DNA of 64,000 nt from Lentimicrobiaceae bacterium. Lineage in GTDB: Bacteria > Bacteroidota > Bacteroidia > Bacteroidales > F082. Numbering within the stretch: the stretch's first letter is position 1; each line of letters opens with the position of its first letter. Of the stretch, positions 1 to 64,000 are shown in pieces. The stretch lies in assembly GCA_018661505.1 (NCBI GenBank), contig JABJIE010000026.1:62001-126000 (forward strand). The letters run 5' to 3'. A program made the translations under genes and the position numbers. The notes beneath the pieces were generated by a model, which was not told where the DNA came from, ran no database searches, and was given only the letters and a program-made list of their open reading frames with translations.

Positions 1-1002
1 GTAACAGGCATATCGGGATATATTGGTCAGCATTGCGCTGCTGAACTATTAAAAAAAGGATATTCTGTAAGAGGCTCCGTTAGAAATTTATCTAAAAAAG
101 ATGAAGTTATTAATGGTTTAAAAAATGAAGTTGACCCTAAAGAAAATTTAGAGTTTTGTGAGTTAAACCTATTGAAGGATGAGGGTTGGGGAGAAGCAAT
201 GGAAGGATGTGATTTTGTATTACATGTTGCATCACCTTTTATAATAAAGGTGCCAAAGGATGAAAATGAATTAATTAAACCTGCTGTTGATGGAACATTA
301 AGAGCACTTAAGGCTGCTAAAAAAGCTGGAATAAAACGTGTTGTCCTAACCTCTTCTATGGTTGCGATGATGGGAGATAGCAATGATTCAATAAATATTA
401 ATGAAGATACGTGGACTAATGTTGATGCAAAAAATACAACTGCCTACTCTAAAAGTAAAACCATGGCTGAAAAAGCCGCATGGAATTTTATAAAAAATCA
501 AAAAGGAGATATTCCTTTGGAGCTGGTAGTAATTAATCCAGGTCCCGTATATGGGCCAACATTTTCTGGTAATTTATCAGGGGAATCCATGACTACCTTT
601 GCCAAAATGATCACTGGTAAAATGCCTATGCTACCACAGGCTGCTATCAACATGTCAGATGTTAGAGATATTGCCGAGATTCATGTACAGGCCATGGAAA
701 ACAAAAAAGCAAGTGGTAATAGGTATATAGTAGCTACGGAGAAACCTATATCTTTTAAAGATATTGCTTCCATCTTAAAAAATAATGGTTTTAAGAAAGC
801 AAGTACAAATACCGCTCCTAATTTTTTAATTAGGTTCATGGCAAATTTCAATGACGAGATGAAAGGAATGTTGCCTTTTGTGGGATATACTTATTCTGGG
901 GATATAAACGAGACTAAGAAAACATTTAATTGGATGCCGATTCCCATAGAAAAGACAGTACTAGATACTGCTGAGTCTGTTAAAAAAGCATTGAATAAAT
1001 AA
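1..1002 (+). CDS. NAD(P)-dependent epimerase/dehydratase, dihydroflavonol-reductase-like (5' truncated)
   Basis: The reading frame is open from base 1, so the gene begins upstream of the window; the track's ATG at 172 is internal. The first residues, VTGISGYIGQ, form the TGxxGxxG dinucleotide-binding motif of extended short-chain dehydrogenases. A YSKSK segment supplies the catalytic YxxxK pair, and INPGPVYGP is typical of the dihydroflavonol-4-reductase / cinnamoyl-CoA-reductase-like branch. About 333 residues are visible, so only a few N-terminal residues are missing. Members reduce carbonyls or oxidise alcohols with NADP(H); the substrate cannot be told from sequence. It stands alone on the plus strand ahead of a PLP-enzyme gene. 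Confidence 0.85.
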   Translation, partial: VTGISGYIGQHCAAELLKKGYSVRGSVRNLSKKDEVINGLKNEVDPKENLEFCELNLLKDEGWGEAMEGCDFVLHVASPFIIKVPKDENELIKPAVDGTLRALKAAKKAGIKRVVLTSSMVAMMGDSNDSININEDTWTNVDAKNTTAYSKSKTMAEKAAWNFIKNQKGDIPLELVVINPGPVYGPTFSGNLSGESMTTFAKMITGKMPMLPQAAINMSDVRDIAEIHVQAMENKKASGNRYIVATEKPISFKDIASILKNNGFKKASTNTAPNFLIRFMANFNDEMKGMLPFVGYTYSGDINETKKTFNWMPIPIEKTVLDTAESVKKALNK

Positions 1003-1073
1003 ATTCATATTTCTATTGTGTATAGATCTGGTTATTGAATTCTTTCTAACTTTACTTTATCAAAAAACCATTT

Positions 1074-1958
1074 GTGGATTTAAGTAAAAGCATACTCCAG
1101 AGGATTGATAAAATTAATGGTATAGATCTTTACCTAAAAAGAGATGACCTTATACACAAAGATGTTTCAGGTAATAAATGGAGAAAGCTTAAAGAACATA
1201 TAAGGCTTGCTCTAGAAAAAAACATTGATACGATAGAAACCTTCGGGGGGGCATATGCAAACTTGCTTCCTTCAGTAGCAGCTACTGGAAAAATATATGG
1301 AGTAAAAACAATTGCCACAGTTAGAGGAGAAGAAATTGCTAATCCAACAATTGATTATTGTCGTAAACTTGGAATGGAGCTACGTTTTGTAAGCAGAGCT
1401 AGATACAAAGAAATCGCACGAAACTTGAGGGAGGTGGTAATTAAGGGAAAAACTCTTATTGTTCCCGAAGGTGGTGCATCAAAGTATGGTGTAATTGGTT
1501 GTGAAGATATCGTAAATGAAATAGACATGGATTTTGATATTATTACAGTTGATGCAGGAACTGGAGCCACAGCAGCTGGTATGTTAAGAGCGCTTAAGAA
1601 ACATCAGAAATTAGTCGTAATTCCAGTTTTAAAAGGAGAATTCATGAAGGTTGAAATCAAAAGGTTATACGAAGATACTTATGGCAAAACCTGTCCCGAT
1701 AATTATGATGTGATTGAGGATTATCATTTTGGTGGCTTTGTTAAATGGAACCTAGATCTCATTGAGTTCATAAATTTATTTAGAAATAAATATGGAGTTC
1801 AGCTAGATCCTATATATACTGGAAAACAACTTTACGGAGTTATTAACCTTATGGAAAATGGATATTTTAAAGGCATGAATAATATTGTGTCTGTTCACAC
1901 TGGCGGCCTTCAAGGAATTTCTGGATTTGAACAAAGGTTTGGTGTAAAGTGCTCATAA
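1074..1958 (+). CDS. PLP-dependent ACC deaminase / D-cysteine desulfhydrase family protein
   Basis: The N-terminus LYLKRDDLIHKDVSGNKWRK is the hallmark of the 1-aminocyclopropane-1-carboxylate deaminase/D-cysteine desulfhydrase family; the lysine of SGNKWRK is the expected PLP Schiff-base residue. DAGTGATAAGM resembles the glycine/threonine phosphate-binding loop, and VHTGGLQG near the end is also typical. At 294 residues it is slightly shorter than the usual 300-340. The only plausible start is GTG at 1074; no in-frame ATG lies upstream. Members deaminate or desulfhydrate small amino acids such as D-cysteine; true ACC deaminase activity cannot be inferred. It lies 71 bp after the epimerase gene on the same strand. 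Confidence 0.85.
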   Translation: MDLSKSILQRIDKINGIDLYLKRDDLIHKDVSGNKWRKLKEHIRLALEKNIDTIETFGGAYANLLPSVAATGKIYGVKTIATVRGEEIANPTIDYCRKLGMELRFVSRARYKEIARNLREVVIKGKTLIVPEGGASKYGVIGCEDIVNEIDMDFDIITVDAGTGATAAGMLRALKKHQKLVVIPVLKGEFMKVEIKRLYEDTYGKTCPDNYDVIEDYHFGGFVKWNLDLIEFINLFRNKYGVQLDPIYTGKQLYGVINLMENGYFKGMNNIVSVHTGGLQGISGFEQRFGVKCS

Positions 1959-2332
1959 ACTATTAAAATAAAAAATTCACATAGTTTTTGCAGAATATAT
2001 CTGAGTTTAACAAATTACAATGTTGTTATTGATTTTCTAATCTCCTGCTATGTATTTTGCACATTATGTAATAACCAATTGTAAGGGAAATAAAAATTAA
2101 GTTTAAAATTGTTATATAGTTCATTTCAAATGGATTTTTATTAACCTGTAGAGACTCTGTCGGACTTTCAGGTATCCAATCTAAATATAGAAAGGAATAG
2201 TCCAAAAATAAGGTAAGATGTCAAATATTAATTGATCAATACGTTAGGTCTGATCAGAGCATACTGATGATACTTTTCCTTTTAGTGGTTGGTCTTGTAT
2301 CAATGTTTAATTCTTTTGTTAGAGAAAAGCAA
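1959..2332. other. Intergenic region (374 bp) with one unassigned minus-strand open frame
   Basis: This gap separates a plus-strand gene from the end of the minus-strand psuG. I see no RNA gene and no convincing terminator. Its minus strand contains an open frame ending at 2026 with a clear hydrophobic helix, listed separately. Confidence 0.6.
2026..2205 (-). CDS. Small putative membrane ORF downstream of psuG (possible gene remnant)
   Basis: The minus strand is open for 64 codons, from after a stop at 2221-2223 down to TAA at 2026-2028. It was missed by the ORF track because no ATG gives 60 residues; a TTG at 2205 would give 59. The product has an aromatic, acidic N-terminus and one hydrophobic helix (ITILNLIFISLTIGYYIM), then a basic tail KIHSRR. 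That layout looks like the C-terminal end of a membrane protein. It lies just beyond psuG in the same orientation, so it may be the tail of a lost transporter or other decayed gene. I do not recognise the family, and it may be spurious. Confidence 0.3.
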   Translation of the reverse strand: MDYSFLYLDWIPESPTESLQVNKNPFEMNYITILNLIFISLTIGYYIMCKIHSRRLENQ

Positions 2333-3253
2333 CTACCCTTGTTTCGAGTAATGAAGTGCTATTTTAGCCGCTAAATCAGCGTTATTTTGAATTAACTTAA
2401 TGTTGGCATCCAAACTCTTTCCCTCCGTAATTTCACTCACTTTTGAGAGCAAGAATGGTGTTATGTTCTTTCCCGTTATGTTCTCTTTATCGGCTTCAAT
2501 AATGGCCTGGTTAATAGCCTCATTCATAATACTTGATTCAAGCTCAAAGGCAACTGGAATTGGGTTGGCAACTAGGACACCACCGTCAACACCTAAGTTC
2601 CATTTGGTCTTTAATATTGCAGCAATCTCGAGTGCTGAATCAATCTTGTAATCAACATCAAAGCCTGACTCTGATGAATAAAAGGCTGGCAATTCAGATG
2701 TTTTATACCCAATAACAGGAACGCCTTTCGTTTCTAGATACTCCAGCGTTAGACCTATATCCAAAATTGCTTTAGCTCCAGCGCACACGACACAGACATT
2801 TGTATTAGACAGTTCCTCGAGGTCAGCTGATATGTCTAATGTTTTTTCAGCTCCCCTGTGAACACCTCCAATTCCTCCAGTGGCAAATACAGCTATCTCT
2901 GCAAGGTTTGCGATGATCATTGTTGCGGCAACGGTCGTTGATCCAGACTGCTTTTGAGAGACCGTGATTGCAAGGTCTCTTCGTGAAACCTTTCTGACAT
3001 CATCATTGGTCGCCAAATACACAATCTCTTGGTGAGTAAGGCCTACCTTTAACCTACCATTAATAATAGCAATTGTTGCTGGTATAGCTTTATTAGAGCG
3101 CACTGTCTCTTCAACCATTATAGCGGTCTCAATATTCTTAGGATAAGGCATCCCATGAGAAATAATAGTAGACTCAAGCGCGACAATGGGATCCCCATTT
3201 TTAATCGCTTCTTGCACATTTGGGTGGATATCAAGATAATCACTAAATTTCAT
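2333..3253 (-). CDS. psuG: Pseudouridine-5'-phosphate glycosidase
   Basis: This enzyme cleaves the C-C glycosidic bond of pseudouridine 5'-phosphate to uracil and ribose 5-phosphate. The protein has the expected length (306 aa) and the family's conserved N-terminus (VALESTIISHGMPYPKN) and VFATGGIGGVHRGAE motif. The catalytic lysine of the family lies in the conserved VVCAGAKAILD segment. It overlaps the upstream kinase gene by four bases (ATGA), so the two are translationally coupled, and together they give a complete two-step cytoplasmic pathway for pseudouridine catabolism. Confidence 0.96.
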   Translation of the reverse strand: MKFSDYLDIHPNVQEAIKNGDPIVALESTIISHGMPYPKNIETAIMVEETVRSNKAIPATIAIINGRLKVGLTHQEIVYLATNDDVRKVSRRDLAITVSQKQSGSTTVAATMIIANLAEIAVFATGGIGGVHRGAEKTLDISADLEELSNTNVCVVCAGAKAILDIGLTLEYLETKGVPVIGYKTSELPAFYSSESGFDVDYKIDSALEIAAILKTKWNLGVDGGVLVANPIPVAFELESSIMNEAINQAIIEADKENITGKNITPFLLSKVSEITEGKSLDANIKLIQNNADLAAKIALHYSKQG

Positions 3254-4191
3254 TGCATTTCATCATTTAATAGTAATTTAATATTATGCTCCGACAGATT
3301 CTCACTTATCGTATTTTTACTTTGTAAAGCTATTACTGCAGCAGCAGAGGCAAACTTTGCTGTCTCTTCTATGCTTGAATGATTTAAAAAACCATAAACA
3401 ACTCCAGCGGTGAAGGCATCTCCTGCTCCGTTGGCACTTTTTATATTGACCCCATGATGTAAATAATGCCCATAGTCCTTGCCGTCAAGGTAAAAAACAC
3501 CCTCATCTCCAAGTGTAATGAAAATTTGCTTACAACCTTTATCAAATATGTTTTGAGCAGCATTAAGCATAGTCTCATCATCTATAATTGAAATACCCGA
3601 GATAAGCTCAGCTTCAAGTTTATTAGGCTTAATTGTATGAAATTTCCCAATTATATGCAGAACTTTAGAAGTTTTAGCAAAGGAAACTGGATCTAAAAAC
3701 AAAGGTATATGGCTGTAGTGCTCAACAACATGCTCAATCACCTTGACTGGTATGTTTGTATCTATAACAATCACACTGCAAAGATCTAGAACATCTTTCC
3801 AGTTCATTATGTCTTGAATCGTCATTTCATCAATAATCCGCATATCGGAGATAGAAGCTAGCATATCGTTATTGTCATCAAGCAATGATAAATATTGGCT
3901 AGTTGGGAGAGTGCTGTGTTCTATTAATAATGAAGTGTCAACATTTGCCATCTTTGTTTTATTGATTACAAAATCACCAAGAGCGTCATTTCCTACATAG
4001 GAGAGTATCTTTGAATCAATTGAAATTCTTGCCATATTTTCAGCAATATTTCTTCCAACGCCGCCAGCTGACATTTCAATCTCGCCTGGATTTGAATCAT
4101 TTAAAACCAGGGGCGCATCTGAGGAGCCTTGCAGATCTATATTTAAACCTCCAATGACACAAACATACGGTTTTGTTGTATCTATATCCAT
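3250..4191 (-). CDS. psuK: PfkB-family carbohydrate kinase, probable pseudouridine kinase
   Basis: A 313-residue ribokinase-fold protein. The N-terminal signature VIGGLNIDLQG and glycine-rich SAGGVGRNIAENMARI match PfkB sugar/nucleoside kinases, and the C-terminal SANGAGDAFTAGVVYG contains the catalytic-base aspartate and anion hole (GAGD). PsuK phosphorylates pseudouridine at the 5' position with ATP, feeding PsuG. The specific call rests on the four-base overlap with psuG; by family alone it could act on another nucleoside or sugar. Its ATG lies inside the 3' end of a 47-codon membrane ORF, which suggests a three-gene coupled unit. Confidence 0.92.
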   Translation of the reverse strand: MDIDTTKPYVCVIGGLNIDLQGSSDAPLVLNDSNPGEIEMSAGGVGRNIAENMARISIDSKILSYVGNDALGDFVINKTKMANVDTSLLIEHSTLPTSQYLSLLDDNNDMLASISDMRIIDEMTIQDIMNWKDVLDLCSVIVIDTNIPVKVIEHVVEHYSHIPLFLDPVSFAKTSKVLHIIGKFHTIKPNKLEAELISGISIIDDETMLNAAQNIFDKGCKQIFITLGDEGVFYLDGKDYGHYLHHGVNIKSANGAGDAFTAGVVYGFLNHSSIEETAKFASAAAVIALQSKNTISENLSEHNIKLLLNDEMQ

Positions 4192-4325
4192 TCAGATTTA
4201 CTTATTGTTTCTGCAGATACAAAGACTCTGGTTAACGATGAAAGCACAAACCCCATGGCAAGGCCCGAAAATAATTCCCAGGTCATTCCAAAAAATGATC
4301 TAAATAGTTCTGATAAAAATTCCAT
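4182..4325 (-). CDS. 47-aa putative membrane protein overlapping psuK start
   Basis: Too short for the ORF track. ATG at 4325 opens a frame that runs to TAG at 4182-4184, ten bases inside psuK. The product starts MEFLSELFRSFFGM, then WELFSGLAMGFVLSSLTRVF, one amphipathic-to-hydrophobic helix, and ends KSEWI. This resembles the first helix of DUF318/ArsP-type permeases, but the match is weak and from memory. An AGGAG-like stretch lies about 15 bases upstream. The overlap with psuK suggests translation is coupled. It could be a genuine small membrane protein or the truncated N-terminus of a lost permease. Confidence 0.5.
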   Translation of the reverse strand: MEFLSELFRSFFGMTWELFSGLAMGFVLSSLTRVFVSAETISKSEWI

Positions 4326-4372
4326 TATTAAATATTAAGCTCCTGCACTAAAGTTAGCGCAATTTTTTTAAA

Positions 4373-4732
4373 TTATATTTTTTTGAACTTTTTAACCGTT
4401 AATTTATGCTCAACATTACCTGTATGCTTAATGTTTTTGGGCTCAAAAAGCATTATCCAAACCTCTTGCTCTGCAATGGGTTTGTGATCAACGCCTTTGG
4501 GAACGATAATCATTTCGCCTTCATTTAGCTCAACTTCTTTATCTCTAAACTCTATAATTAGTTTTCCTTTTATGATATAAAAAAGTTCATCTTCATTTTT
4601 GTGATTGTGCCAAACAAATTCTCCTTCTATCTTTGCTACTTTTACTTGCTGACCATTTAACTCTCCAATTATTCTCGGGTTCCAATGATCATCAATCAAA
4701 TTAAGTTTTTCCCTTACGTTTATTGATTCCAT
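4373..4732 (-). CDS. Cupin domain-containing protein
   Basis: A 119-residue single-cupin protein. The first metal-binding motif is visible as FVWHNHKNEDELFYIIKG (HxHxxxxE pattern), followed by a glycine-rich turn and VPKGVDHKPIA for the second motif, which keeps one histidine. Such small cupins are close to the mannose-6-phosphate-isomerase-like group, but their substrates are generally unknown. It lies 47 bp upstream of the small ORF of the psuK operon in the same direction, and could be co-transcribed with it. Confidence 0.8.
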   Translation of the reverse strand: MESINVREKLNLIDDHWNPRIIGELNGQQVKVAKIEGEFVWHNHKNEDELFYIIKGKLIIEFRDKEVELNEGEMIIVPKGVDHKPIAEQEVWIMLFEPKNIKHTGNVEHKLTVKKFKKI

Positions 4733-4877
4733 TTATCTATTAATTATCGTTTTTTAACACCAAACGAATAATATTAAAGCATTGCTTAAAAAGTAAAATT
4801 ACCATGCAGGTGTAAATATAGTAAATAAGAATAAAGAGCCTTTGGACTAAAACATTACAAATAATGAATAGGCATTA

Positions 4878-5429
4878 CTATTTAAGCCACATTGGTTTTT
4901 TCTTAATAATAGTATTATATGTCTCACAATCTTCAGCATGGGCACCGTGCAGGTATCCAGTACTTAACAAAAATTCCTTTGTAATTTCTCCACCCGTAAA
5001 CTTAAATGTTATCTTGAATAGTTTTACCCATTGCTCTATGGTTAATGGGTGATTTTTGTCTAACCAGTTTTTAAATGAGCCAAATGCATTTTGTAGTTCT
5101 ACTATTCTTTTAGCATTATTTATTGTAGCATCTATTTTTAATCTATTTCGAATTATTCCTGGGTTTGAAAGCAGTCTTTTTATATCAATATCTTCGTACT
5201 TGGCAACAACCTCAACATTAAAGTTAGAATATGCTTTTCGAAAGTTGTCTTGCTTATTTAGAATTGTTGTCCATGATAAACCGGCCTGATTTATTTCCAA
5301 AGTTAAACGGCAAAACAATTCATCATCCGAATCAATTGGAAATCCATATTGTGTATCGTGGTAAATTCTATGAATATTATCATTTTGCAAAGAAGCAACA
5401 TGCTCACAATAAGAACTTGGTTTTTCCAT
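4878..5429 (-). CDS. tag: DNA-3-methyladenine glycosylase I
   Basis: Base-excision repair enzyme releasing 3-methyladenine from alkylated DNA. At 183 aa it has the family length. The zinc ligands of the E. coli Tag zinc snap have counterparts: Cys8 and His24 (YHDTQYG) near the N-terminus, and His164 with Cys168 (HAEDC) near the C-terminus. The segment QAGLSW and the following NKQDNFRKAY match the Tag substrate pocket and helix-hairpin region. The first gene of a short minus-strand pair: tspO lies 22 bp upstream of it. Confidence 0.93.
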   Translation of the reverse strand: MEKPSSYCEHVASLQNDNIHRIYHDTQYGFPIDSDDELFCRLTLEINQAGLSWTTILNKQDNFRKAYSNFNVEVVAKYEDIDIKRLLSNPGIIRNRLKIDATINNAKRIVELQNAFGSFKNWLDKNHPLTIEQWVKLFKITFKFTGGEITKEFLLSTGYLHGAHAEDCETYNTIIKKKPMWLK

Positions 5430-5451
5430 TCGATAAATCTATTTTTTCTAA

Positions 5452-5910
5452 TTAATTTTTTAGCAATATATAGCCATTTAAAGATGTGGCGATTAATAGC
5501 CAGAGGAGATATGGAAGTATTAAAACAGATTTCAATTTAAGTTCAGGCCAATGCATAAAAAGGAAGACTCCAATAAGTATGGTAAGCGTGCTAATTATAA
5601 CCAGTCCTAGTAAAACATTGTGGTAATAAAAGAAAGCCGGATTCCAAGCAATATTTAATACCCACTGAATTATAAATAGAGTAATCAGAAGGTTTTTATT
5701 TTCAGCAACTGGCCATAAATATGCTAAATAAATACTAAAGCAAATCATAATTGTAGTCCAGGCGAACCCAAAAACCCAACCAGGTGGAGTCCACGGAGCC
5801 TTTGTCAAGCTCACATACCAATCAGATGGAACTCCTTTGCCAGTAAAAAAGCTTCCCAAAGCAAGTGCCCCAAAATTAATTGCTAAGAATATTATAAGTC
5901 TAAGAGTCAT
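5452..5910 (-). CDS. tspO: TspO/MBR family (tryptophan-rich sensory) membrane protein
   Basis: A 152-residue integral membrane protein with five predicted helices. The conserved TspO features are present: WYVSLTKAPWTPPGWVFGFA between helices 1 and 2, then WT, and WNPAFFYYHN in helix 3. TspO homologues bind tetrapyrroles and cholesterol-like ligands and influence porphyrin or stress responses in bacteria; the role here is unknown. It is 22 bp upstream of tag, in the same orientation. Confidence 0.93.
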   Translation of the reverse strand: MTLRLIIFLAINFGALALGSFFTGKGVPSDWYVSLTKAPWTPPGWVFGFAWTTIMICFSIYLAYLWPVAENKNLLITLFIIQWVLNIAWNPAFFYYHNVLLGLVIISTLTILIGVFLFMHWPELKLKSVLILPYLLWLLIATSLNGYILLKN

Positions 5911-5964
5911 ATTTTCAGTTTCATATATTTAAATTAAGCATAAAAATAATTTTATTCCCCTAGA

Positions 5965-6762
5965 TTATTTAGCTGCTAATATTGAATAAACCATTGGTAT
6001 TTTATTATCTAGGTGTTTTATTCGAAATTTATTGGATTCAATTTTTTTTGTCTTATCAAAACAATCATATGGTGAGTAATCATATTCCTTTAATTCTTCT
6101 AATTTAAGTCCGTTTTTAATTAAACTGTTTACTACTTCACTCATGCTATGATTCCACGTTACATATTCTTGAGTTATATCAGCAGTTTTATCTGCATAGG
6201 TGCCAATCTCCGTTTCTACTATTGGTCCTGAATTAAAATAACTATAATCAATTTTATCAAAACCATCATTAAACATCCAAACTACAGGATGAAACTCAAC
6301 AAATATAAATTTACCATCTAATTTGAGGTATCTAGAAATGATATTTGCCCATTTATTTAAATCTGGAAGCCACCCAATTACGCCATAGCTTGTGAAAATA
6401 ATATCAAATTGCTTATCTAGGTGGTTTGGTAAGTCATATATGTTACAACATATAAAATTTACTTTTGAATCTTCATCCTTTGCAATTCTTTTTGCATGCT
6501 CGATTGCCTTATCTGATATGTCAATTCCTGTAACATCAGCTCCAAGCCTACCTAGTGAAATAGTATCTTGTCCAAAGTGACATTGCAAATGCAAAATTGA
6601 TTTCCCTTCAAGGTTACCAAGCATGTCTAATTCAATAGATTTCAAGGATGTTTTGCCATTTTGGAAACCATCGAGGTCATAAAATTCAGATTTTATATGT
6701 ACATCTGTTCTATTATTCCATGAATGACGATTTATTTCCAAATATTCATCTTCTATTACCAT
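5965..6762 (-). CDS. Class I SAM-dependent methyltransferase
   Basis: A 265-residue Rossmann-fold methyltransferase. SAM-binding motif I reads ILHLQCHFGQDTISLGRLGA, followed by VTGIDISDKAIEHAKRIA (acidic ribose-binding residue) and the post-motif FDIIFTSYGVIGWLPDL. The N-terminal EINRHSWNNRTDVHI is common in a group of Bacteroidota methyltransferases acting on small molecules. No substrate can be assigned from sequence or neighbours. It is separated by 54 bp from tspO. Confidence 0.88.
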   Translation of the reverse strand: MVIEDEYLEINRHSWNNRTDVHIKSEFYDLDGFQNGKTSLKSIELDMLGNLEGKSILHLQCHFGQDTISLGRLGADVTGIDISDKAIEHAKRIAKDEDSKVNFICCNIYDLPNHLDKQFDIIFTSYGVIGWLPDLNKWANIISRYLKLDGKFIFVEFHPVVWMFNDGFDKIDYSYFNSGPIVETEIGTYADKTADITQEYVTWNHSMSEVVNSLIKNGLKLEELKEYDYSPYDCFDKTKKIESNKFRIKHLDNKIPMVYSILAAK

Positions 6763-6816
6763 TTTAGATATAATTAGCTTGCTTTACTCTGTGGTTTGAA
6801 TTCGAAATTATCCTTT

Positions 6817-7368
6817 TTACTTTATTTCCATGTCAAATGCTTGTTCATGCTGCAAAGATATGTCCGTATGATGATGAACCAGCCTCCATATTCCATCTTC
6901 TAAGTGAAAAATATTTGTGGCTCTATGATTTACATTTACAAGTTTTCCATCAGGTCCAACATTTGTTCCTTGTTCAACACAGGTAACATATCCAACATCA
7001 TTACCAGCAAATACATTCATATTGGCACATACAATTTTGCCTCCTAATTTCATTTCGGATACTTCTTTGAAATTTTTACCAATTTCATCCCAACCTTTTA
7101 AGTATCCTCCAAAAGGTCCCATGAAAGTAATTGAATCAGAATGTGACCAAAGTTTATTCAATGGTTCAAAATTGCCCATAAACATTTCGTTTAGTCCGGC
7201 ATAAAGTTTATCATTAGCTTCAATAATTTCTTCAGTTCTCATATTTTTAGTTTTTAAATTTTTCATTGATTGTATCTTGTTATCGCAGGAATTAACAGAT
7301 ATAATAGTAGCGATAACCAATATTGATAATGACAAGTATAATAAATTTTTCATAATATATTTATTCAA
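6817..7368 (-). CDS. NTF2-like (SnoaL/DUF4440-type) lipoprotein
   Basis: 183 residues. The N-terminus has a signal peptide ending in a lipobox-like VNSC, so the mature protein is probably lipid-anchored. The body is an NTF2-like cone: a helical start, GPFGGYLKGWDEIGKNFKE, then strands ending DGIWRLVHHHTDI, as in the SnoaL and DUF4440 groups. Such domains serve as small enzymes or ligand binders; function is not predictable. An internal ATG five codons in (7353) gives a cleaner signal peptide and may be the true start. A second NTF2-like gene lies 42 bp upstream. Confidence 0.8.
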   Translation of the reverse strand: MNKYIMKNLLYLSLSILVIATIISVNSCDNKIQSMKNLKTKNMRTEEIIEANDKLYAGLNEMFMGNFEPLNKLWSHSDSITFMGPFGGYLKGWDEIGKNFKEVSEMKLGGKIVCANMNVFAGNDVGYVTCVEQGTNVGPDGKLVNVNHRATNIFHLEDGIWRLVHHHTDISLQHEQAFDMEIK

Positions 7369-7410
7369 TATTTTAATCTAATTATCACATAATTATTATA
7401 AAAATAACCG

Positions 7411-7824
7411 CTACAAAACAAGTTCTGCTGATCCTTTGGCATATGTAAAAGAATCAGACCAATAATTAGTCCATCTAAGTTTTCTGTCTATACCCCTTTC
7501 AATAATCCATTGCTCACCCACTTCACTTACTATTCTATTACCATTTTCTTTAATTGTTGCCTCCCAGTGAACAATTCCATTTACCTGTACGCGTTCTGGA
7601 TTTTCTGAAAGAACTTTAATTGATAAATCACCCACCCATTCATGTACTTCATCGCAAAGTGAACGATGTAATTCTTGATGTGCCTCAAGTTTTAGCCATA
7701 ATCCATTGGGAGCAAGAACTCCCGGATTCACAAATAAATATTCGGCTTTTGAACCATGAACACCACTTTTGACAATTTTCCAAAAGTCATGCCCTAGATT
7801 TTTAATTTCATTTTCAGTAATCAT
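7411..7824 (-). CDS. NTF2-like / DUF4440 domain protein, cytoplasmic
   Basis: A 137-residue protein with no signal peptide. It starts with a helical segment (ITENEIKNLGHDFWKIV), then PNGLWLKLEAHQELHRSLCDE, and ends with beta strands including VNGIVHWEATIKENG and RKLRWTNYWSDSF. This pattern suits an NTF2/SnoaL-like fold. It is adjacent to another NTF2-like gene in the same direction, so the two could be diverged duplicates in one transcript. The ligand or reaction is unknown. Confidence 0.7.
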   Translation of the reverse strand: MITENEIKNLGHDFWKIVKSGVHGSKAEYLFVNPGVLAPNGLWLKLEAHQELHRSLCDEVHEWVGDLSIKVLSENPERVQVNGIVHWEATIKENGNRIVSEVGEQWIIERGIDRKLRWTNYWSDSFTYAKGSAELVL

Positions 7825-7951
7825 AGCTTTAGTTTTTGAGATTTATGTAAATCACTTATTTCTTGAATGTAATCAAAATTATTTGATTACGAATGAGTTT
7901 CAAATAAATCAACACTTCTATTTATCCATATATTTATTCAGTTTTAATTTC

Positions 7952-9226
7952 TCATTTTCGCTTTTTATGTCTGTCTTTATAATTTGATGAATGTGATTTT
8001 TTTTTATTTTTTGCGGCAAAATATTCTTGCTTTCTTTGTGCTTTCTGCTTTTCAAACACTTTCTTTTCCTCGGCCGTCATTGGATTGTCAGTTTGAGGAT
8101 AAGGATGTTCATTAATAACCTCAATTTTCTTGTTTATTAGTTTTTCAATGTCTTTTATATAAGAGTTTTCTTCGGGCTCACAAATAGATATGGATACACC
8201 TTCATCTCCAGCCCTACCTGATCGTCCAATCCTATGAACATAGGTTTCAGCTATATTTGGGATATCATAATTGATAACATACCTCAATTTATCGATGTCA
8301 ATTCCTCGTGCTGCAATATCAGTGGCAACTAAAACACTTATTTCTCCACTTTTAAATTGCTTTAGCGCTTTTTGTCTTTGATTTTGTGCTTTGTCACCAT
8401 GTATGGCTGCTGTTTTGATTTTCTGTTTCTTTAGATTACGAACTATTTTGTCAGCACCATGCTTAGTTCTGGAAAATAACAGTACTTGATTAATTTTATG
8501 ATGCTTAAGAATATGAAAGAGTAAATCTTTCTTGTTCAACCTGTTGGTGTAGTAGAGATACTGATTTATGGTTTCAGCAGTGGAAGAAACAGGGCTTACT
8601 TCAACTTTAGTAGGATTTTTTAGAATTTTCTTTGATAGATCAACAATATTATTTGGCATTGTTGCTGAAAAGAATAGAGACTGTCGGTTGTGTGGTAACT
8701 TTGAAATTATCTTTCGAATATCATGAATAAATCCCATGTCTAGCATTCTATCAGCTTCGTCTAAAACGAAATATTCAATATCTTTCAGTTTAATAAAACC
8801 CTGGTCCATAAGGTCCAAAAGTCTCCCGGGCGTGGCAACAAGAATATTAACTCCTCTGCGCAGTGCTTGGGTTTGAGCACTCTGATTAACACCTCCAAAA
8901 ATAACTGTATTTTTTATTCGTGTATGTTTACCATAGGTTGAAAAACTCTCTCCTATTTGAATAGCCAATTCACGAGTAGGGGTTATAATGAGTGCATTTA
9001 TTTTGAGTGGGCTGTTGTTATGTTTGCGATTATGAAATAAGTGCTGCAATATTGGAATGGCAAAAGCTGCTGTTTTACCTGTACCAGTTTGTGCACTTCC
9101 TAAAACATCTTTTCTATTTAGTATAAGAGGAATTGCTTTCTCCTGTATCGATGTAGGCACAGAATATTTTTCTTCATTTAGAGCCTTTAAAATTGGCTCA
9201 ATAATTCCTAAATCTTTAAATTTCAT
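7952..9226 (-). CDS. DEAD-box ATP-dependent RNA helicase, RhlE type
   Basis: A 424-residue helicase with all core motifs in order: Q motif (VPTSIQEKAIPLIL), Walker A (AQTGTGKTA), PTRELAIQ, TPGRLLD, the DEAD box (VLDEADRMLDMGF), SAT, and motif VI HRIGRSGRAG. The C-terminus is a lysine-rich, low-complexity tail ending KDRHKKRK, typical of RhlE-like proteins and probably RNA-binding. The role is RNA unwinding in ribosome assembly or RNA decay, often in cold adaptation. Monocistronic, preceded by a 277-bp gap. Confidence 0.95.
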   Translation of the reverse strand: MKFKDLGIIEPILKALNEEKYSVPTSIQEKAIPLILNRKDVLGSAQTGTGKTAAFAIPILQHLFHNRKHNNSPLKINALIITPTRELAIQIGESFSTYGKHTRIKNTVIFGGVNQSAQTQALRRGVNILVATPGRLLDLMDQGFIKLKDIEYFVLDEADRMLDMGFIHDIRKIISKLPHNRQSLFFSATMPNNIVDLSKKILKNPTKVEVSPVSSTAETINQYLYYTNRLNKKDLLFHILKHHKINQVLLFSRTKHGADKIVRNLKKQKIKTAAIHGDKAQNQRQKALKQFKSGEISVLVATDIAARGIDIDKLRYVINYDIPNIAETYVHRIGRSGRAGDEGVSISICEPEENSYIKDIEKLINKKIEVINEHPYPQTDNPMTAEEKKVFEKQKAQRKQEYFAAKNKKKSHSSNYKDRHKKRK

Positions 9227-9343
9227 TCATTAATTTTTTTAATTTACTATCAATTGATAAGTGGCGCAGTAATGACATTTAAGTTAGAAGGAATGAAATT
9301 ACATTAAACCAAATTTTAAAGCGGCAATATACAAAATGCAAAT

Positions 9344-9376
9344 AAAAAAGCGATTTGAGTTTTCACCCAAACCGCC
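9344..9376 (-). terminator. Probable Rho-independent terminator (minus strand)
   Basis: Read on the minus strand, GCGGTTTGGG pairs imperfectly with CTCAAATCGC around a short loop and is followed by TTTTTT. It lies about 128 bp beyond the stop of the DUF1254/DUF1214 gene and upstream of the helicase gene, so it probably ends the DUF1254 transcript. No coding frame is evident in the surrounding 277-bp gap. Confidence 0.6.
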
Positions 9377-9503
9377 ATTGAATATAATTTTATAAAAGCT
9401 ATGGTTAAAGCTTTAAAATTAATTTGTCATAACTATAACATAAGTAATATTCAGAAAACAAATAAAATAATTCCCAAGTTTTAACTTATATTTTAACCTG
9501 ATA

Positions 9504-10544
9504 TTATTTAACTTTTGTGATTAGTTTAGTTGGGTCATAGCCTTCTTCATTTGAGCTAACCTGTTTACTTGGTCCATAATGACGCATTAATACATTAAAT
9601 TTTCCAGTAGTGTTGCCTTCAACAATAGGAATATTATTTGGTTTTCCATCACATCCAAAATGCAAAGTAATTGTTCCATCTTTGTTTATAACAGGATTCA
9701 TCTCACTAGATATGTTAGCTATATCATTAAATATTCTGCCATTACCATTATATACTGTAGCAGACCAGAAATATTTATCCTTAGGGTCAGGAAAAGTTAC
9801 TTCATAACAACCATCAGCAGGAAAATATTTACTTGTTTGATATACATTATCTTGTACCATAGCACCTCCCCAGCCTCCAGCTGCGCCTACATAATTCATG
9901 TAGGGAGTTTGACCACTTTCAGGATTTCCATATGCTTTTGATTGATCATAACCATTAGAAAAAGCAATGTTACCAATATTTTCAACAGCACGGAAAGATT
10001 CCATATCCCAGTTTTTAACTTTGAATGGTTTGCCACTTCCTGCTTCAATAATTAAGTTTTCTCTTATATCGCCTTCTAGTGCACGAACAATCACAAAAGC
10101 ATAATCCGTTTTCGCTGTGATTTTGTGTCTTCCATCCCCATAAATCATAGGTTGTGTTTCATGATTTTCATCAACAACTTGTATCGTAACATATTTATCA
10201 GTCTTTGGAATTGTAATGTAAACGTCGCCACCCGACATATCAATCACAGCCCCAGAATAGGGGGTATCTCTATTCATTCGAACAACAAATTGTTCATCTG
10301 GGTTACTACTTGGTATTGGCATTGTAACAAATTGGTTTACCCCTCCTGCCATATTTGAAATTGCACCTAATCTCATATTACTATATGCTTGTGCAAAATT
10401 TTCTTGGGTGACATTGATTGGAGACATTTCATTTTTTTCTATCTCAACATTTGAATCTCCGGATTCTTTTTTAGTGTCTATATCGCATGATATAATCAAT
10501 CCGATAATGAGAGTTATAGATAATAAAAGGTTTAATTTTTTCAT
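9504..10544 (-). CDS. DUF1254/DUF1214 domain-containing lipoprotein
   Basis: 346 residues. The signal peptide ends LIISC, a lipobox, so the protein is likely lipid-anchored in the periplasm or outer membrane. The middle carries the DUF1254 signature (VRMNRDTPYSGAVIDMSGG) and the C-terminal half the DUF1214 signature (FWSATVYNGNGRI and TLHFGCDGKP). The family is widespread but functionally uncharacterised. The gene appears monocistronic, with a terminator about 130 bp downstream. Confidence 0.88.
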   Translation of the reverse strand: MKKLNLLLSITLIIGLIISCDIDTKKESGDSNVEIEKNEMSPINVTQENFAQAYSNMRLGAISNMAGGVNQFVTMPIPSSNPDEQFVVRMNRDTPYSGAVIDMSGGDVYITIPKTDKYVTIQVVDENHETQPMIYGDGRHKITAKTDYAFVIVRALEGDIRENLIIEAGSGKPFKVKNWDMESFRAVENIGNIAFSNGYDQSKAYGNPESGQTPYMNYVGAAGGWGGAMVQDNVYQTSKYFPADGCYEVTFPDPKDKYFWSATVYNGNGRIFNDIANISSEMNPVINKDGTITLHFGCDGKPNNIPIVEGNTTGKFNVLMRHYGPSKQVSSNEEGYDPTKLITKVK

Positions 10545-10720
10545 AATTGCTTTATTGTTTATTATTGTTTATTGTTTTTATTTCCACTTGCCAATGAATA
10601 GCAATAAGAAGATATCATAACAAATCTTGTTTTGCTATATATTCAATCATTAAATATATATATGTTTTATAACGTACAATTAACCGAAAAAATATAGTAA
10701 TCCAGCTTTTTAATGATTTT

Positions 10721-11908
10721 TTACTCATCTTTCACGAGTCTAAATCCTATGTGTTGCATTCCTGTGTCTGGAGATAACCTCATTCTTCTTGAATTTCTAT
10801 AACCTGAACACCAGTTATCATGACATAAAAATGAACCTCCACGCACTACCTTATTTGTTGCATTTGGATTATTAATTTCAATACTCTCTTCCGGCCCCTG
10901 AGGGTTATAGGTAATCTTGCTTGCATTTTTTAATTCATTATAATAATAAGGGCTATACCAATCATTTGTCCACTCCCATACATTACCTGATATATCATAT
11001 AGGCCATAGTCATTTGGAGGAAATGACTTTACGGGTGCAATATTCTCAAAACCATCAAGTGCAGTATTTGTGTATGGAAAATCTCCTTGTAAAAAATTTC
11101 CTTTCCAATTTCCTGAATCAACAGTTTCATTACCCCATGGATACATTGTTCCATTTCTTCCACCCCGCATTGCATATTCGTATTCTGCTTCTGTTGGCAA
11201 TCTCTTGCCCATCCATTTAGCATAAGCCATTGCATCATACCAAGATACTTGTGTAACTGGTAAGTTTTTAATTTCATTTATGGAAACTGTGTTACCATCA
11301 GGATTTTTCCAAAATGCTCCTTGTGTAAACACCCACCAATTGCTTAGGTTATTTTTATCCACCTTGTCATCTACAAGATGAAATACTAATGCTCCTGCTT
11401 TTAATTGTTCATCTGAAGGTTTTGGAGTTCCTTCTGGCAATTGCTTTTTTAATTCTTCCCAATTAATATCATACTCTGCAACTGTTTTATAGTTTGTAGC
11501 ATTAATAAACTCCATGTACTGACCAATGGTTACTTCGTGTTCGTCCATATAAAAATCGTCAACCTGGACAAGATGTTTAGGGAATTCATCTCCTTGCGGA
11601 AGCGCTGTTTCGGGCATTTCATTATTCTCCTTAGGGAAATCTCCCCCCATCTGAAATTTTCCTCCCTTTATGAATACCATTCCCGTTTTGGATGATGATT
11701 TCTTGGCTGAAGGTTTTATTAATTTTATGGCATCCATAAAGTTTTTTTCCAAAAAATCTTTGCCCAATAAACTATCTGTTAATGAACAGGAATGATTTTC
11801 ATTGGATGTTGTCTCAGAATTTTTATGCGGATGACATGAAATGAAAGTCAATCCTAAAAAAAATAAAATGTGAATTACATTACTTTTTATTTTTAAACTG
11901 AAGGCCAT
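10721..11908 (-). CDS. Formylglycine-generating-enzyme (SUMF1) family lipoprotein
   Basis: 395 residues. A signal peptide ends TFISC, suggesting an exported lipoprotein. The FGE-sulfatase domain spans about residues 75-390, with the usual MGGDFP..DEFPKHLVQVDDFYMDEHEVT opening region and SGNVWEWTNDWYS. Near the end, RGGSFLCHDNWCSGYR keeps two cysteines five residues apart (362 and 367), matching the copper-binding cysteine pair of true formylglycine-generating enzymes. FGE converts a sulfatase cysteine to formylglycine; many Bacteroidota paralogues have other or structural roles (for example GldK-like), but those usually lack this pair. No sulfatase gene is adjacent. Confidence 0.85.
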   Translation of the reverse strand: MAFSLKIKSNVIHILFFLGLTFISCHPHKNSETTSNENHSCSLTDSLLGKDFLEKNFMDAIKLIKPSAKKSSSKTGMVFIKGGKFQMGGDFPKENNEMPETALPQGDEFPKHLVQVDDFYMDEHEVTIGQYMEFINATNYKTVAEYDINWEELKKQLPEGTPKPSDEQLKAGALVFHLVDDKVDKNNLSNWWVFTQGAFWKNPDGNTVSINEIKNLPVTQVSWYDAMAYAKWMGKRLPTEAEYEYAMRGGRNGTMYPWGNETVDSGNWKGNFLQGDFPYTNTALDGFENIAPVKSFPPNDYGLYDISGNVWEWTNDWYSPYYYNELKNASKITYNPQGPEESIEINNPNATNKVVRGGSFLCHDNWCSGYRNSRRMRLSPDTGMQHIGFRLVKDE

Positions 11909-12029
11909 ATTTCATTTGTTGGGACATAGTTTCACTTTATAACATTATGAAGCACGGATGATTTAAAAGAAGATTTAAAAAAAATCTTGATAATATAAAT
12001 CTATCTGTGTTTCTTAATCGTTATCAAAA

Positions 12030-12183
12030 ATAAATATTTTCATGATTGTAATATTATTATCTTAATATCACCTTGGAAGTGGAAGTGGAGTTGCTTGTTT
12101 TAACAACAACGAAATATATGCCTGGCGGTTGATCTAAATGTATTTGAGCATTGGACGTCAGATCATCATTGGAAAAGACCAAT
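12030..12183. repeat. 154-bp direct repeat, left copy
   Basis: Aligns without gaps to 14310-14463, with three differences (12045 A/T, 12087 G/T, 12126 C/T), about 98% identity. The copies are exactly 2,280 bp apart and in the same orientation, enclosing the antiporter gene. Identity stops abruptly at both ends. Confidence 0.97.
12057..12183 (-). pseudogene. Orphan 3' fragment of a T9SS type A sorting-domain gene
   Basis: The left repeat copy carries the last ~42 codons and stop of the neighbouring FG-GAP protein: the frame reads VFSNDDLTSN through PPGIYFVVVKT to KVILR and stops. The frame upstream differs from the intact gene and meets a stop within about 12 codons, with no start or gene body. 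It therefore cannot make a secreted protein and is a duplicated scrap. Confidence 0.85.
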
Positions 12184-12343
12184 ACTTTTACACTTTTCAC
12201 TAAACACTCTCAATTTCTCTAAATCTTGTAAGAAAAAGGTCGATAATTGGACTACGTTGTGTAACATTCTTCATCTTTCTTTTTTCTAATAATTTCGTTT
12301 ATTAAATCTTTCTATATTTACTCAAAAACTAAAACCGTTAACC

Positions 12344-14263
12344 TTGACAAGCCAAACCATCATATTTTTGTCTGCTTTTATTCTTATTGCAATTGCTGCA
12401 CAACGGGTGTCATTTGAGTTTCAGAAAGTTGGACTGCCATTAATAACAGGAATGCTTTTAATTGGGATAATTGCTGGACCATTTGTTTTACATATGTTTC
12501 CTAAAGGGGCACATCAAAATCTCGATTTCATCAATGATATTGCTCTTGCATTTATTGCTTTTGCTGCCGGTTCTGAACTATATTTAAAAGAAATTAGAAA
12601 CAGAATCCGACAAATAGCATGGATTACCTTCGGGCAATTGGTTGTAACCTTTCTATTAAGTGCTTCCATTGTTTATTTTATTTCCAATCAGATACCTTTT
12701 ATGTCGGGTTTACCTCAAAATACCAAGTTAGCTATTTCCATTCTGATGGGTGTAATTTTTGTAGCTCGTTCGCCATCTTCTGCAATTGCAATTATCAATG
12801 AGATGCGTGCAAAAGGACCATTTACACGTACAGCATTAGGAGTAACAGTAATAAAAGATGTTCTAGTGATAATTTTATTTACAATTACTTTTGCTATAGG
12901 AAAGTCTCTTGTAAATGGTGCTGAGATGGGTTTTGGTTTCGTAATTCTTTTGCTGATTGAATTGGTAATTTCTTTCGCTTTAGGCTTTGTACTTAGCAAG
13001 CTCATCACCTTTTTATTATCAAAGCCAATAAATAAGAAAGTAAAATCGCTTTTACTTTTAGTTGTCGGATATTTAATTTATGTATTGGCACATTATGTTA
13101 AAATTCATTCACATAGTATAATAGGTGTAAGCTTTCTTATTGAACCTTTAATTATTTGCATAATAGCTGGCTTTTTAGTGTCAAACTTCTCCAATTATCG
13201 TTTTGAGTTTTCAAGTATTATTGAAGATGTAGGCCCTTTTGTTTATTTGGCATTTTTCACGCTTACAGGTCTTTCTCTCTCTTTTGATGTTTTACTTTCT
13301 GTATGGGAAATAGCAGTTTTATTATTTTTTGTTCGATTAATAAGCATTGTTTTAGGGGCATTAATTGGTGGTGTTATAGCAGGAGATTCCATGAAGTTTA
13401 ATTTACTAGGATGGATGCCATATATTACGCAAGCAGGAGTTGGTTTAGGGCTTGCTACTATTGTAGCTGCTGAATTTCAGTTGTGGGGTGAAGAGTTTCT
13501 AACTCTTGTAATTGCGGTAATTATAATTAGCCAAATAGTGGGTCCTCCACTCTTTAAATGGGCTATAAAATTGGTAAATGAAGACCATACAAAAGCGGAC
13601 TCTAAGGATGGTGATGATGTGAGAGATGCAATTGTTTTTGGATTTGAAAACCAATCTATTGCTTTGGCCACTCAGCTTAAAAATCAATCTTGGAATGTGA
13701 AGATAGCAACCCAACTATCTGAAGAAAAAACAAGAACGATTGAAGATGTAGAAATTGCTCATATTGCGGGGTTAACAAAAGAATCATTTTATACTATCGA
13801 GTGCGAAAAGGCTAATACCATTGTATGTTTATTATCGGATGAAGAAAATTATAAAATTTGTGAGATTGCTTATGAGTATTTAGGCACAAAAAATGTTGTT
13901 GTTCGTTTGCATGATAGAAATTGGATTGAGAAGTTTCATCAATTAGGAGTTAAAATTGTAGAACCAAATACCGCTATGGTTAGTTTACTTGATCACTTTG
14001 TACGTTCACCTCAAGCTACATCACTCTTGCTTGGCATGGAAGAAAATCAAGATACTATTGATGTGGAGATTACAGATGATAACATACATGGAATGGCTCT
14101 TAGAAATTTACGTTTCCCTTCTGATGTTACAATTTTGTCGGTTCACAGAAAAGAAAGTGCACTCGTATGTCATGGTTTTACTAGGTTAAGAAAAGGAGAT
14201 ATAGTTACTGTTGTTGGCACCCTTGAAAGTTTGGAGAAAGTCAGTCTCAAATTAGGTAATTAA
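12344..14263 (+). CDS. CPA2-type cation:proton antiporter with C-terminal TrkA/RCK-like domains
   Basis: 639 residues. About residues 5-405 form a Na+/H+-exchanger-type membrane domain with 12 or so helices; ARSPSSAIAIINEM matches the conserved unwound-helix region of CPA2 proteins. Residues ~420-545 resemble an RCK-N/TrkA-N regulatory fold, but the usual GxGxxG is replaced by GFENQS. The last ~80 residues resemble a TrkA-C domain (LRKGDIVTVVGTLESLEKV). It likely exchanges Na+ or K+ for protons at the inner membrane. The start is TTG at 12344, with no better candidate upstream. It sits between 154-bp direct repeats. Confidence 0.92.
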   Translation: MTSQTIIFLSAFILIAIAAQRVSFEFQKVGLPLITGMLLIGIIAGPFVLHMFPKGAHQNLDFINDIALAFIAFAAGSELYLKEIRNRIRQIAWITFGQLVVTFLLSASIVYFISNQIPFMSGLPQNTKLAISILMGVIFVARSPSSAIAIINEMRAKGPFTRTALGVTVIKDVLVIILFTITFAIGKSLVNGAEMGFGFVILLLIELVISFALGFVLSKLITFLLSKPINKKVKSLLLLVVGYLIYVLAHYVKIHSHSIIGVSFLIEPLIICIIAGFLVSNFSNYRFEFSSIIEDVGPFVYLAFFTLTGLSLSFDVLLSVWEIAVLLFFVRLISIVLGALIGGVIAGDSMKFNLLGWMPYITQAGVGLGLATIVAAEFQLWGEEFLTLVIAVIIISQIVGPPLFKWAIKLVNEDHTKADSKDGDDVRDAIVFGFENQSIALATQLKNQSWNVKIATQLSEEKTRTIEDVEIAHIAGLTKESFYTIECEKANTIVCLLSDEENYKICEIAYEYLGTKNVVVRLHDRNWIEKFHQLGVKIVEPNTAMVSLLDHFVRSPQATSLLLGMEENQDTIDVEITDDNIHGMALRNLRFPSDVTILSVHRKESALVCHGFTRLRKGDIVTVVGTLESLEKVSLKLGN

Positions 14264-14309
14264 TTTATTTTTGCTCCAAATACTCTTTGATGAAGAAATT
14301 AATGTTAGG

Positions 14310-14463
14310 ATAAATATTTTCATGTTTGTAATATTATTATCTTAATATCACCTTGGAAGTGGAAGTTGAGTTGCTTGTTTTAACAACAACGAAATATATG
14401 CCTGGTGGTTGATCTAAATGTATTTGAGCATTGGACGTCAGATCATCATTGGAAAAGACCAAT
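14310..14463. repeat. 154-bp direct repeat, right copy
   Basis: Matches 12030-12183 at 151 of 154 positions. It covers the last ~42 codons, the stop and 27 bp downstream of the intact FG-GAP/T9SS gene (stop at 14337-14339), and begins 46 bp after the antiporter stop codon. Confidence 0.97.
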
Positions 14464-15794
14464 TCACCAATTGTATTATATATTTTTATTGAAGAAGTAG
14501 ATGTGTTTACCGTCTCAATATTTATGGTTCCCGCAGAAGGGTTAGGATAGATAAACGTATTCTCATTGCCTTCATCAAACGCTATTTCTACTGAAGTGGT
14601 GACAAGCATATTTTTATAAACTCTTGGCTTAAAAATATCTGTAGTTGCTTGATTTGCAATACCCGTAACAATCATATCAAGATCGTTATCACCATCAATA
14701 TCACCAATTGCTGTGGTTGATCCATAAACTCTTACCAGTGAGTCTACCAGGTTAAAATTGTTATTTCCCAAATTTTCGTAGATGTGCGCTGCCACACCCG
14801 CTCCTCCAGTAGCACCAGTAACAAACACATCTAAATCATTATCATTGTCAAAATCAGCAAAATCGACTGTCCCTATTGAGGATGCTATAAAGGGTGTATT
14901 TGTTTCTAAACTAAATACCCCGCTTCCATCATTTAGATATAATTGACAGACATACTCAAAAGCATCATTATTTCCATTTATAAGTATATCAACATCACCA
15001 TCTCCATCAGAGTCACCAGCACAAATATTACTATTTTCAACTCCATCAAAAGGTGTATTATTAACCAAACTAAAATTGCCTAAGCCATCATTTTCATATA
15101 AGCTGGTCTTTTTTTCACCATTGTTATCTGTTCCCGTAATGATTAGATCCATATCGTTGTCGTTATCCATATCGAAAAAAGTTGAGGAAGATCCTCCTTC
15201 AAAAGGAGTTGATACTACCTCAGAGTAATCTCCCGTGCCATCGTTCAGGTAAAGTTTTGAGAATACTGTGTTATTATTGTCCAGCCCACACATAAAAATA
15301 TCCAGATCGCCATCGTTGTCAATATCTTCAAAGTCAACATCTCCTCCTAGGGTTCCTTCAAATGGGGTATTGGGGTCTAAGGTATAATTACCATCGCCAT
15401 CGTTGAGATAAAAATTAGCATAATAGACCGGACTGCCATCTCTTCCGGTTAGCATTAAATCCAAATCTCCATCTCCATCAACATCGGCAAACGATATATC
15501 ACCAAATTCAGTGTCGTTAGAAAGTCCCGTATCGGTTATTTCAGTGAAATTGCCCAGGCCGTCATTGCTGTATAATGTTGTTTTACGGTTAGCCAAAACA
15601 GCATCAGGACCTGTAATTATCAAGTCAAGATCGCCATCATTGTCAATATCCCCCATGGCACAAGAGCCTTGTCTGGAATCATGTAGGTTGTTTACCGTTG
15701 TGTCTTCCTGTAAATTGATATTCTGCGCAATACTTGCTACAGAAAAAAGAGTAAACACGAGTTGTAAATACAATAGTTTCATTTTCAAATTCAT
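14337..15794 (-). CDS. FG-GAP/VCBS repeat protein with T9SS type A sorting domain
   Basis: 485 residues. A signal peptide (LYLQLVFTLFSVASIAQ) precedes about seven repeats of ~55 residues, each carrying a calcium-binding DxDxDGDLD-type loop such as GDIDNDGDLDLIITG; the pattern suggests a beta-propeller. The C-terminal ~75 residues are a T9SS sorting domain: FIYPNPSAGTINIE, then IKIYNTIGELVF, ending SKVILR. The protein is therefore exported through the outer membrane and probably anchored on the surface or released. The ligand is unknown. Its 3' end is duplicated on the far side of the antiporter. Confidence 0.93.
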   Translation of the reverse strand: MNLKMKLLYLQLVFTLFSVASIAQNINLQEDTTVNNLHDSRQGSCAMGDIDNDGDLDLIITGPDAVLANRKTTLYSNDGLGNFTEITDTGLSNDTEFGDISFADVDGDGDLDLMLTGRDGSPVYYANFYLNDGDGNYTLDPNTPFEGTLGGDVDFEDIDNDGDLDIFMCGLDNNNTVFSKLYLNDGTGDYSEVVSTPFEGGSSSTFFDMDNDNDMDLIITGTDNNGEKKTSLYENDGLGNFSLVNNTPFDGVENSNICAGDSDGDGDVDILINGNNDAFEYVCQLYLNDGSGVFSLETNTPFIASSIGTVDFADFDNDNDLDVFVTGATGGAGVAAHIYENLGNNNFNLVDSLVRVYGSTTAIGDIDGDNDLDMIVTGIANQATTDIFKPRVYKNMLVTTSVEIAFDEGNENTFIYPNPSAGTINIETVNTSTSSIKIYNTIGELVFSNDDLTSNAQIHLDQPPGIYFVVVKTSNSTSTSKVILR

Positions 15795-15905
15795 TTAATA
15801 CATTAAAAAATATCAAAATGCAAATATGATTATTTATTAATTTAAAATCTTCACGCTTAAGGATGAAAACATGTTAAACATTGTTAAGAGGAAGGTAAAA
15901 GTAAT

Positions 15906-17510
15906 TTATTTACTAATGTCTGATTTCTTGATAGCATCAAGTATTAATGAAATTTTTTTGTACTTGGACTCTTTAATATCAAAGTAATCGTACATGCGTC
16001 TTAATGATGAACCAATGCCATCAACACTCATAAAAGCCTTTTCAGCTATTTCTTTATTGGTAATTACCGGATCATCCAATAATATATTCAAGACCTTCCA
16101 ATCGGTTTCATTTATTTCTCGATTTATATGTTTCTCAATTCTACTTCGATCCAAATTAAAGCCGCCATCATTGTTAGATATGGAAGAAATGTGTGTTGTT
16201 TTAAGTTTATCAATTTCTTTCAATAACACTTTTTTCTGCTTTCTATAATTGTTTATACGGTATCTTGTTAAAACTATTATAACCATGATAATAACTGAAC
16301 CAATAAAAATTAGCAAGTATGAATCTTTTAATTGTTTCAATTTGAGTTGAGCCTGTTTTTTGTCATTTTCAAGTTGATTATTAAATAGCTTCAGATCATA
16401 TTCACTTTTTATGGCTTGTCTTACTAAGGCGATGTTATTTTTTTCTATGAGCACACTATCGTAATACATCATATGTTTTTCATACATTTCCAATGCGAGA
16501 TCATATTTTTCATGTTTTTTATAGACCCTGTATAAGAGCTTGAACAAGTCGGACTTAAGCTGATTATCTGTAGTGGTTTGAGAAGACTTTATTATCCTTT
16601 CTTTTAACATAATAGCTTCATCAATATTTGCTGGAAGAATTAAATTAGCCTGCATTATCAAATTAAGATTAATTTTATGATTATTGCCTAACTCTTTATT
16701 TATCTCCAGGCTTTTTTTGATGTAATTACTTGCCGTATCAATTATACCCATAGATTCATAAAGCAAGGCCATTTGGTGATAGTAATCGGAAAGTGACCAA
16801 CGGTTATTAACAGATTTGAGAACTCTATACGCTTTCTTAAGATATTTCTTTGCTTCCTCATTATTGCCTAATTTTAAATATATTGCTCCAATATTAAGCC
16901 ATATATTCCCATTTCTCTCTTCCATACCTTCTTGCTCATAAAGCTTCATAGCCCGGTTCAGATATTCCAGGGCAACACTATCTAATTCTATATCTTCATA
17001 AATAAGCCCTATATTGTTGAGCGCATCTGCTTGGGCTATATATTTTTCTTTTTTTTCAAAAGTCGCTAGGCTATATGTGTAATAACGAACTGCTTTTTGA
17101 TAATCATTTTGACCTCGATAAATATTGCCAATATTATTGTTCAGAAGTGCCACCTCTAAGGAATCTTTCATTTCAGTTCTGAACTTAACGGCTTTTTCCA
17201 GCATTGCCAAAGAACTATCAGTTTCCCCATAAATATAATACGCAAAAGCTTTTTCGTTTAATGCATTTGCCATTTCTCTTTTGGAGTTTTTTTCTTTAGC
17301 AAGGCGAAAATGATAGTTAATTAACACCACTACCGAATCCGGATGCTGAGAATGGGTATGATTCAGGTAGTAGCTATTAATTGCTTTAAAACGCAATGAA
17401 TCAGAAAGGGTGTTGTTTGTCCATATTAATTTCAGAGAATCTGGATTTACTTGTGTATACCCATTATTTGCAATTAATAAAAATATAAGTGCGCATACTA
17501 TATTTTTCAT
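15906..17510 (-). CDS. TPR-repeat membrane signalling protein with C-terminal helix-turn-helix
   Basis: 534 residues. An N-terminal signal peptide (ending NNGYTQ) is followed by about seven TPR repeats (residues ~60-360; for example NNIGNIYRGQNDYQKAVRYY). One transmembrane helix (LLIFIGSVIIMVIIVLTRY) and a short coiled coil (KKVLLKEIDKLK) follow. The C-terminal ~90 residues include TDWKVLNILLDDPVITNKEIAEKAF, a LuxR-like winged or tetrahelical HTH. This layout, extracytoplasmic TPRs joined to a cytoplasmic DNA-binding domain, is common in Bacteroidota one-component regulators. Targets are unknown. Confidence 0.85.
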   Translation of the reverse strand: MKNIVCALIFLLIANNGYTQVNPDSLKLIWTNNTLSDSLRFKAINSYYLNHTHSQHPDSVVVLINYHFRLAKEKNSKREMANALNEKAFAYYIYGETDSSLAMLEKAVKFRTEMKDSLEVALLNNNIGNIYRGQNDYQKAVRYYTYSLATFEKKEKYIAQADALNNIGLIYEDIELDSVALEYLNRAMKLYEQEGMEERNGNIWLNIGAIYLKLGNNEEAKKYLKKAYRVLKSVNNRWSLSDYYHQMALLYESMGIIDTASNYIKKSLEINKELGNNHKINLNLIMQANLILPANIDEAIMLKERIIKSSQTTTDNQLKSDLFKLLYRVYKKHEKYDLALEMYEKHMMYYDSVLIEKNNIALVRQAIKSEYDLKLFNNQLENDKKQAQLKLKQLKDSYLLIFIGSVIIMVIIVLTRYRINNYRKQKKVLLKEIDKLKTTHISSISNNDGGFNLDRSRIEKHINREINETDWKVLNILLDDPVITNKEIAEKAFMSVDGIGSSLRRMYDYFDIKESKYKKISLILDAIKKSDISK

Positions 17511-17545
17511 GTATTTAAACTTAGCTATTCTTAGAAAGAATACAT

Positions 17546-18652
17546 TTAATTTTTAATATTCCGCACTAGGTTGAGTTTTTCCCACATTTCATCGTGGAAT
17601 TCAATGGGTAGAGCATTTTCATTTGGAGCTTCCCCCATCCTTATAACCACTAAACTTTGACTTGGAGAAATATCCACAAACTGACCATTTTTACCCATTG
17701 CAACTATTAAGTCACTAGGAGCATTGGCAGACAGGCTTATATCGAATGATGCTGATAACACAGGAAAAATTATTGAGCTTTTACCATTCAACCACCACAA
17801 ATATCCATAGGATGGGTTTAAATCTTGTGAGCTATTTACCATTTGGTTATAGTAATTTTCATCATGTAATATTTTTATACCATTCCAATTTCCCTTGTTT
17901 AAAATTAATAGCCCGAATCTTGCCATATCCCTGGCTGAACTCCAATAAACATTATTAAAGCCAGAGGTAATCCAATAACCATCCATCCCAATAATAGATT
18001 CAATTTTTTGGTCTGTGTATAAATTATAGTTAATTCCGGTGGAGTTGCTTACAACTTCCTCAAGTAAGGTATAGGGAGCATTATGGTAAAACCATTGTGT
18101 TCCTGCATCACTTTTGTATTCTAAACATAATGGTTCTGTACAAACTAAATCTGGAATATTATAATTTAAACCGCTCGTCATGGTTAATTGATTTTTGATA
18201 GTAATAAGATCTTCTTTCTCTGTGCTCATGGAAGTCCAACCCTTTCCTAAATAATCTGAAGTTTTATCATTGATATTCAAATAACCATCTTGTTGTGCTA
18301 TTCCCACAAGAGCAGCGGTCAAGGTTTTTCCGGCTGACGCCCAATACCACATACTGTTAATATCGAAATTTGAATTATTTAGAATATTATTCCCCCAATA
18401 TTTTTCTAAAACAATTTTACCACTCTTTAAAACAATAAATGCTCTTGTACCGTTTGTTTCTAGGTGATCATATAAATTTGGCAATGCATTATCATTCCAG
18501 TCAAGTGATAAAAAATCAATGGTTTCCCATTCACTCCCATCATTTAAAGGAAAGTATAATTTACTGTTAGGGTTTACACTTTTAGATGTATCAGATTTAC
18601 TACAGGATATAAATATTATAATTGTTAATACAAATGAAAACAATAACTTCAT
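17546..18652 (-). CDS. Serine hydrolase, class C beta-lactamase fold, lipoprotein
   Basis: 368 residues. The signal peptide ends IFISC (lipobox). The catalytic SxxK motif is SAGK in WYWASAGKTLTAALVG. The second motif is YHN in WFYHNAPYTLLEEV, in place of YxN/YSN. The family includes penicillin-binding proteins, esterases and D-amino peptidases, so the substrate remains open. The enzyme probably acts at the periplasmic or outer surface. It stands 35 bp downstream of the TPR-HTH gene's start region, in the same direction. Confidence 0.9.
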   Translation of the reverse strand: MKLLFSFVLTIIIFISCSKSDTSKSVNPNSKLYFPLNDGSEWETIDFLSLDWNDNALPNLYDHLETNGTRAFIVLKSGKIVLEKYWGNNILNNSNFDINSMWYWASAGKTLTAALVGIAQQDGYLNINDKTSDYLGKGWTSMSTEKEDLITIKNQLTMTSGLNYNIPDLVCTEPLCLEYKSDAGTQWFYHNAPYTLLEEVVSNSTGINYNLYTDQKIESIIGMDGYWITSGFNNVYWSSARDMARFGLLILNKGNWNGIKILHDENYYNQMVNSSQDLNPSYGYLWWLNGKSSIIFPVLSASFDISLSANAPSDLIVAMGKNGQFVDISPSQSLVVIRMGEAPNENALPIEFHDEMWEKLNLVRNIKN

Positions 18653-18805
18653 AATTTTTATAACATATATTATGGTGTTATTATTGTATTAGTGTCCTAT
18701 AATCAAGATAATTATATGAAAAAGTCATCCAGAAGCCATAACGTCTTTTTACATACATAATGTGAAAATTTAATATCGAAAATCAAAAATAATAAATATA
18801 GTTTC

Positions 18806-18828
18806 CATGTAAATGACATTTTTACATG
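18806..18828. promoter_or_regulatory. 8-bp inverted repeat with 7-bp spacer (possible operator)
   Basis: CATGTAAA and TTTACATG are perfect reverse complements separated by seven bases. The element lies in the 248-bp gap upstream of the class C hydrolase gene and downstream of the second hydrolase. It could be a regulator-binding site or a transcript hairpin; there is no T-run to make it a terminator. Confidence 0.35.
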
Positions 18829-18900
18829 CTTACAAAAACTTTAGGTATATACTTGTATGTAAGTGTTTTATATGGTTGTTTAAGAATATTTTTACCAATA

Positions 18901-19938
18901 CTATGGATTTTTCTGTCTTTTCAATATTTTGTAAATTCTATTATTAATTATTTCTGATAAGTTCCAATTATACAGCTTGGGATCGGTTGTACTATAGAAC
19001 TCAATAATAACGCAATCAATATCTTCATAATATTGGGCAAAGCTCTGATAGCCAGGGACCCACCCAGAATGCTCATACTCATAAACAGTAGAATATATTT
19101 CCTGTTCTCCCGTTTCAAACAATGATCCATCGTTCAATGCCCTTAAGAAAGTACCCACGTCTTCTGCTGTGGCATGCATGCCATAGTCGTTTACCTTTAA
19201 ATCAAAGGGGTACCCTACGTGATAGCCACTCATCACATCGTCTATATTCACTTCACTTAGGGAACTGAAGGTGTTGTTAAGATGTAGTGGGGTAAGAACT
19301 TCTTCCTGAATGAATTGAAAGTAGCCATAACCTAGTTCATTATCCATAATCTTGTTGATTAACAGATAATTCGTGTTGCAATATTCATAGTCTGTGTCAG
19401 GTTCAAAATTGGCCGGCTTGTCTAGTATCAATGCAAGACCTTCTTCAAAGGTCTCTGTTGGAGCTGCCCAAAAATTAGGAGCGTCCGTAAAATTGGGGAT
19501 GCCACTCCGGTGTTGTAACAACATCTTTAATGTGATTTGGTCAGCATTTTCAATTCTACCAACAACATCAGGCATATAATCAGACAGGGGTTTATCCAAA
19601 TAAAGCCGTCCATCACTAACCAATTTGGTAACTGCGACAGCATCATATAGTTTGCTAATACTGGCAATCTTGAATAATGAATGTGGATCGGTAGGTATGT
19701 TATTTTCCCTATTTTTCCAACCTGCAGCGTAATAAGCAGATGGCTTACCTCCTTGGTCTACATAAACAATCATTCCGTCAAATCCATGACCAATAGCTTC
19801 ATTTACTTGATCTTGAATCGTATTAGGTAATGGCAAAATCCATGCCTTAATCAACAGCCATGGAACGAAAAACATGGATATTATGGTTCCAACAAGCAAT
19901 GTTATTCTAATTATCAGTATTGTTTTTTTCTTATCCAT
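18901..19938 (-). CDS. Membrane-anchored serine hydrolase, beta-lactamase fold
   Basis: 345 residues. A single N-terminal hydrophobic helix (TLLVGTIISMFFVPWLLI) without a cleavage site suggests an anchored periplasmic domain. The catalytic SxxK motif is SISK in LFKIASISKLYDAVAV, and YCN in YEYCNTNYLLI is the second motif. The domain is shorter than class C beta-lactamases and is nearer to the D-alanyl-D-alanine carboxypeptidase/esterase-like group. It lies 23 bp downstream of the LTA-synthase-like gene in the same orientation, which suggests an operon acting on the cell envelope. Confidence 0.88.
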   Translation of the reverse strand: MDKKKTILIIRITLLVGTIISMFFVPWLLIKAWILPLPNTIQDQVNEAIGHGFDGMIVYVDQGGKPSAYYAAGWKNRENNIPTDPHSLFKIASISKLYDAVAVTKLVSDGRLYLDKPLSDYMPDVVGRIENADQITLKMLLQHRSGIPNFTDAPNFWAAPTETFEEGLALILDKPANFEPDTDYEYCNTNYLLINKIMDNELGYGYFQFIQEEVLTPLHLNNTFSSLSEVNIDDVMSGYHVGYPFDLKVNDYGMHATAEDVGTFLRALNDGSLFETGEQEIYSTVYEYEHSGWVPGYQSFAQYYEDIDCVIIEFYSTTDPKLYNWNLSEIINNRIYKILKRQKNP

Positions 19939-19961
19939 AACGGTTAAAAAAGTGATAAAAT

Positions 19962-21896
19962 TTAATCTTTGTTTTCTATATTTATTTCCCCACCGTTTAA
20001 CATATCTTGATACGTTTGCATGAGTGATTGTCCGTATTCTTTCATTTCTTTTGCCTTGTCAACCTCTTGACTAAAGTAATCCGTTTTATCTTGATTTTTA
20101 TATTTGTATAGATTAATATTCTCCTTACCCACAATACAGAAGTAGGAAGTATCCAGTATTCCAATTTTACTATCGTTGTTGATAATTACATACTTTCTTT
20201 TTTCTCTTAGCAAATCAATTCCTAGCGTATTATTTACATATGGTTGCTTTATTATCCCCATTAGCGTTGGAAAAATGTCAATCTGGCTACCCATATCGTC
20301 ATATACTATATTGGATGTTATAATCTTAGGTGCATAGATAATAAAAGGAGTATGAAAATATGACAATGGAATCTCATATGTTGAGCTTAATGGTGATCCA
20401 TGATCAGCTACGAAAAGAAAGATAGTATTATCAAACCATTCTTCCTCTGAACAAAGCTCAATAAAAGTTTTTAAAGACCAATCAGCATATTCAACTATCA
20501 TATTTTTAATATCCTTTGATTTTGGCTGAAAATAATCAGGCACATAGTATGGCCCATGGTCACTTGCTGTCATATATACAGCTAAGAATGGTTTATCTTT
20601 TTCATAAAGTTCATTAATTTTTGGAATTGAGAACCTAAACATAAAATCATCTGACACACCTAAGGCAGTTTTTACTTCATTTGAAGGATAATCAAGTTGG
20701 CTAATTATATTCTGAAATCCATTTGCTCTTAAGAACCCTTCAACATTATCAAACTGACTATCATGCGTTGTGAAGTATGTTGTGGAATATCCATTATTCA
20801 ATAAAGTACTACTCATTCCATTATACTCTGTTACCCGATTCATAGGGTGTTTCCGATAAAGTGCTGGAAACGAGTAAAGTGAGCTGAATATTCCATTAAA
20901 TGTGTGCTTTCCACTAGTGTAAAAGTTCTCAAAATAAATTGACTTATTCGACAAACTGTCTAGGAATGGAGTTAAGTTGTTTTTATTACCATGACGTCCC
21001 ATTTTATGAGCACTCATACCCTCCATTATAATCAGCACTACATTAGGTTTTATTTCTGAACTAGAATCAGGGACAATTTTTCTTGCAATTGGTGAGGCGT
21101 ATTCTTTCGAGTTAATGTTATGATACCTTCTAATATTTTTTATCGCTATTTGCTTATCGATTAAATCAATTTGTTCATTTCTTACGTCCAAGTCATCCAA
21201 GCCACTACGGATAAGTGTAAAGACTGGGTTTAAGCCTAGTTTGTTTAAAAAAGCATTGTCAGAGAAATAAGCTGTTCCGATTCGAATAGGTGATTTTTTT
21301 TGGATACGACCCCTTATCCCAACAAACATTATGGATAATACAAGTAGTGATAAAAATATATTGATATACAAGTTTATTTTAACCGGTTTGTGCTCTTTTA
21401 ATTTGAATATCCTTTTTAATAAGACAAAAAATATAAGTTCAATAAATATAAAAGGTATCGCAATTAAAAAATACTTTGGTTCCTGAATAATCATAGATAC
21501 GACGAAGTCAAAATTGTTAATCCATTCAAAAGCACCAATGGAAAAACGTTCGAAGAATTGATTAAAATAAGGAATGTCTGCTGCTGCAATTAGAAATGAA
21601 AAAGAAAAAAGTATAAAAATCCAATAAAATATAATTTTATAAATAATACGGTTTCGCAGATTCACTATTTCTTCAATCAGTAATATTAATGCTGGGATAA
21701 ATAATATGTAACTAGATATTACAATGTCAAATCTTATCCCCATTATGAAGGATTGAATAATAGTCCAAGTTGAAACTTCGTCAAAATCAATCCGGTCTAA
21801 TTCTGTAAAAAATAAAATACATCTGAAAGCTGAAAAGATAAATATTACAATTAAGTACGTTTTTAGTATTAATTGGATGTTATTATTTATTCTCAT
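19962..21896 (-). CDS. LTA-synthase-family membrane sulfatase-fold transferase
   Basis: 644 residues. The first ~215 residues hold five hydrophobic helices; the remainder is a periplasmic alkaline-phosphatase/sulfatase domain beginning NVVLIIMEGMSAHKMG, whose glutamate is a metal ligand. The nucleophile is probably the threonine of SGKHTFNG, and VADHGSP provides the conserved Asp-His metal pair. Relatives transfer phosphoglycerol (LtaS, OpgB) or phosphoethanolamine. Gram-negative Bacteroidota lack lipoteichoic acid, so the acceptor here is more likely a periplasmic glycan or lipid. The next gene is a membrane-anchored serine hydrolase 23 bp away. Confidence 0.88.
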   Translation of the reverse strand: MRINNNIQLILKTYLIVIFIFSAFRCILFFTELDRIDFDEVSTWTIIQSFIMGIRFDIVISSYILFIPALILLIEEIVNLRNRIIYKIIFYWIFILFSFSFLIAAADIPYFNQFFERFSIGAFEWINNFDFVVSMIIQEPKYFLIAIPFIFIELIFFVLLKRIFKLKEHKPVKINLYINIFLSLLVLSIMFVGIRGRIQKKSPIRIGTAYFSDNAFLNKLGLNPVFTLIRSGLDDLDVRNEQIDLIDKQIAIKNIRRYHNINSKEYASPIARKIVPDSSSEIKPNVVLIIMEGMSAHKMGRHGNKNNLTPFLDSLSNKSIYFENFYTSGKHTFNGIFSSLYSFPALYRKHPMNRVTEYNGMSSTLLNNGYSTTYFTTHDSQFDNVEGFLRANGFQNIISQLDYPSNEVKTALGVSDDFMFRFSIPKINELYEKDKPFLAVYMTASDHGPYYVPDYFQPKSKDIKNMIVEYADWSLKTFIELCSEEEWFDNTIFLFVADHGSPLSSTYEIPLSYFHTPFIIYAPKIITSNIVYDDMGSQIDIFPTLMGIIKQPYVNNTLGIDLLREKRKYVIINNDSKIGILDTSYFCIVGKENINLYKYKNQDKTDYFSQEVDKAKEMKEYGQSLMQTYQDMLNGGEINIENKD

Positions 21897-22288
21897 ATAT
21901 AATCGATTATTAATATGTAAATCGGAGGTGGCTAATCTAAGTTATAAAATTTGGTTTGGCCATTTTTGTCTAAGGTTTTTTCAACAAAATAATCACAAAA
22001 CATTGCGAGAAAGATATCTTAATTAAATTGTTCTTGTTAGTATTTGTTTACAATATAATAGCATAATTCTTTTAGTGTAAACTTTTGTTATTGGTTTATG
22101 TTATTTATTATTTTCATTTTTTAACACTAAAAACTGTTCATCTAATGTTTATTTCTAATTACAAAAACATATAACATACTATATATCAATGCTATTATGG
22201 AAGATTGTATATATTTGTTGAATAAGTGTATTATTACTAATTTTGTCGAGTTTTATAAAAGATAAACCCACAAAGAAAACTAATTAAA
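21897..22288. other. Divergent intergenic region (392 bp)
   Basis: Separates the minus-strand LTA-synthase-like gene from plus-strand mdh. The right end holds a clear Bacteroidota-type promoter for mdh (listed separately). The left ~300 bp are A+T-rich, without an open frame or hairpin I can defend. Confidence 0.7.
22214..22245 (+). promoter_or_regulatory. Bacteroidota sigma-A-type promoter for mdh
   Basis: TTTG at 22214-22217, a 20-bp spacer and TAATTTTG at 22238-22245 match the -33 TTTG / -7 TAnnTTTG consensus with ideal spacing. Transcription would begin near 22251, leaving a leader of about 38 bases before the mdh ATG. Confidence 0.75.
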
Positions 22289-23227
22289 ATGGAAAAAATA
22301 ACCGTAATAGGTGCTGGTAATGTTGGAGCTACATGTGCTAATGTAATTGCTCATAAGGATCTTGCAAAAGAAGTAGTATTACTAGATATAAAAGAAGGAA
22401 TTGCCGAAGGGAAGGCACTTGATATATGGCAAACATCTGCAATAAATCATTTTAATACTCGCGTAACTGGTGTTACCAATGATTACTCGAAAACAGAGGG
22501 ATCTGGAATAATAGTTATTACTTCAGGATTGCCACGCAGACCTGGTATGTCGCGTGACGATTTGATAAAAACCAACGCTAAAATAGTTAAAGACGTTACT
22601 GAAAAGGCAATTAAACATTCTCCGGATGCTATAATTATTGTCGTTAGTAATCCTCTAGATGTAATGACTTATGCTGCACTCAAAGCTTCTAATAGACCTG
22701 CTAACAAAGTATTTGGTATGGCGGGAACTCTAGATACAGGGAGATATCGTGCATTTTTAGCGGAAGCAATAAATGTAAGCCCAAATGATATCCATGCAAT
22801 GCTATTGGGTGGTCATGGCGATACAATGGTTCCGCTACCCAGATATACATCCGTTAATGGTATACCGGTAAGTCAGTTACTTGAAAAAGAAAAAATAAAT
22901 AGCATTGTAGAACGAACAAAGAAAGGTGGAGGTGAATTGGTAAACCTAATGGGAACAAGCGCATGGTATGCACCAGGTGCCGCTGCTGCTTCATTGGTTG
23001 AAGCAATTGTTGATGATCAGAAAATAATTGTTCCGCTGTGTGCCTACCTTAATGGTTCTTATGGGCTTACGGATGTTTACCTTGGAGTTCCTGTAAAGTT
23101 AGGTAAGGATGGTATCGAAGAAATTATTGAAATTGATCTTGATGATGATGAGAAAAAACTTTTAGAAACATCTGCTAATTCAGTTAAGAATGTTATGAAA
23201 GCTTTAGACGATATGAACATCCTCTAA
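22289..23227 (+). CDS. mdh: Malate dehydrogenase
   Basis: Interconverts malate and oxaloacetate with NAD+ in the TCA cycle. The 312-residue protein has the lactate/malate dehydrogenase GxGxxG fold (VIGAGNVGATCANVIA), the aspartate NAD-specificity residue in VVLLDIKEGI, and the substrate-binding loop SGLPRRPGMSRDDL with the arginines expected of malate rather than lactate specificity. GGHGDTMVPLPRY contains the catalytic histidine. The length fits the LDH-like MDH of Bacteroidota. A consensus promoter lies directly upstream, and a sirtuin gene follows after 74 bp. Confidence 0.97.
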   Translation: MEKITVIGAGNVGATCANVIAHKDLAKEVVLLDIKEGIAEGKALDIWQTSAINHFNTRVTGVTNDYSKTEGSGIIVITSGLPRRPGMSRDDLIKTNAKIVKDVTEKAIKHSPDAIIIVVSNPLDVMTYAALKASNRPANKVFGMAGTLDTGRYRAFLAEAINVSPNDIHAMLLGGHGDTMVPLPRYTSVNGIPVSQLLEKEKINSIVERTKKGGGELVNLMGTSAWYAPGAAAASLVEAIVDDQKIIVPLCAYLNGSYGLTDVYLGVPVKLGKDGIEEIIEIDLDDDEKKLLETSANSVKNVMKALDDMNIL

Positions 23228-23301
23228 TTACAAATAGCCTGAGTGTCTCCTTCATTTAGAAACATTTTTATCTTGTTTTCGTCATACATTATTACTCTAA
23301 A

Positions 23302-23991
23302 ATGGAAAAGATAGTTGTACTTACAGGTGCGGGTATAAGCGCTGAGAGCGGAGTAAAAACATTTAGAGATAATAACGGTTTATGGGAAAATCATAAGATT
23401 GAAGAGGTAGCAACTCCTGAAGCATGGCATAATAATCCTAAGCTAGTTTTAGAATTCTATAACCAAAGACGTAAACAATTATTTGAAGTCGAGCCAAACA
23501 ATGGACATAAAGCTCTTGTTGAGCTTGAAAATTTATTTGATGTTCAAATAATTACTCAAAACGTTGATGATTTGCATGAGCGAGCTGGTTCATCAAATGT
23601 AATTCACCTGCATGGTGAACTTAAAAAGGTAAGAAGTTCCTCCGATTCATCTCTTGTTTACGAGCTGGATCATTGGGAGATAAAAATGGGAGATAATTGT
23701 GAAAAAGGAAGTCAATTACGGCCTCATATAGTGTGGTTTGGAGAAGGCGTTCCCATGATCGAAAAAGCAATTGATATTGTTTCACAAGCTGACATACTCA
23801 TTGTAGTTGGAACCTCAATGGTAGTATATCCTGCTGCAAGTCTAATAAATTACGTGAGAAGTGAAGTTCCCAAATATTATATTGATCCCAAAGCTTTTGC
23901 AGTACCTGGAATTTCCAACTTAACAACAATCAATGAAACGGCTGGTGTTGGAGTGCCAAAACTAATAAACGAATTAACAAATAAGCATTGA
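23302..23991 (+). CDS. cobB: NAD-dependent protein deacylase, zinc-less sirtuin
   Basis: 229 residues, Sir2 fold: GAGISAESGVKTFRD, QNVDDLHERAG and catalytic His104 in IHLHGEL. Tyr53 and Arg56 (EFYNQRRK) match the YxxR pair that in SIRT5/CobB-type enzymes accepts succinyl- and malonyl-lysine. The four structural zinc cysteines are absent; the region has only Cys133. Zinc-less class III sirtuins of this kind are known in Bacteroidota, so this is not damage. The enzyme removes acyl groups from lysines using NAD+. It lies 74 bp downstream of mdh on the same strand. Confidence 0.92.
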   Translation: MEKIVVLTGAGISAESGVKTFRDNNGLWENHKIEEVATPEAWHNNPKLVLEFYNQRRKQLFEVEPNNGHKALVELENLFDVQIITQNVDDLHERAGSSNVIHLHGELKKVRSSSDSSLVYELDHWEIKMGDNCEKGSQLRPHIVWFGEGVPMIEKAIDIVSQADILIVVGTSMVVYPAASLINYVRSEVPKYYIDPKAFAVPGISNLTTINETAGVGVPKLINELTNKH

Positions 23992-23999
23992 TAGTTTAA

Positions 24000-24677
24000 T
24001 TAGAATAATTTGCTCTGTTGAACACTTTCGGGAATTATTAAATCTGGGTCATTATGTTTTGGAGAATTAATCCTTTTTGACACGGGATAAAATTCTAATT
24101 TTTTGGCGTCATAAGATTTAATATATGCTTGAAGCTTATCGCCGGGAAGATCACTCAACCATTCTTTCTCAATATCTGGTCTAAGAATAACAGGCATTCG
24201 GTTGTGGATTATTTTTATTTTCTCAGTGGCTACGGTTGTTAGGATGGAGAATGTATTAAACTCCTTATTTTCTGCATCTTTCCATGTATCCCAAATACCT
24301 GCCATTGAAAATACATTTTCAGTCTTAAGAAAAATACGGTAGGGAGTTTTATCACTATCCTGCCTCCACTCATAAAAACCATTGGCAGGAATTATACATC
24401 TCCTTTTATTGAAAGAATGCCTAAATGATGGTTTTTCCAATATTGTTTCAGCCCTAGCATTTATATTTCGAAACCCTACCTTTGGATCCTTCGCCCAAAA
24501 TGGGATAAGGCCCCATTTAAAATAACTAAGCTTTGTGGGATTTATATTCGTTATTATTGGAAGATTTTGTGATGGAGCACAATTATAATTTGGATTGTAA
24601 ATATCATCAAATACCTCAACACTATATCTTTCGGATATATGTTTTCCCTTTACTGATAATTGAAATCTGCCACACAT
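24000..24677 (-). CDS. SOS-response-associated peptidase (SRAP / HMCES-YedK family)
   Basis: 225 residues. The N-terminus MCGRF exposes the catalytic Cys2 after methionine removal, the residue that forms a thiazolidine crosslink with abasic sites in single-stranded DNA. The family's other conserved positions are present: NINARAET, the glutamate in IPANGFYEWRQ, and the histidine in IIHNRMPVIL. The role is shielding abasic sites during replication. It is convergent with the sirtuin gene, with stops only nine bases apart. Confidence 0.95.
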   Translation of the reverse strand: MCGRFQLSVKGKHISERYSVEVFDDIYNPNYNCAPSQNLPIITNINPTKLSYFKWGLIPFWAKDPKVGFRNINARAETILEKPSFRHSFNKRRCIIPANGFYEWRQDSDKTPYRIFLKTENVFSMAGIWDTWKDAENKEFNTFSILTTVATEKIKIIHNRMPVILRPDIEKEWLSDLPGDKLQAYIKSYDAKKLEFYPVSKRINSPKHNDPDLIIPESVQQSKLF

Positions 24678-24750
24678 GAAAAAAATCTTAATACATCAAA
24701 GTTTCTAAAAACTTCTACATTCAATTAATGGATGATAAAAATATATAATA

Positions 24751-25527
24751 TTAATATACCTTGGCGCTTACCCCAATTGCCTCAACTTTTTGAGCAATTT
24801 CCTCAAGTTCTTCCTTTGGGATTTTAATCAAGTTTTTTGCAGGAGTTCCCCTATCAATTGGGTAAATCATTACGTATTCAGGATTAATTTTTTTAATCAC
24901 CTTTAGCCAGGCATCAAGTTCTTCGGGTGTAGTATTATCAATTATATTGTTGTTGTACTCACCACGAAAGAACAAAGTTTGAATTATTAACTTTCCTTCA
25001 AACTTAAGTAGGCCATCAATAATTTTATTCATTGATAATTTGCCCATTGCTTGGTTAATATTATTGAATGTTTCTTCAATTGCAGCATCCAACTTGAGAA
25101 TATTTTTATCAACCTTTTTTAATGCATCAGTTACCGATTTCTTGTGGAGCATACTGGCATTGGATAAAATGCTTATTGCCGCATTTGGTGCATACTTATC
25201 TCGAGCCACAATTGTATCTTCAATTATTTCAGCAAATTTAGGATGTATGGTGGGTTCGCCATTTCCTGCAAATGTTATTGCATCGGGTTCATTAACTGTT
25301 CCTTGAAGTTCCTTTAGTTTGATTTCAAGTCGTGTTTTAAAGTTATCGCGCTTGGGAAGTACTATCTTAAATCCTTTTTGATTGTTCGTCCATCCACATT
25401 CACAGTATATGCAGTTAAAATTACAAAACTTATTATCCGTTGGTAGAAGATTAATGCCCAAAGAAACTCCTAGGCGTCTACTGTAAATTGGGCCAAATAT
25501 TAATTCGTCAAATAAAAATCCTGACAT
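24751..25527 (-). CDS. Radical SAM protein
   Basis: 258 residues. The CxxxCxxC iron-sulfur motif is CNFNCIYC, followed by another cysteine pair region (ECGW). TFAGNGEPTIHPKF is the GGEP-like SAM-binding segment, and SILSNASML and the later beta strands complete a partial TIM barrel. No SPASM or other C-terminal domain is present. The N-terminal FGPIYSRRLGVSLGINLLP is characteristic of a group of small uncharacterised radical SAM proteins. Substrate unknown. Confidence 0.88.
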   Translation of the reverse strand: MSGFLFDELIFGPIYSRRLGVSLGINLLPTDNKFCNFNCIYCECGWTNNQKGFKIVLPKRDNFKTRLEIKLKELQGTVNEPDAITFAGNGEPTIHPKFAEIIEDTIVARDKYAPNAAISILSNASMLHKKSVTDALKKVDKNILKLDAAIEETFNNINQAMGKLSMNKIIDGLLKFEGKLIIQTLFFRGEYNNNIIDNTTPEELDAWLKVIKKINPEYVMIYPIDRGTPAKNLIKIPKEELEEIAQKVEAIGVSAKVY

Positions 25528-25620
25528 GGTTTTTAAGTTTATGCAAAAATAGATTTAATTTTGATCCTATATTTGTAGTTACTCTGCTTAAATTTTGTAA
25601 TAAATAACCTTGGATTAATA

Positions 25621-26595
25621 ATGTCATCACTTCGGGAACTTAAAGCGCCAATACAAGACGATCTTAAGCAATTTCAGAAAATTTTTCGCAATTCAGCAAA
25701 ATCATCTGTACCTCTATTGGATATTATAATGAAGTATATTTTCAAGTCTAAGGGTAAGCAATTAAGGCCAATAATTGTTATTTATAGCGCAAAACTTTTT
25801 GGAAACGTAAGTGATAAAACCCACCGAGCAGCTGCATTAATTGAGCTTTTACATACTGCAACCCTTGTTCATGATGATATTGTTGATGATAGTGACAAGC
25901 GAAGAGGTCGATTCTCCATAAACGCCCTATGGAAAAATAAAATAGCTGTTCTAGTAGGCGACTATCTGCTTTCTAGAGGAATGCTAGTGGCACTTAAGGC
26001 AAAGGATTATGATACACTTGAAATTGTATCTGATGCTGTTAAAGAAATGAGCGAGGGAGAGTTGTTGCAAATAGAAAAGGCTCGAAAACTTGATATAGAT
26101 GAGTCTATTTATTATGAAATTATAAGAAAGAAAACGGCATCCCTATTGGCATCATGTTTTGCCGTAGGTGCTGCTTCAGCTTCATCTTCCGAAGATGAAG
26201 TGAAACAAATGTGGAAAATTGGAGAATATCTAGGTATGGCATTTCAAATCAAAGATGATATTTTTGATTTTGAGAAAACAAATATCATTGGAAAGCCAAC
26301 TGGTATTGATATAAAGGAGAAAAAGATGACTCTCCCTCTAATTTATCTTATTAATAATTCCTCACCTTCCGGAAAAAGAAGCATTATTAGAAACATTAAA
26401 AAACATAGTAAGGATAAAAAGTATACTGATAAAATCATTGAAGAGGTTCGAAACTCAGGAGGAATAAAATATGCAACTGAAAAGATGATAGAGTATACGG
26501 ATATGGCCTTGGAACTGTTAAAGGCGTTTCCAGAAAACGAATCACGAAAAGCCCTTGAACAACTGATTGAATTTTCTATCTCTAGAAATGATTAA
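25621..26595 (+). CDS. Polyprenyl diphosphate synthase (octaprenyl-type)
   Basis: 324 residues of the trans-prenyltransferase fold. The first aspartate-rich motif is LVHDDIVDDSDKRRG and the second is KDDIFDF; GKQLRPIIVIY and the FQIKDD context are conserved. The enzyme condenses isopentenyl diphosphate units onto an allylic primer, most probably making the side chain of menaquinone. The start ATG at 25621 is preceded by the divergent radical SAM gene. It ends exactly one base before the stop of the convergent histidine kinase gene. Confidence 0.93.
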   Translation: MSSLRELKAPIQDDLKQFQKIFRNSAKSSVPLLDIIMKYIFKSKGKQLRPIIVIYSAKLFGNVSDKTHRAAALIELLHTATLVHDDIVDDSDKRRGRFSINALWKNKIAVLVGDYLLSRGMLVALKAKDYDTLEIVSDAVKEMSEGELLQIEKARKLDIDESIYYEIIRKKTASLLASCFAVGAASASSSEDEVKQMWKIGEYLGMAFQIKDDIFDFEKTNIIGKPTGIDIKEKKMTLPLIYLINNSSPSGKRSIIRNIKKHSKDKKYTDKIIEEVRNSGGIKYATEKMIEYTDMALELLKAFPENESRKALEQLIEFSISRND

Positions 26596-27639
26596 CTAAA
26601 CCATTTTAAGTGTAAATGAGAATGTTGTTCCTTCTCCCAGGTTGCTTCTTACACTTATGGTTTGTCGGTGCGCTTCTATAATATGCTTTACTATTGCAAG
26701 CCCTAATCCTGTTCCGCCTTTGTCTCTGGACCGGCTCTCCTCAGTACGGTAAAACCTTTCAAATACTCTTACTATATTTTCCTCCGGTATTCCAATACCA
26801 TTATCTTGAATCTCGATTAGATAATTGTTATGAAAATTATAAAATGAAATCGTAATCACGGGATCGTTAATGTTACCATATTTGATGGCATTATCAATCA
26901 AATTAATCAATACTTGTCTTATTCTTTGAATATCTGCAAGAACTTTTACAGATTTCGACGCAGTTGGGTTTATTATGATTTTAGTTTTATTTAGTATTGC
27001 TTTTTGTTCCATAAAATCAATAACCTCGGTTGCTAAATCATAAAGATTAAAAGGCTCAATATTTAACTCTAAGTTAACGGATTCGAGTTTTGATATTTCT
27101 TCCAAATCCTCAACTAAAGCTATCATTCTATTAACACTCTTTTGTGTTTTTTGTAGAAACTTAACGTTTATGGTTTCGTCTTCAAGTCCTCCTTCAAGCA
27201 AAGTATCAACATATCCTTGTATATTAAAAACAGGTGTTTTGAGCTCATGCGAAACATTACCTAAAAACTCTCTGCGATAACTAGCCATCTGTTTCAATTC
27301 ATTGATTTCCTGTTTTTTTTCCTCACTCCACCTTAAAACCACCTGATTTACCAAATCTAAAACATCATTTGAATTTTTCTTCTTTTTTTCATCCCCCATT
27401 CTTGTTTGAGGTTCTCCTATGGTTTTATATATGATATCTATTTTCTCATGAAAAAATTTACTGATACTGAAATTTATCAAACTAAAGGATGAGATAAATA
27501 TTACAGCGATTATTACCAATATAATTGGAATATCTATCCTTACCCAATAGTATGATATTAGAATTAATATAACCCCTGATATAAGAGCTAATAAAAACGC
27601 ATTAAATAAAGCAATATTTTTTGGTGAGTTAATCAACAT
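26596..27639 (-). CDS. Sensor histidine kinase, PhoR type
   Basis: 347 residues. Two adjacent N-terminal membrane helices (~10-60) with almost no periplasmic loop, then HisKA with the phospho-acceptor in FLGNVSHELKTP, and HATPase_c with LIDNAIKYG (N box), DNGIGIPEEN (G1) and GTGLGLAIVKHI (G2). No PAS or HAMP domain is obvious. It is coupled to the response regulator gene by a TAATG overlap. The short sensor region suggests sensing within the membrane or through a partner protein. Confidence 0.94.
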   Translation of the reverse strand: MLINSPKNIALFNAFLLALISGVILILISYYWVRIDIPIILVIIAVIFISSFSLINFSISKFFHEKIDIIYKTIGEPQTRMGDEKKKKNSNDVLDLVNQVVLRWSEEKKQEINELKQMASYRREFLGNVSHELKTPVFNIQGYVDTLLEGGLEDETINVKFLQKTQKSVNRMIALVEDLEEISKLESVNLELNIEPFNLYDLATEVIDFMEQKAILNKTKIIINPTASKSVKVLADIQRIRQVLINLIDNAIKYGNINDPVITISFYNFHNNYLIEIQDNGIGIPEENIVRVFERFYRTEESRSRDKGGTGLGLAIVKHIIEAHRQTISVRSNLGEGTTFSFTLKMV

Positions 27640-28337
27640 TATTTGTTAAACTTATATCCAACTCTCTTGACTGTTCTGATATATTCATTGCCAAGTTTCT
27701 CACGAATTTTACGAATATGAACATCTATAGTTCTATCCCCTACAATTACATCTTCATCCCAAACATTTTCGAAAATTTCATCACGTGAAAAAACCTTATT
27801 TGGGGCAGACGCTAACAAATATACAATTTTGAATTCTTTGTTTGGAAGCATTAGCTCAATTCCATTTTTAACAACAACAAATTTCTCTCTGTTAATTATT
27901 AATCCATCCACTTCCAAAACAGATGACTGCCCAAGCTTTTCTTTATCAGCTGTTCTGCGAAGAATTGCAGAAATCCTACTTAACAAAACTCTCGGTTTAA
28001 TTGGTTTTGATACGTAGTCATCAGCTCCTGATTCAAATCCTGCTATCTGACTGTAGTCTTCAGACCGTGCAGTTAGAAACATTATAATAATATTATCTAA
28101 TTCTTGAACTTTTCTAATTTCCCTAACTGCACCTATACCATCCATTTCAGGCATCATAACATCCATTAAAATCAGATTTGGCTTATGCTTTTTTGCTTTT
28201 TCTATAGCTTTTATACCATTATTTGCTGTGATAACATTATACCCCTCTTTTTTGAGGTTATATGATAAGAACTCAATTATATCCTCTTCATCATCAACAA
28301 GAAGAATCGAATACTTACTATTGTCCATTATGTTCAA
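27639..28337 (-). CDS. Response regulator, OmpR/PhoB family
   Basis: 232 residues. The receiver domain (7-125) has the acidic pocket in LLVDDEEDI, the phospho-acceptor aspartate in LILMDVMMPEMDG, and the conserved lysine in DDYVSKPIKP. The winged-helix domain (about 140-230) ends with the typical RTIDVHIRKIREKLG. YIRTVKRVGYKF closes the effector domain. Together with the adjacent kinase it forms a two-component system; targets cannot be inferred. Its ATG is preceded by a 200-bp gap to divergent uvrC. Confidence 0.95.
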   Translation of the reverse strand: MNIMDNSKYSILLVDDEEDIIEFLSYNLKKEGYNVITANNGIKAIEKAKKHKPNLILMDVMMPEMDGIGAVREIRKVQELDNIIIMFLTARSEDYSQIAGFESGADDYVSKPIKPRVLLSRISAILRRTADKEKLGQSSVLEVDGLIINREKFVVVKNGIELMLPNKEFKIVYLLASAPNKVFSRDEIFENVWDEDVIVGDRTIDVHIRKIREKLGNEYIRTVKRVGYKFNK

Positions 28338-28538
28338 CTTTTATTAAGCTTGCAATTTAACAATATATGAGTCATTATATGAGATCAAAAATAAAATTAT
28401 AGTTAAGTTTAATACTTAATGGCATGTATTTTAGTGATATGATTAGCAAGTGTATACGCATAAACACTGGACCTAGTAATTCCAAGCATAATAATTTGCA
28501 ACTACTATTATTTTAAATTTGTAATCAAGAATATTAAA

Positions 28539-30344
28539 ATGGCTGAACATATTAATCTAGCTCAAATAATTAAAACCCTACCAGAAAGACCCGGAGTCTA
28601 CCAGTATTTTAATGGTGATGGAATTATTATTTATGTGGGTAAAGCTAAAAACATAAAAAAAAGAGTTAGTAGTTACTTCACGAGGTCACATCAATCTGGA
28701 AAGGTTAAGGTATTGGTCAAGATGGTAGCAGATATAAAATGTATTGTTACGGATACGGAATTGGATGCATTACTTTTGGAGAATAACCTGATTAAAAAAT
28801 ATCAGCCCAAATACAATATCCAACTCAAGGATGATAAATCATTTCCATGGTTATGTATTAAAAAGGAGCCATTTCCTCGCATTATATCAACACGACATGT
28901 TATAAAAGATGGTTCCGAATATTTTGGACCATACGCATCCGTAAGAATGATGAAAACATTAATGGAAATTGTTAAACAATTATACCAGATTCGCACCTGC
29001 TCATTAAATCTATCTCAAGTCAATATAAAAAAGGATAAGTATAAGGTATGTCTTGAATTTCACTTGGGTAATTGCTTAGGGCCATGTGTAGATAAGCAAT
29101 CAGAAGAAGATTATAACAATACCATAAGTCAGGTAAAGCGTATAATAAAAGGTAATATCTCATCAGTTATCGAAGAACTAGCTGGCCTAATGACCACACT
29201 AGCAGCTAATATGGAATTTGAAAAAGCTCATCTAATAAAAGAGAAGATAGAGATTTTAGAGAAATATAAAAGTAAATCTACTATTGTAAATCCTAGAATT
29301 CACAATGTTGATGTTGTATCAATGGTAAAAAGCAAAAATCATTCTTATATAAACTATTTAAAGGTAATAAATGGTTCAATAATTCAGGCCCATACTGTTG
29401 AAGTAAAAACAAAACTTGAAGAAACAGATCAAGAGATTCTTTCCTACACATTAATGGACTTTAGAAATAGGTTTGATAGTCAGTCAAAAGAGATAATAGC
29501 ACCCTTTGATCCCGGCATTACAATTCCAGATGTTATCATAACGGTACCAAAAAGAGGAGACAAAAAGCACTTATTGGAATTGAGTGAAAGAAATGCTAAA
29601 CACACAATGATTGAAAAGCAAAAACAAAAAGATCTTATCAATCCCAATAGGCACAAAAATAGAATTCTAGCTCAAATGCAAAAAGATCTTAGGATGAATG
29701 TTATTCCTTCTCACATCGAATGTTTTGATAACTCGAATTTTCAAGGTGATTATCCTGTTGCAGCAATGGTTCAATTTATAGACACATTACCAAATAAAAA
29801 AGGATACCGACATTATAACATAAAAACTGTTGAAGGGCCAAATGACTTTGCTTCAATGGAAGAAGTTGTTAAGAGAAGGTATAGCAGATTACTTAATGAA
29901 AATAAAAGTCTTCCGCAATTAATAATCGTTGATGGAGGTAAGGGGCAATTAAGTTCGGCAGTAAAAGCACTAAAATCAATAGGGTTATATGGTAAAATTG
30001 CAATTGTAGGAATTGCAAAACGACTTGAAGAATTATACTTTCCTGATGATTCAGTGCCACTTTACATTAACAAAACATCAGAAACCCTTAAGGTTATTCA
30101 ACGAATGCGCGATGAAGCCCACAGGTTTGGAATTACGCATCATAGAAAGAAATTTGAAAAGGGTACCATTAAATCCGAATTAACTTCCATAGAAGGTATT
30201 GGATTTTCAACCGCTCAAAAGCTCCTATGGAAATTTAAATCCGTGAAAAAAATAAGAGCCGCATCCTTAAATGATTTATCGGATGTCATTGGCAAATCGA
30301 AAGCTAAAATTGTTTTTAGTTATTTTAATAATCAAGGTGTATAA
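28539..30344 (+). CDS. uvrC: UvrABC system protein C
   Basis: Dual-incision nuclease of nucleotide excision repair. The 601 residues contain the GIY-YIG domain (RPGVYQYF..IIYVGKAKNIKKR), a Cys-rich segment (CLEFHLGNCLGPCV), the UVR motif (MEFEKAHLIKEKIEIL), the RNase-H-like C-terminal nuclease (ECFDNSNFQGDYPVAAMV, IVDGGKGQL), and a terminal HhH domain (LTSIEGIGFSTAQKLL). Length and domain order are normal. It is convergent with lptB; the gap between them holds a probable small RNA. Confidence 0.97.
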   Translation: MAEHINLAQIIKTLPERPGVYQYFNGDGIIIYVGKAKNIKKRVSSYFTRSHQSGKVKVLVKMVADIKCIVTDTELDALLLENNLIKKYQPKYNIQLKDDKSFPWLCIKKEPFPRIISTRHVIKDGSEYFGPYASVRMMKTLMEIVKQLYQIRTCSLNLSQVNIKKDKYKVCLEFHLGNCLGPCVDKQSEEDYNNTISQVKRIIKGNISSVIEELAGLMTTLAANMEFEKAHLIKEKIEILEKYKSKSTIVNPRIHNVDVVSMVKSKNHSYINYLKVINGSIIQAHTVEVKTKLEETDQEILSYTLMDFRNRFDSQSKEIIAPFDPGITIPDVIITVPKRGDKKHLLELSERNAKHTMIEKQKQKDLINPNRHKNRILAQMQKDLRMNVIPSHIECFDNSNFQGDYPVAAMVQFIDTLPNKKGYRHYNIKTVEGPNDFASMEEVVKRRYSRLLNENKSLPQLIIVDGGKGQLSSAVKALKSIGLYGKIAIVGIAKRLEELYFPDDSVPLYINKTSETLKVIQRMRDEAHRFGITHHRKKFEKGTIKSELTSIEGIGFSTAQKLLWKFKSVKKIRAASLNDLSDVIGKSKAKIVFSYFNNQGV

Positions 30345-30381
30345 AAACGAAAAGCCCCATCCAGGCGGATAGGAACTTTTC
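30343..30381 (-). terminator. Intrinsic terminator for lptB or the candidate sRNA
   Basis: Minus-strand stem GAAAAG..CC.ATCC / GGAT.GG..CTTTTC with small internal mismatches, then GTTTTTA. It abuts the uvrC stop codon on the other strand. Confidence 0.6.
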
Positions 30382-30463
30382 ACATATTAACCTAAAAACC
30401 CTCATGTTTGAGGGATAACCCAAAAAATTAACCTGCTAAAGTTAATAGTTCTATGAAGAACCA
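30343..30463 (-). ncRNA. Candidate small RNA between lptB and uvrC
   Basis: On the minus strand, a -7 type TATCTTTGC box (30467-30474) is followed by four stem-loops within about 120 bases: GGTTCT/AGAACT (loop TCAT), TTAAC/GTTAA, CCCTCA/TGAGGG (four-base loop), and a longer GAAAAG..CTTTTC stem that ends in CGTTTTTA. The last stem is a plausible intrinsic terminator. No -33 TTTG stands at 19-21 bp, and no open frame spans the region. It does not show the SRP loop, tmRNA ends or any riboswitch I know. It could instead be the structured 3' end of the lptB mRNA. Confidence 0.45.
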
Positions 30464-30466
30464 TCG

Positions 30467-30474
30467 CAAAGATA
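30467..30474 (-). promoter_or_regulatory. Candidate -7 promoter element for the lptB/uvrC intergenic RNA
   Basis: Minus-strand TATCTTTG followed by C fits the Bacteroidota TAnnTTTG element. The matching -33 TTTG is missing at the expected 19-21 bp, so the assignment is tentative. Confidence 0.35.
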
Positions 30475-30566
30475 TACAAATTTCAATGCCAATTTATATA
30501 ACGGTTTAAAATAAAGATTTAAAGTTGGTTATGTTAGTGCACAACGTATTATGCGCTAATTAGAAA

Positions 30567-31307
30567 TTACTCCTCGAAGTTTTTTTCCCTAAGAGTAAAG
30601 TTTTTCCCAAGGTATACTTTTCTCACATGTTCATCCTCTGCCAAGTCTTTTGCAGAACCTGATTTTAAAATAGATCCTTCAAAAAGTAAATATGCTCTAT
30701 CCACAATGGTCAATGTTTCATGAACATTATGATCCGTAATAAGTATTCCTATATTTTTTTTCTTAAGCTTAGATACTATTGTTTGAATATCCTCTACTGC
30801 AATTGGATCCACTCCGGCAAAAGGTTCATCCAATAGAATGAACTTGGGATCTACGGCTAGAGCTCTTGCTATTTCTGTTCTTCGCCGCTCGCCACCAGAG
30901 AGTTGAATACCCATGCTTTTTCTTATACTACTAAGACCAAACTCCTCGAGCAGGTTTTCTAATCTTTCTTCCTGTTGTTGTTTTGTCAGATCCGTAAATT
31001 GCATAACGGCCTTGAGATTATCTTCTATGCTTAAATGTCTAAATACAGATGCCTCCTGAGCCAAGTAACCAATCCCCCTCTGTGCTCTTTTGTACATGGG
31101 CTCATTGGTTATCTCAACATCGTCAAGAAAGACCTGACCTGAAAAAGGTTTAATCAATCCAACAATCATATAAAAGTTAGTGGTTTTTCCTGCACCATTG
31201 GGTCCAAGTAATCCAACAATTTCACCTCTTTTTACTTCCATTGAAACATGATTAACAACTGTACGTTGTTTATATTTCTTTACAAGTTCTCTGGTCCAAA
31301 GTTTCAT
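30567..31307 (-). CDS. lptB: LPS export ABC transporter ATP-binding protein
   Basis: 246-residue ABC ATPase that powers LptB2FG, which extracts lipopolysaccharide from the inner membrane. Walker A is GPNGAGKTT, the signature is LSGGERRRTEIARAL, Walker B is FILLDEPFAGVDP, and the H-loop reads ILITDHNVHETL. The FAGVDPIAVEDI stretch and DHNVHETL are LptB-specific rather than generic. It is downstream of the arabinose-5-phosphate isomerase gene (Kdo pathway) in the same direction with a 68-bp gap, consistent with an LPS-biogenesis transcript. Confidence 0.95.
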   Translation of the reverse strand: MKLWTRELVKKYKQRTVVNHVSMEVKRGEIVGLLGPNGAGKTTNFYMIVGLIKPFSGQVFLDDVEITNEPMYKRAQRGIGYLAQEASVFRHLSIEDNLKAVMQFTDLTKQQQEERLENLLEEFGLSSIRKSMGIQLSGGERRRTEIARALAVDPKFILLDEPFAGVDPIAVEDIQTIVSKLKKKNIGILITDHNVHETLTIVDRAYLLFEGSILKSGSAKDLAEDEHVRKVYLGKNFTLREKNFEE

Positions 31308-31375
31308 TTATACTTATTGGCTTAATTATCCCTAACTTCAAAAACGTTAGTTGTTGGTTTCAATTATATCTTACA

Positions 31376-32341
31376 TTAAAAAATACCTTCTTTTAAGATA
31401 TCGTGAAGATGAATAACACCACTATAATTATCTCCATCCATTACAGGTAGCTGCGTAATATTATTCTCTCGCATCAACGATAATGCATTTACTATCAATG
31501 AGTCTTTTTCAATACTTAACGGTTCTTTGGTCATAATATCCTTTGCGGTTAGATGCTTATAATCGTCGTGGTTTTCAATCATTCGCCTTAAATCACCATC
31601 TGTTATAACACCTATCATTTTACCATCATCAATTACAGCAGTAGTACCAAGTCTTTTTGAGGATATTTCAATTATTACATTTGTAATGCTTTCATTAATG
31701 TCAACAGCTGGAGCATCATTTTTTGAGCTAAGATCATGGACTCTCATGTACATTTTTTTACCCAGTGAGCCACCGGGGTGATAATTGGCAAAGTCCGTAG
31801 CTGAAAACCCTCTTAATTTTAATAAACAAACTGCCAATGCATCACCCATAACCAACTGAGCAGTGGTACTTGTAGTTGGGGCAAGATTGTTTGGACACGC
31901 TTCTCTATCTACAGTTGTATTCAAAATTAAATCAGAATGTTGAGCCAAATAAGATGTAATATTACCTACCAGAGCTATTATTTTATTTTTTCTAGCTTTT
32001 AATAATGGAACTAAAACCTTAATCTCGGGTGTCTCTCCACTTTTGGAAATAATAATTAATACATCATCAGGCCTAACAATTCCAAGGTCTCCATGTATGG
32101 CATCTGCAGCGTGCATAAATATGGAGGGTGTACCTGTGGAATTAAAGGTAGCTACAATTTTTTGTGCAATTATGGCACTTTTACCAATTCCAGTTACGAT
32201 AACACGGCCTTTAGATTTATAAATAACATTTGCTGATTCAACAAAGTCATCATTAATGGAATCAGCAAGGTTGATTATTGCCTGATATTCATCTTTTATA
32301 ACTGATATGGCTGTTTCTTTTATTTTGCTATTTGTGCTCAA
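31376..32341 (-). CDS. kdsD: Arabinose-5-phosphate isomerase (KpsF/GutQ/KdsD family)
   Basis: 321 residues: an SIS sugar-isomerase domain (VIVTGIGKSAIIAQK, IHGDLGIVRPDDVLIIISKSGET) followed by two CBS domains (~205-320). The catalytic histidine region HPGGSLGKK is conserved. The enzyme converts ribulose 5-phosphate to arabinose 5-phosphate, the first step in Kdo synthesis for LPS. It is next to lptB. The start ATG at 32341 faces divergent recQ. Confidence 0.93.
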   Translation of the reverse strand: MSTNSKIKETAISVIKDEYQAIINLADSINDDFVESANVIYKSKGRVIVTGIGKSAIIAQKIVATFNSTGTPSIFMHAADAIHGDLGIVRPDDVLIIISKSGETPEIKVLVPLLKARKNKIIALVGNITSYLAQHSDLILNTTVDREACPNNLAPTTSTTAQLVMGDALAVCLLKLRGFSATDFANYHPGGSLGKKMYMRVHDLSSKNDAPAVDINESITNVIIEISSKRLGTTAVIDDGKMIGVITDGDLRRMIENHDDYKHLTAKDIMTKEPLSIEKDSLIVNALSLMRENNITQLPVMDGDNYSGVIHLHDILKEGIF

Positions 32342-32494
32342 TTAAAATTTTGTTAATTATTGTGATTTTGATTTATATATTGTTATATTTGTGTTAAGCA
32401 TTAAGATATAGTACAAAAAATCTATTCATTCAATGAATGCATTAAAACAATACTTTGTAAATTCTTACAAAGATATATTTTATCTGACTAATTG

Positions 32495-34699
32495 ATGGGA
32501 ACCACTAATGATATTTATGAGGCCAGAAAAATCCTCAAGGCTTTTTTTGGTTTTTCTAGTTTTAAAGGAGAGCAAGAAGAGATCATCCAAAATGTTATGG
32601 ATGACAAAAACACTTTTGTTGTTATGCCAACAGGAGGAGGCAAGTCTCTATGCTATCAGCTCCCAGCATTGATGAAAGAAGGAACTTCAATAGTAGTTTC
32701 TCCCCTTATTGCACTCATGAAGAATCAGGTCGATATGATTCGGAACTTTGGAACTGAAACTGGTATTGCTCATGTAATGAATTCATCTCTTTCAAAAGCA
32801 GAAATTAAACAAGTAAGAGACGATCTAACAGTGGGTAAAACAAAGCTGCTTTATATGGCGCCAGAGTCTCTGACCAAAGAAGAGAATGTAGTTTTTCTGA
32901 AAAAAATCAAAGTATCATTTTTTGCCATAGATGAAGCACATTGTATTTCCGAGTGGGGTCATGATTTCAGACCTGAATACAGAAAGCTAAGGTCAATTAT
33001 TAATTCCATAAACCCTAATTTGCCTACTATAGCATTAACTGCCACAGCAACACTAAAAGTTCAAGAAGATATTCTTAAAAACCTTGAGATATCAGATGCT
33101 GATGTTTATAAGGCATCTTTTGATAGAGAAAATCTTTATTACGAAGTAAGACCAAAAACAAAAGATGTAATTAAGGATATCATCAAATACATAAAAACTC
33201 AACCTAATAAGTCAGGTATTGTTTATTGCCTAAGTAGAAAAAAAGTAGAAGAAATAGCTGAATCACTTGTTGTAAATGGTATAAGGGCTCTGCCCTATCA
33301 TGCTGGGCTTGATGCTTCCACAAGGCGGAATAATCAAGATATGTTTCTCATGGAAGAGGTTGAAGTTATTGTTGCAACAATAGCATTTGGCATGGGTATT
33401 GACAAACCGGATATTCGATTTGTAATTCATCATGATATTCCAAAAAGTATTGAGGGATATTACCAAGAGACAGGTAGAGGTGGAAGAGATGGCAGAGAAG
33501 GTAATTGTATTACATTTTATTCGTATGATGACATTCAAAAATTAGAAAAATTCATGAAGGATAAACCTGTTGCAGAGCAGGAAATTGCAAAAGAATTACT
33601 TTTTGAAACTGTTGCATATGCAGAATCATCAGTTTGTCGGCATAAGCTTTTACTACATTATTTTGGTGAAGGATATACCAAAGAAAGTTGTGGGGCTTGT
33701 GACAACTGCCTTAATCCCAAAGAAAAATTTGAAGGTAAGGAGCATATTATACTGATGTTGAAAACAGTATTGGATTTAAAGGAGCAATTTAAGATTAAAA
33801 TTATAAGCGAAATACTTGCAGGCAAAAAGAGCGGTGATGTAAAATCCATTAAACTTGATAAACTTCCACTATTCGGAGCAGGGAAACAACATGACGAAAA
33901 GTATTGGGTAATGGTTATCCGTCAAGGGTTGATTCATAAATTAGTGGAAAAGGAAATTGAAAACTATGGTATCATAAAGTTAACTGATAAGGGCAAGGAT
34001 TATATTAATAACCCTTATAGTATTTTAATCGCTAAAGATCACGATTATGAGCATAATGATGATGATGATATAATACTCAAAGGTGGTGGTCAAAGGCAAA
34101 GTGGTGCTGATAAAGTGCTTTTTTCTTTGCTGAAGGATCTTCGAAAAGATATCTCAAGAAATGAAAACCTTCCTCCCTTTGTTATTTTCCAGGATCCATC
34201 GTTGGAGGATATGACCATACAATATCCTATAAGTGAAGATGAGCTACAACAAATTTCTGGAGTAGGTGCAGGAAAAGCTGCAAAATATGGTAAACCATTT
34301 CTGGATCTAATATCCAACTATGTTGAAGAGAATGAAATAACTCGCCCAAACGATATGGTAATAAAATCGGTTGTGAACAAATCCGGTTTAAAAGTTTATA
34401 TAATTCAGTCAATTGACAGAAAAAGGCCGCTCGATGATATTGCACATTCGAAAAATTTATCACTCGATGCTGCACTAAAGGAAATTGAACTAATAGTTTC
34501 ATCCGGAACTAAACTTGATATAAGTTATTATATCGATGAAAAAGTTGATGAATATCATCAAGAAGAAATATTCGATTATTTTGCAGAAGCAGAAACAGAC
34601 AGTATTCAAGATGCTCTTGATGAACTGGGAGAACCAGAATTTAGTGAAGAAGAAGTGAGGCTAATGCGAATTAAATTCTTATCTGAAGTGGGGAACTAA
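32495..34699 (+). CDS. recQ: ATP-dependent DNA helicase RecQ
   Basis: 734 residues from ATG 32495; the track's TTG at 32492 adds one residue and is less likely. Motifs: VVMPTGGGKSLCYQLPA (Walker A), DEAHCISEWGHDFRPEY (DExH and aromatic loop), QETGRGGRDG (motif VI), then the zinc-binding CRHKLLLHYF..CGACDNC, a winged-helix RQC domain, and an HRDC domain (about 545-620). A C-terminal extension of about 100 acidic residues follows, as in other Bacteroidota RecQ proteins. It unwinds DNA 3'-5' in recombination and fork repair. A DUF4296 lipoprotein gene starts two bases after its stop. Confidence 0.96.
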   Translation: MGTTNDIYEARKILKAFFGFSSFKGEQEEIIQNVMDDKNTFVVMPTGGGKSLCYQLPALMKEGTSIVVSPLIALMKNQVDMIRNFGTETGIAHVMNSSLSKAEIKQVRDDLTVGKTKLLYMAPESLTKEENVVFLKKIKVSFFAIDEAHCISEWGHDFRPEYRKLRSIINSINPNLPTIALTATATLKVQEDILKNLEISDADVYKASFDRENLYYEVRPKTKDVIKDIIKYIKTQPNKSGIVYCLSRKKVEEIAESLVVNGIRALPYHAGLDASTRRNNQDMFLMEEVEVIVATIAFGMGIDKPDIRFVIHHDIPKSIEGYYQETGRGGRDGREGNCITFYSYDDIQKLEKFMKDKPVAEQEIAKELLFETVAYAESSVCRHKLLLHYFGEGYTKESCGACDNCLNPKEKFEGKEHIILMLKTVLDLKEQFKIKIISEILAGKKSGDVKSIKLDKLPLFGAGKQHDEKYWVMVIRQGLIHKLVEKEIENYGIIKLTDKGKDYINNPYSILIAKDHDYEHNDDDDIILKGGGQRQSGADKVLFSLLKDLRKDISRNENLPPFVIFQDPSLEDMTIQYPISEDELQQISGVGAGKAAKYGKPFLDLISNYVEENEITRPNDMVIKSVVNKSGLKVYIIQSIDRKRPLDDIAHSKNLSLDAALKEIELIVSSGTKLDISYYIDEKVDEYHQEEIFDYFAEAETDSIQDALDELGEPEFSEEEVRLMRIKFLSEVGN

Positions 34700-34700
34700 A

Positions 34701-35159
34701 ATGAAAAATTGGTTAACACTTACCTTTATAGTAGCCACAATGAGTGCATGCTATAATATTAATGAAAAGGAAATAATTATACCTGAAAAATTACTTTCCA
34801 AAAATGAGCTTGCTTCCATTATGACTGAAATGCAAATAGCTGAAGCAAGCTTTGTTGTTAATAGCGATGTAAGATTTGAATTGTCAATGAAACCTAATTA
34901 TTATGATGCTATTCTCATTCATTATGATATTACTCTTGATGAGATAAGAGATAATATTAACTACTATCAATCATCACATGATGATATGACGGAAATATAC
35001 GAAACGATTTTAGCAAACCTTAGTAAACTTGAAAGTGATGTTGAATATCAAATTAAGGAAATGGATTTGGCAAAGGATAGTACCCTAATGAATTCCGATA
35101 CCATGACCATTGACACAGTTATAATACCAGTTGATGAAATAATTATTGATAATAAATAA
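34701..35159 (+). CDS. DUF4296 domain-containing lipoprotein
   Basis: 152 residues. The signal peptide ends MSAC (lipobox). The region IIPEKLLSKNELASIMTEMQIAEASF is the DUF4296 signature, a Bacteroidota-specific family without known function. The C-terminal 40 residues are acidic and threonine-rich, probably disordered. It begins immediately after recQ (AAATG), so the two are almost certainly co-transcribed, but the link may be only positional. Confidence 0.85.
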   Translation: MKNWLTLTFIVATMSACYNINEKEIIIPEKLLSKNELASIMTEMQIAEASFVVNSDVRFELSMKPNYYDAILIHYDITLDEIRDNINYYQSSHDDMTEIYETILANLSKLESDVEYQIKEMDLAKDSTLMNSDTMTIDTVIIPVDEIIIDNK

Positions 35160-35163
35160 AGGT

Positions 35164-35562
35164 CTAACGAGAAAATAATGCTGTTCTGGATTCACTTTCT
35201 ATACCATTTATCAATTCAAAACTGAACTCTAACTTCTTACTGTTAACATAAATTCCTGATCCACTAACTGTATATTCTGAACCTAGGTCTTGCAATTCTA
35301 TCACCAGTGAGTTACCAATTACCAATGCTGATGCCGATGTGCCCAGATTTGCAAAATTAGTCATGATAATTTCTGACGAATTTGAAGGCTTTGCAATAAT
35401 GGTTACATCATAGTTTATTCTTGCAGGTTGATCATTAACACTCCATGTGCCAACATATTGTTGAATATAATCATCCTCTTCCATCAAGTCATCATCTGTA
35501 CATGAGCTAATGCTCAATGTGAATATTGCAATTAACATAGGGTATAAATACTTAATTATCAT
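35164..35562 (-). CDS. Hypothetical lipoprotein, lipocalin-like beta-rich
   Basis: 132 residues. The signal peptide ends SISSC, a clear lipobox, followed by an acidic Asp/Glu patch that in Bacteroidota may favour surface export. The mature part begins YVGTWSVNDQPARINYDVTI and continues as alternating beta strands, the general look of small lipocalin-like lipoproteins. I do not recognise a named family. It lies 12 bp downstream of the T9SS thioredoxin gene in the same direction and convergent with the DUF4296 gene. Confidence 0.7.
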   Translation of the reverse strand: MIIKYLYPMLIAIFTLSISSCTDDDLMEEDDYIQQYVGTWSVNDQPARINYDVTIIAKPSNSSEIIMTNFANLGTSASALVIGNSLVIELQDLGSEYTVSGSGIYVNSKKLEFSFELINGIESESRTALFSR

Positions 35563-35574
35563 ATGAGGTAATAT

Positions 35575-36375
35575 TTAATGTAATACAGATATTTTAGATG
35601 TAGAAATAACTCTGCCATTTGAAAATACTCTTAGCAAATAGTATCCACTATTAATTCCATCAACCCTTAAGTCAATGGAAATGTTTCCTTTTTTATAACT
35701 AATAGGTTTTGTACATTTTATTTCCCTGCCCATAAAATCACTGATGGTAACAAAAATATCTGCGTTATTTTTTAAGTCCAAATTAACTTTGGCTTCACTA
35801 ACGATGGGGTTTGGGAAAACTTTTACATCACCCTGTAATTCAGATGTTTCACCAACGCCAACTAAAGTACCACCTGCTGCTATAACCGCATTTGTAATAG
35901 TCTCTTCATCTGGATACCAAACATACGGATCAAAAATATTATGATCCGGAGTTATTATTATTACCGTAGGATAGGATTGAATATCATAAAGCTGATAAAC
36001 CAAATTACCACCACCTTGGGTACCGCTAACCGAAGGAAAGGTTAAACCAAAAATAGAATCAAATTCTCGAACACCCTGATTATCATTACCCCAATTTATT
36101 CCCAAAAAATATGTATTCCCTTGATTTTCCCCAAAATTTTCATAACATGCTTGAAAATCATCGGCATAATCCTGACAAGGTCCGCAGGTGGTTGAGAAAA
36201 AATCTATGACAACTATTTTATTTTCATCATCAAGCAGTGGAAAAAGCCAAATTGGTTCACCAAATATTGTTTTTACATGAAAGTTTTCAGCAACCGTTAG
36301 TGTAGTTTGAGCATTGGCATAAGATGCCAAGGTAATAAACATAGTTAAAAGAGTAATTTTTCTAAAAAAAGTCAT
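35575..36375 (-). CDS. T9SS-exported TlpA/thioredoxin-like protein
   Basis: 266 residues. A signal peptide (ending SYANAQ) is followed by a thioredoxin-fold domain (~25-170) with the redox motif CGPC in FFSTTCGPCQDYADDF and the cis-proline region IQSYPTVIIIT. The last ~75 residues form a T9SS type A sorting domain (VFPNPIVSEAKVNLDL, FMGREIKC, SGYYLLRVFSNG, STSKISVLH). The protein is therefore a secreted or cell-surface thiol-disulfide or peroxidase-type protein. Just upstream lies a degraded nucleotidyltransferase gene. Confidence 0.88.
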   Translation of the reverse strand: MTFFRKITLLTMFITLASYANAQTTLTVAENFHVKTIFGEPIWLFPLLDDENKIVVIDFFSTTCGPCQDYADDFQACYENFGENQGNTYFLGINWGNDNQGVREFDSIFGLTFPSVSGTQGGGNLVYQLYDIQSYPTVIIITPDHNIFDPYVWYPDEETITNAVIAAGGTLVGVGETSELQGDVKVFPNPIVSEAKVNLDLKNNADIFVTISDFMGREIKCTKPISYKKGNISIDLRVDGINSGYYLLRVFSNGRVISTSKISVLH

Positions 36376-36378
36376 TAT

Positions 36379-36578
36379 TTAGCCTTTTATTATTGCATTA
36401 TAAATATTATCGGTAAGCCTGCGTACGACAACCATGAATAAGCATCCAAACTTATCATATTGACGTATTATATTTTCAAGAAAGGATGCTCTCTTATCAA
36501 GTTCAAGTAAAAATTTTGGCTTCCCATACGGGATGATCTGCCAGCCGCCAGTATAATTACAGAACAACTTTTCTTCAG
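36379..36578 (-). pseudogene. Frameshifted, shortened MobA-like nucleotidyltransferase remnant
   Basis: The two ORFs in the track (36379-36645 and 36468-36668) are the halves of one broken gene. In one frame the minus strand reads CSVIILAAGRSSRMG, the NTP-binding signature of MobA/MocA-type nucleotidyltransferases. One base is then missing at about 36523-36524, and the other frame continues KPKFLLELDKRASFLENII, exactly what follows in the family. After FMVVV the homology stops and only ~14 residues remain before the stop, so most of the ~200-residue enzyme is also deleted. It lies between the T9SS thioredoxin gene and the pseudo-ALDH gene. Confidence 0.75.
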
Positions 36579-36622
36579 CGTCCAACTTTTTAAAATATAA
36601 TTTATAGTCTTTGATAGTAAGT

Positions 36623-37531
36623 CTAATATCCTGAACCGGCTCCACCTATTTGCTCGATTGGATGCCATGTAGTCTTAATTTCTTGTAAGTCTCTTATTTT
36701 ATAAGGATTCTGAGCTTTAACCGAGAACCAATCAGATTTCCAATAAAATACTCTTTTCATATTTTCGGAAGCATTAATCTGAATGTTTTTTAATTCTTCT
36801 TTATCAGTTCTTGAATATATAATGGCATTTACATCCATATGAGAAGAAAAATGGCCAGCCAGCTCCTTTGCATTTCCTGTAAGTATATTAATTACACCAC
36901 CCGGAACATCAGAAGAATTTATTACTTCCGCAAAAGTAACAGAGCAAAGTGGCTTACTTTCGGACGCTAACACTACACAAGTGTTGCCGCCTGCTACTAC
37001 TGGTGCAATAACTGAAACCAGACCAATAAGTGAATTTTCTTCAGGAGCTATTATGGCAACCACACCCATTGGTTCACAAACCGAAAAGTTATAATATGAA
37101 GAGGAAACAGGATTTACGGAACTAAATATTTGTTGATATTTATCACACCATCCCGCATAATAAATTAGCCTATCTATAGAATTGTTCACTTCTTTTTCCG
37201 CTTTGGCAGATGTTGAGCCTTGAATCTTGAGTTCTTCAATAAATTGTGCTCTTCTTCCTTCGAGTATCTCCCCAAGCCTGTATAATATCTGACTTCTGTT
37301 GAAAGCAGTTCGTGCTGACCAGCCTACGGAAGCGCTTCTTGCTGCCACCACTGCATTTCTAAAGTCTTTGCGAGAACTTAGGCAGATATTTCCCAATATG
37401 TTCCCTTTACTATCAAGTGGATTATAATATCTCCCTGATTCTGTTCGAGGAAATTTACCTCCAATGTAAATCTTATATGTTTTCAAGATTTCCAATCTCT
37501 TTTCATTCTTATATTTTACACCTTTCGACAT
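36623..37531 (-). CDS. Short non-catalytic aldehyde-dehydrogenase-like protein (ALDH16 second-domain type)
   Basis: 302 residues, against ~490 for a full aldehyde dehydrogenase. The N-terminal NAD-domain half is present (YKIYIGGKFPRTESGRYYNP, EPMGVVAIIAPEENSLIGL, PGGVINILTG), but the catalytic-domain section with the active-site cysteine is absent. The chain ends KTTWHPIEQIGGAGSGY. This fits the non-catalytic second domain of ALDH16 proteins, here a separate gene 12 bp downstream of a complete ALDH gene. A decayed ALDH is the alternative, but the frame is intact and well conserved. It is the third gene of the deoC operon. Confidence 0.75.
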   Translation of the reverse strand: MSKGVKYKNEKRLEILKTYKIYIGGKFPRTESGRYYNPLDSKGNILGNICLSSRKDFRNAVVAARSASVGWSARTAFNRSQILYRLGEILEGRRAQFIEELKIQGSTSAKAEKEVNNSIDRLIYYAGWCDKYQQIFSSVNPVSSSYYNFSVCEPMGVVAIIAPEENSLIGLVSVIAPVVAGGNTCVVLASESKPLCSVTFAEVINSSDVPGGVINILTGNAKELAGHFSSHMDVNAIIYSRTDKEELKNIQINASENMKRVFYWKSDWFSVKAQNPYKIRDLQEIKTTWHPIEQIGGAGSGY

Positions 37532-37543
37532 ACTGTTTTACCT

Positions 37544-39004
37544 TTATTTTAAATTTAAATATGCAGCCAGTCCATGTAGTCCGCCTTCTCTTCCAAGTCC
37601 GCTTTCCTTGTACCCTCCGAAAGGAGAAGCAGGATCAAACTTATTATAGGTATTTGCCCATATTACACCTGCTTGTAATTGATGGGTAAGATTAAATATT
37701 TTCGATCCTTTGTCGGTCCATACACCAGCCGATAGACCGTAGGGAGTATTGTTGGCTTTACTGATCACTTCTTCAATAGTTCGAAATGTTTGAATGGCAA
37801 GCACCGGACCAAATATTTCTTCTTGGGCAATTGTATGCGATTGTGAAACATTTAAAAAAAGTGTTGGCTTGCACCAATTTCCCTTACTAGGAAGGGTACA
37901 GGAACTTTGGTACATAAGTGCTCCTTCTTGCTTTCCAATTTCGATGTAGTCATTTATTGTTTTCAATTGTTCTTTGGAATTGATTGCCCCTACATCTGTA
38001 TTTTTATCCAGGGGATCACCAACAATAAGGCTCTCCAATCTATGTTTTAGCTTTTTTACTACAGTTTCGAATATTGACTCTTGAACGAACAATCTTGATC
38101 CTGCACAACATACATGACCCTGATTAAAATAAATACCATTCACAATTCCTTCCACTGCCTGATCAATTGCTGCATCTTCAAAAATGATATTGGCTGCCTT
38201 ACCTCCAAGTTCGAGTGTAACTTTTTTTTGTGTTCCGGCAACAGTCTTATTAATGATCTTACCTACTTGAGTAGATCCGGTGAAGGCAATTTTATTAATT
38301 TCAGGATGATTCACAATTGCGGCTCCAGTTTCTCCGGCACCAGTAATAATATTCACAACACCATCAGGCAATCCTGAATCCTGAATTAATTCTGCTAATT
38401 TTAAAGCTGTAAGAGGAGTGGTCTCCGCAGGTTTTAGTATCACTGTGTTTCCCGTTGCTAAAGCCGGTGCTATTTTCCATGATGCCATTAGTAATGGAAA
38501 ATTCCATGGAATAATTTGTCCGACAACGCCCAAGGGTTGAGGATTTTTGTTAGGGAAAGCATATTCCAGTTTGTCTGCCCAGCCAGCATGGTAGAAGAAA
38601 TGATTTGCGGCTAGTGGTATATCTATATCTCTTGACTCCCGAATAGGTTTACCACCATCCAACGACTCTATTATTGCAAACTCTTTAGCCCTTTCCTGTA
38701 TCATCCGCGCAATGCGATAAATATATTTTGCCCGTTCAAGAGCGGGCATTACAGACCATACATTTTCATAAGCGCTACGGGCAGCATTCACTGCTTTATT
38801 AACATCTTCTATTGTACCTTCAGCAACTTCAGCCAGTTTTACTTCCGTGGCAGGATTTATGGTAGCAAAATATTTTCCTTTAACCGGCTTAACAAACTTT
38901 CCATTAATGAAATGTTCGTAGCGTTTTTTTAGCTGAATATGATCTGTACTTTCCGGTGCCGGAGAAAGATTCCAGCTACTTTCTGATTTATCTTTAGTTT
39001 TCAT
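37544..39004 (-). CDS. Aldehyde dehydrogenase, ALDH16-like catalytic subunit
   Basis: 486 residues from ATG 39004, which is preceded by an AAAAAAGGC ribosome site; the track's start at 39133 lies deep in deoC and adds 43 unlikely residues. The conserved parts are all present: VGQIIPWNFPLLMASWKIAPAL, FTGSTQVGKIIN, the glutamate in LELGGKAANI, and the catalytic cysteine in GHVCCAGSR. It overlaps the deoC 3' end by ten bases or less. It probably oxidises acetaldehyde from the deoxyribose-phosphate aldolase step to acetate with NAD(P)+. Confidence 0.92.
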   Translation of the reverse strand: MKTKDKSESSWNLSPAPESTDHIQLKKRYEHFINGKFVKPVKGKYFATINPATEVKLAEVAEGTIEDVNKAVNAARSAYENVWSVMPALERAKYIYRIARMIQERAKEFAIIESLDGGKPIRESRDIDIPLAANHFFYHAGWADKLEYAFPNKNPQPLGVVGQIIPWNFPLLMASWKIAPALATGNTVILKPAETTPLTALKLAELIQDSGLPDGVVNIITGAGETGAAIVNHPEINKIAFTGSTQVGKIINKTVAGTQKKVTLELGGKAANIIFEDAAIDQAVEGIVNGIYFNQGHVCCAGSRLFVQESIFETVVKKLKHRLESLIVGDPLDKNTDVGAINSKEQLKTINDYIEIGKQEGALMYQSSCTLPSKGNWCKPTLFLNVSQSHTIAQEEIFGPVLAIQTFRTIEEVISKANNTPYGLSAGVWTDKGSKIFNLTHQLQAGVIWANTYNKFDPASPFGGYKESGLGREGGLHGLAAYLNLK

Positions 39005-39012
39005 TGCCTTTT

Positions 39013-39939
39013 TTAGTCTATTGAAAAATAATCGTTCGACTGGTATCTTCCTGTTCTCAATTTCACAATTTGTTTCAACACATCGTTGGCTAAGCTGCTT
39101 GCTCCAAATCTGAACCATCGATTGGTTAACCAAGCATCTCCTAAAACCTCCTTTACCATTATCAAATAGTGTAAGGCCAATTTTGAGTTAGATATTCCTC
39201 CAGCTGGCTTCATGCCAACCATAATTCCGGTTTTTTCATGATAATCCCGAATTGCTTCAAGCATTATAAGAGTTACGGGTAGTGTCGCTGCAGGTTTGAT
39301 CTTACCGGTTGATGTTTTTATGAAATCTGCTCCTGCATGCATAGCAATATCACTTGCTCTCCGAACTTTGTCGAGTGCTCCCAATTCTCCTGTCTCCAGT
39401 ATTACTTTTAGTCTAACATCATTACAAATATTCTTAATAGATGCAATCTCATCAAAAACATAGTTGTAGTCACCCGAATGGAATCTGCCTCTGGAAATAA
39501 CCATGTCGACTTCGTCGGCCCCTTGATCAATAGCAAATTGTGTGTCGGCTATCTTTACTTTTAACGGAGTTTGTCCGGCTGGAAATGCAGTAGCAACTGA
39601 TGCCACTTTTATGTCTGTCCCGATTAATTCCTTTTTTGCAACACTTACCAGTGATGGGTATACACAAACAGCAGCAACTGTTGGCAGACCAGGAACAGAA
39701 TCATGTAAGTGTCTTGCTTTGTAGCACATCTGTTTTACTTTACCTTGCGTATCTGCACCCTCTAAGGTGGTGAGGTCGATCATGCTTAGAACCATGCTTA
39801 GCCCAGCTTCTTTAGCTTCATTTTTAATACTTCGCTTGGTGAATCTACTAACGCGCTCCTCAGTTCCAACTTGATCGATAAGTGGCGTATTTCTAAAATC
39901 AGGAATTATTATCTCGTTATTATTTATTATGGTTGTCAA
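39013..39939 (-). CDS. deoC: Deoxyribose-phosphate aldolase
   Basis: Cleaves 2-deoxyribose 5-phosphate into glyceraldehyde 3-phosphate and acetaldehyde. The 308 residues are longer than the ~220-260 of common bacterial DeoC and resemble the longer, eukaryote-like DERA. The Schiff-base lysine lies in GADFIKTSTGK, and DEVDMVISRG and MKPAGGI are conserved. It is the first gene of a deoC-ALDH-pseudoALDH operon in which the aldehyde product can be oxidised. A 480-bp non-coding region with two palindromes lies upstream. Confidence 0.95.
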   Translation of the reverse strand: MTTIINNNEIIIPDFRNTPLIDQVGTEERVSRFTKRSIKNEAKEAGLSMVLSMIDLTTLEGADTQGKVKQMCYKARHLHDSVPGLPTVAAVCVYPSLVSVAKKELIGTDIKVASVATAFPAGQTPLKVKIADTQFAIDQGADEVDMVISRGRFHSGDYNYVFDEIASIKNICNDVRLKVILETGELGALDKVRRASDIAMHAGADFIKTSTGKIKPAATLPVTLIMLEAIRDYHEKTGIMVGMKPAGGISNSKLALHYLIMVKEVLGDAWLTNRWFRFGASSLANDVLKQIVKLRTGRYQSNDYFSID

Positions 39940-40115
39940 TTGCTTTAGCCTTATTAAGAAACAAATTCAGTAGTAATAAACTTGCTATTTCGTGTTCGAC
40001 ATTAAACTACAAATCTCAGCATAAAAAACGTATAATGCAAGTAAAAACATTAATGACCTCGATATTCTCACTTAGTAAAATAAGTCTATATTTTTAAAAA
40101 TATCAACCATGCCAT

Positions 40116-40135
40116 TTGCAATAACTTTATTGCAA
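40116..40135. promoter_or_regulatory. Palindrome upstream of deoC, possible operator
   Basis: TTGCAATAACTTTATTGCAA has two 9-bp perfectly complementary arms around a CT centre. It sits about 180 bp upstream of the deoC start. The dyad suits a dimeric repressor site; no regulator gene is adjacent. Confidence 0.4.
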
Positions 40136-40373
40136 CAATTGGTTAATTCATTTTGCTGAAGAGTCTATTTTTTAACCACAACATAAATTTAAGATGGAAA
40201 CACGATTTCGTTAAATCAAAAAAATCGAAGATTATACGATAACGTAAAATTATCCACTACCGTACTAAAATTTTAATGTTAAACCATTTTTATCCTAAAA
40301 GCATCAAAAATATTGCTATTATATTAGCTTGTATATGTGACTGTTACAGGCTTGGGGTATTGTAAGTAATTAT

Positions 40374-40403
40374 TTTGGCATACCTATTGTAAAGGTATAT
40401 TTA
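40374..40403 (+). promoter_or_regulatory. Candidate promoter for the zinc-ribbon gene pair
   Basis: TTTG at 40374-40377, an 18-bp spacer and TATATTTA at 40396-40403 fit the Bacteroidota consensus except for the last base and slightly short spacing. The zinc-ribbon ATG is 21 bp beyond the element. Confidence 0.35.
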
Positions 40404-40423
40404 ACTGGCAAGAAATTTTAAGA

Positions 40424-40573
40424 ATGTTAAGTCTTAGTTTGAAAAGAAATATTAAAAAAAAGGGAAGTCATCCAAAATACTTCAAATGTAAAAGATGCGG
40501 CTATGTTACAATAGTGGAAGATTCATCTTGTCCGATTTGTATAAAGGATGGTTTTAGTTTAAAAATGATTTAA
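40424..40573 (+). CDS. 49-aa zinc-ribbon microprotein
   Basis: Too short for the ORF track. ATG at 40424 is preceded by an A-rich AAGAAATTTTAAGA leader. The N-terminal half is basic (SLKRNIKKKGSHPK); the C-terminal half has two CxxC knuckles, FKCKRCGYVT and SCPIC, typical of a rubredoxin-like zinc ribbon. Such small ribbons often bind nucleic acids or act as subunits of larger complexes; no specific role can be given. A second small gene starts 11 bases after its stop, and a strong terminator follows that gene, so the two form a compact operon. Confidence 0.75.
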   Translation: MLSLSLKRNIKKKGSHPKYFKCKRCGYVTIVEDSSCPICIKDGFSLKMI

Positions 40574-40584
40574 TTTAACCTGCT

Positions 40585-40767
40585 ATGAAAATTAATTACA
40601 ATTACTCCCTTGATCAGATTGAATCCACAGGATTAATAGAAAAATTTGTTAAAGATTTGAAGGCCAGTATCTTCACGAAAGACCAAAAAGTGTACTTTTT
40701 TGAGAAGACAAATCGTGAAACATATAGGCTTTACTCAGTTATTAATGAGCGATCCTTTTTCCTTTAA
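40585..40767 (+). CDS. 60-aa hypothetical protein paired with the zinc-ribbon gene
   Basis: A 60-residue soluble protein with a mixed alpha/beta look: helix (SLDQIESTGLIEKFVKDLKA) followed by strands (KVYFFEKTNRETYRLYSVI). No cysteine, signal peptide or membrane segment. It starts 11 bp after the zinc-ribbon gene and is followed by two hairpins. I do not recognise the family. Its position between a probable promoter and a strong terminator supports real expression. Confidence 0.6.
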   Translation: MKINYNYSLDQIESTGLIEKFVKDLKASIFTKDQKVYFFEKTNRETYRLYSVINERSFFL

Positions 40768-40783
40768 TCGGATTTTAATCCGA
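40768..40783. repeat. Perfect 7-bp inverted repeat directly after the 60-aa gene
   Basis: TCGGATT and AATCCGA are separated by two bases and start one base after the stop codon. There is no T-run, so it is not a terminator itself; it may stabilise the transcript end. An intrinsic terminator follows 17 bp later. Confidence 0.5.
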
Positions 40784-40800
40784 CAAAAGCCCACCTCAGA

Positions 40801-40834
40801 AACCTTACAACGTACCAGATGTAAGGTTTTTTTT
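40801..40834 (+). terminator. Intrinsic terminator of the zinc-ribbon operon
   Basis: AACCTTACA and TGTAAGGTT form a perfect 9-bp stem with a 10-base loop, followed by a run of T residues. Strong plus-strand Rho-independent terminator, 55 bp ahead of ispE. Confidence 0.9.
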
Positions 40835-40888
40835 ATGTCCATATCTTTCATTCAAATCAATTAACTTTGCGCTAAGCAATTTTTATAA

Positions 40889-41689
40889 ATGATATGTTTT
40901 CCGAATGCAAAGGTTAATTTGGGGTTATCCGTTTTGGATAAACGACCCGATGATTTTCATAATTTATCCACTTGTATCATTCCCATTCCAATTTATGATA
41001 TTCTTGAGATAAACTTATCGGAAACATTTAGGTTTGTTAGCTATGGACTTAAGGTATCTGGAATAAATATTATTATAAAAACCTGGGAATATCTAAATGG
41101 TATTTTTGACAAAATAGCCCCAGTAAATGTATGTTTATACAAAAACATACCCATGGGGGCTGGACTTGGAGGCGGTTCATCGGATGCAATTTTTTTTTTA
41201 AAAATAATCAATGACATATGCGAGCTTCGCTTAAGCCACATTGAGTTAATGGAAATTGCAAATATAATTGGATCGGATTGTCCTTTTTTTATTGACAACA
41301 CTTCTTCCATTGTCACAGGTAAGGGTGATATAATATCAAAAGTTGATAATCCATTTGCTGGAAAATATATTACATTAATATATCCTCAAATCAACATAAG
41401 CACAAAAAATGCATTTTCATTTGTAAAGCATAATTCATCCGCTACTGATTACTCAGCTATATTAGACAATGAATTATTATGGAGAAATCATATATCGAAT
41501 GATTTTGAGGAGTTTGTGTTTTCTGAACATCCCCATTTACTGAAATTGAAAAATAAGTTATACCAACATAATGCATTATATACATCCTTAACGGGCAGTG
41601 GTTCATCATTATACGCAATTTCAGAAAAAGAAATGGATATTAGTTGGATTGATAAATCTTATTTTGTTCAACAACGATATATGGGATAA
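40889..41689 (+). CDS. ispE: 4-diphosphocytidyl-2-C-methyl-D-erythritol kinase
   Basis: GHMP kinase of the MEP isoprenoid pathway; phosphorylates CDP-methylerythritol. The 266 residues include the N-terminal PNAKVNLGLSVLDKRPDDFHN and the ATP-binding IPMGAGLGGGSSDA. The C-terminal motif LTGSGSSLYAI is also conserved. The length is typical of Bacteroidota IspE. The start is just after a strong terminator, so it should have its own promoter, though I do not see a consensus one. Confidence 0.95.
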   Translation: MICFPNAKVNLGLSVLDKRPDDFHNLSTCIIPIPIYDILEINLSETFRFVSYGLKVSGINIIIKTWEYLNGIFDKIAPVNVCLYKNIPMGAGLGGGSSDAIFFLKIINDICELRLSHIELMEIANIIGSDCPFFIDNTSSIVTGKGDIISKVDNPFAGKYITLIYPQINISTKNAFSFVKHNSSATDYSAILDNELLWRNHISNDFEEFVFSEHPHLLKLKNKLYQHNALYTSLTGSGSSLYAISEKEMDISWIDKSYFVQQRYMG

Positions 41690-41765
41690 TTGTATTGCGC
41701 TATTATAATTAGGAATTTAGTAATTTTCTGGATATTTTTCTACATGTAAATGACATTATATTATT

Positions 41766-42527
41766 ATGAATAAAATCACACTTATAACAGGAGCAACTAG
41801 TGGTATTGGTAAATCATGTGCATATATATTCGCAAAACATAAACATGACCTAATTATAATTGGTAGAAGAGCGGAAAGGTTGGAAGATATATCGCAGGAT
41901 TTAATATCTAAATATGACATTAATGTGTTGCAACTATGTGTTGACATTAGAAATAGAGATGATGTAATAAACGCCATTGAATCAATGCCAAATGTTTGGA
42001 AAAAGATAGATGTTTTGATCAATAATGCTGGATTAGCTGTTGGTTTAAGTACAATTCAAGATGCAGAAATAGATGATTGGGAAAGAATGATAGACACAAA
42101 TGTAAAAGGATTACTATACATTTCTCGAGCAGTAATTCCATTGATGATAAGAAATAAACGAGGTCATGTTATAAACATAGGATCAATAGCTGGAAAAGAA
42201 GTATATCCGAATGGAAATATATATTGTGCAACAAAACATGCTGTTGATGCACTAACCAAAGGAATGAGAATTGATCTTGTTGAGGAAAACATAAAAGTTA
42301 CTCAAATAGCCCCAGGAGCAATAGAAACTGAGTTCTCCATCGTTAGGTTCAAGGGAGATAAATCAAAAGCTGATTCCATATATGATGGTTATCAACCTTT
42401 AAGTCCTGACGATGTTGCTAACGTAACATATTATTCTACAACTCTTCCGAGTCACGTTAACATAAATGATATGGTAATAATGCCGACTGCTCAGGCAAGT
42501 TCCATGGTATTTAACAAAAGTATTTAG
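41766..42527 (+). CDS. SDR-family NADP(H)-dependent oxidoreductase, YdfG-like
   Basis: 253 residues of a classical short-chain dehydrogenase. TGATSGIGKSCA is the nucleotide-binding TGxxxGIG, GRRAERL suggests NADP preference, NNAGLAVG is the NNAG motif, and YCATKHA supplies the YxxxK catalytic pair, with the serine in NIGSIAG. The sequence resembles YdfG-type enzymes acting on 3-hydroxy acids such as serine or 3-hydroxypropionate, but the substrate is not certain. Separate from ispE by 76 bp. Confidence 0.9.
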   Translation: MNKITLITGATSGIGKSCAYIFAKHKHDLIIIGRRAERLEDISQDLISKYDINVLQLCVDIRNRDDVINAIESMPNVWKKIDVLINNAGLAVGLSTIQDAEIDDWERMIDTNVKGLLYISRAVIPLMIRNKRGHVINIGSIAGKEVYPNGNIYCATKHAVDALTKGMRIDLVEENIKVTQIAPGAIETEFSIVRFKGDKSKADSIYDGYQPLSPDDVANVTYYSTTLPSHVNINDMVIMPTAQASSMVFNKSI

Positions 42528-42583
42528 CAAAAATTATTTTTTAAATTTGTCACTTTTACACAAAAACCAAATTGCACAACATC

Positions 42584-44347
42584 ATGGAAGTTTCCCGAAT
42601 ATTCGATTTACTTACTCGTTATGAAAAGTGTTTTAAAGTAAAGGATAATGTATTGGCCGGAAAAGAAAATGGCAAATGGATTTTACATGATTTAGAAAAA
42701 TATCAAAAAACCGCATCCTATATTAGCTGCGCCCTGCTTAAACTTGGAATAAAGAAAGGTGATAAAATTGCCACAATCTCAAATAATCGCCCAGAGTGGA
42801 ACTTTGTGGATATGGGAATTATGCAAATTGGAGCAGTTCACGTTCCCATATATCCAACAATAAGTACTGAAGATTATGAATATGTCCTCAAGCATGCAGG
42901 TGTAAAATATGTTTTTGTTTCAGGTAATGAAATAATAAGGAAAATAGGTCACATTTTGAAAGCGGTGGAAAACATTGAAGATGTTTATTCCTTTACCCAC
43001 GTTGAAGGTTATAAACACTTCAATGAAATTATTGAGTTTGGCAAAAAGAATCAGGATCTGAATAAAATTGAAAAAATAAAAACATCCATTAGTAAAGATG
43101 ATATTGCAACTCTAATTTATACCTCTGGAACCACTGGATTTCCCAAAGGGGTTATGCTATCACATGACAATATACTAAGCAATGTAAAAGCTTCCCAGGA
43201 TATTTTTCCCGTAGATCAATTTTCAATAGGGCTTAGTTATTTACCCCTATGTCATGTTTATGAGCGAATGGTGAATTATGTTCTTCAGTATAAAGGAGTA
43301 TCCATTTATTATGCTGAAAATATGGCAACTATAGTTGATAATATCCAGGAAATAAAACCTCATATAATGACTACAGTACCAAGGTTATTGGAAAAGGTGT
43401 ATGATAAAATAATGGCCAAGGGCAGGAATTTAAGCGGAATCCAAAGAAAGATTTTCTTTTGGGCTGTGAATTTGGGGCTAAGATATCAATATGACAGACC
43501 CGACAGAATTTTTTATACCCTTCAACTCAACCTTGCCAACAAGCTTGTATTCAACAAGTGGCGTGAAGCATTTGGAGGTAATATGCGATCTATCGTTTCT
43601 GGTGGTGCTGCATTACAACCTAGATTGGCGCAAGTATATAATGCAGCAAAAATACCCGTTGTTGAAGGATACGGTATGACAGAATCATCACCTGTGATTG
43701 CAGTAAATACTTACATTGCTGGAAAGCGAAAAATTGGCACCGTTGGACCACCATTAAAAAATGTTGAAGTAAAAATTTCAGATATTGGAGAAATCTTGGT
43801 TAAAGGCCCAAATGTTATGAAGGGGTACTATAAGGATGTGGAAATGACCAAGAAAACTATTGTTAACGGATTATTGCATACTGGTGATGTTGGAACTATC
43901 GACGAGGATGGAATGTTAAAAATTACTGGTCGTGTTAAAGAAATATTTAAAACATCGATGGGTAAATATGTTAGCCCTGTACTACTTGAAAATAAAATTA
44001 AAGAATCTCCTTTTATTGATCAAATTATAGTGCTTGGAGAAAACCAAAAGTTTGCGGCAGCTCTTATAGTACCCGATTTTGAACACCTTTCTTCTTGGTG
44101 TAAGATAAAAAATATTGATTATACCACCAATGATGAAATGATTACCAATAGGCACGTCCAAAATAGAATAAAAAAGGAAATAGATTGTTTTAATAAACAG
44201 TTTGGTGACGCAGAGAAAATAAAAAAATTCAAATTTATTGATCATGAATGGACCATCGATTCTGGAGAAATAACAGCAAACTTGAAGCTCAAGAGAAGTC
44301 TAATTCAAGAAAAATATAAAAAAGAAATTGAAAGTTTATTTATCTAA
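42584..44347 (+). CDS. AMP-dependent long-chain acyl-CoA synthetase
   Basis: 587 residues from ATG 42584; the track's TTG at 42572 adds only four residues. The adenylate-forming signature LIYTSGTTGFPKGVMLSHDN is present, as is VVEGYGMTESSPV and the acyl-ligase hinge LHTGDVGTIDEDGMLKITGRVKEIF. It activates free fatty acids to acyl-CoA through an acyl-adenylate, at the cytoplasmic side of the membrane. It follows the SDR gene by 56 bp and converges with holA. Confidence 0.93.
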   Translation: MEVSRIFDLLTRYEKCFKVKDNVLAGKENGKWILHDLEKYQKTASYISCALLKLGIKKGDKIATISNNRPEWNFVDMGIMQIGAVHVPIYPTISTEDYEYVLKHAGVKYVFVSGNEIIRKIGHILKAVENIEDVYSFTHVEGYKHFNEIIEFGKKNQDLNKIEKIKTSISKDDIATLIYTSGTTGFPKGVMLSHDNILSNVKASQDIFPVDQFSIGLSYLPLCHVYERMVNYVLQYKGVSIYYAENMATIVDNIQEIKPHIMTTVPRLLEKVYDKIMAKGRNLSGIQRKIFFWAVNLGLRYQYDRPDRIFYTLQLNLANKLVFNKWREAFGGNMRSIVSGGAALQPRLAQVYNAAKIPVVEGYGMTESSPVIAVNTYIAGKRKIGTVGPPLKNVEVKISDIGEILVKGPNVMKGYYKDVEMTKKTIVNGLLHTGDVGTIDEDGMLKITGRVKEIFKTSMGKYVSPVLLENKIKESPFIDQIIVLGENQKFAAALIVPDFEHLSSWCKIKNIDYTTNDEMITNRHVQNRIKKEIDCFNKQFGDAEKIKKFKFIDHEWTIDSGEITANLKLKRSLIQEKYKKEIESLFI

Positions 44348-44352
44348 TAAAA

Positions 44353-45363
44353 TTAGTTAAGAACCTTGAACACAAGTTGCTTCAACTCTCCATAGCTGCT
44401 TGCATTGACACTTCCTATACCTTTACTTTTTAGATCAAGCATTCTAATATCAGAAATAATCTGCATAATTTTTTGTGTGGAAAATACTTTACCTGCTTTT
44501 ACATATTCCTTTACTATAAAAGGTGGTACCCCCAATTCTGAGGCTATCTTATTTTGAGGTTGATTCTTTAACTGATGATATTTAAAAATCTTCATAAAAT
44601 AGTTGTGTAGAACAACTGATATCATCTGCAGAGGGTGTTCTTTTGGGTTGGATTCGAAATAATCGACTATTCTAAAAGCCTTAAGAGAATCTTTTTCTGT
44701 CATTGCATTTTGCAATTCAAATAAATTATAGTCCTTGCTAATTCCTATATTCTCCTCTACTTCATTTTCAGTTATATGTGCACCTTTCTGTAGGTTTATA
44801 TCTAATTTACTTATTTCATTGTTGATTTTACCCAAATCATTTCCCAGATACTCTGATATCAGCATCAGAGCTACAGGAGATATACTAAAGCCTTTGGCGC
44901 CTATTTCAGATTCAATCCATTTAGGAATTGCATAATCTTTTATCTTATCTGATTGGAATACAACAGCTTCAGATTTTGACGAAGTTAACTTTTTGTATAA
45001 GGATTTTCTTTTATCAAGTTTTTTATACTTGTGAGCAATAACTAAAATAGTTGTATCCAAAGGGCTTGTCAGATATGTTTCGATCTCATTAATTGATGAC
45101 ATTGATTGTGCTTCCTTAACAATCACAACCTGATAATTACCCATCATGGGATACCTACGGCTGAGATCTATAACTTCCTTTGCCGTCACGTCTCTTCCGT
45201 AAACAACACTTTGATTAAAGCCTCTCATTGCTTCATCCAAAATATTATGCTCAAGCATACTTACAATGTTATCAATGAAATAAGGCTCTTCACCCATTAG
45301 AAAATAAACAGGCGCGAAAATATTATTCTTTATATCTCTTAGTATCTGATCGTAGGTAAGCAT
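44353..45363 (-). CDS. holA: DNA polymerase III, delta subunit
   Basis: Clamp-loader subunit that opens the beta clamp. The 336 residues begin TYDQILRDIKNNIFAPVYFLMGEEPYFIDNI, the characteristic HolA N-terminus, followed by the AAA+-like first domain and the C-terminal collar (LQNAMTEKDSLKAFRIVDYF, MISVVLHNYFMKIFKYHQL). Sequence conservation is low in the family, but the overall pattern is clear. It shares a TAATG junction with the upstream amn gene, so they are translationally coupled. Confidence 0.93.
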   Translation of the reverse strand: MLTYDQILRDIKNNIFAPVYFLMGEEPYFIDNIVSMLEHNILDEAMRGFNQSVVYGRDVTAKEVIDLSRRYPMMGNYQVVIVKEAQSMSSINEIETYLTSPLDTTILVIAHKYKKLDKRKSLYKKLTSSKSEAVVFQSDKIKDYAIPKWIESEIGAKGFSISPVALMLISEYLGNDLGKINNEISKLDINLQKGAHITENEVEENIGISKDYNLFELQNAMTEKDSLKAFRIVDYFESNPKEHPLQMISVVLHNYFMKIFKYHQLKNQPQNKIASELGVPPFIVKEYVKAGKVFSTQKIMQIISDIRMLDLKSKGIGSVNASSYGELKQLVFKVLN

Positions 45364-46133
45364 TAAAATCTCAAATGTTTAACAGTAGCTTTGTTACCTA
45401 TGAGTTGCTTCAATGACTCTATTCCTATTTTTAAATGTTCATCAACGAACTCAACGCTAACTTTTTTATCACTTTCAATGGTTTTAATACCCTCAGGAAC
45501 CATTGGCTGATCGGTTACAAGTAATAAGGCACCTGTGGGAATCTCATTTACAAATCCCACAGTAAATATTGTTGCTGTTTCCATATCAATTGCCATTGAT
45601 CTGGTTTTTTGCAAATACTTTTTAAATTTATTATCATGCTCCCACACCCTCCTGTTTGTAGTAAAAACAGTACCTGTCCAATAGTCACGTTTAAATTGTT
45701 GGATGGTTGCAGATATTGCCTTTTGAAGACTAAATGCTGGCAGGGCAGGTACTCTTTCTGGTAAATAATCATTGGAAGTTCCTTCGCCTCTAATCGCTGC
45801 TATAGGTAATATGAGGTCGCCAACCTTATTTTTCTTTTTTAGCCCACCGCATTTACCAAGGAACAATACAGCTTTTGGATCTATTCCGCTCAATAAATCC
45901 ATTATTGTTGCGGCATTGGAACTACCAATACCAAAATTAATCATTGTAATATCTCCAGCTGTTGCGCATGGCATTGGCCTATCGGCTCCTATAATCTCTA
46001 CTTTATTCCATGATGCAAATAAAGTTAAGTATTCAGAGAAATTCGTTAGCAGAATGTATTTACCAAATTTATCTATTTCAAGACCCGTATACCTAGGAAG
46101 CCAGTTTGAAATAATTTCATGCTTATCTTTCAT
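45363..46133 (-). CDS. amn: AMP nucleosidase
   Basis: Hydrolyses AMP to adenine and ribose 5-phosphate. The 256-residue protein is of the short Bacteroidota type, without the N-terminal regulatory domain of E. coli Amn. The phosphorylase/hydrolase fold shows INFGIGSSNAATIMDLL, AVLFLGKCGGLKKKN and SMAIDMETATIFTVG, the last containing the catalytic base region. Coupled to holA through TAATG. Divergent from the HsdR_N gene, 148 bp away. Confidence 0.9.
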   Translation of the reverse strand: MKDKHEIISNWLPRYTGLEIDKFGKYILLTNFSEYLTLFASWNKVEIIGADRPMPCATAGDITMINFGIGSSNAATIMDLLSGIDPKAVLFLGKCGGLKKKNKVGDLILPIAAIRGEGTSNDYLPERVPALPAFSLQKAISATIQQFKRDYWTGTVFTTNRRVWEHDNKFKKYLQKTRSMAIDMETATIFTVGFVNEIPTGALLLVTDQPMVPEGIKTIESDKKVSVEFVDEHLKIGIESLKQLIGNKATVKHLRF

Positions 46134-46281
46134 TAGTCTAATTTTATGGCAAAGTTAACGTTTTTGATCTTTTTAGATTAGTTTTATGATCTTTTCGAGG
46201 TTTATCCTTTGTATGTGTAGTTAAATTATCGAAAAGGCATATGTTTTTTGAATAGACTTGTTTTTAAATTCTGAATTTGCC

Positions 46282-46731
46282 ATGGAATTAAAACTTCCAA
46301 AATATGACTTTAAAATAAAAAAAGGCTCTGCCGGTAAAGATGTAATCTATGATGAATTCCGTAAAAAATATGTTGTTCTAACACCAGAAGAGTGGGTAAG
46401 ACAAAATTTCTTACGGTTTTTAAAGTCTGAAAAAAATTATCCTGCTAGTCTTATGTCAGTTGAGCGCAAAGTAAGTGTTAACAATATGATTAAGCGTTTT
46501 GATGCGGTAATATATAAAAATGGAAAGCCTGTTGTTTTAATTGAGTTTAAATCTCCAAAAGTAAAAATTGATCAAAAAGTAATGGATCAAATTTCAAGAT
46601 ATAACTTAAGCCTCAACGTAAAATACTTAATCGTGAGCAACGGAATATCACATTATTGCTGTAGCCTGGAAATGGAATCTCAATCCATTTCATTTTTAAA
46701 AAAAATACCTTCTTACGATGATATAGCCTAA
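46282..46731 (+). CDS. Stand-alone HsdR N-terminal (PD-(D/E)xK) domain protein
   Basis: 149 residues from ATG 46282; the track's TTG at 46258 adds eight unlikely residues. The domain matches the type I restriction HsdR N-terminus: VLTPEEWVRQNFLRFL, VNNMIKRFDAVIYKNGKPVVLIEFKSPK with the nuclease Asp and ExK residues, then MDQISRYNLSLNVKYLIVSNG. No motor or methylase genes are near, so it is not a restriction system. It is a conserved Bacteroidota protein found beside holA, probably a housekeeping nuclease-fold protein of unknown role. Confidence 0.88.
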   Translation: MELKLPKYDFKIKKGSAGKDVIYDEFRKKYVVLTPEEWVRQNFLRFLKSEKNYPASLMSVERKVSVNNMIKRFDAVIYKNGKPVVLIEFKSPKVKIDQKVMDQISRYNLSLNVKYLIVSNGISHYCCSLEMESQSISFLKKIPSYDDIA

Positions 46732-46862
46732 AGCGCTTTTGCTTTGAGTAAAGTAAAAAAGCTCTTGAAATTATATTTTAAAATAATTCACAAATTGAAA
46801 ATTAGTGACCACATATTCATGCAATTTAACATGATTCTTAACTTGTATATGTTTATTTATAG

Positions 46863-46870
46863 TACATTTG
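46863..46870 (+). promoter_or_regulatory. Candidate -7 promoter element for the 199-aa gene
   Basis: TACATTTG fits TAnnTTTG and is followed by C; it lies 17 bp upstream of the ATG at 46888. The nearest upstream TTG is 17 bp away, shorter than the ideal 19-21, so this is tentative. Confidence 0.35.
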
Positions 46871-46887
46871 CTAAAATTTTTTGAATC

Positions 46888-47487
46888 ATGAAGAAGACTA
46901 TAATCCAGCTATCCTTATTTGTTGTAATTGTTGCTCTTGGGTACTTTGTTGTGGAAAGTATTATGGAGCCAGTGCGTTTCAACAAAGAGAAACAACAAAG
47001 AGAAAAAGTTGTTATTGAAAGACTCAAAGATATAAGGAGCTCTCAATTTATTTTTAAACAACTTACAGGTGCTTATGCTCATAATTTTGATACTTTAATT
47101 GCATTTCTTAAAGTAGCTGAGATACCTGTGGTTAAAATTGTTGCTGATCCAAATGATACAACATTCACAATAACAATAAATGACACTGTTGGATATATAA
47201 AAGTATCTGATTCACTTTTTGGAAATCATCCTGGCTTTACATACACCCAATTTACAACAATTCCATTTTCCAAGGGGGAGCTATTTGAAATGCAAGCTGA
47301 TACGATTGAAAGAGGAGGCGTAGAAGTTCATGTTTTCGAAGCTAAAGCTCCATTTTCATCATTCCTATTGGGAATGGATGAACAAACAATCATTAATCTT
47401 AATTCCAAGTACGAAGATATAGATAAATATCCTGGGCTCAAGGTAGGATCAATGGTTGAACCTTCAACAGACGGTAACTGGGAGTAG
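46888..47487 (+). CDS. Conserved Bacteroidota membrane-anchored protein of unknown function
   Basis: 199 residues. One N-terminal membrane helix (IIQLSLFVVIVALGYFVV) is followed by a polar helix with charged repeats (EKQQREKVVIERLKDIRSSQ) and then a beta-rich domain. The N-terminal layout recalls pilin-like or periplasmic-adaptor proteins, but no named domain is recognised. It sits in a run of genes (HsdR_N, this, DUF3822, rsmD) whose order seems typical of Bacteroidota chromosomes. Confidence 0.75.
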   Translation: MKKTIIQLSLFVVIVALGYFVVESIMEPVRFNKEKQQREKVVIERLKDIRSSQFIFKQLTGAYAHNFDTLIAFLKVAEIPVVKIVADPNDTTFTITINDTVGYIKVSDSLFGNHPGFTYTQFTTIPFSKGELFEMQADTIERGGVEVHVFEAKAPFSSFLLGMDEQTIINLNSKYEDIDKYPGLKVGSMVEPSTDGNWE

Positions 47488-47579
47488 TAACCCACCATCA
47501 TTATAAAAAAGCAAATTTTACAGCGTACTCCACGTTCATATGGTTTGTTTTTTTATTTTTGATTAAACATCCCGATTAA

Positions 47580-48449
47580 ATGGCTTTACAATTAAATCCA
47601 TATTTTAGTTATTTCGATAAATCTTTCACGGAATCTCAAACTAGAAACTATATTCTATTATTACAACTAAATGTACATGGTGTTGAATTGCTTATTTATA
47701 ATCGGGAAAGAAATAAGTTCATCGGTGCTGAATGCTTTATCTTTTCAGAGATCGATACTGTAAGTCAAATCCCGTCTTATCTTGGTAAAATTTTAAATTA
47801 TCGTCCCTCATTTGCTTACCCTTACAACGAGGTTATTCTACTTTATCAAAGCAGGTATTCAACACTAATACCAAAACCTCTTTTTAGTGAGAAAAACAAA
47901 AAGGAATACCTTGATTTTAATCAACCATATCAGGAAGACTGTAGAATAATTGTCGACAACCTTAAAAATAATGATGCAGTAAATATTTACTATATCCCTC
48001 ATTTGATAGCTGAAAAGACAAAAGAATTATGGCCCAATGCCAAAATATTACACTTTTCTACCGCTCTTATAGAAAGTTTATCAATAAGTTTCAAAAATAA
48101 GATCGAGCCAAAGCCATTATTTGTAAATATTCAGAACGACTGTTTTGATCTGGTTTATTTTAAGGAAAATGTCCTTCATTATCATAACACATTCGAGTAT
48201 AGAACCAAAGAAGATTTTATTTATTTCTTGCTCATTACGATTGATCAGTTAGGCCTAAATCCAGAAGATGTAAATGTGCATATCATGGGAAATATTGATA
48301 AAACTGATCATAAATATCGTATGCTCGTTCAGTACATTAAAAACTTTAGATTCATTGAACGCAATGATAATTTTCTTTATTCATACTCTTTAGATGAATT
48401 ACAGTCTCATAAGCACTTTACCCTATTTAATGCATTGCAATGCGAATAG
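47580..48449 (+). CDS. DUF3822 family protein
   Basis: 289 residues without signal peptide or membrane helix. The start LNPYFSYFDKSFTESQTRNYIL and the pattern of VIILYQS-like strands fit DUF3822, a Bacteroidota family that may have an actin-like ATPase (ASKHA) fold, though that is from memory and unproven here. It overlaps rsmD by ten bases, so the two are translationally coupled. That persistent pairing suggests a link to ribosome maturation, which is inference only. Confidence 0.8.
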   Translation: MALQLNPYFSYFDKSFTESQTRNYILLLQLNVHGVELLIYNRERNKFIGAECFIFSEIDTVSQIPSYLGKILNYRPSFAYPYNEVILLYQSRYSTLIPKPLFSEKNKKEYLDFNQPYQEDCRIIVDNLKNNDAVNIYYIPHLIAEKTKELWPNAKILHFSTALIESLSISFKNKIEPKPLFVNIQNDCFDLVYFKENVLHYHNTFEYRTKEDFIYFLLITIDQLGLNPEDVNVHIMGNIDKTDHKYRMLVQYIKNFRFIERNDNFLYSYSLDELQSHKHFTLFNALQCE

Positions 48450-48976
48450 TAAGTGGAAAATATAAACGACGGATTATTACTCCCCCAAAAAATCTACCAG
48501 TACGTCCAACAACTGATATGGCAAAGGAAAGTTTGTTCAATATTTTGAATAATTATATTGATTTTTCAGGTCAAAATGTTCTTGACTTATTTTCAGGAAC
48601 TGGCAATATTTCCTACGAGTTTATCTCACGTGGAGCAGCTTTAGTTACATCTGTTGATAAGGATTTCGGTTGTATTAAATTCATAAAAGAAACAGCCGCT
48701 AAATTATCAATGGACAATCTCAAGCCTGTAAGGCAAGATGTTTTCAGATTTTTGAATAATACAAAAAGTAAATATGATATCATATTTGCAGACCCTCCTT
48801 ACAAACTTGAAAGTATAGGTGAGTTAGCAGATACTATTATTGAAAGAGGCCTGCTTAAAGAATCTGGATGGTTAATAATTGAACACCCCAAAGAAATTGA
48901 TTTTTCCAACAACAAGTATTTTCATGAACATAGAAATTATGGCAGTGTAAATTTTAGTCTTTTCATTTTTAAGTAA
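48440..48976 (+). CDS. rsmD: 16S rRNA (guanine-966-N2)-methyltransferase
   Basis: 178 residues. The N-terminus MRIVSGKYKRRIITPP is the conserved RsmD start, RPTTDMAKESLFNIL follows, the SAM site is VLDLFSGTGNISYEFISRGA, and the catalytic DPPY occurs in IIFADPPYKLE. It methylates G966 of 16S rRNA in the small subunit. The start is ten bases inside the DUF3822 gene. A bidirectional terminator follows. Confidence 0.95.
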   Translation: MRIVSGKYKRRIITPPKNLPVRPTTDMAKESLFNILNNYIDFSGQNVLDLFSGTGNISYEFISRGAALVTSVDKDFGCIKFIKETAAKLSMDNLKPVRQDVFRFLNNTKSKYDIIFADPPYKLESIGELADTIIERGLLKESGWLIIEHPKEIDFSNNKYFHEHRNYGSVNFSLFIFK

Positions 48977-49014
48977 CCCTCTTTTATTTATAAAAATAAT
49001 TTAAGTATATAAAT

Positions 49015-49050
49015 AAAAAAAGGCCACTGGAACCAACCAGTGACCTTTTT
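49015..49050. terminator. Bidirectional intrinsic terminator between rsmD and ssb
   Basis: An A-run, then GGCCACTGG, loop AACCAA, CCAGTGACC and a T-run. The stem has one mismatch and serves convergent rsmD (plus) and ssb (minus). Confidence 0.9.
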
Positions 49051-49064
49051 AATGATTCCGTAAT

Positions 49065-49403
49065 CTACTTTTTGTTCCCTAGCATTAATATCTCAGTTGC
49101 AATAATTTCCGTCATATAATGCGTCTTTCCTTCCTTGTCTTCCCATGAATTGTATGAAAGTTTACCGCCAATTGCAATTTCATTACCTCTTTTAAGATAT
49201 TTTTCGGCAACCTCCGCAGTTTTGCCAAATGTTACAATATTATGCCATTGGGTAGATTCCTGACGATCACCATTCTTATCTCTAAAGTAATCATTGGTTG
49301 CAAGTGAAAATTTTGCGAGCAACCTATCTTCTCCAATTGTTTTTGTTTCAGGGTCAATACCCAAACGTCCGATTAATTGTACTGAATTTCTTAATGTTGT
49401 CAT
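49065..49403 (-). CDS. ssb: Single-stranded DNA-binding protein (short form)
   Basis: 112 residues forming one OB fold. The start NSVQLIGRLGIDPETK, the core TQWHNIVTFGKTAEVAEKYLKRGN and the strand YMTEIIATEILML are canonical. The C-terminus stops at LGNKK, without the flexible linker and acidic DDDIPF-type tip used by Ssb to recruit partner proteins. Short tail-less forms occur in Bacteroidota, often in addition to a full-length Ssb, so this is likely an accessory or competence-type Ssb. Confidence 0.9.
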   Translation of the reverse strand: MTTLRNSVQLIGRLGIDPETKTIGEDRLLAKFSLATNDYFRDKNGDRQESTQWHNIVTFGKTAEVAEKYLKRGNEIAIGGKLSYNSWEDKEGKTHYMTEIIATEILMLGNKK

Positions 49404-49547
49404 TGTAGTAATTTTTAGTTAATATTAAATTATTTTAAAACGAATATGTGGCAAACCTACAATTGAAAGTTTAACTAAGTCGTACATTAATTATTTACAT
49501 TCGTATAAATACGCTTCCAAACGTTTATAAATGTATATCATACTGAT

Positions 49548-49573
49548 ATCTTGCGTTTTAAGTTGCGCAAGAT
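49548..49573. promoter_or_regulatory. 8-bp inverted repeat between ssb and the deacetylase gene
   Basis: ATCTTGCG and CGCAAGAT are perfect complements separated by ten bases. The element lies about 145 bp upstream of ssb and 92 bp upstream of the deacetylase gene. It could be an operator for either divergent promoter. Confidence 0.4.
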
Positions 49574-49612
49574 CGCTATGGTAAATTTACAATTTTACAC
49601 ACCAAAATTAAA

Positions 49613-49620
49613 TATCTTTG
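49613..49620 (+). promoter_or_regulatory. Candidate -7 element for the deacetylase-lolA operon
   Basis: TATCTTTG fits TAnnTTTG and lies 45 bp upstream of the TTG start. No clear TTTG is seen 19-21 bp further upstream. Confidence 0.4.
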
Positions 49621-49664
49621 TGCGTTATGAGTTGCACATAATATAAATCTTAGATTATAGAGCA

Positions 49665-50432
49665 TTGAAATCCAAAGTAAATATTGTCACTTTTATTACC
49701 ATTACATTTTTATTAATAGGATGGTTTTTAAATCTGACATCAATTTATTTACTGTTTACAATTTTGATCTTTTATGCCATTATTAATATTATGGGTTCCA
49801 TAAAAATTGGATGGAATTACTTCTTGTATTCACACTGTAAAGGCGAATCCAATATAAAAGAAATTGCATTAACATTTGACGATGGACCCCATCCTTCCAT
49901 TACACCTAATTTGCTTAAACTATTGGCAAAATACAACGTTAAGGCTACTTTTTTTTGTGTGGGTAAGAATGTGGAATCTTATCCTGAAATTGCCAGATCA
50001 ATAATAAATAATAATCATATTATAGGTAATCACTCATATTTTCATTCTTACTATTTTGATCTACTTTCTTCCTATCAAATGAAAAAAGAAATCACTCACA
50101 CAAATGATATTATTTATAAAAATTGTAGGATAAAACCCAAACTATTTAGACCTCCTTATGGTGTTACCAATCCCATGTTAAAAAAAGCAATTAAAAAATC
50201 GGGACTTACATCCATAGGATGGAGTTTACGGTCTTTTGATACATATAAAGCTACAGAGGTAGTAAAGAAAAGACTTAAGAAAAATACTAAACCGGGCGAT
50301 ATAGTTCTTTTACATGATACAGTTGATGATGCCGTAGTTATTGTTGAGGATTATTTAATATGGTTAAAAGAGGCAGGTTATAAAGTTGTAAGTTTGGATC
50401 GGTTATTGAAAATTAAATCATATGAAGATTAG
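49665..50432 (+). CDS. Polysaccharide deacetylase family protein (NodB domain)
   Basis: 255 residues. Two adjacent N-terminal hydrophobic helices (~5-45) anchor it in the inner membrane. The NodB domain has the catalytic/metal aspartates in LTFDDGPHPSITP, the HxxxH metal motif in IGNHSYFHS, RPPYG, and a final LLHD. It removes N- or O-acetyl groups from a carbohydrate. The only reasonable start is TTG at 49665. It overlaps the lolA gene by 11 bases; together with a third lipoprotein gene it forms an envelope-related operon. Confidence 0.9.
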   Translation: MKSKVNIVTFITITFLLIGWFLNLTSIYLLFTILIFYAIINIMGSIKIGWNYFLYSHCKGESNIKEIALTFDDGPHPSITPNLLKLLAKYNVKATFFCVGKNVESYPEIARSIINNNHIIGNHSYFHSYYFDLLSSYQMKKEITHTNDIIYKNCRIKPKLFRPPYGVTNPMLKKAIKKSGLTSIGWSLRSFDTYKATEVVKKRLKKNTKPGDIVLLHDTVDDAVVIVEDYLIWLKEAGYKVVSLDRLLKIKSYED

Positions 50433-51069
50433 ATTATTTCTATTATACATTTTAATTTGCGGGTTTTTGGGGGTTACACTGGGACAACAACTCGAATTTG
50501 TTGAAGTCGCCGATACCATAATGCTAAAACAAAAATTAGAAGCGAGTTCAGAGTTTACAAATTCCATTAGCAGCAAGTTCAAACAGGAAAAGCATTTATG
50601 GATGTTAAAGGAAACAATTATTAGCTCGGGTGAATTCCTTTTCAAAAAACCGAACAGTATTAAGTGGCAATATAATTCACCAATTTTGTATACAATATCT
50701 ATTCATGACAACAAATTCACAATTGACAATAGTGGAAATGTTAAAACTTATGATATCCAATCAAACCCCCTTTTCAAGGAAATAAATAATATAATAGCTA
50801 CGGCAATAAGAGGTGATTTCATAAACAATCCCAATTTTGACTCAAGGTTTCTCAGCAATGATGTGCAATTTTTAGCAATTCTAATCCCCGTAAATAAAAA
50901 TGTAAAATCTATGCTTAATATAATCGAAATATATCTGAATAAATCTACTTTACAGGTTGATAAAGTTATTTTTAGAGAAGCACAGGATGATTATACAGTA
51001 ATCTCTTTTGAGGATAAAAGAATCAATGAAAATATACCTAATAGTGATTTCATACTAAGTAACCCATAA
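50422..51069 (+). CDS. Outer-membrane lipoprotein carrier LolA-like protein
   Basis: 215 residues. A signal peptide (LFLLYILICGFLGVTLGQ) precedes a LolA/LppX beta-barrel fold: SISSKFKQEKHLWMLKETIISSGEFLFKKPNSIKWQY is the conserved strand-rich start seen in LolA. It probably carries lipids or lipoproteins across the periplasm. Several LolA-like proteins in Bacteroidota belong to biosynthetic clusters rather than the general Lol system, and the coupling to a deacetylase suggests such a special cargo here. It overlaps the preceding gene by 11 bases. Confidence 0.82.
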   Translation: MKIRLFLLYILICGFLGVTLGQQLEFVEVADTIMLKQKLEASSEFTNSISSKFKQEKHLWMLKETIISSGEFLFKKPNSIKWQYNSPILYTISIHDNKFTIDNSGNVKTYDIQSNPLFKEINNIIATAIRGDFINNPNFDSRFLSNDVQFLAILIPVNKNVKSMLNIIEIYLNKSTLQVDKVIFREAQDDYTVISFEDKRINENIPNSDFILSNP

Positions 51070-51083
51070 TCATGAATAGATAA

Positions 51084-51686
51084 ATGAAATATTTTGTAAT
51101 TATATCTTTTCTATTCTTTACCACATCATGTGCAAATAAAAGCTTTGGTCCTAATTTAAACGATAATTCAAACAATGGCAAAGCCATTATTTTTAATGAT
51201 TCATTCAACAAGGCAATATATCAAACCGAATTAAAAATTTATGGTTACAATATTACAGGCATTACATTAATCAAAAAAACCAATCATTCATTTAGATTTG
51301 TTACAATATCTGAGTTGGGAATAAAATATTTTGATTTCGAAATTTTCTTAGATAAAGGGATAAATCCAATTATTCATTACGCTATTGAGCAGATGAATAA
51401 TAAACTTCTCATTAAAAAAATAATTAATGATATTGCCCCTCTTTTCCAACTTCAAAAAGGGAAATCCAGAATTAAAAAAACAGGAGATACGGAAATAATT
51501 GCTTTTGGAAATACTTATTATAATTACACCTCCGAATATGGGGTGTCTGAAATAGCAAAAACAAATTTAATGGGGAAAATAAATTGCTTAATAAAAATAA
51601 GTTACGGGGAAAATAAAATCCCAGAATCAATAATAATCGATCATGATAAAGTGAATATTAAACTGAGTTTAATACCCAATGGTTAA
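51084..51686 (+). CDS. Hypothetical lipoprotein downstream of lolA-like gene
   Basis: 200 residues. The signal peptide ends FFTTSC, a lipobox. The mature protein is rich in Lys, Asn and Ile with alternating beta strands (NKAIYQTELKIYGYNITGITLIK) and no recognised domain. It begins 14 bp after the lolA-like gene, so it may be the outer-membrane cargo or receptor partner of that carrier. Its last four bases overlap the convergent aldo/keto reductase gene. Confidence 0.7.
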   Translation: MKYFVIISFLFFTTSCANKSFGPNLNDNSNNGKAIIFNDSFNKAIYQTELKIYGYNITGITLIKKTNHSFRFVTISELGIKYFDFEIFLDKGINPIIHYAIEQMNNKLLIKKIINDIAPLFQLQKGKSRIKKTGDTEIIAFGNTYYNYTSEYGVSEIAKTNLMGKINCLIKISYGENKIPESIIIDHDKVNIKLSLIPNG

Positions 51687-52585
51687 TCTAACTCTTTTCC
51701 TTTTGAAGCATTATAAATACGGAACCATTGTTCATCTGTTATTTTCAATATTTCAGCTTCACAAATAATTTTTAGCCGGTCTATTTTACCGGTTCCGATT
51801 ATGGGTAATATATTGGCCGGATGTTTCAAAAGCCATGCAATTAGCACCTTGGCAATGGAATGTTCATCCAACTCCTTTGCTATATCTGAAGTTACATTTA
51901 AAATTCTCTTGTCTTTTTCTGTCTCGGGGTTAAAAATTTCACCTCTTACCAATGGTGACCATGCCATTGGAGAAATATTTGATTTAAGAAAGTAGTCCAT
52001 ATTACCATTATCAAAGTGCTCAAGATAACTTGCTGATATTTCAACCTGATTTGTTACAAGCTTATGGTTCAAATGCGAATCCAAAGTATCAAACTGCTCT
52101 TTACTAAAATTTGACACCCCAAAGTTTAAGACCTTTCCTGATTGTTTCAGATCATCAAATGCTCGTGCTACTTCCTCTGGATTTAATAAAGGTGATGGTC
52201 TATGAAGTAACAAAAGGTCTAAGTAATCTGTGTGAAAGTTTGATAGGGATTTTTCAGCTGAATTTATAATGTGGTTATAGCTTAGATCATATGTTTTTAT
52301 TTTTCGATCTGGGAATTTATTGGATAATAATTTTAATCCACATTTGGTAATAATTTTAATTTCTTTGCGTAAATACAGTTCTTGGTTAATGGCCTCACCA
52401 AATAATTTTTCACATGAATAATTGCCATATATATCAGCATTATCAAATGAGTTTATGCCAATTTCAATGGCTTGATGTGTATATTTTAATATCTCCTTAA
52501 CAGATAGCTTCCAGTCAGCTAATCTCCAATGCCCAAGAACAATTCGTGATAACCTAAGGTTATCTCCAACCAAGATATTTTCCAT
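51683..52585 (-). CDS. Aldo/keto reductase (YdhF-like)
   Basis: 300 residues, TIM-barrel NADPH oxidoreductase. The catalytic tetrad is visible: Asp and Tyr in NSFDNADIYGNYSCEKLFGEAI, Lys in IITKCGLKL, and His in LDLLLLHRPSP. The NADP-binding IGTGKIDRLK occurs near the C-terminus. LVTNQVEISASYLEHFDNG is typical of the YdhF subgroup. Substrate unknown. Monocistronic, convergent with the lipoprotein gene. Confidence 0.92.
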   Translation of the reverse strand: MENILVGDNLRLSRIVLGHWRLADWKLSVKEILKYTHQAIEIGINSFDNADIYGNYSCEKLFGEAINQELYLRKEIKIITKCGLKLLSNKFPDRKIKTYDLSYNHIINSAEKSLSNFHTDYLDLLLLHRPSPLLNPEEVARAFDDLKQSGKVLNFGVSNFSKEQFDTLDSHLNHKLVTNQVEISASYLEHFDNGNMDYFLKSNISPMAWSPLVRGEIFNPETEKDKRILNVTSDIAKELDEHSIAKVLIAWLLKHPANILPIIGTGKIDRLKIICEAEILKITDEQWFRIYNASKGKELD

Positions 52586-52725
52586 TTACTGCATAGTATT
52601 TATTCCTATGCAATAATAATCTATTTTAACATAGATTTACATCCAAATATGCATCATAATCAAACCATTATAACGATAATTAAATCATTGAAATCGATAT
52701 CATATGTATGAATAGAAAAAGCCCT

Positions 52726-52733
52726 TAAATTTG
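52726..52733 (+). promoter_or_regulatory. Candidate -7 element for the cotH-msrB transcript
   Basis: TAAATTTG fits TAnnTTTG. A start of transcription near 52739 excludes the track's TTG start at 52738 and favours an ATG at 52786 or 52792. No matching TTTG stands at the -33 position. Confidence 0.35.
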
Positions 52734-52785
52734 AGAATTGAAGAATTATCAGATAATACTAGATTCAGTAATACAAAATTATGAA

Positions 52786-55044
52786 ATGGAGATGAAAAAT
52801 ACTACGATATTAATATTGCTGTTAATGATTATGATTACAGGTGTTAGTCAGCCTAATAGCCCTGAAAATGGACAGCTTTACAAGGATGATATCTTACCAG
52901 TAATATATATTTCAATTGATCCCGATACTCTTGAATGGCTTTACCAACAAGAGAATTTGGAAAGTAATATTGAATTCTCTGCTAGATTTATTTTTGATAA
53001 TGGAGAAATAATAGACACTATAGATCCCGTTGGTTTCAGGTTAAGAGGCAACACATCCAGATACTCACAAAAAAAATCATTTAAAGTATCATTCAACCGG
53101 TTTACATCAGGAAGAAAATACTATGGAGTTGAAAAGCTTAATCTAAACGGAGAGCATAATGATCCAAGTGTGATGAGATCAAAGGTTTGTTGGGATATAC
53201 TGAGAAAAATGAATGTCCCAGCTCCTAGATCAAATCATGTCAAAGTATATATAAATGATAACTATTATGGGCTTTATATAAGTGTTGAGCACATTGATGA
53301 AGAGTTTATTAAATCTAGATTCGGATATGATGATGGCAACCTTTATAAATGTCTATGGCCAGCAGATTTGAATTATTTGGGCGATAACCCCAATCTATAT
53401 AAGTTCGAAAATGGAAATAGAAGAGCCTATGCCCTCAAAACAAATAAAGAGGCTGATGATTATACCGGTTTTGCAAATTTTATCAATATTTTGAATAATT
53501 CTCCTAGCTCATCATTTGCCTGTGATTTGGGAGATGTATTTAATATTTATGATTATTTAAAGGTAATTTCTGCTGATATTTTATTTGGAAACTGGGATGG
53601 ATATATTTACAATAAAAATAATTTCTATTTGTACCATAATTCATCCAGTGGAAAAATGGAATTTATTCCATACGACCTTGACAACACACTTGGCATTGAT
53701 TGGATTGGTCGAGATTGGGCAACCAGGAATATCTATGATTGGCAGCAACATGGTGACAATTACAGGCCTCTTTATCAAAGGATAATTGCTGATGAAGATC
53801 TAAAAAATCAGTACTCATATTTTATGAATAAACTGGTTTATGAAACTCTTAATTTGGACTCTTTGATTTCATCGGTCAGTCAAAGACGTGACATGATAGC
53901 ATCATCAGTAGAAGATGATCCATATTACCCACTTGATTATGGATATACCCTATCAGATTTTTATGATTCATTTTACCAGGGACTTGGCGGTCACGTTGAT
54001 TATGGTTTATTTCCATATCTCCAAACTCGTATAAGTTCAATTAAGTCACAATTGGAGAGCACATCAATGAATCCTGTAATCAAATACATAAATAACAATA
54101 GACTCAGCAACTCGGTGGTAACAATAAGAGCCATGGTAATTGTCCAGGAGCAGCCAGCATCTGTTTCCGTTGAATATGAAATTGATGGAATAGGATTTAC
54201 AAGTGAAATGATGTATGATGATGGTCAACATTATGATGATTTACCAAATGATAATATTTACGGTTGTATTATTACTGATATCCCTGATAATTCATTCGTA
54301 AAATATCAGATAAAGGTTTCTGATAATGCAGGAAAAGTTAGTCTGTTGCCGTGTGAACCAATTCTTATTCCAGCTGCTGGTGGAGATGATGCTGTTTTAT
54401 TTATCAACGAATTTATGGCTTCAAACGAAACCACAATTAAAGATGAGCATGGTGATTATAATGATTGGATTGAAATTTATAATCCTGAAGATTTTTCAGT
54501 TTGGTTAGGTGATAAATATTTAACTGATAATATTACTGTTCCCGATAAGTGGCAATTACCAGATAAATATATCGCCCCATCAGAATTTATAATAATTTGG
54601 GCAGATGATGATACTGATCAAGGAGAATTTCATGCAAACTTCAAGCTAAGCAAGAATGGCGAAGAGATAGGGCTGTTTAAAACAGGTGGTGTTGAAGTTG
54701 ATAACATATCCTATGGCTCTCAAACAACGGATGTATCATTTGGAAGAGTAATGGATGGCAATCCTGTATGGATATCTTTTCAAAATCCAACCCCAGGAGC
54801 AAGTAATCAAACATCTAGTCTGGAATATCGTGAACATCAAAACAACTTTACAATATACCCAAATCCAGCATCAGGAAATATTTTACGAATATCAAAATTC
54901 ATAAATTTTAGTGTCTATAATATATATGGCCAAATAGTTGATGAGGGCAATAATTGTGACTTTATTAACATAGCATCCTATAATAAAGGTGTTTATGTAG
55001 TCGTTTCAAATAGTGGAATAAGGAAAAAGTTAATAATTAACTAA
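52786..55044 (+). CDS. CotH kinase-family protein with lamin-tail and T9SS sorting domains
   Basis: 752 residues from ATG 52786 (or 750 from 52792, which gives a cleaner signal peptide TTILILLLMIMITGVSQ). The CotH domain (~45-430) shows FRLRGNTSRYSQKKSFKVSF, KLNLNGEHNDPSVMR and FIPYDLDNTLG, the last with the kinase-type metal-binding residues. A lamin-tail domain (~555-670) reads LFINEFMASNETTI and DWIEIYNP. The C-terminus is a T9SS type A domain (TIYPNPASGNILRIS). CotH proteins are atypical secreted kinases that phosphorylate surface or matrix proteins. MsrB follows after 5 bp. Confidence 0.92.
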   Translation: MEMKNTTILILLLMIMITGVSQPNSPENGQLYKDDILPVIYISIDPDTLEWLYQQENLESNIEFSARFIFDNGEIIDTIDPVGFRLRGNTSRYSQKKSFKVSFNRFTSGRKYYGVEKLNLNGEHNDPSVMRSKVCWDILRKMNVPAPRSNHVKVYINDNYYGLYISVEHIDEEFIKSRFGYDDGNLYKCLWPADLNYLGDNPNLYKFENGNRRAYALKTNKEADDYTGFANFINILNNSPSSSFACDLGDVFNIYDYLKVISADILFGNWDGYIYNKNNFYLYHNSSSGKMEFIPYDLDNTLGIDWIGRDWATRNIYDWQQHGDNYRPLYQRIIADEDLKNQYSYFMNKLVYETLNLDSLISSVSQRRDMIASSVEDDPYYPLDYGYTLSDFYDSFYQGLGGHVDYGLFPYLQTRISSIKSQLESTSMNPVIKYINNNRLSNSVVTIRAMVIVQEQPASVSVEYEIDGIGFTSEMMYDDGQHYDDLPNDNIYGCIITDIPDNSFVKYQIKVSDNAGKVSLLPCEPILIPAAGGDDAVLFINEFMASNETTIKDEHGDYNDWIEIYNPEDFSVWLGDKYLTDNITVPDKWQLPDKYIAPSEFIIIWADDDTDQGEFHANFKLSKNGEEIGLFKTGGVEVDNISYGSQTTDVSFGRVMDGNPVWISFQNPTPGASNQTSSLEYREHQNNFTIYPNPASGNILRISKFINFSVYNIYGQIVDEGNNCDFINIASYNKGVYVVVSNSGIRKKLIIN

Positions 55045-55049
55045 ATGCT

Positions 55050-55523
55050 ATGAAATCACATAACCTATTAATTATTGCATTATTAACTGCATTTACCTTT
55101 AACGTAACAGCACAAACCAACGAATCAAATATGAAGACCAAAGTTAACAAAACAGAAGATGAATGGGTTGAAGAGCTTGGCGAAGAAAAATTTTACATCC
55201 TTCGTGAATGCGGAACAGAACCACCATTTACTGGAAAATATTACAAGCATGATGAAAAAGGATCATATAACTGTGCTGGATGCGGTGCTATGCTATTTTC
55301 ATCAACCTCTAAATATGATAGTGGGTCAGGTTGGCCAAGTTTTTATGAATCCATAGACAAAACAGCAATAAAGGAAATTGAAGATAATAGTCTTGGCATG
55401 AGTAGGGTCGAAATTAAATGTGCATCATGTGACGGTCACCTTGGTCATGTTTTTCCTGATGGTCCAGCGCCAACGGGTATGAGATATTGTGTTAATTCTG
55501 CTTCCTTGGATTTTAAGAAATAA
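55050..55523 (+). CDS. msrB: Peptide-methionine (R)-S-oxide reductase, exported
   Basis: 157 residues. A signal peptide ending NVTAQ sends it to the periplasm. The MsrB fold has two zinc CxxC pairs (YNCAGCGAML and IKCASCDGHLGHVF) and the catalytic cysteine in RYCVNSASLDF. SGSGWPSFYE is conserved. It reduces methionine-R-sulfoxide in exported proteins. Its close spacing (5 bp) to the cotH-like gene suggests shared expression. Confidence 0.95.
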   Translation: MKSHNLLIIALLTAFTFNVTAQTNESNMKTKVNKTEDEWVEELGEEKFYILRECGTEPPFTGKYYKHDEKGSYNCAGCGAMLFSSTSKYDSGSGWPSFYESIDKTAIKEIEDNSLGMSRVEIKCASCDGHLGHVFPDGPAPTGMRYCVNSASLDFKK

Positions 55524-55555
55524 ACCACATTTTACTATAGTTTAGTTGTGGTTTA
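55521..55555. repeat. 9-bp inverted repeat at the msrB stop codon
   Basis: TAAACCACA (its first three bases are the msrB stop) pairs perfectly with TGTGGTTTA across a 17-base loop. There is no T-run, so it is a transcript-end hairpin rather than a standard terminator. Confidence 0.45.
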
Positions 55556-55721
55556 ATCTAAGTTTCAAATTCCGTCGAAAGATAAAAATCCTCTATTTAA
55601 CTCTCCAATAATACTTTTTCTCCACTCACCGATTATCTTCCATCATTCGCCTAATTAATGTTTATGTGAGCATATTATGAACATATTTTTGCTCAATAAA
55701 TATAAACTTAAAACTAGGAAA

Positions 55722-56057
55722 ATGAAAACTACTGCTAAAAGAACAACATTAATAATTACAGCTTTGATAATGTCTCTAAACATCTTTGCTATTGGTTTCA
55801 CTAATGAGCAAAAAGAGCACATAGATGATATCCCAATTGACCTTGAAAGAACAAGCCAAGAAATTTTTCTTCAAAACACAATTGCTATGAATTTAAACAT
55901 TGATGAAAAAGGATTCATTAACGATTGGAGGCTTCCAGATGAAGATTATATAGATGATATTCCCATGGACCTTGACGAAATTGAAAAACAAGCAAAACAT
56001 AAAAAAAATAAAGCTTATCGTGTTGGTAAGTATCATGCGTTGGTTAGAGTAAAATGA
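55722..56057 (+). CDS. Small exported protein with repeated IDDIPxDL motif
   Basis: 111 residues from ATG 55722, which follows TAGGAAA; the track's start at 55677 adds 15 residues ahead of the signal peptide. The signal peptide is TTLIITALIMSLNIFA. The mature 85 residues contain the motif HIDDIPIDLERTSQEI, then YIDDIPMDLDEIEKQA about 50 residues later, and end with a basic KHKKNKAYRVGKYHALVRVK. No family is recognised. An intrinsic terminator follows, so the gene is a single unit. Confidence 0.65.
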   Translation: MKTTAKRTTLIITALIMSLNIFAIGFTNEQKEHIDDIPIDLERTSQEIFLQNTIAMNLNIDEKGFINDWRLPDEDYIDDIPMDLDEIEKQAKHKKNKAYRVGKYHALVRVK

Positions 56058-56104
56058 TTTTATTGTTTACACAGATATCTCCATCTAAAGATATTTAAGC
56101 GCCT

Positions 56105-56136
56105 CCTCGTTAGTCGATTCTAGCGGGGATTTTTTT
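56105..56136 (+). terminator. Intrinsic terminator after the small exported protein gene
   Basis: CCTCGTTAG pairs with CTAGCGGGG (two G-T wobbles) around TCGATT, followed by seven T residues. It overlaps the track's start for the next ORF, which is therefore wrong. Confidence 0.85.
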
Positions 56137-56179
56137 GTGTCAATATAATATCTATCAAAGTTCCAGAATCCAAAATAAC

Positions 56180-56210
56180 ATTGTTTCAAATTACAATTTA
56201 AGTACCTTTG
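56180..56210 (+). promoter_or_regulatory. Promoter of the GH20-GH92 operon
   Basis: ATTG at 56180-56183, a 19-bp spacer and TACCTTTG at 56203-56210 match the Bacteroidota promoter pattern with one mismatch. It lies between the upstream terminator and the chosen ATG at 56249, leaving a leader of about 32 bases. Confidence 0.65.
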
Positions 56211-56248
56211 TTTGCTTTGTTTATATATACAATTCAATTGTTAAACGT

Positions 56249-57901
56249 ATGCGAAATATTTTTCTATTATTCATAATAATATTCACTACTTTATCTTGTA
56301 GTAAGCACAAAACAAATGATATTGCTATTATTCCTGAACCACAGAATTTATCAATAGGAAGAAGTACATTTACATTGGATGATGACATGACAATCTTTTG
56401 GGATGGCAATGATTTGCTAAAGCCTCAAGCATTATATCTTTCAGATTTGATTGATAAAAGCCTTGATTTTGAAGTAAAGCTGGCTGACGGCGATGAAAAA
56501 CTAACATCCCGAATGATTATATTACAACTGAACAAAATAGCAGACGCTCGTGGAGATGAAGGCTATACCTTAGATATTGGAAGGAAGAGCGTTTTAATAA
56601 CCGCAAATACAACCAAAGGAATATTCTACGGAATTCAAACGCTTTATCAAATGTTGATTTCTGGAACAATAGTAATGGAAAATGGAAGAAGGTTTATTAT
56701 ACTTCCAATAGTATCAATAGAAGATATGCCTAGATTTAAATATCGTGGTATGCATTTGGATGTTTGTCGACATATGTTTCCGGTAGAGTTCATAAAGAAA
56801 TATATTGATCTGTTAGCATTTTACAAGTTTAATACCTTTCATTGGCATCTAACAGAAGATCAGGGATGGAGAATTGAAATTAAAAAATATCCCAAACTAA
56901 ATGAGATTGGATCATGGCGTAAAGAAACTCTTGTGGGTCATGGGGGTAAAACACCTTTTACCTATGACGGTGTCCCCTACGGAGGTTATTATACTCAAAA
57001 TGAGGTAAAAGAAATAGTCGCTTATGCCCAGGAACGTATGATTACAGTGATACCCGAAATTGAAATGCCGGGACATTCATTGGCTGCGTTAGCTTCATAT
57101 CCTGAACTTGGGTGCACGGGTGGTCCATATGAAGTTGCAACAAAATGGGGGGTTTTTGAAGATATCTATTGTACAAAAGAAGAAACCTTTGATTTTCTTG
57201 AAAATGTTTTAGTGGAAATAATAGAACTATTTCCATCCGAATACATTCATATTGGAGGCGATGAAGCTCCAAAAACAAGGTGGATAGAATGCGTAACATG
57301 CCAAAACACAATAAATCGCGAAGGGTTAAAGGATGAAAAAGAACTACAAAGCTATTTCATTCAAAGAATGGAGAAATTTTTGAATAAATATGACAAAAAT
57401 ATAATAGGTTGGGATGAAATATTAGAAGGAGGTTTAGCACCTAATGCAACAGTTATGTCATGGAGAGGAACAGAAGGTGGAATAGAAGCTGCAAAAATGA
57501 ATCATGATGCTGTTATGACACCTGGATCACATTGTTACTTTGATCATTATCAAGCTAATCCTAAATCTGAACCCTTGGCAATAGGCGGATATACAACATT
57601 GGAAAAGGTTTATTCATATGATCCTATTCCGTTGGACCTCTCGGAAATTGACTCCGAACACATTCTTGGGGCGCAAGGTAATGTATGGACAGAATATATG
57701 ATTTCACCGGAACATGTAGAATATATGATACTTCCTAGGATGGCAGCTCTTAGTGAGGTGGTCTGGACTGGTAATAAAGACTGGATTTATTTTCAAAAAC
57801 GAATCACCGATCATTTCAAAATATATGAAATTCTAGGTTATAATTATTGTAATCACCCCTACGATAGCATAGCCAGTGACAAAAATAACAATATCGAATA
57901 A
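56249..57901 (+). CDS. Beta-N-acetylhexosaminidase, GH20, lipoprotein
   Basis: 550 residues from ATG 56249, chosen because it begins a lipoprotein signal peptide (LLFIIIFTTLSC) and lies downstream of a promoter; the track's start falls in a terminator. The GH20b domain comes first, then the catalytic barrel: FKYRGMHLDVCRHMFPVEFIKKYIDLL, FNTFHWHLTEDQGWRIEIK, and the catalytic Asp-Glu pair in HIGGDEAPKTRW. It removes terminal GlcNAc or GalNAc from glycans, outside the cytoplasm. Coupled through TAATG to a GH92 gene, which suggests joint attack on N-glycans. Confidence 0.95.
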   Translation: MRNIFLLFIIIFTTLSCSKHKTNDIAIIPEPQNLSIGRSTFTLDDDMTIFWDGNDLLKPQALYLSDLIDKSLDFEVKLADGDEKLTSRMIILQLNKIADARGDEGYTLDIGRKSVLITANTTKGIFYGIQTLYQMLISGTIVMENGRRFIILPIVSIEDMPRFKYRGMHLDVCRHMFPVEFIKKYIDLLAFYKFNTFHWHLTEDQGWRIEIKKYPKLNEIGSWRKETLVGHGGKTPFTYDGVPYGGYYTQNEVKEIVAYAQERMITVIPEIEMPGHSLAALASYPELGCTGGPYEVATKWGVFEDIYCTKEETFDFLENVLVEIIELFPSEYIHIGGDEAPKTRWIECVTCQNTINREGLKDEKELQSYFIQRMEKFLNKYDKNIIGWDEILEGGLAPNATVMSWRGTEGGIEAAKMNHDAVMTPGSHCYFDHYQANPKSEPLAIGGYTTLEKVYSYDPIPLDLSEIDSEHILGAQGNVWTEYMISPEHVEYMILPRMAALSEVVWTGNKDWIYFQKRITDHFKIYEILGYNYCNHPYDSIASDKNNNIE

Positions 57902-60855
57902 TGAACAAAAAATCAATCCAAGTTAGCAGTCTTATAATGCTTTTAACAATTATTGGATTATCCTCTTGTAAGAAAGAAATCCAAAGAGAGCCTGCCGAAT
58001 ACATCAATACTTTTATTGGTACTGGAGGTCATGGACATACATTTCCTGGAGCTACAGTTCCTTTTGGGATGGTACAACTCAGTCCGGATACCAGAAAAGA
58101 TAGCTGGGATGGATGTTCTGGCTATCATTATAGTGATGATTTTATACTGGGTTTTAGTCACCAACATTTAAGCGGAACTGGTGTGGGTGATTATGGTGAT
58201 ATCAGATTTATACCTATGGTTGGTGATTTATTTATTTCACCTGGAAATCCTGAGATCCCAAAATCGGGATATGGATCAAAATTCAGTCATGAAAATGAAA
58301 CCTCAAAAGCAGGATATTATAATGTAAAACTTGATAATGGAATTAATGTTGAGCTTACATCAACTCAACGCGCAGGAATGCATCGGTATACATTTCCTAA
58401 TGCCGAAAAATCACGGTTGGTTGTAGATTTAATTGAGAGCGTTGTTTCAGAGACAATTATTGATGCAGAAATATCATTTATTTCTGATCACGAATTAATT
58501 GGATATAGAAGGTCAAAGTCATGGGCAAATGATCAGGTCGTTTACTTTTATGCTGATTTTTCCATGCCTTTTGAATCATATGGTATATGGGTAAATGGTG
58601 ACCTCATTCAAAACGCCAACAAAGCAAAATCAGATAGCCTAATTGCGGATATAACATTTGATACCTCTAATGGTAGTTCTTTGGTTGTAAAAGTTGGTAT
58701 CTCAGCTGTGGATTATGAAGGCGCCAAGGAAAATTGTAAAAAAGAAATATCAAATTTTGATTTTGATTTCATTGCTAGAAAGGCTTTTGAGCAATGGAAT
58801 GAAAAAATGAATAAAATAGAAGTTTCGGGCGGAACATTGGATGAAAAATCTATTTTTTATACTGCACTGTATCATACAATGATAGCACCAAATATGTATT
58901 CTGATATAAATAACAAATACAGAGGTCATGATGGGAAAATATATGAGGATGGGTCATTTCAAATGCATACAGTGTTCTCGCTTTGGGATACCTTTAGAAC
59001 ACTCCACCCTTTATTTACAATAATAGAGCAGGAAAAAACCAATCATCTAATTAAATCCATGCTGGATATGTATAAACATGACAAACTCCTTCCCGTATGG
59101 GAACTGGCAGGTTGTGAAACAAATTGTATGATCGGATATAATTCCATCCCAGTCATAACAGATGCTTGGGTAAAAAATATACGAGGGTATGATGCCAAGC
59201 TCGCGTTAAAAGCTATGGTTAATACTGCAACTGCTGATCAATTTGGGTTAGAGTATTACAAGGCAAAAGGTTATATACCAGCAGATAAAGAAGGAGAGTC
59301 TGTTTCAAGAACTCTAGAATATGCTTACGATGATTGGTGCATTGCCAAACTTGCTGAGGGACTTGGTGATACTATTAACCATAAAATATTCATTGAAAGA
59401 GCTCAGTATTACAAAAACATTTTTGATGAGCAAACGGGTTTCTTCAGGGGCAGAAGTAATGGTTGTTTTATAACTCCATTTGATCCAACACAAGTAAACT
59501 TTATGCTCACAGAGGCCAACACATGGCAGTATACCTTTTTTGTACCACAGGATATAAATACTCATATCGATCTTGTTGGTGGATATGGTCAATACGAAAC
59601 AATGCTTGACACCTTGTTTAATACTGATGTGGAGGTTTCGGGCCGGCATCAGTCAGATATTACTGGACTCATAGGACAATATGCACATGGTAACGAACCT
59701 AGTCATCATATGGCATACCTTTATAACTATGTGGGTTCTCCATGGAAAACTCAAGAAATAGTAGAAAATATTTGTGCCAACCTCTATTCAAATGCTCCTG
59801 ACGGATTAAGTGGGAATGAAGACTGTGGGCAAATGTCAGCATGGTATGTAATGTCGGCAATGGGATTTTATCCCGTAACTCCTGGAAGTGATATATACGT
59901 TCTGGGCACCCCTGTATTTGATGAAACTTCAATCAAATTAGAAAATGGAAATACATTTGTTATAAAGGCAAACCGAAAAACACAAAATAGCTTCTACGTT
60001 AATTCAGTTAATTTAAATGGCAAACCTCTATTAAATTCATACATATCGCATGGTGATATAATGAAGGGTGGGGAGTTATTATTTGAATTATCAGAAACAC
60101 CAAATAAAGTTTTTGGTAATGATAAAAAACATCGTCCATTTCAAAAAATCACTGATAATTTAATAACACCTGCGCCATACTTCGAAGCGCCTGCTAAAAC
60201 CTTTACCGATACTATTTTACTTAGAGTAAATGATATAATTAATGAATCGAATATATATATTATTCAAAATAAAAATAATACCCTTTATAATGAGCCCATT
60301 ACCCTTAACTCTACCACAACATTGACAGCAATTTCAGAAAATAATGGAGTAAAAAGTTTTCCAGAAGAAGCTACATTTATAAAAATTCCAGATGGAAGAT
60401 CTGTGGATATAATTACCGAATATAGTAACCAATATACAGCAGGCGGCGACATTGCTTTAATAAATACAATTAGGGGCGGTGACAATTACAAAACTGGCAA
60501 CTGGCAAGGTTATTATGGACAAGATATGGAAGTTGTACTTGATTTGGGTAAAGTCACGAAAATTTCAGAGGTTGGAGCAGGTTTTCTTCAGGATGAAAAT
60601 TCATGGATTTTCATGCCATCATCAATAACTTTTGAAGGTTCTGTTGATGGACTAAATTATACTGAAATTGGTAAAATTCAAAACAATATTGATCCAACTG
60701 AATCTGGTGGAATAACCAAAAACTATGAATTAGCCACATCCACAAATATTAAATATCTCAAAATTCACGCAAAATCTTTAAAAATATGCCCTTCATGGCA
60801 CAAAGGGTATCCAAATCCATGTTGGATTTTTGTTGACGAAATATGGGCTAGATAA
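57901..60855 (+). CDS. GH92 alpha-mannosidase lipoprotein with CHB_HEX_C and F5/8-type modules
   Basis: 984 residues. The signal peptide ends GLSSC (lipobox). GH92 features are clear: NTFIGTGGHGHTFPGA near the start, LSPDTR, and later GNEPSHHMAYLYNYVG and GNEDCGQMSAWYVMSAMGFYPV, the calcium and catalytic region. Residues ~760-825 resemble a CHB_HEX_C module, and the final ~130 residues a discoidin/F5-8 type C (CBM32-like) domain. GH92 enzymes are calcium-dependent exo-alpha-mannosidases. With the coupled GH20 it points to glycoprotein N-glycan degradation. Confidence 0.94.
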   Translation: MNKKSIQVSSLIMLLTIIGLSSCKKEIQREPAEYINTFIGTGGHGHTFPGATVPFGMVQLSPDTRKDSWDGCSGYHYSDDFILGFSHQHLSGTGVGDYGDIRFIPMVGDLFISPGNPEIPKSGYGSKFSHENETSKAGYYNVKLDNGINVELTSTQRAGMHRYTFPNAEKSRLVVDLIESVVSETIIDAEISFISDHELIGYRRSKSWANDQVVYFYADFSMPFESYGIWVNGDLIQNANKAKSDSLIADITFDTSNGSSLVVKVGISAVDYEGAKENCKKEISNFDFDFIARKAFEQWNEKMNKIEVSGGTLDEKSIFYTALYHTMIAPNMYSDINNKYRGHDGKIYEDGSFQMHTVFSLWDTFRTLHPLFTIIEQEKTNHLIKSMLDMYKHDKLLPVWELAGCETNCMIGYNSIPVITDAWVKNIRGYDAKLALKAMVNTATADQFGLEYYKAKGYIPADKEGESVSRTLEYAYDDWCIAKLAEGLGDTINHKIFIERAQYYKNIFDEQTGFFRGRSNGCFITPFDPTQVNFMLTEANTWQYTFFVPQDINTHIDLVGGYGQYETMLDTLFNTDVEVSGRHQSDITGLIGQYAHGNEPSHHMAYLYNYVGSPWKTQEIVENICANLYSNAPDGLSGNEDCGQMSAWYVMSAMGFYPVTPGSDIYVLGTPVFDETSIKLENGNTFVIKANRKTQNSFYVNSVNLNGKPLLNSYISHGDIMKGGELLFELSETPNKVFGNDKKHRPFQKITDNLITPAPYFEAPAKTFTDTILLRVNDIINESNIYIIQNKNNTLYNEPITLNSTTTLTAISENNGVKSFPEEATFIKIPDGRSVDIITEYSNQYTAGGDIALINTIRGGDNYKTGNWQGYYGQDMEVVLDLGKVTKISEVGAGFLQDENSWIFMPSSITFEGSVDGLNYTEIGKIQNNIDPTESGGITKNYELATSTNIKYLKIHAKSLKICPSWHKGYPNPCWIFVDEIWAR

Positions 60856-60910
60856 AAAAATTATTACTCAATATTTATAATCTCAACTGTATAATTATAT
60901 TACTACGCTT

Positions 60911-61354
60911 ATGTATATAAAGGAAGTACTACTGAATAAATGTGTAGAACAACAGCAAAAAGTAATAGATCAGTTGCAAAAAGAGATTGAGGACGCTCAA
61001 AATCAGGCAAATGATTATGGACAGCCCAAAGATAGATACGATGCATATCGTACAAAACTAATGAGGCAGATTGAATTATTTGCCAAGCAACTTGACAAGG
61101 CAAATGCGGTTATGAATACATTGAAAATCATTATGCCAAAAAAGCAATTAGACATGGTAGAATTTGGATCTTTAGTTACAACAACCAAACAAAAATTATT
61201 TGTCTCAGCTGGATTAGGCAAAATTGATTTGAACGGAGAGTTATGGTATGCCATTTCACCAAACGTACCAATTTTCAATGCCCTCAAGGGAAAGAAGGTT
61301 GGTGAAAGCATAGTTTTCAAAGGAAATACTATTACAATAAAAAGTATACTTTAA
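60911..61354 (+). CDS. GreA/GreB-like transcription-elongation-factor family protein
   Basis: 147 residues. The first ~75 form a long antiparallel coiled coil (CVEQQQKVIDQLQKEIEDAQNQA), followed by an FKBP-like C-terminal domain with DMVEFGSLVTTTKQKLFVSAGLG and ISPNVPIFNALKGKKVGESIVF. This is the domain plan of Gre factors, which insert a coiled coil into the RNA polymerase secondary channel. The acidic tip residues of classical GreA are not obvious, so anti-pausing activity is uncertain. Such proteins are sometimes misnamed 3-oxoacyl-ACP synthase in databases. Confidence 0.78.
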   Translation: MYIKEVLLNKCVEQQQKVIDQLQKEIEDAQNQANDYGQPKDRYDAYRTKLMRQIELFAKQLDKANAVMNTLKIIMPKKQLDMVEFGSLVTTTKQKLFVSAGLGKIDLNGELWYAISPNVPIFNALKGKKVGESIVFKGNTITIKSIL

Positions 61355-61490
61355 ATTTATAATACCCAGTCTTTAAATGTTGTTACTAATTAAAGGCAAA
61401 TACTATTTAGCTTGAAAATTATACTTGGTGAGTTTTGTAAAAGACTTATTAGAATGATTATAAAAATGTAGATTTGTTAAAATTTTATTT

Positions 61491-63422
61491 GTGATAAGCC
61501 CAAATACCATACAGACAATTTTTGAAACTGCGAGAGTAGAAGAAGTAATTGGTGATTTTGTCACATTAAAAAAGCGCGGAGCTAATTATTTGGGTCTATG
61601 TCCCTTTCACAATGAAAAAACCCCATCATTTAGTGTCAGTCCTTCAAAGGGCATCTATAAATGTTTTGGTTGTGGTAAGGCTGGAAACGTTGTTGGTTTT
61701 GTTATGGAACATGAACACTATTCATATCCAGAAGCCCTTAAATATTTAGCTAAAAGGTACTCCATTGAAATTGAAGAAGAAGAGGTTACTCCCGAAATGC
61801 AACAACAAATAGATGAAAAAGAGAGTCTGTTGTCTCTAAATTCATTTGTTACCAAGTATTTCATTCAAAATCTTAAAGAAAATGATGAGGGGAAATCAAT
61901 TGGCCTAAGCTATCTCAAGGAAAGAGGATACCGTGATTCAACCATTGAAAAATTTGAAATTGGTTATGCAATAGATAACTGGGAAGACTATTCAAAGCAC
62001 TCGATTAGCAATGGTTTTAAAAAAGAAATTCTTGTTAAAACTGGTTTGAGTATTGAAAAAGATGACAAGTTACTGGATCGATTTAGGGGAAGAGTAATAT
62101 TTCCAATTCATAATCTAACAGGAAGAGTAATTGGTTTTGGCGGTCGGATACTATCCTCTGATAAATCAAAAGCCAAATATCTTAATTCTCCCGAATCAGA
62201 TATCTACAATAAAAGTAAAGTTCTTTATGGAATATACCATGCCCGCAATGCCATAGTAAAACAAAATAACTGCTTCCTTGTTGAGGGGTATACAGATGTA
62301 ATTTCTCTTCATCAGGCAGACATAGAAAACGTAGTAGCTTCTTCGGGAACATCACTAACCGTAGATCAGATAAAGCTAATAAGTCGTTACACTCAAAATA
62401 TAACCATATTATTTGATGGGGATCCCGCAGGTATAAAGGCATCATTCAGGGGTATTGATCTCATATTAGAGCAAGGACTTAATGTGAAAATTGTGCTTTT
62501 TCCAGAAGGTGAAGATCCTGATTCATATGTGCGTAACCATACCACTAGTGAAACAGAGTTATTTATTAAAGATTCTGCCGTTGATTTTATAAAATTTAAG
62601 ACTGGCTTACTAAAGGAGGAAACCGAGGGTGATCCAACAGCAAGGTCTCAATTAATAAAAGATATTATTCTTACCATTTCAAAAATACCAGATGGTATAA
62701 GTCGCTCAGTATATATCAAGGAATGTAGTGTGCTACTGGAAGTACGTGAGCAAACTCTGATGAATGAGTTAAATAAGTTGTTGCGTCAAAAATACCGAAA
62801 TAAAAACACTCCTTTTGCGGATGCGCCAATTCCTGAAATCATTGATACAGCTCCCAAACAAATTGAAATAAATCCATTGGATGTTAGCTTTCTGGAAAAT
62901 GATCTTTCCAGATTATTAATGCAGTTTGGTAATGTTGAAATGAATGTAAATGATGAGGACGGTAATCAACATAAAATCCTTATCTCAGACTTTATAATTG
63001 ATGATTTGGAAAATGATGGCTTGACTCCCGATGATAATTTCTTCAGACTAATAATAAATGAATTCAAGGAATCTAAGAAGAATAAGACCGTCCTTACAAC
63101 TTCTAATTTTACAAACAATCCTAACACTGAACTGTCTGCAAAATCAATAGAGCTCCTTGCAACTCCATACGAACTGAGCAAGAATTGGGGAAAAAATAAA
63201 ATTTTCGTAAAAAAAGAAGAGGACGATTTATTTAATCTTGCTCTGTCTTCTTTGATGTCATATAAATCAAGATTAATAAGTAAAAAATTAAAAAATATTA
63301 CCGAGCAAATGCGAAATAACCCTGATGACGCTGAGATATTCTTGCTTCAACAGGAGTTCTTTGAATTAAAGAAATTGGCAAATCTCATCGATGGGGAACT
63401 GAATAGACCTTTTAATTATTAA
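61491..63422 (+). CDS. dnaG: DNA primase
   Basis: 643 residues, starting at GTG 61491. The zinc-binding domain CPFHNEKTPSFSVSPSKG..KCFGCGKAGN supplies one His and three Cys ligands. The catalytic core has RFRGRVIFPIHNLTGRVIGFGGR, and the TOPRIM motifs are FLVEGYTDVISLHQ and ILFDGDPAG. The C-terminal ~170 residues form the helicase-interaction region. It synthesises RNA primers for chromosome replication. asnS follows after 94 bp on the same strand. Confidence 0.96.
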   Translation: MISPNTIQTIFETARVEEVIGDFVTLKKRGANYLGLCPFHNEKTPSFSVSPSKGIYKCFGCGKAGNVVGFVMEHEHYSYPEALKYLAKRYSIEIEEEEVTPEMQQQIDEKESLLSLNSFVTKYFIQNLKENDEGKSIGLSYLKERGYRDSTIEKFEIGYAIDNWEDYSKHSISNGFKKEILVKTGLSIEKDDKLLDRFRGRVIFPIHNLTGRVIGFGGRILSSDKSKAKYLNSPESDIYNKSKVLYGIYHARNAIVKQNNCFLVEGYTDVISLHQADIENVVASSGTSLTVDQIKLISRYTQNITILFDGDPAGIKASFRGIDLILEQGLNVKIVLFPEGEDPDSYVRNHTTSETELFIKDSAVDFIKFKTGLLKEETEGDPTARSQLIKDIILTISKIPDGISRSVYIKECSVLLEVREQTLMNELNKLLRQKYRNKNTPFADAPIPEIIDTAPKQIEINPLDVSFLENDLSRLLMQFGNVEMNVNDEDGNQHKILISDFIIDDLENDGLTPDDNFFRLIINEFKESKKNKTVLTTSNFTNNPNTELSAKSIELLATPYELSKNWGKNKIFVKKEEDDLFNLALSSLMSYKSRLISKKLKNITEQMRNNPDDAEIFLLQQEFFELKKLANLIDGELNRPFNY

Positions 63423-63516
63423 ATTTTAGTGCTCTTTCGTAAATATTTTAATCAAACTATTCACTTATATCCCTGAAATTTAGTTTTTTTGCATCATATT
63501 TTTAAATGTTGAAAAA

Positions 63517-64000
63517 GTGAAAAGAACAGAAATTAAATCATTATTGGAATTACGAGACTTTGGAAGTGAAGTTATTGTAAAAGGTTGGGTACGTACAAAG
63601 CGTGGCAGTAAGAATGTGGCATTTATTGCACTTAATGATGGTTCAACAATCAATAATGTACAAATTGTTGTCGATGTTGATGATAATACAGCAGATGTTC
63701 TTGATTGTATTCATACTGGGGCTGCCATATCCGTTTCAGGAAAACTGGTTGAATCTTCTGGTAGCGGGCAAAGCGTAGAGGTACATGCAGATACTATTGA
63801 TGTATTAGGTATTGCAAACCCTGATGAATATCCTTTGCAACCAAAAAAACATTCATTGGAGTTTTTGAGAGAGAAAGCTCATTTAAGATACCGAACAAAT
63901 ACATTTTCTGCGATCGCTAGAATACGACACAAAATGATATTTGCAATTCATAAATTTTTCAATGACAGAGGTTTTTACAATATCCACTCCCCAATAATTA
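63517..64000 (+). CDS. asnS: Asparagine--tRNA ligase (3' truncated by window end)
   Basis: Missing from the ORF track because it has no stop in the window. The frame opens at GTG 63517 and is still open at base 64000, giving 161 residues. The N-terminal OB-fold anticodon-binding domain reads [24 protein letters not shown], followed by [35 protein letters not shown] and the start of the class II core (HSPII) identify AsnS rather than AspS or LysS. No in-frame ATG is near, so GTG is the probable start. Confidence 0.93.

Follow-up and report, generated by a model that had tools for sequence, protein, structure and literature searches.

Probable insertion of a foreign antiporter gene, with a 154-bp target duplication, at the 3' end of an FG-GAP repeat gene

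A CPA2-type cation:proton antiporter gene lies between two copies of a 154-bp direct repeat in the window (the whole 64-kb stretch of DNA analysed here, G000:C43:62001-126000), and it very probably arrived there when a foreign chromosomal fragment was inserted with duplication of its target, whatever sub-mechanism made the duplicate. The insert would supply an antiporter together with the promoter of its donor, and it leaves whole the host gene at the target, which encodes an FG-GAP repeat protein. Single-gene transfers are mostly visible only as conflicts between trees. Here, the empty site, the gene order of the donor, both breakpoints and a truncated neighbour gene from the donor are all visible, and the event can therefore be reconstructed: one gene and its promoter would have come from another family, without a mobile element and without a break in the host gene. 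A long target duplication of this kind can mimic the signature of a mobile element or of a circle.

Results

The repeat pair and the gene that it encloses

A preliminary description of this DNA reported a 154-bp repeat, 98% identical, with its copies 2,280 bp apart, and a repeat search confirmed it: positions 12030-12183 and 14310-14463 match at 151 of 154 bases without gaps. No other direct repeat of at least 60 bp occurs within the 64-kb window, so that chance is ruled out as the source of the pair; further inserts bracketed by repeats were looked for across the same window, and none was found. Each copy comprises the last 42 codons, including the stop codon, of the gene for an FG-GAP protein with a T9SS tail, plus 27 bp downstream. 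The repeat had been read in this way before, and the gene call (14337-15794) and its Por_Secre_tail match agree with that reading. The copies differ at 12045, 12087 and 12126. Two of these differences are synonymous (CCA/CCG, Pro; TCA/TCC, Ser), the remaining one lies past the stop codon, and the longest exact word common to both, by sequence inspection, is 57 bp. The enclosed gene, earlier named as a CPA2 antiporter, is indeed an intact 639-aa open reading frame with Na_H_Exchanger, TrkA_N and TrkA_C domains, all above Pfam cut-offs, and a transport function is predicted for it. The features of the locus, from left to right, are as follows.

10721-11908, minus strand: left neighbour, FGE-sulfatase/SUMF1-domain lipoprotein; adjoins the FG-GAP gene in the sister species G002
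12030-12183, minus strand: left repeat copy, a relic (last 42 FG-GAP codons with stop, and 27 bp downstream) with no functional open reading frame
12184-14309, plus strand: foreign insert of 2,126 bp, absent in G002, homologous to loci L029 and L113
12268-12343, plus strand: upstream (promoter-side) region, 87% identical over 70 bp to the region upstream of the antiporter in L029
12344-14263, plus strand: CPA2-type cation:proton antiporter, 639 aa, TTG start, intact (Na_H_Exchanger, TrkA_N, TrkA_C)
14290-14307, plus strand: truncated 5' end of the donor gcvT (ATG AAG AAA TTA ATG TTA), the gene after the antiporter in L029, L113 and L114
14308-14309, no strand: non-homologous junction (GG), where the gcvT fragment meets the right repeat; the G at 14309 is also the base that precedes the repeat in G002
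14310-14463, minus strand: right repeat copy, still within the intact FG-GAP gene and identical at 154 of 154 bases to the single copy of G002
14337-15794, minus strand: FG-GAP repeat protein with a T9SS type A sorting tail, 485 aa, intact; Por_Secre_tail match; 3' end duplicated

An empty site in a sister species

The window belongs to a 2.46-Mb genome of 100 contigs (G000), which looks like a MAG and is 95.7% complete. It was compared over about 60 kb with G002, which is collinear with the window over 43.6 kb at a background identity of ~90.6%. At the corresponding locus of G002 (L060), the SUMF1-domain gene directly adjoins the FG-GAP gene, whose product is 93% identical in amino acids to that of the window; one copy of the repeat is present (L060:13083-13236), the antiporter is absent, and the two genomes are collinear on both sides. 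Nor was a match to the antiporter found across all of G002, a genome that is 77% complete. The preliminary description had proposed a search for a relative that has only one copy and lacks the antiporter; G002 is such a relative, and its existence bears out the claim that an insertion took place.

The outer side of each copy retains a native junction. The left flank of the left copy (to 12029) is native sequence that is also present in G002, and the right copy runs on into the native body of the gene. Since both copies keep their native outer junctions, and a relative has an undisturbed single-copy site, the structure is best read from the sequence as an insertion with target duplication. A complete orthologous FG-GAP locus is available in two genomes only, as the homologue in G007 ends at a contig end before the 3' tail and is of no use as an outgroup. 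With complete loci from two genomes, the main argument for the polarity of the insertion is that the insert is foreign, and the single-copy state of G002 is more simply taken as ancestral.

With G002 as the reference, all three differences between the copies sit on the left copy. The right copy and the adjoining 411 bp differ from G002 at one of 565 sites (14309-14873, 99.8%), and the left copy at three of 154 (Fisher p=0.03). This contrast is mildly significant, in a gene that is patchy throughout, and it gives a hint that the left and right copies may represent two alleles and may not both stem from a single act of copying. Tracts that are 99.7-99.8% identical to G002, against the 90.6% background, are found at 1-4700 and at 14309-14873; they may be signs of recent homologous exchange between the window species and G002. 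From 14859 to 15700, the FG-GAP gene is a mosaic relative to G002, with identical patches and patches of 74-88%, a pattern that gene conversion, either between species or among repeats, would be expected to leave.

Beside the FG-GAP gene, positions 15922-18719 form a second species-specific replacement, with a TPR/HTH protein and a class C beta-lactamase-type serine hydrolase; its counterpart in G002 is a different 328-aa gene (L060:14696-15682), bestrophin-like by eye and without an NCBIfam match. With the antiporter insert on one side and this replacement on the other, variable segments thus flank the FG-GAP gene on both sides. A DUF1254/DUF1214 lipoprotein gene at 9504-10544 shows only ~57-80% identity to G002 along most of the gene, against ~95% for its neighbours, and appears to be a divergent allele or a replacement. 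Just upstream of the window (L106, G000:C43:58249-59930), similar adjacent sequences cross-match each other and G002:C21:42781-44466 at ~90%, which suggests a tandem duplicated gene pair common to both species.

Foreign origin of the insert

The donor family, another family of Bacteroidota, is represented by three genomes: G427 (L029; labelled Flavobacteriales UWMA-0274), G436 (L113) and G466 (L114). The antiporter of the window is 77-78% identical to those of G427 and G436 and 65% identical to that of G466, but reaches only ~50% with antiporters from its own genus. The reverse holds for the gcvT of the window genome, which is 75-94% identical to those of genus members and ~51% identical to those of the G427 family. 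The relations of the antiporter thus conflict with those of a housekeeping gene of the same genomes. In the tree, the window antiporter falls inside the G427-family clade (support 100/99 and 100/100), apart from the clade of the genus. Vertical descent of a genus antiporter is ruled out by these identities and by the tree. A move from a native locus in the same genome was also rejected, for G000 contains no second copy and the donor gcvT differs from that of the genus. Base composition was uninformative as evidence of transfer, with a GC content of 33.3% in the insert vs 33.1% in the window. The genus members G003-G006 (L023-L026) have their own ~50% identical antiporter, which is missing in G000 and was not found in G002; the foreign antiporter may make up for a lost function.

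In all three G427-family genomes, the antiporter is directly followed by gcvT, a neighbour assigned as GcvT by NCBIfam. At its right end, the insert reads ATGAAGAAATTAATGTTA (14290-14307), which corresponds to codons one to six of the donor gcvT, and then meets the repeat; none of 2000 shuffles gave as good a match. At the opposite end, the donor-family genomes offer no match to the first 84 bp, and the 87% identity to L029 in the 70 bp upstream of the gene argues that the promoter side of the donor arrived with the antiporter. The truncated donor gcvT at the junction, along with the gene order of the donor, indicates that the insert is a passive chromosomal fragment of the donor, with ends at random points and a non-homologous join. 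A pure local duplication, one of the origins suggested in the preliminary description, is contradicted by a foreign insert with a truncated donor gcvT. When the antiporter gene is compared with that of L029, there are 134, 54 and 333 differences at the three successive codon positions, a pattern that speaks for constraint on the protein; most of that history may precede the transfer.

Search for mobility and repair genes

The antiporter is the sole gene of the insert. Genes for replication, mobilisation, integrase and transposase were sought in the insert without any being found, and so was an inverted repeat pairing its two ends; the insert thus bears neither the genes nor the ends of a transposon or IS. 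No viral relative was found, and the matches on plasmids are partial, with at most 27% identity and none of them close, for which reason a phage or plasmid source was discarded. Given that the insert lacks genes for replication, mobilisation and phage functions, and that close relatives in such records were not found, integration of a plasmid, phage or ICE does not fit, and the same absences tell against a ready-made antiporter circle, as had been envisaged earlier. Ku (PF02735) was not found in eight genomes of the genus, although the positive control, B. subtilis, did give a match, and Ku-dependent end joining was set aside on this ground (the window's own genome being 95.7% complete). ComEC, a requirement for DNA uptake, was detected in six of the genus genomes. 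Its presence permits transformation, without showing it.

Discussion

We favor the following course of events. In the lineage of the window, a linear chromosomal piece of ~2.1 kb from a G427-family bacterium would have been captured just inside the 3' end of the FG-GAP gene. Both joins would be non-homologous, one of them a few codons into the donor gcvT and the other beyond the promoter region that belongs to the antiporter, on its upstream side. The capture would have involved double synthesis of 154 bp of the target, with one copy ending up at either end of the insert, in the manner of a target-site duplication of great length. Capture of a linear fragment is favored because the joins are non-homologous, because the insert has no mobility gene, no inverted repeat pairing its ends and no viral or close plasmid relative, and because Ku was not found and ComEC is present. 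That the same event also produced the duplication, through template switching or staggered-break fill-in after DNA uptake, is a more tentative proposal, to which we give slightly less than an even chance.

Other routes could have made the second copy. The foreign fragment and a ~154-bp piece of the FG-GAP gene might have been ligated to form a circle of 2,280 bp, unable to replicate, that then entered the chromosome by one RecA crossover at the repeat. Such a circle yields exactly the observed product, has a precedent in the single-crossover duplications of E. coli (PMC3240628) and, if it carried a slightly different repeat, fits the allele difference between the copies. However, a chimeric circle must already hold DNA of the window species, the homologous piece was engineered in the published case, and there is no circle-associated gene, viral relative or close plasmid relative; a circle is not required to explain the locus, and we regard this route as doubtful. 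Homology-facilitated illegitimate recombination appears unlikely. According to this model, the incoming DNA was G002-like and carried the antiporter beside the repeat and the 3' half of the FG-GAP gene; recombination was homologous inside that gene and illegitimate on the left, and the resident repeat was left behind as the left copy. The right copy does lie in the tract (14309-14873) whose identity to G002 (99.8%) greatly exceeds the background of 90.6%, the left copy, together with its flank, resembles the resident haplotype, with both coding changes synonymous, and orphan 3' ends have been proposed to stem from such events in Vibrio T6SS arrays (PMC5361080). Nonetheless, no known genome of the G002 type contains the antiporter, patches of high and low identity alternate in the FG-GAP gene in any case, and reported events of this type mostly delete recipient DNA rather than duplicate it, with microhomology of 3-10 bp (PMC3240628).

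The remaining possibilities concern the order or the reality of the event. That the insertion predates the split from G002, and was lost there by clean recombination between the repeats, is improbable: precise excision would leave exactly the state of G002, and RecA could act on repeats of this length, but an extra event is required, and no excised or intermediate forms were seen. A tandem duplication of the FG-GAP tail, part of which was later replaced or split by the foreign fragment, would by its geometry also have retained the outer native junctions, yet it requires two events, no other duplicated FG-GAP sequence is left, and G002 has a single copy; we consider it quite improbable. An artefact of MAG assembly deserves mention in a genome fragmented into 100 contigs. 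It is extremely improbable, since a simple assembler duplication would not produce three fixed differences, a longest common exact word of only 57 bp and a foreign gcvT fragment at the junction, and both native flanks are continuous.

The preliminary description held that recombination between the copies would remove the antiporter and leave the FG-GAP gene whole. In principle, it would restore the state of G002, with one copy and no antiporter; it is not needed for a whole FG-GAP gene, however, as the gene is already whole at the right copy. A stronger version, in which the antiporter would be a reversible cassette without a recombinase of its own, released as a circle by RecA acting between the copies and re-entering single-copy sites, strikes us as highly improbable. 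If it were true, the antiporter would spread and be lost in the population by homology alone.

Insertion of a foreign fragment with target duplication, the reading preferred here, can be compared with several known systems. Among small variable segments of bacterial genomes, 10-18% are flanked by direct repeats, mostly shorter than 30 bp in E. coli (PMC2884548). The illegitimate insertions described there resemble the present insert, which is a passive fragment with no mobility genes and non-homologous joins, but differ in the length of the repeat, here 154 bp of a gene end. In E. coli, recircularised linear DNA was integrated by single crossover with duplications of 109-950 bp in 14 sequenced clones (PMC3240628). 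As in our locus, a chromosomal target was duplicated around foreign DNA; the homologous piece had been engineered into the plasmid, whereas no such molecule is known here. Homology-facilitated illegitimate recombination, described in S. pneumoniae, A. baylyi and P. stutzeri and proposed for Vibrio T6SS arrays (PMC5361080), likewise results in gain of a foreign gene beside an orphan 3' gene end, but usually with deletion and microhomology, in contrast to the duplication here. Target-site duplication by transposons also places the same target sequence on both sides of an insert, but over a few bp rather than 154 bp, and the terminal inverted repeats and the transposase are missing here. The event is thus a well-resolved example of a known process, the illegitimate gain of a foreign chromosomal fragment, and its 154-bp target duplication is unusually long, yet with precedent.
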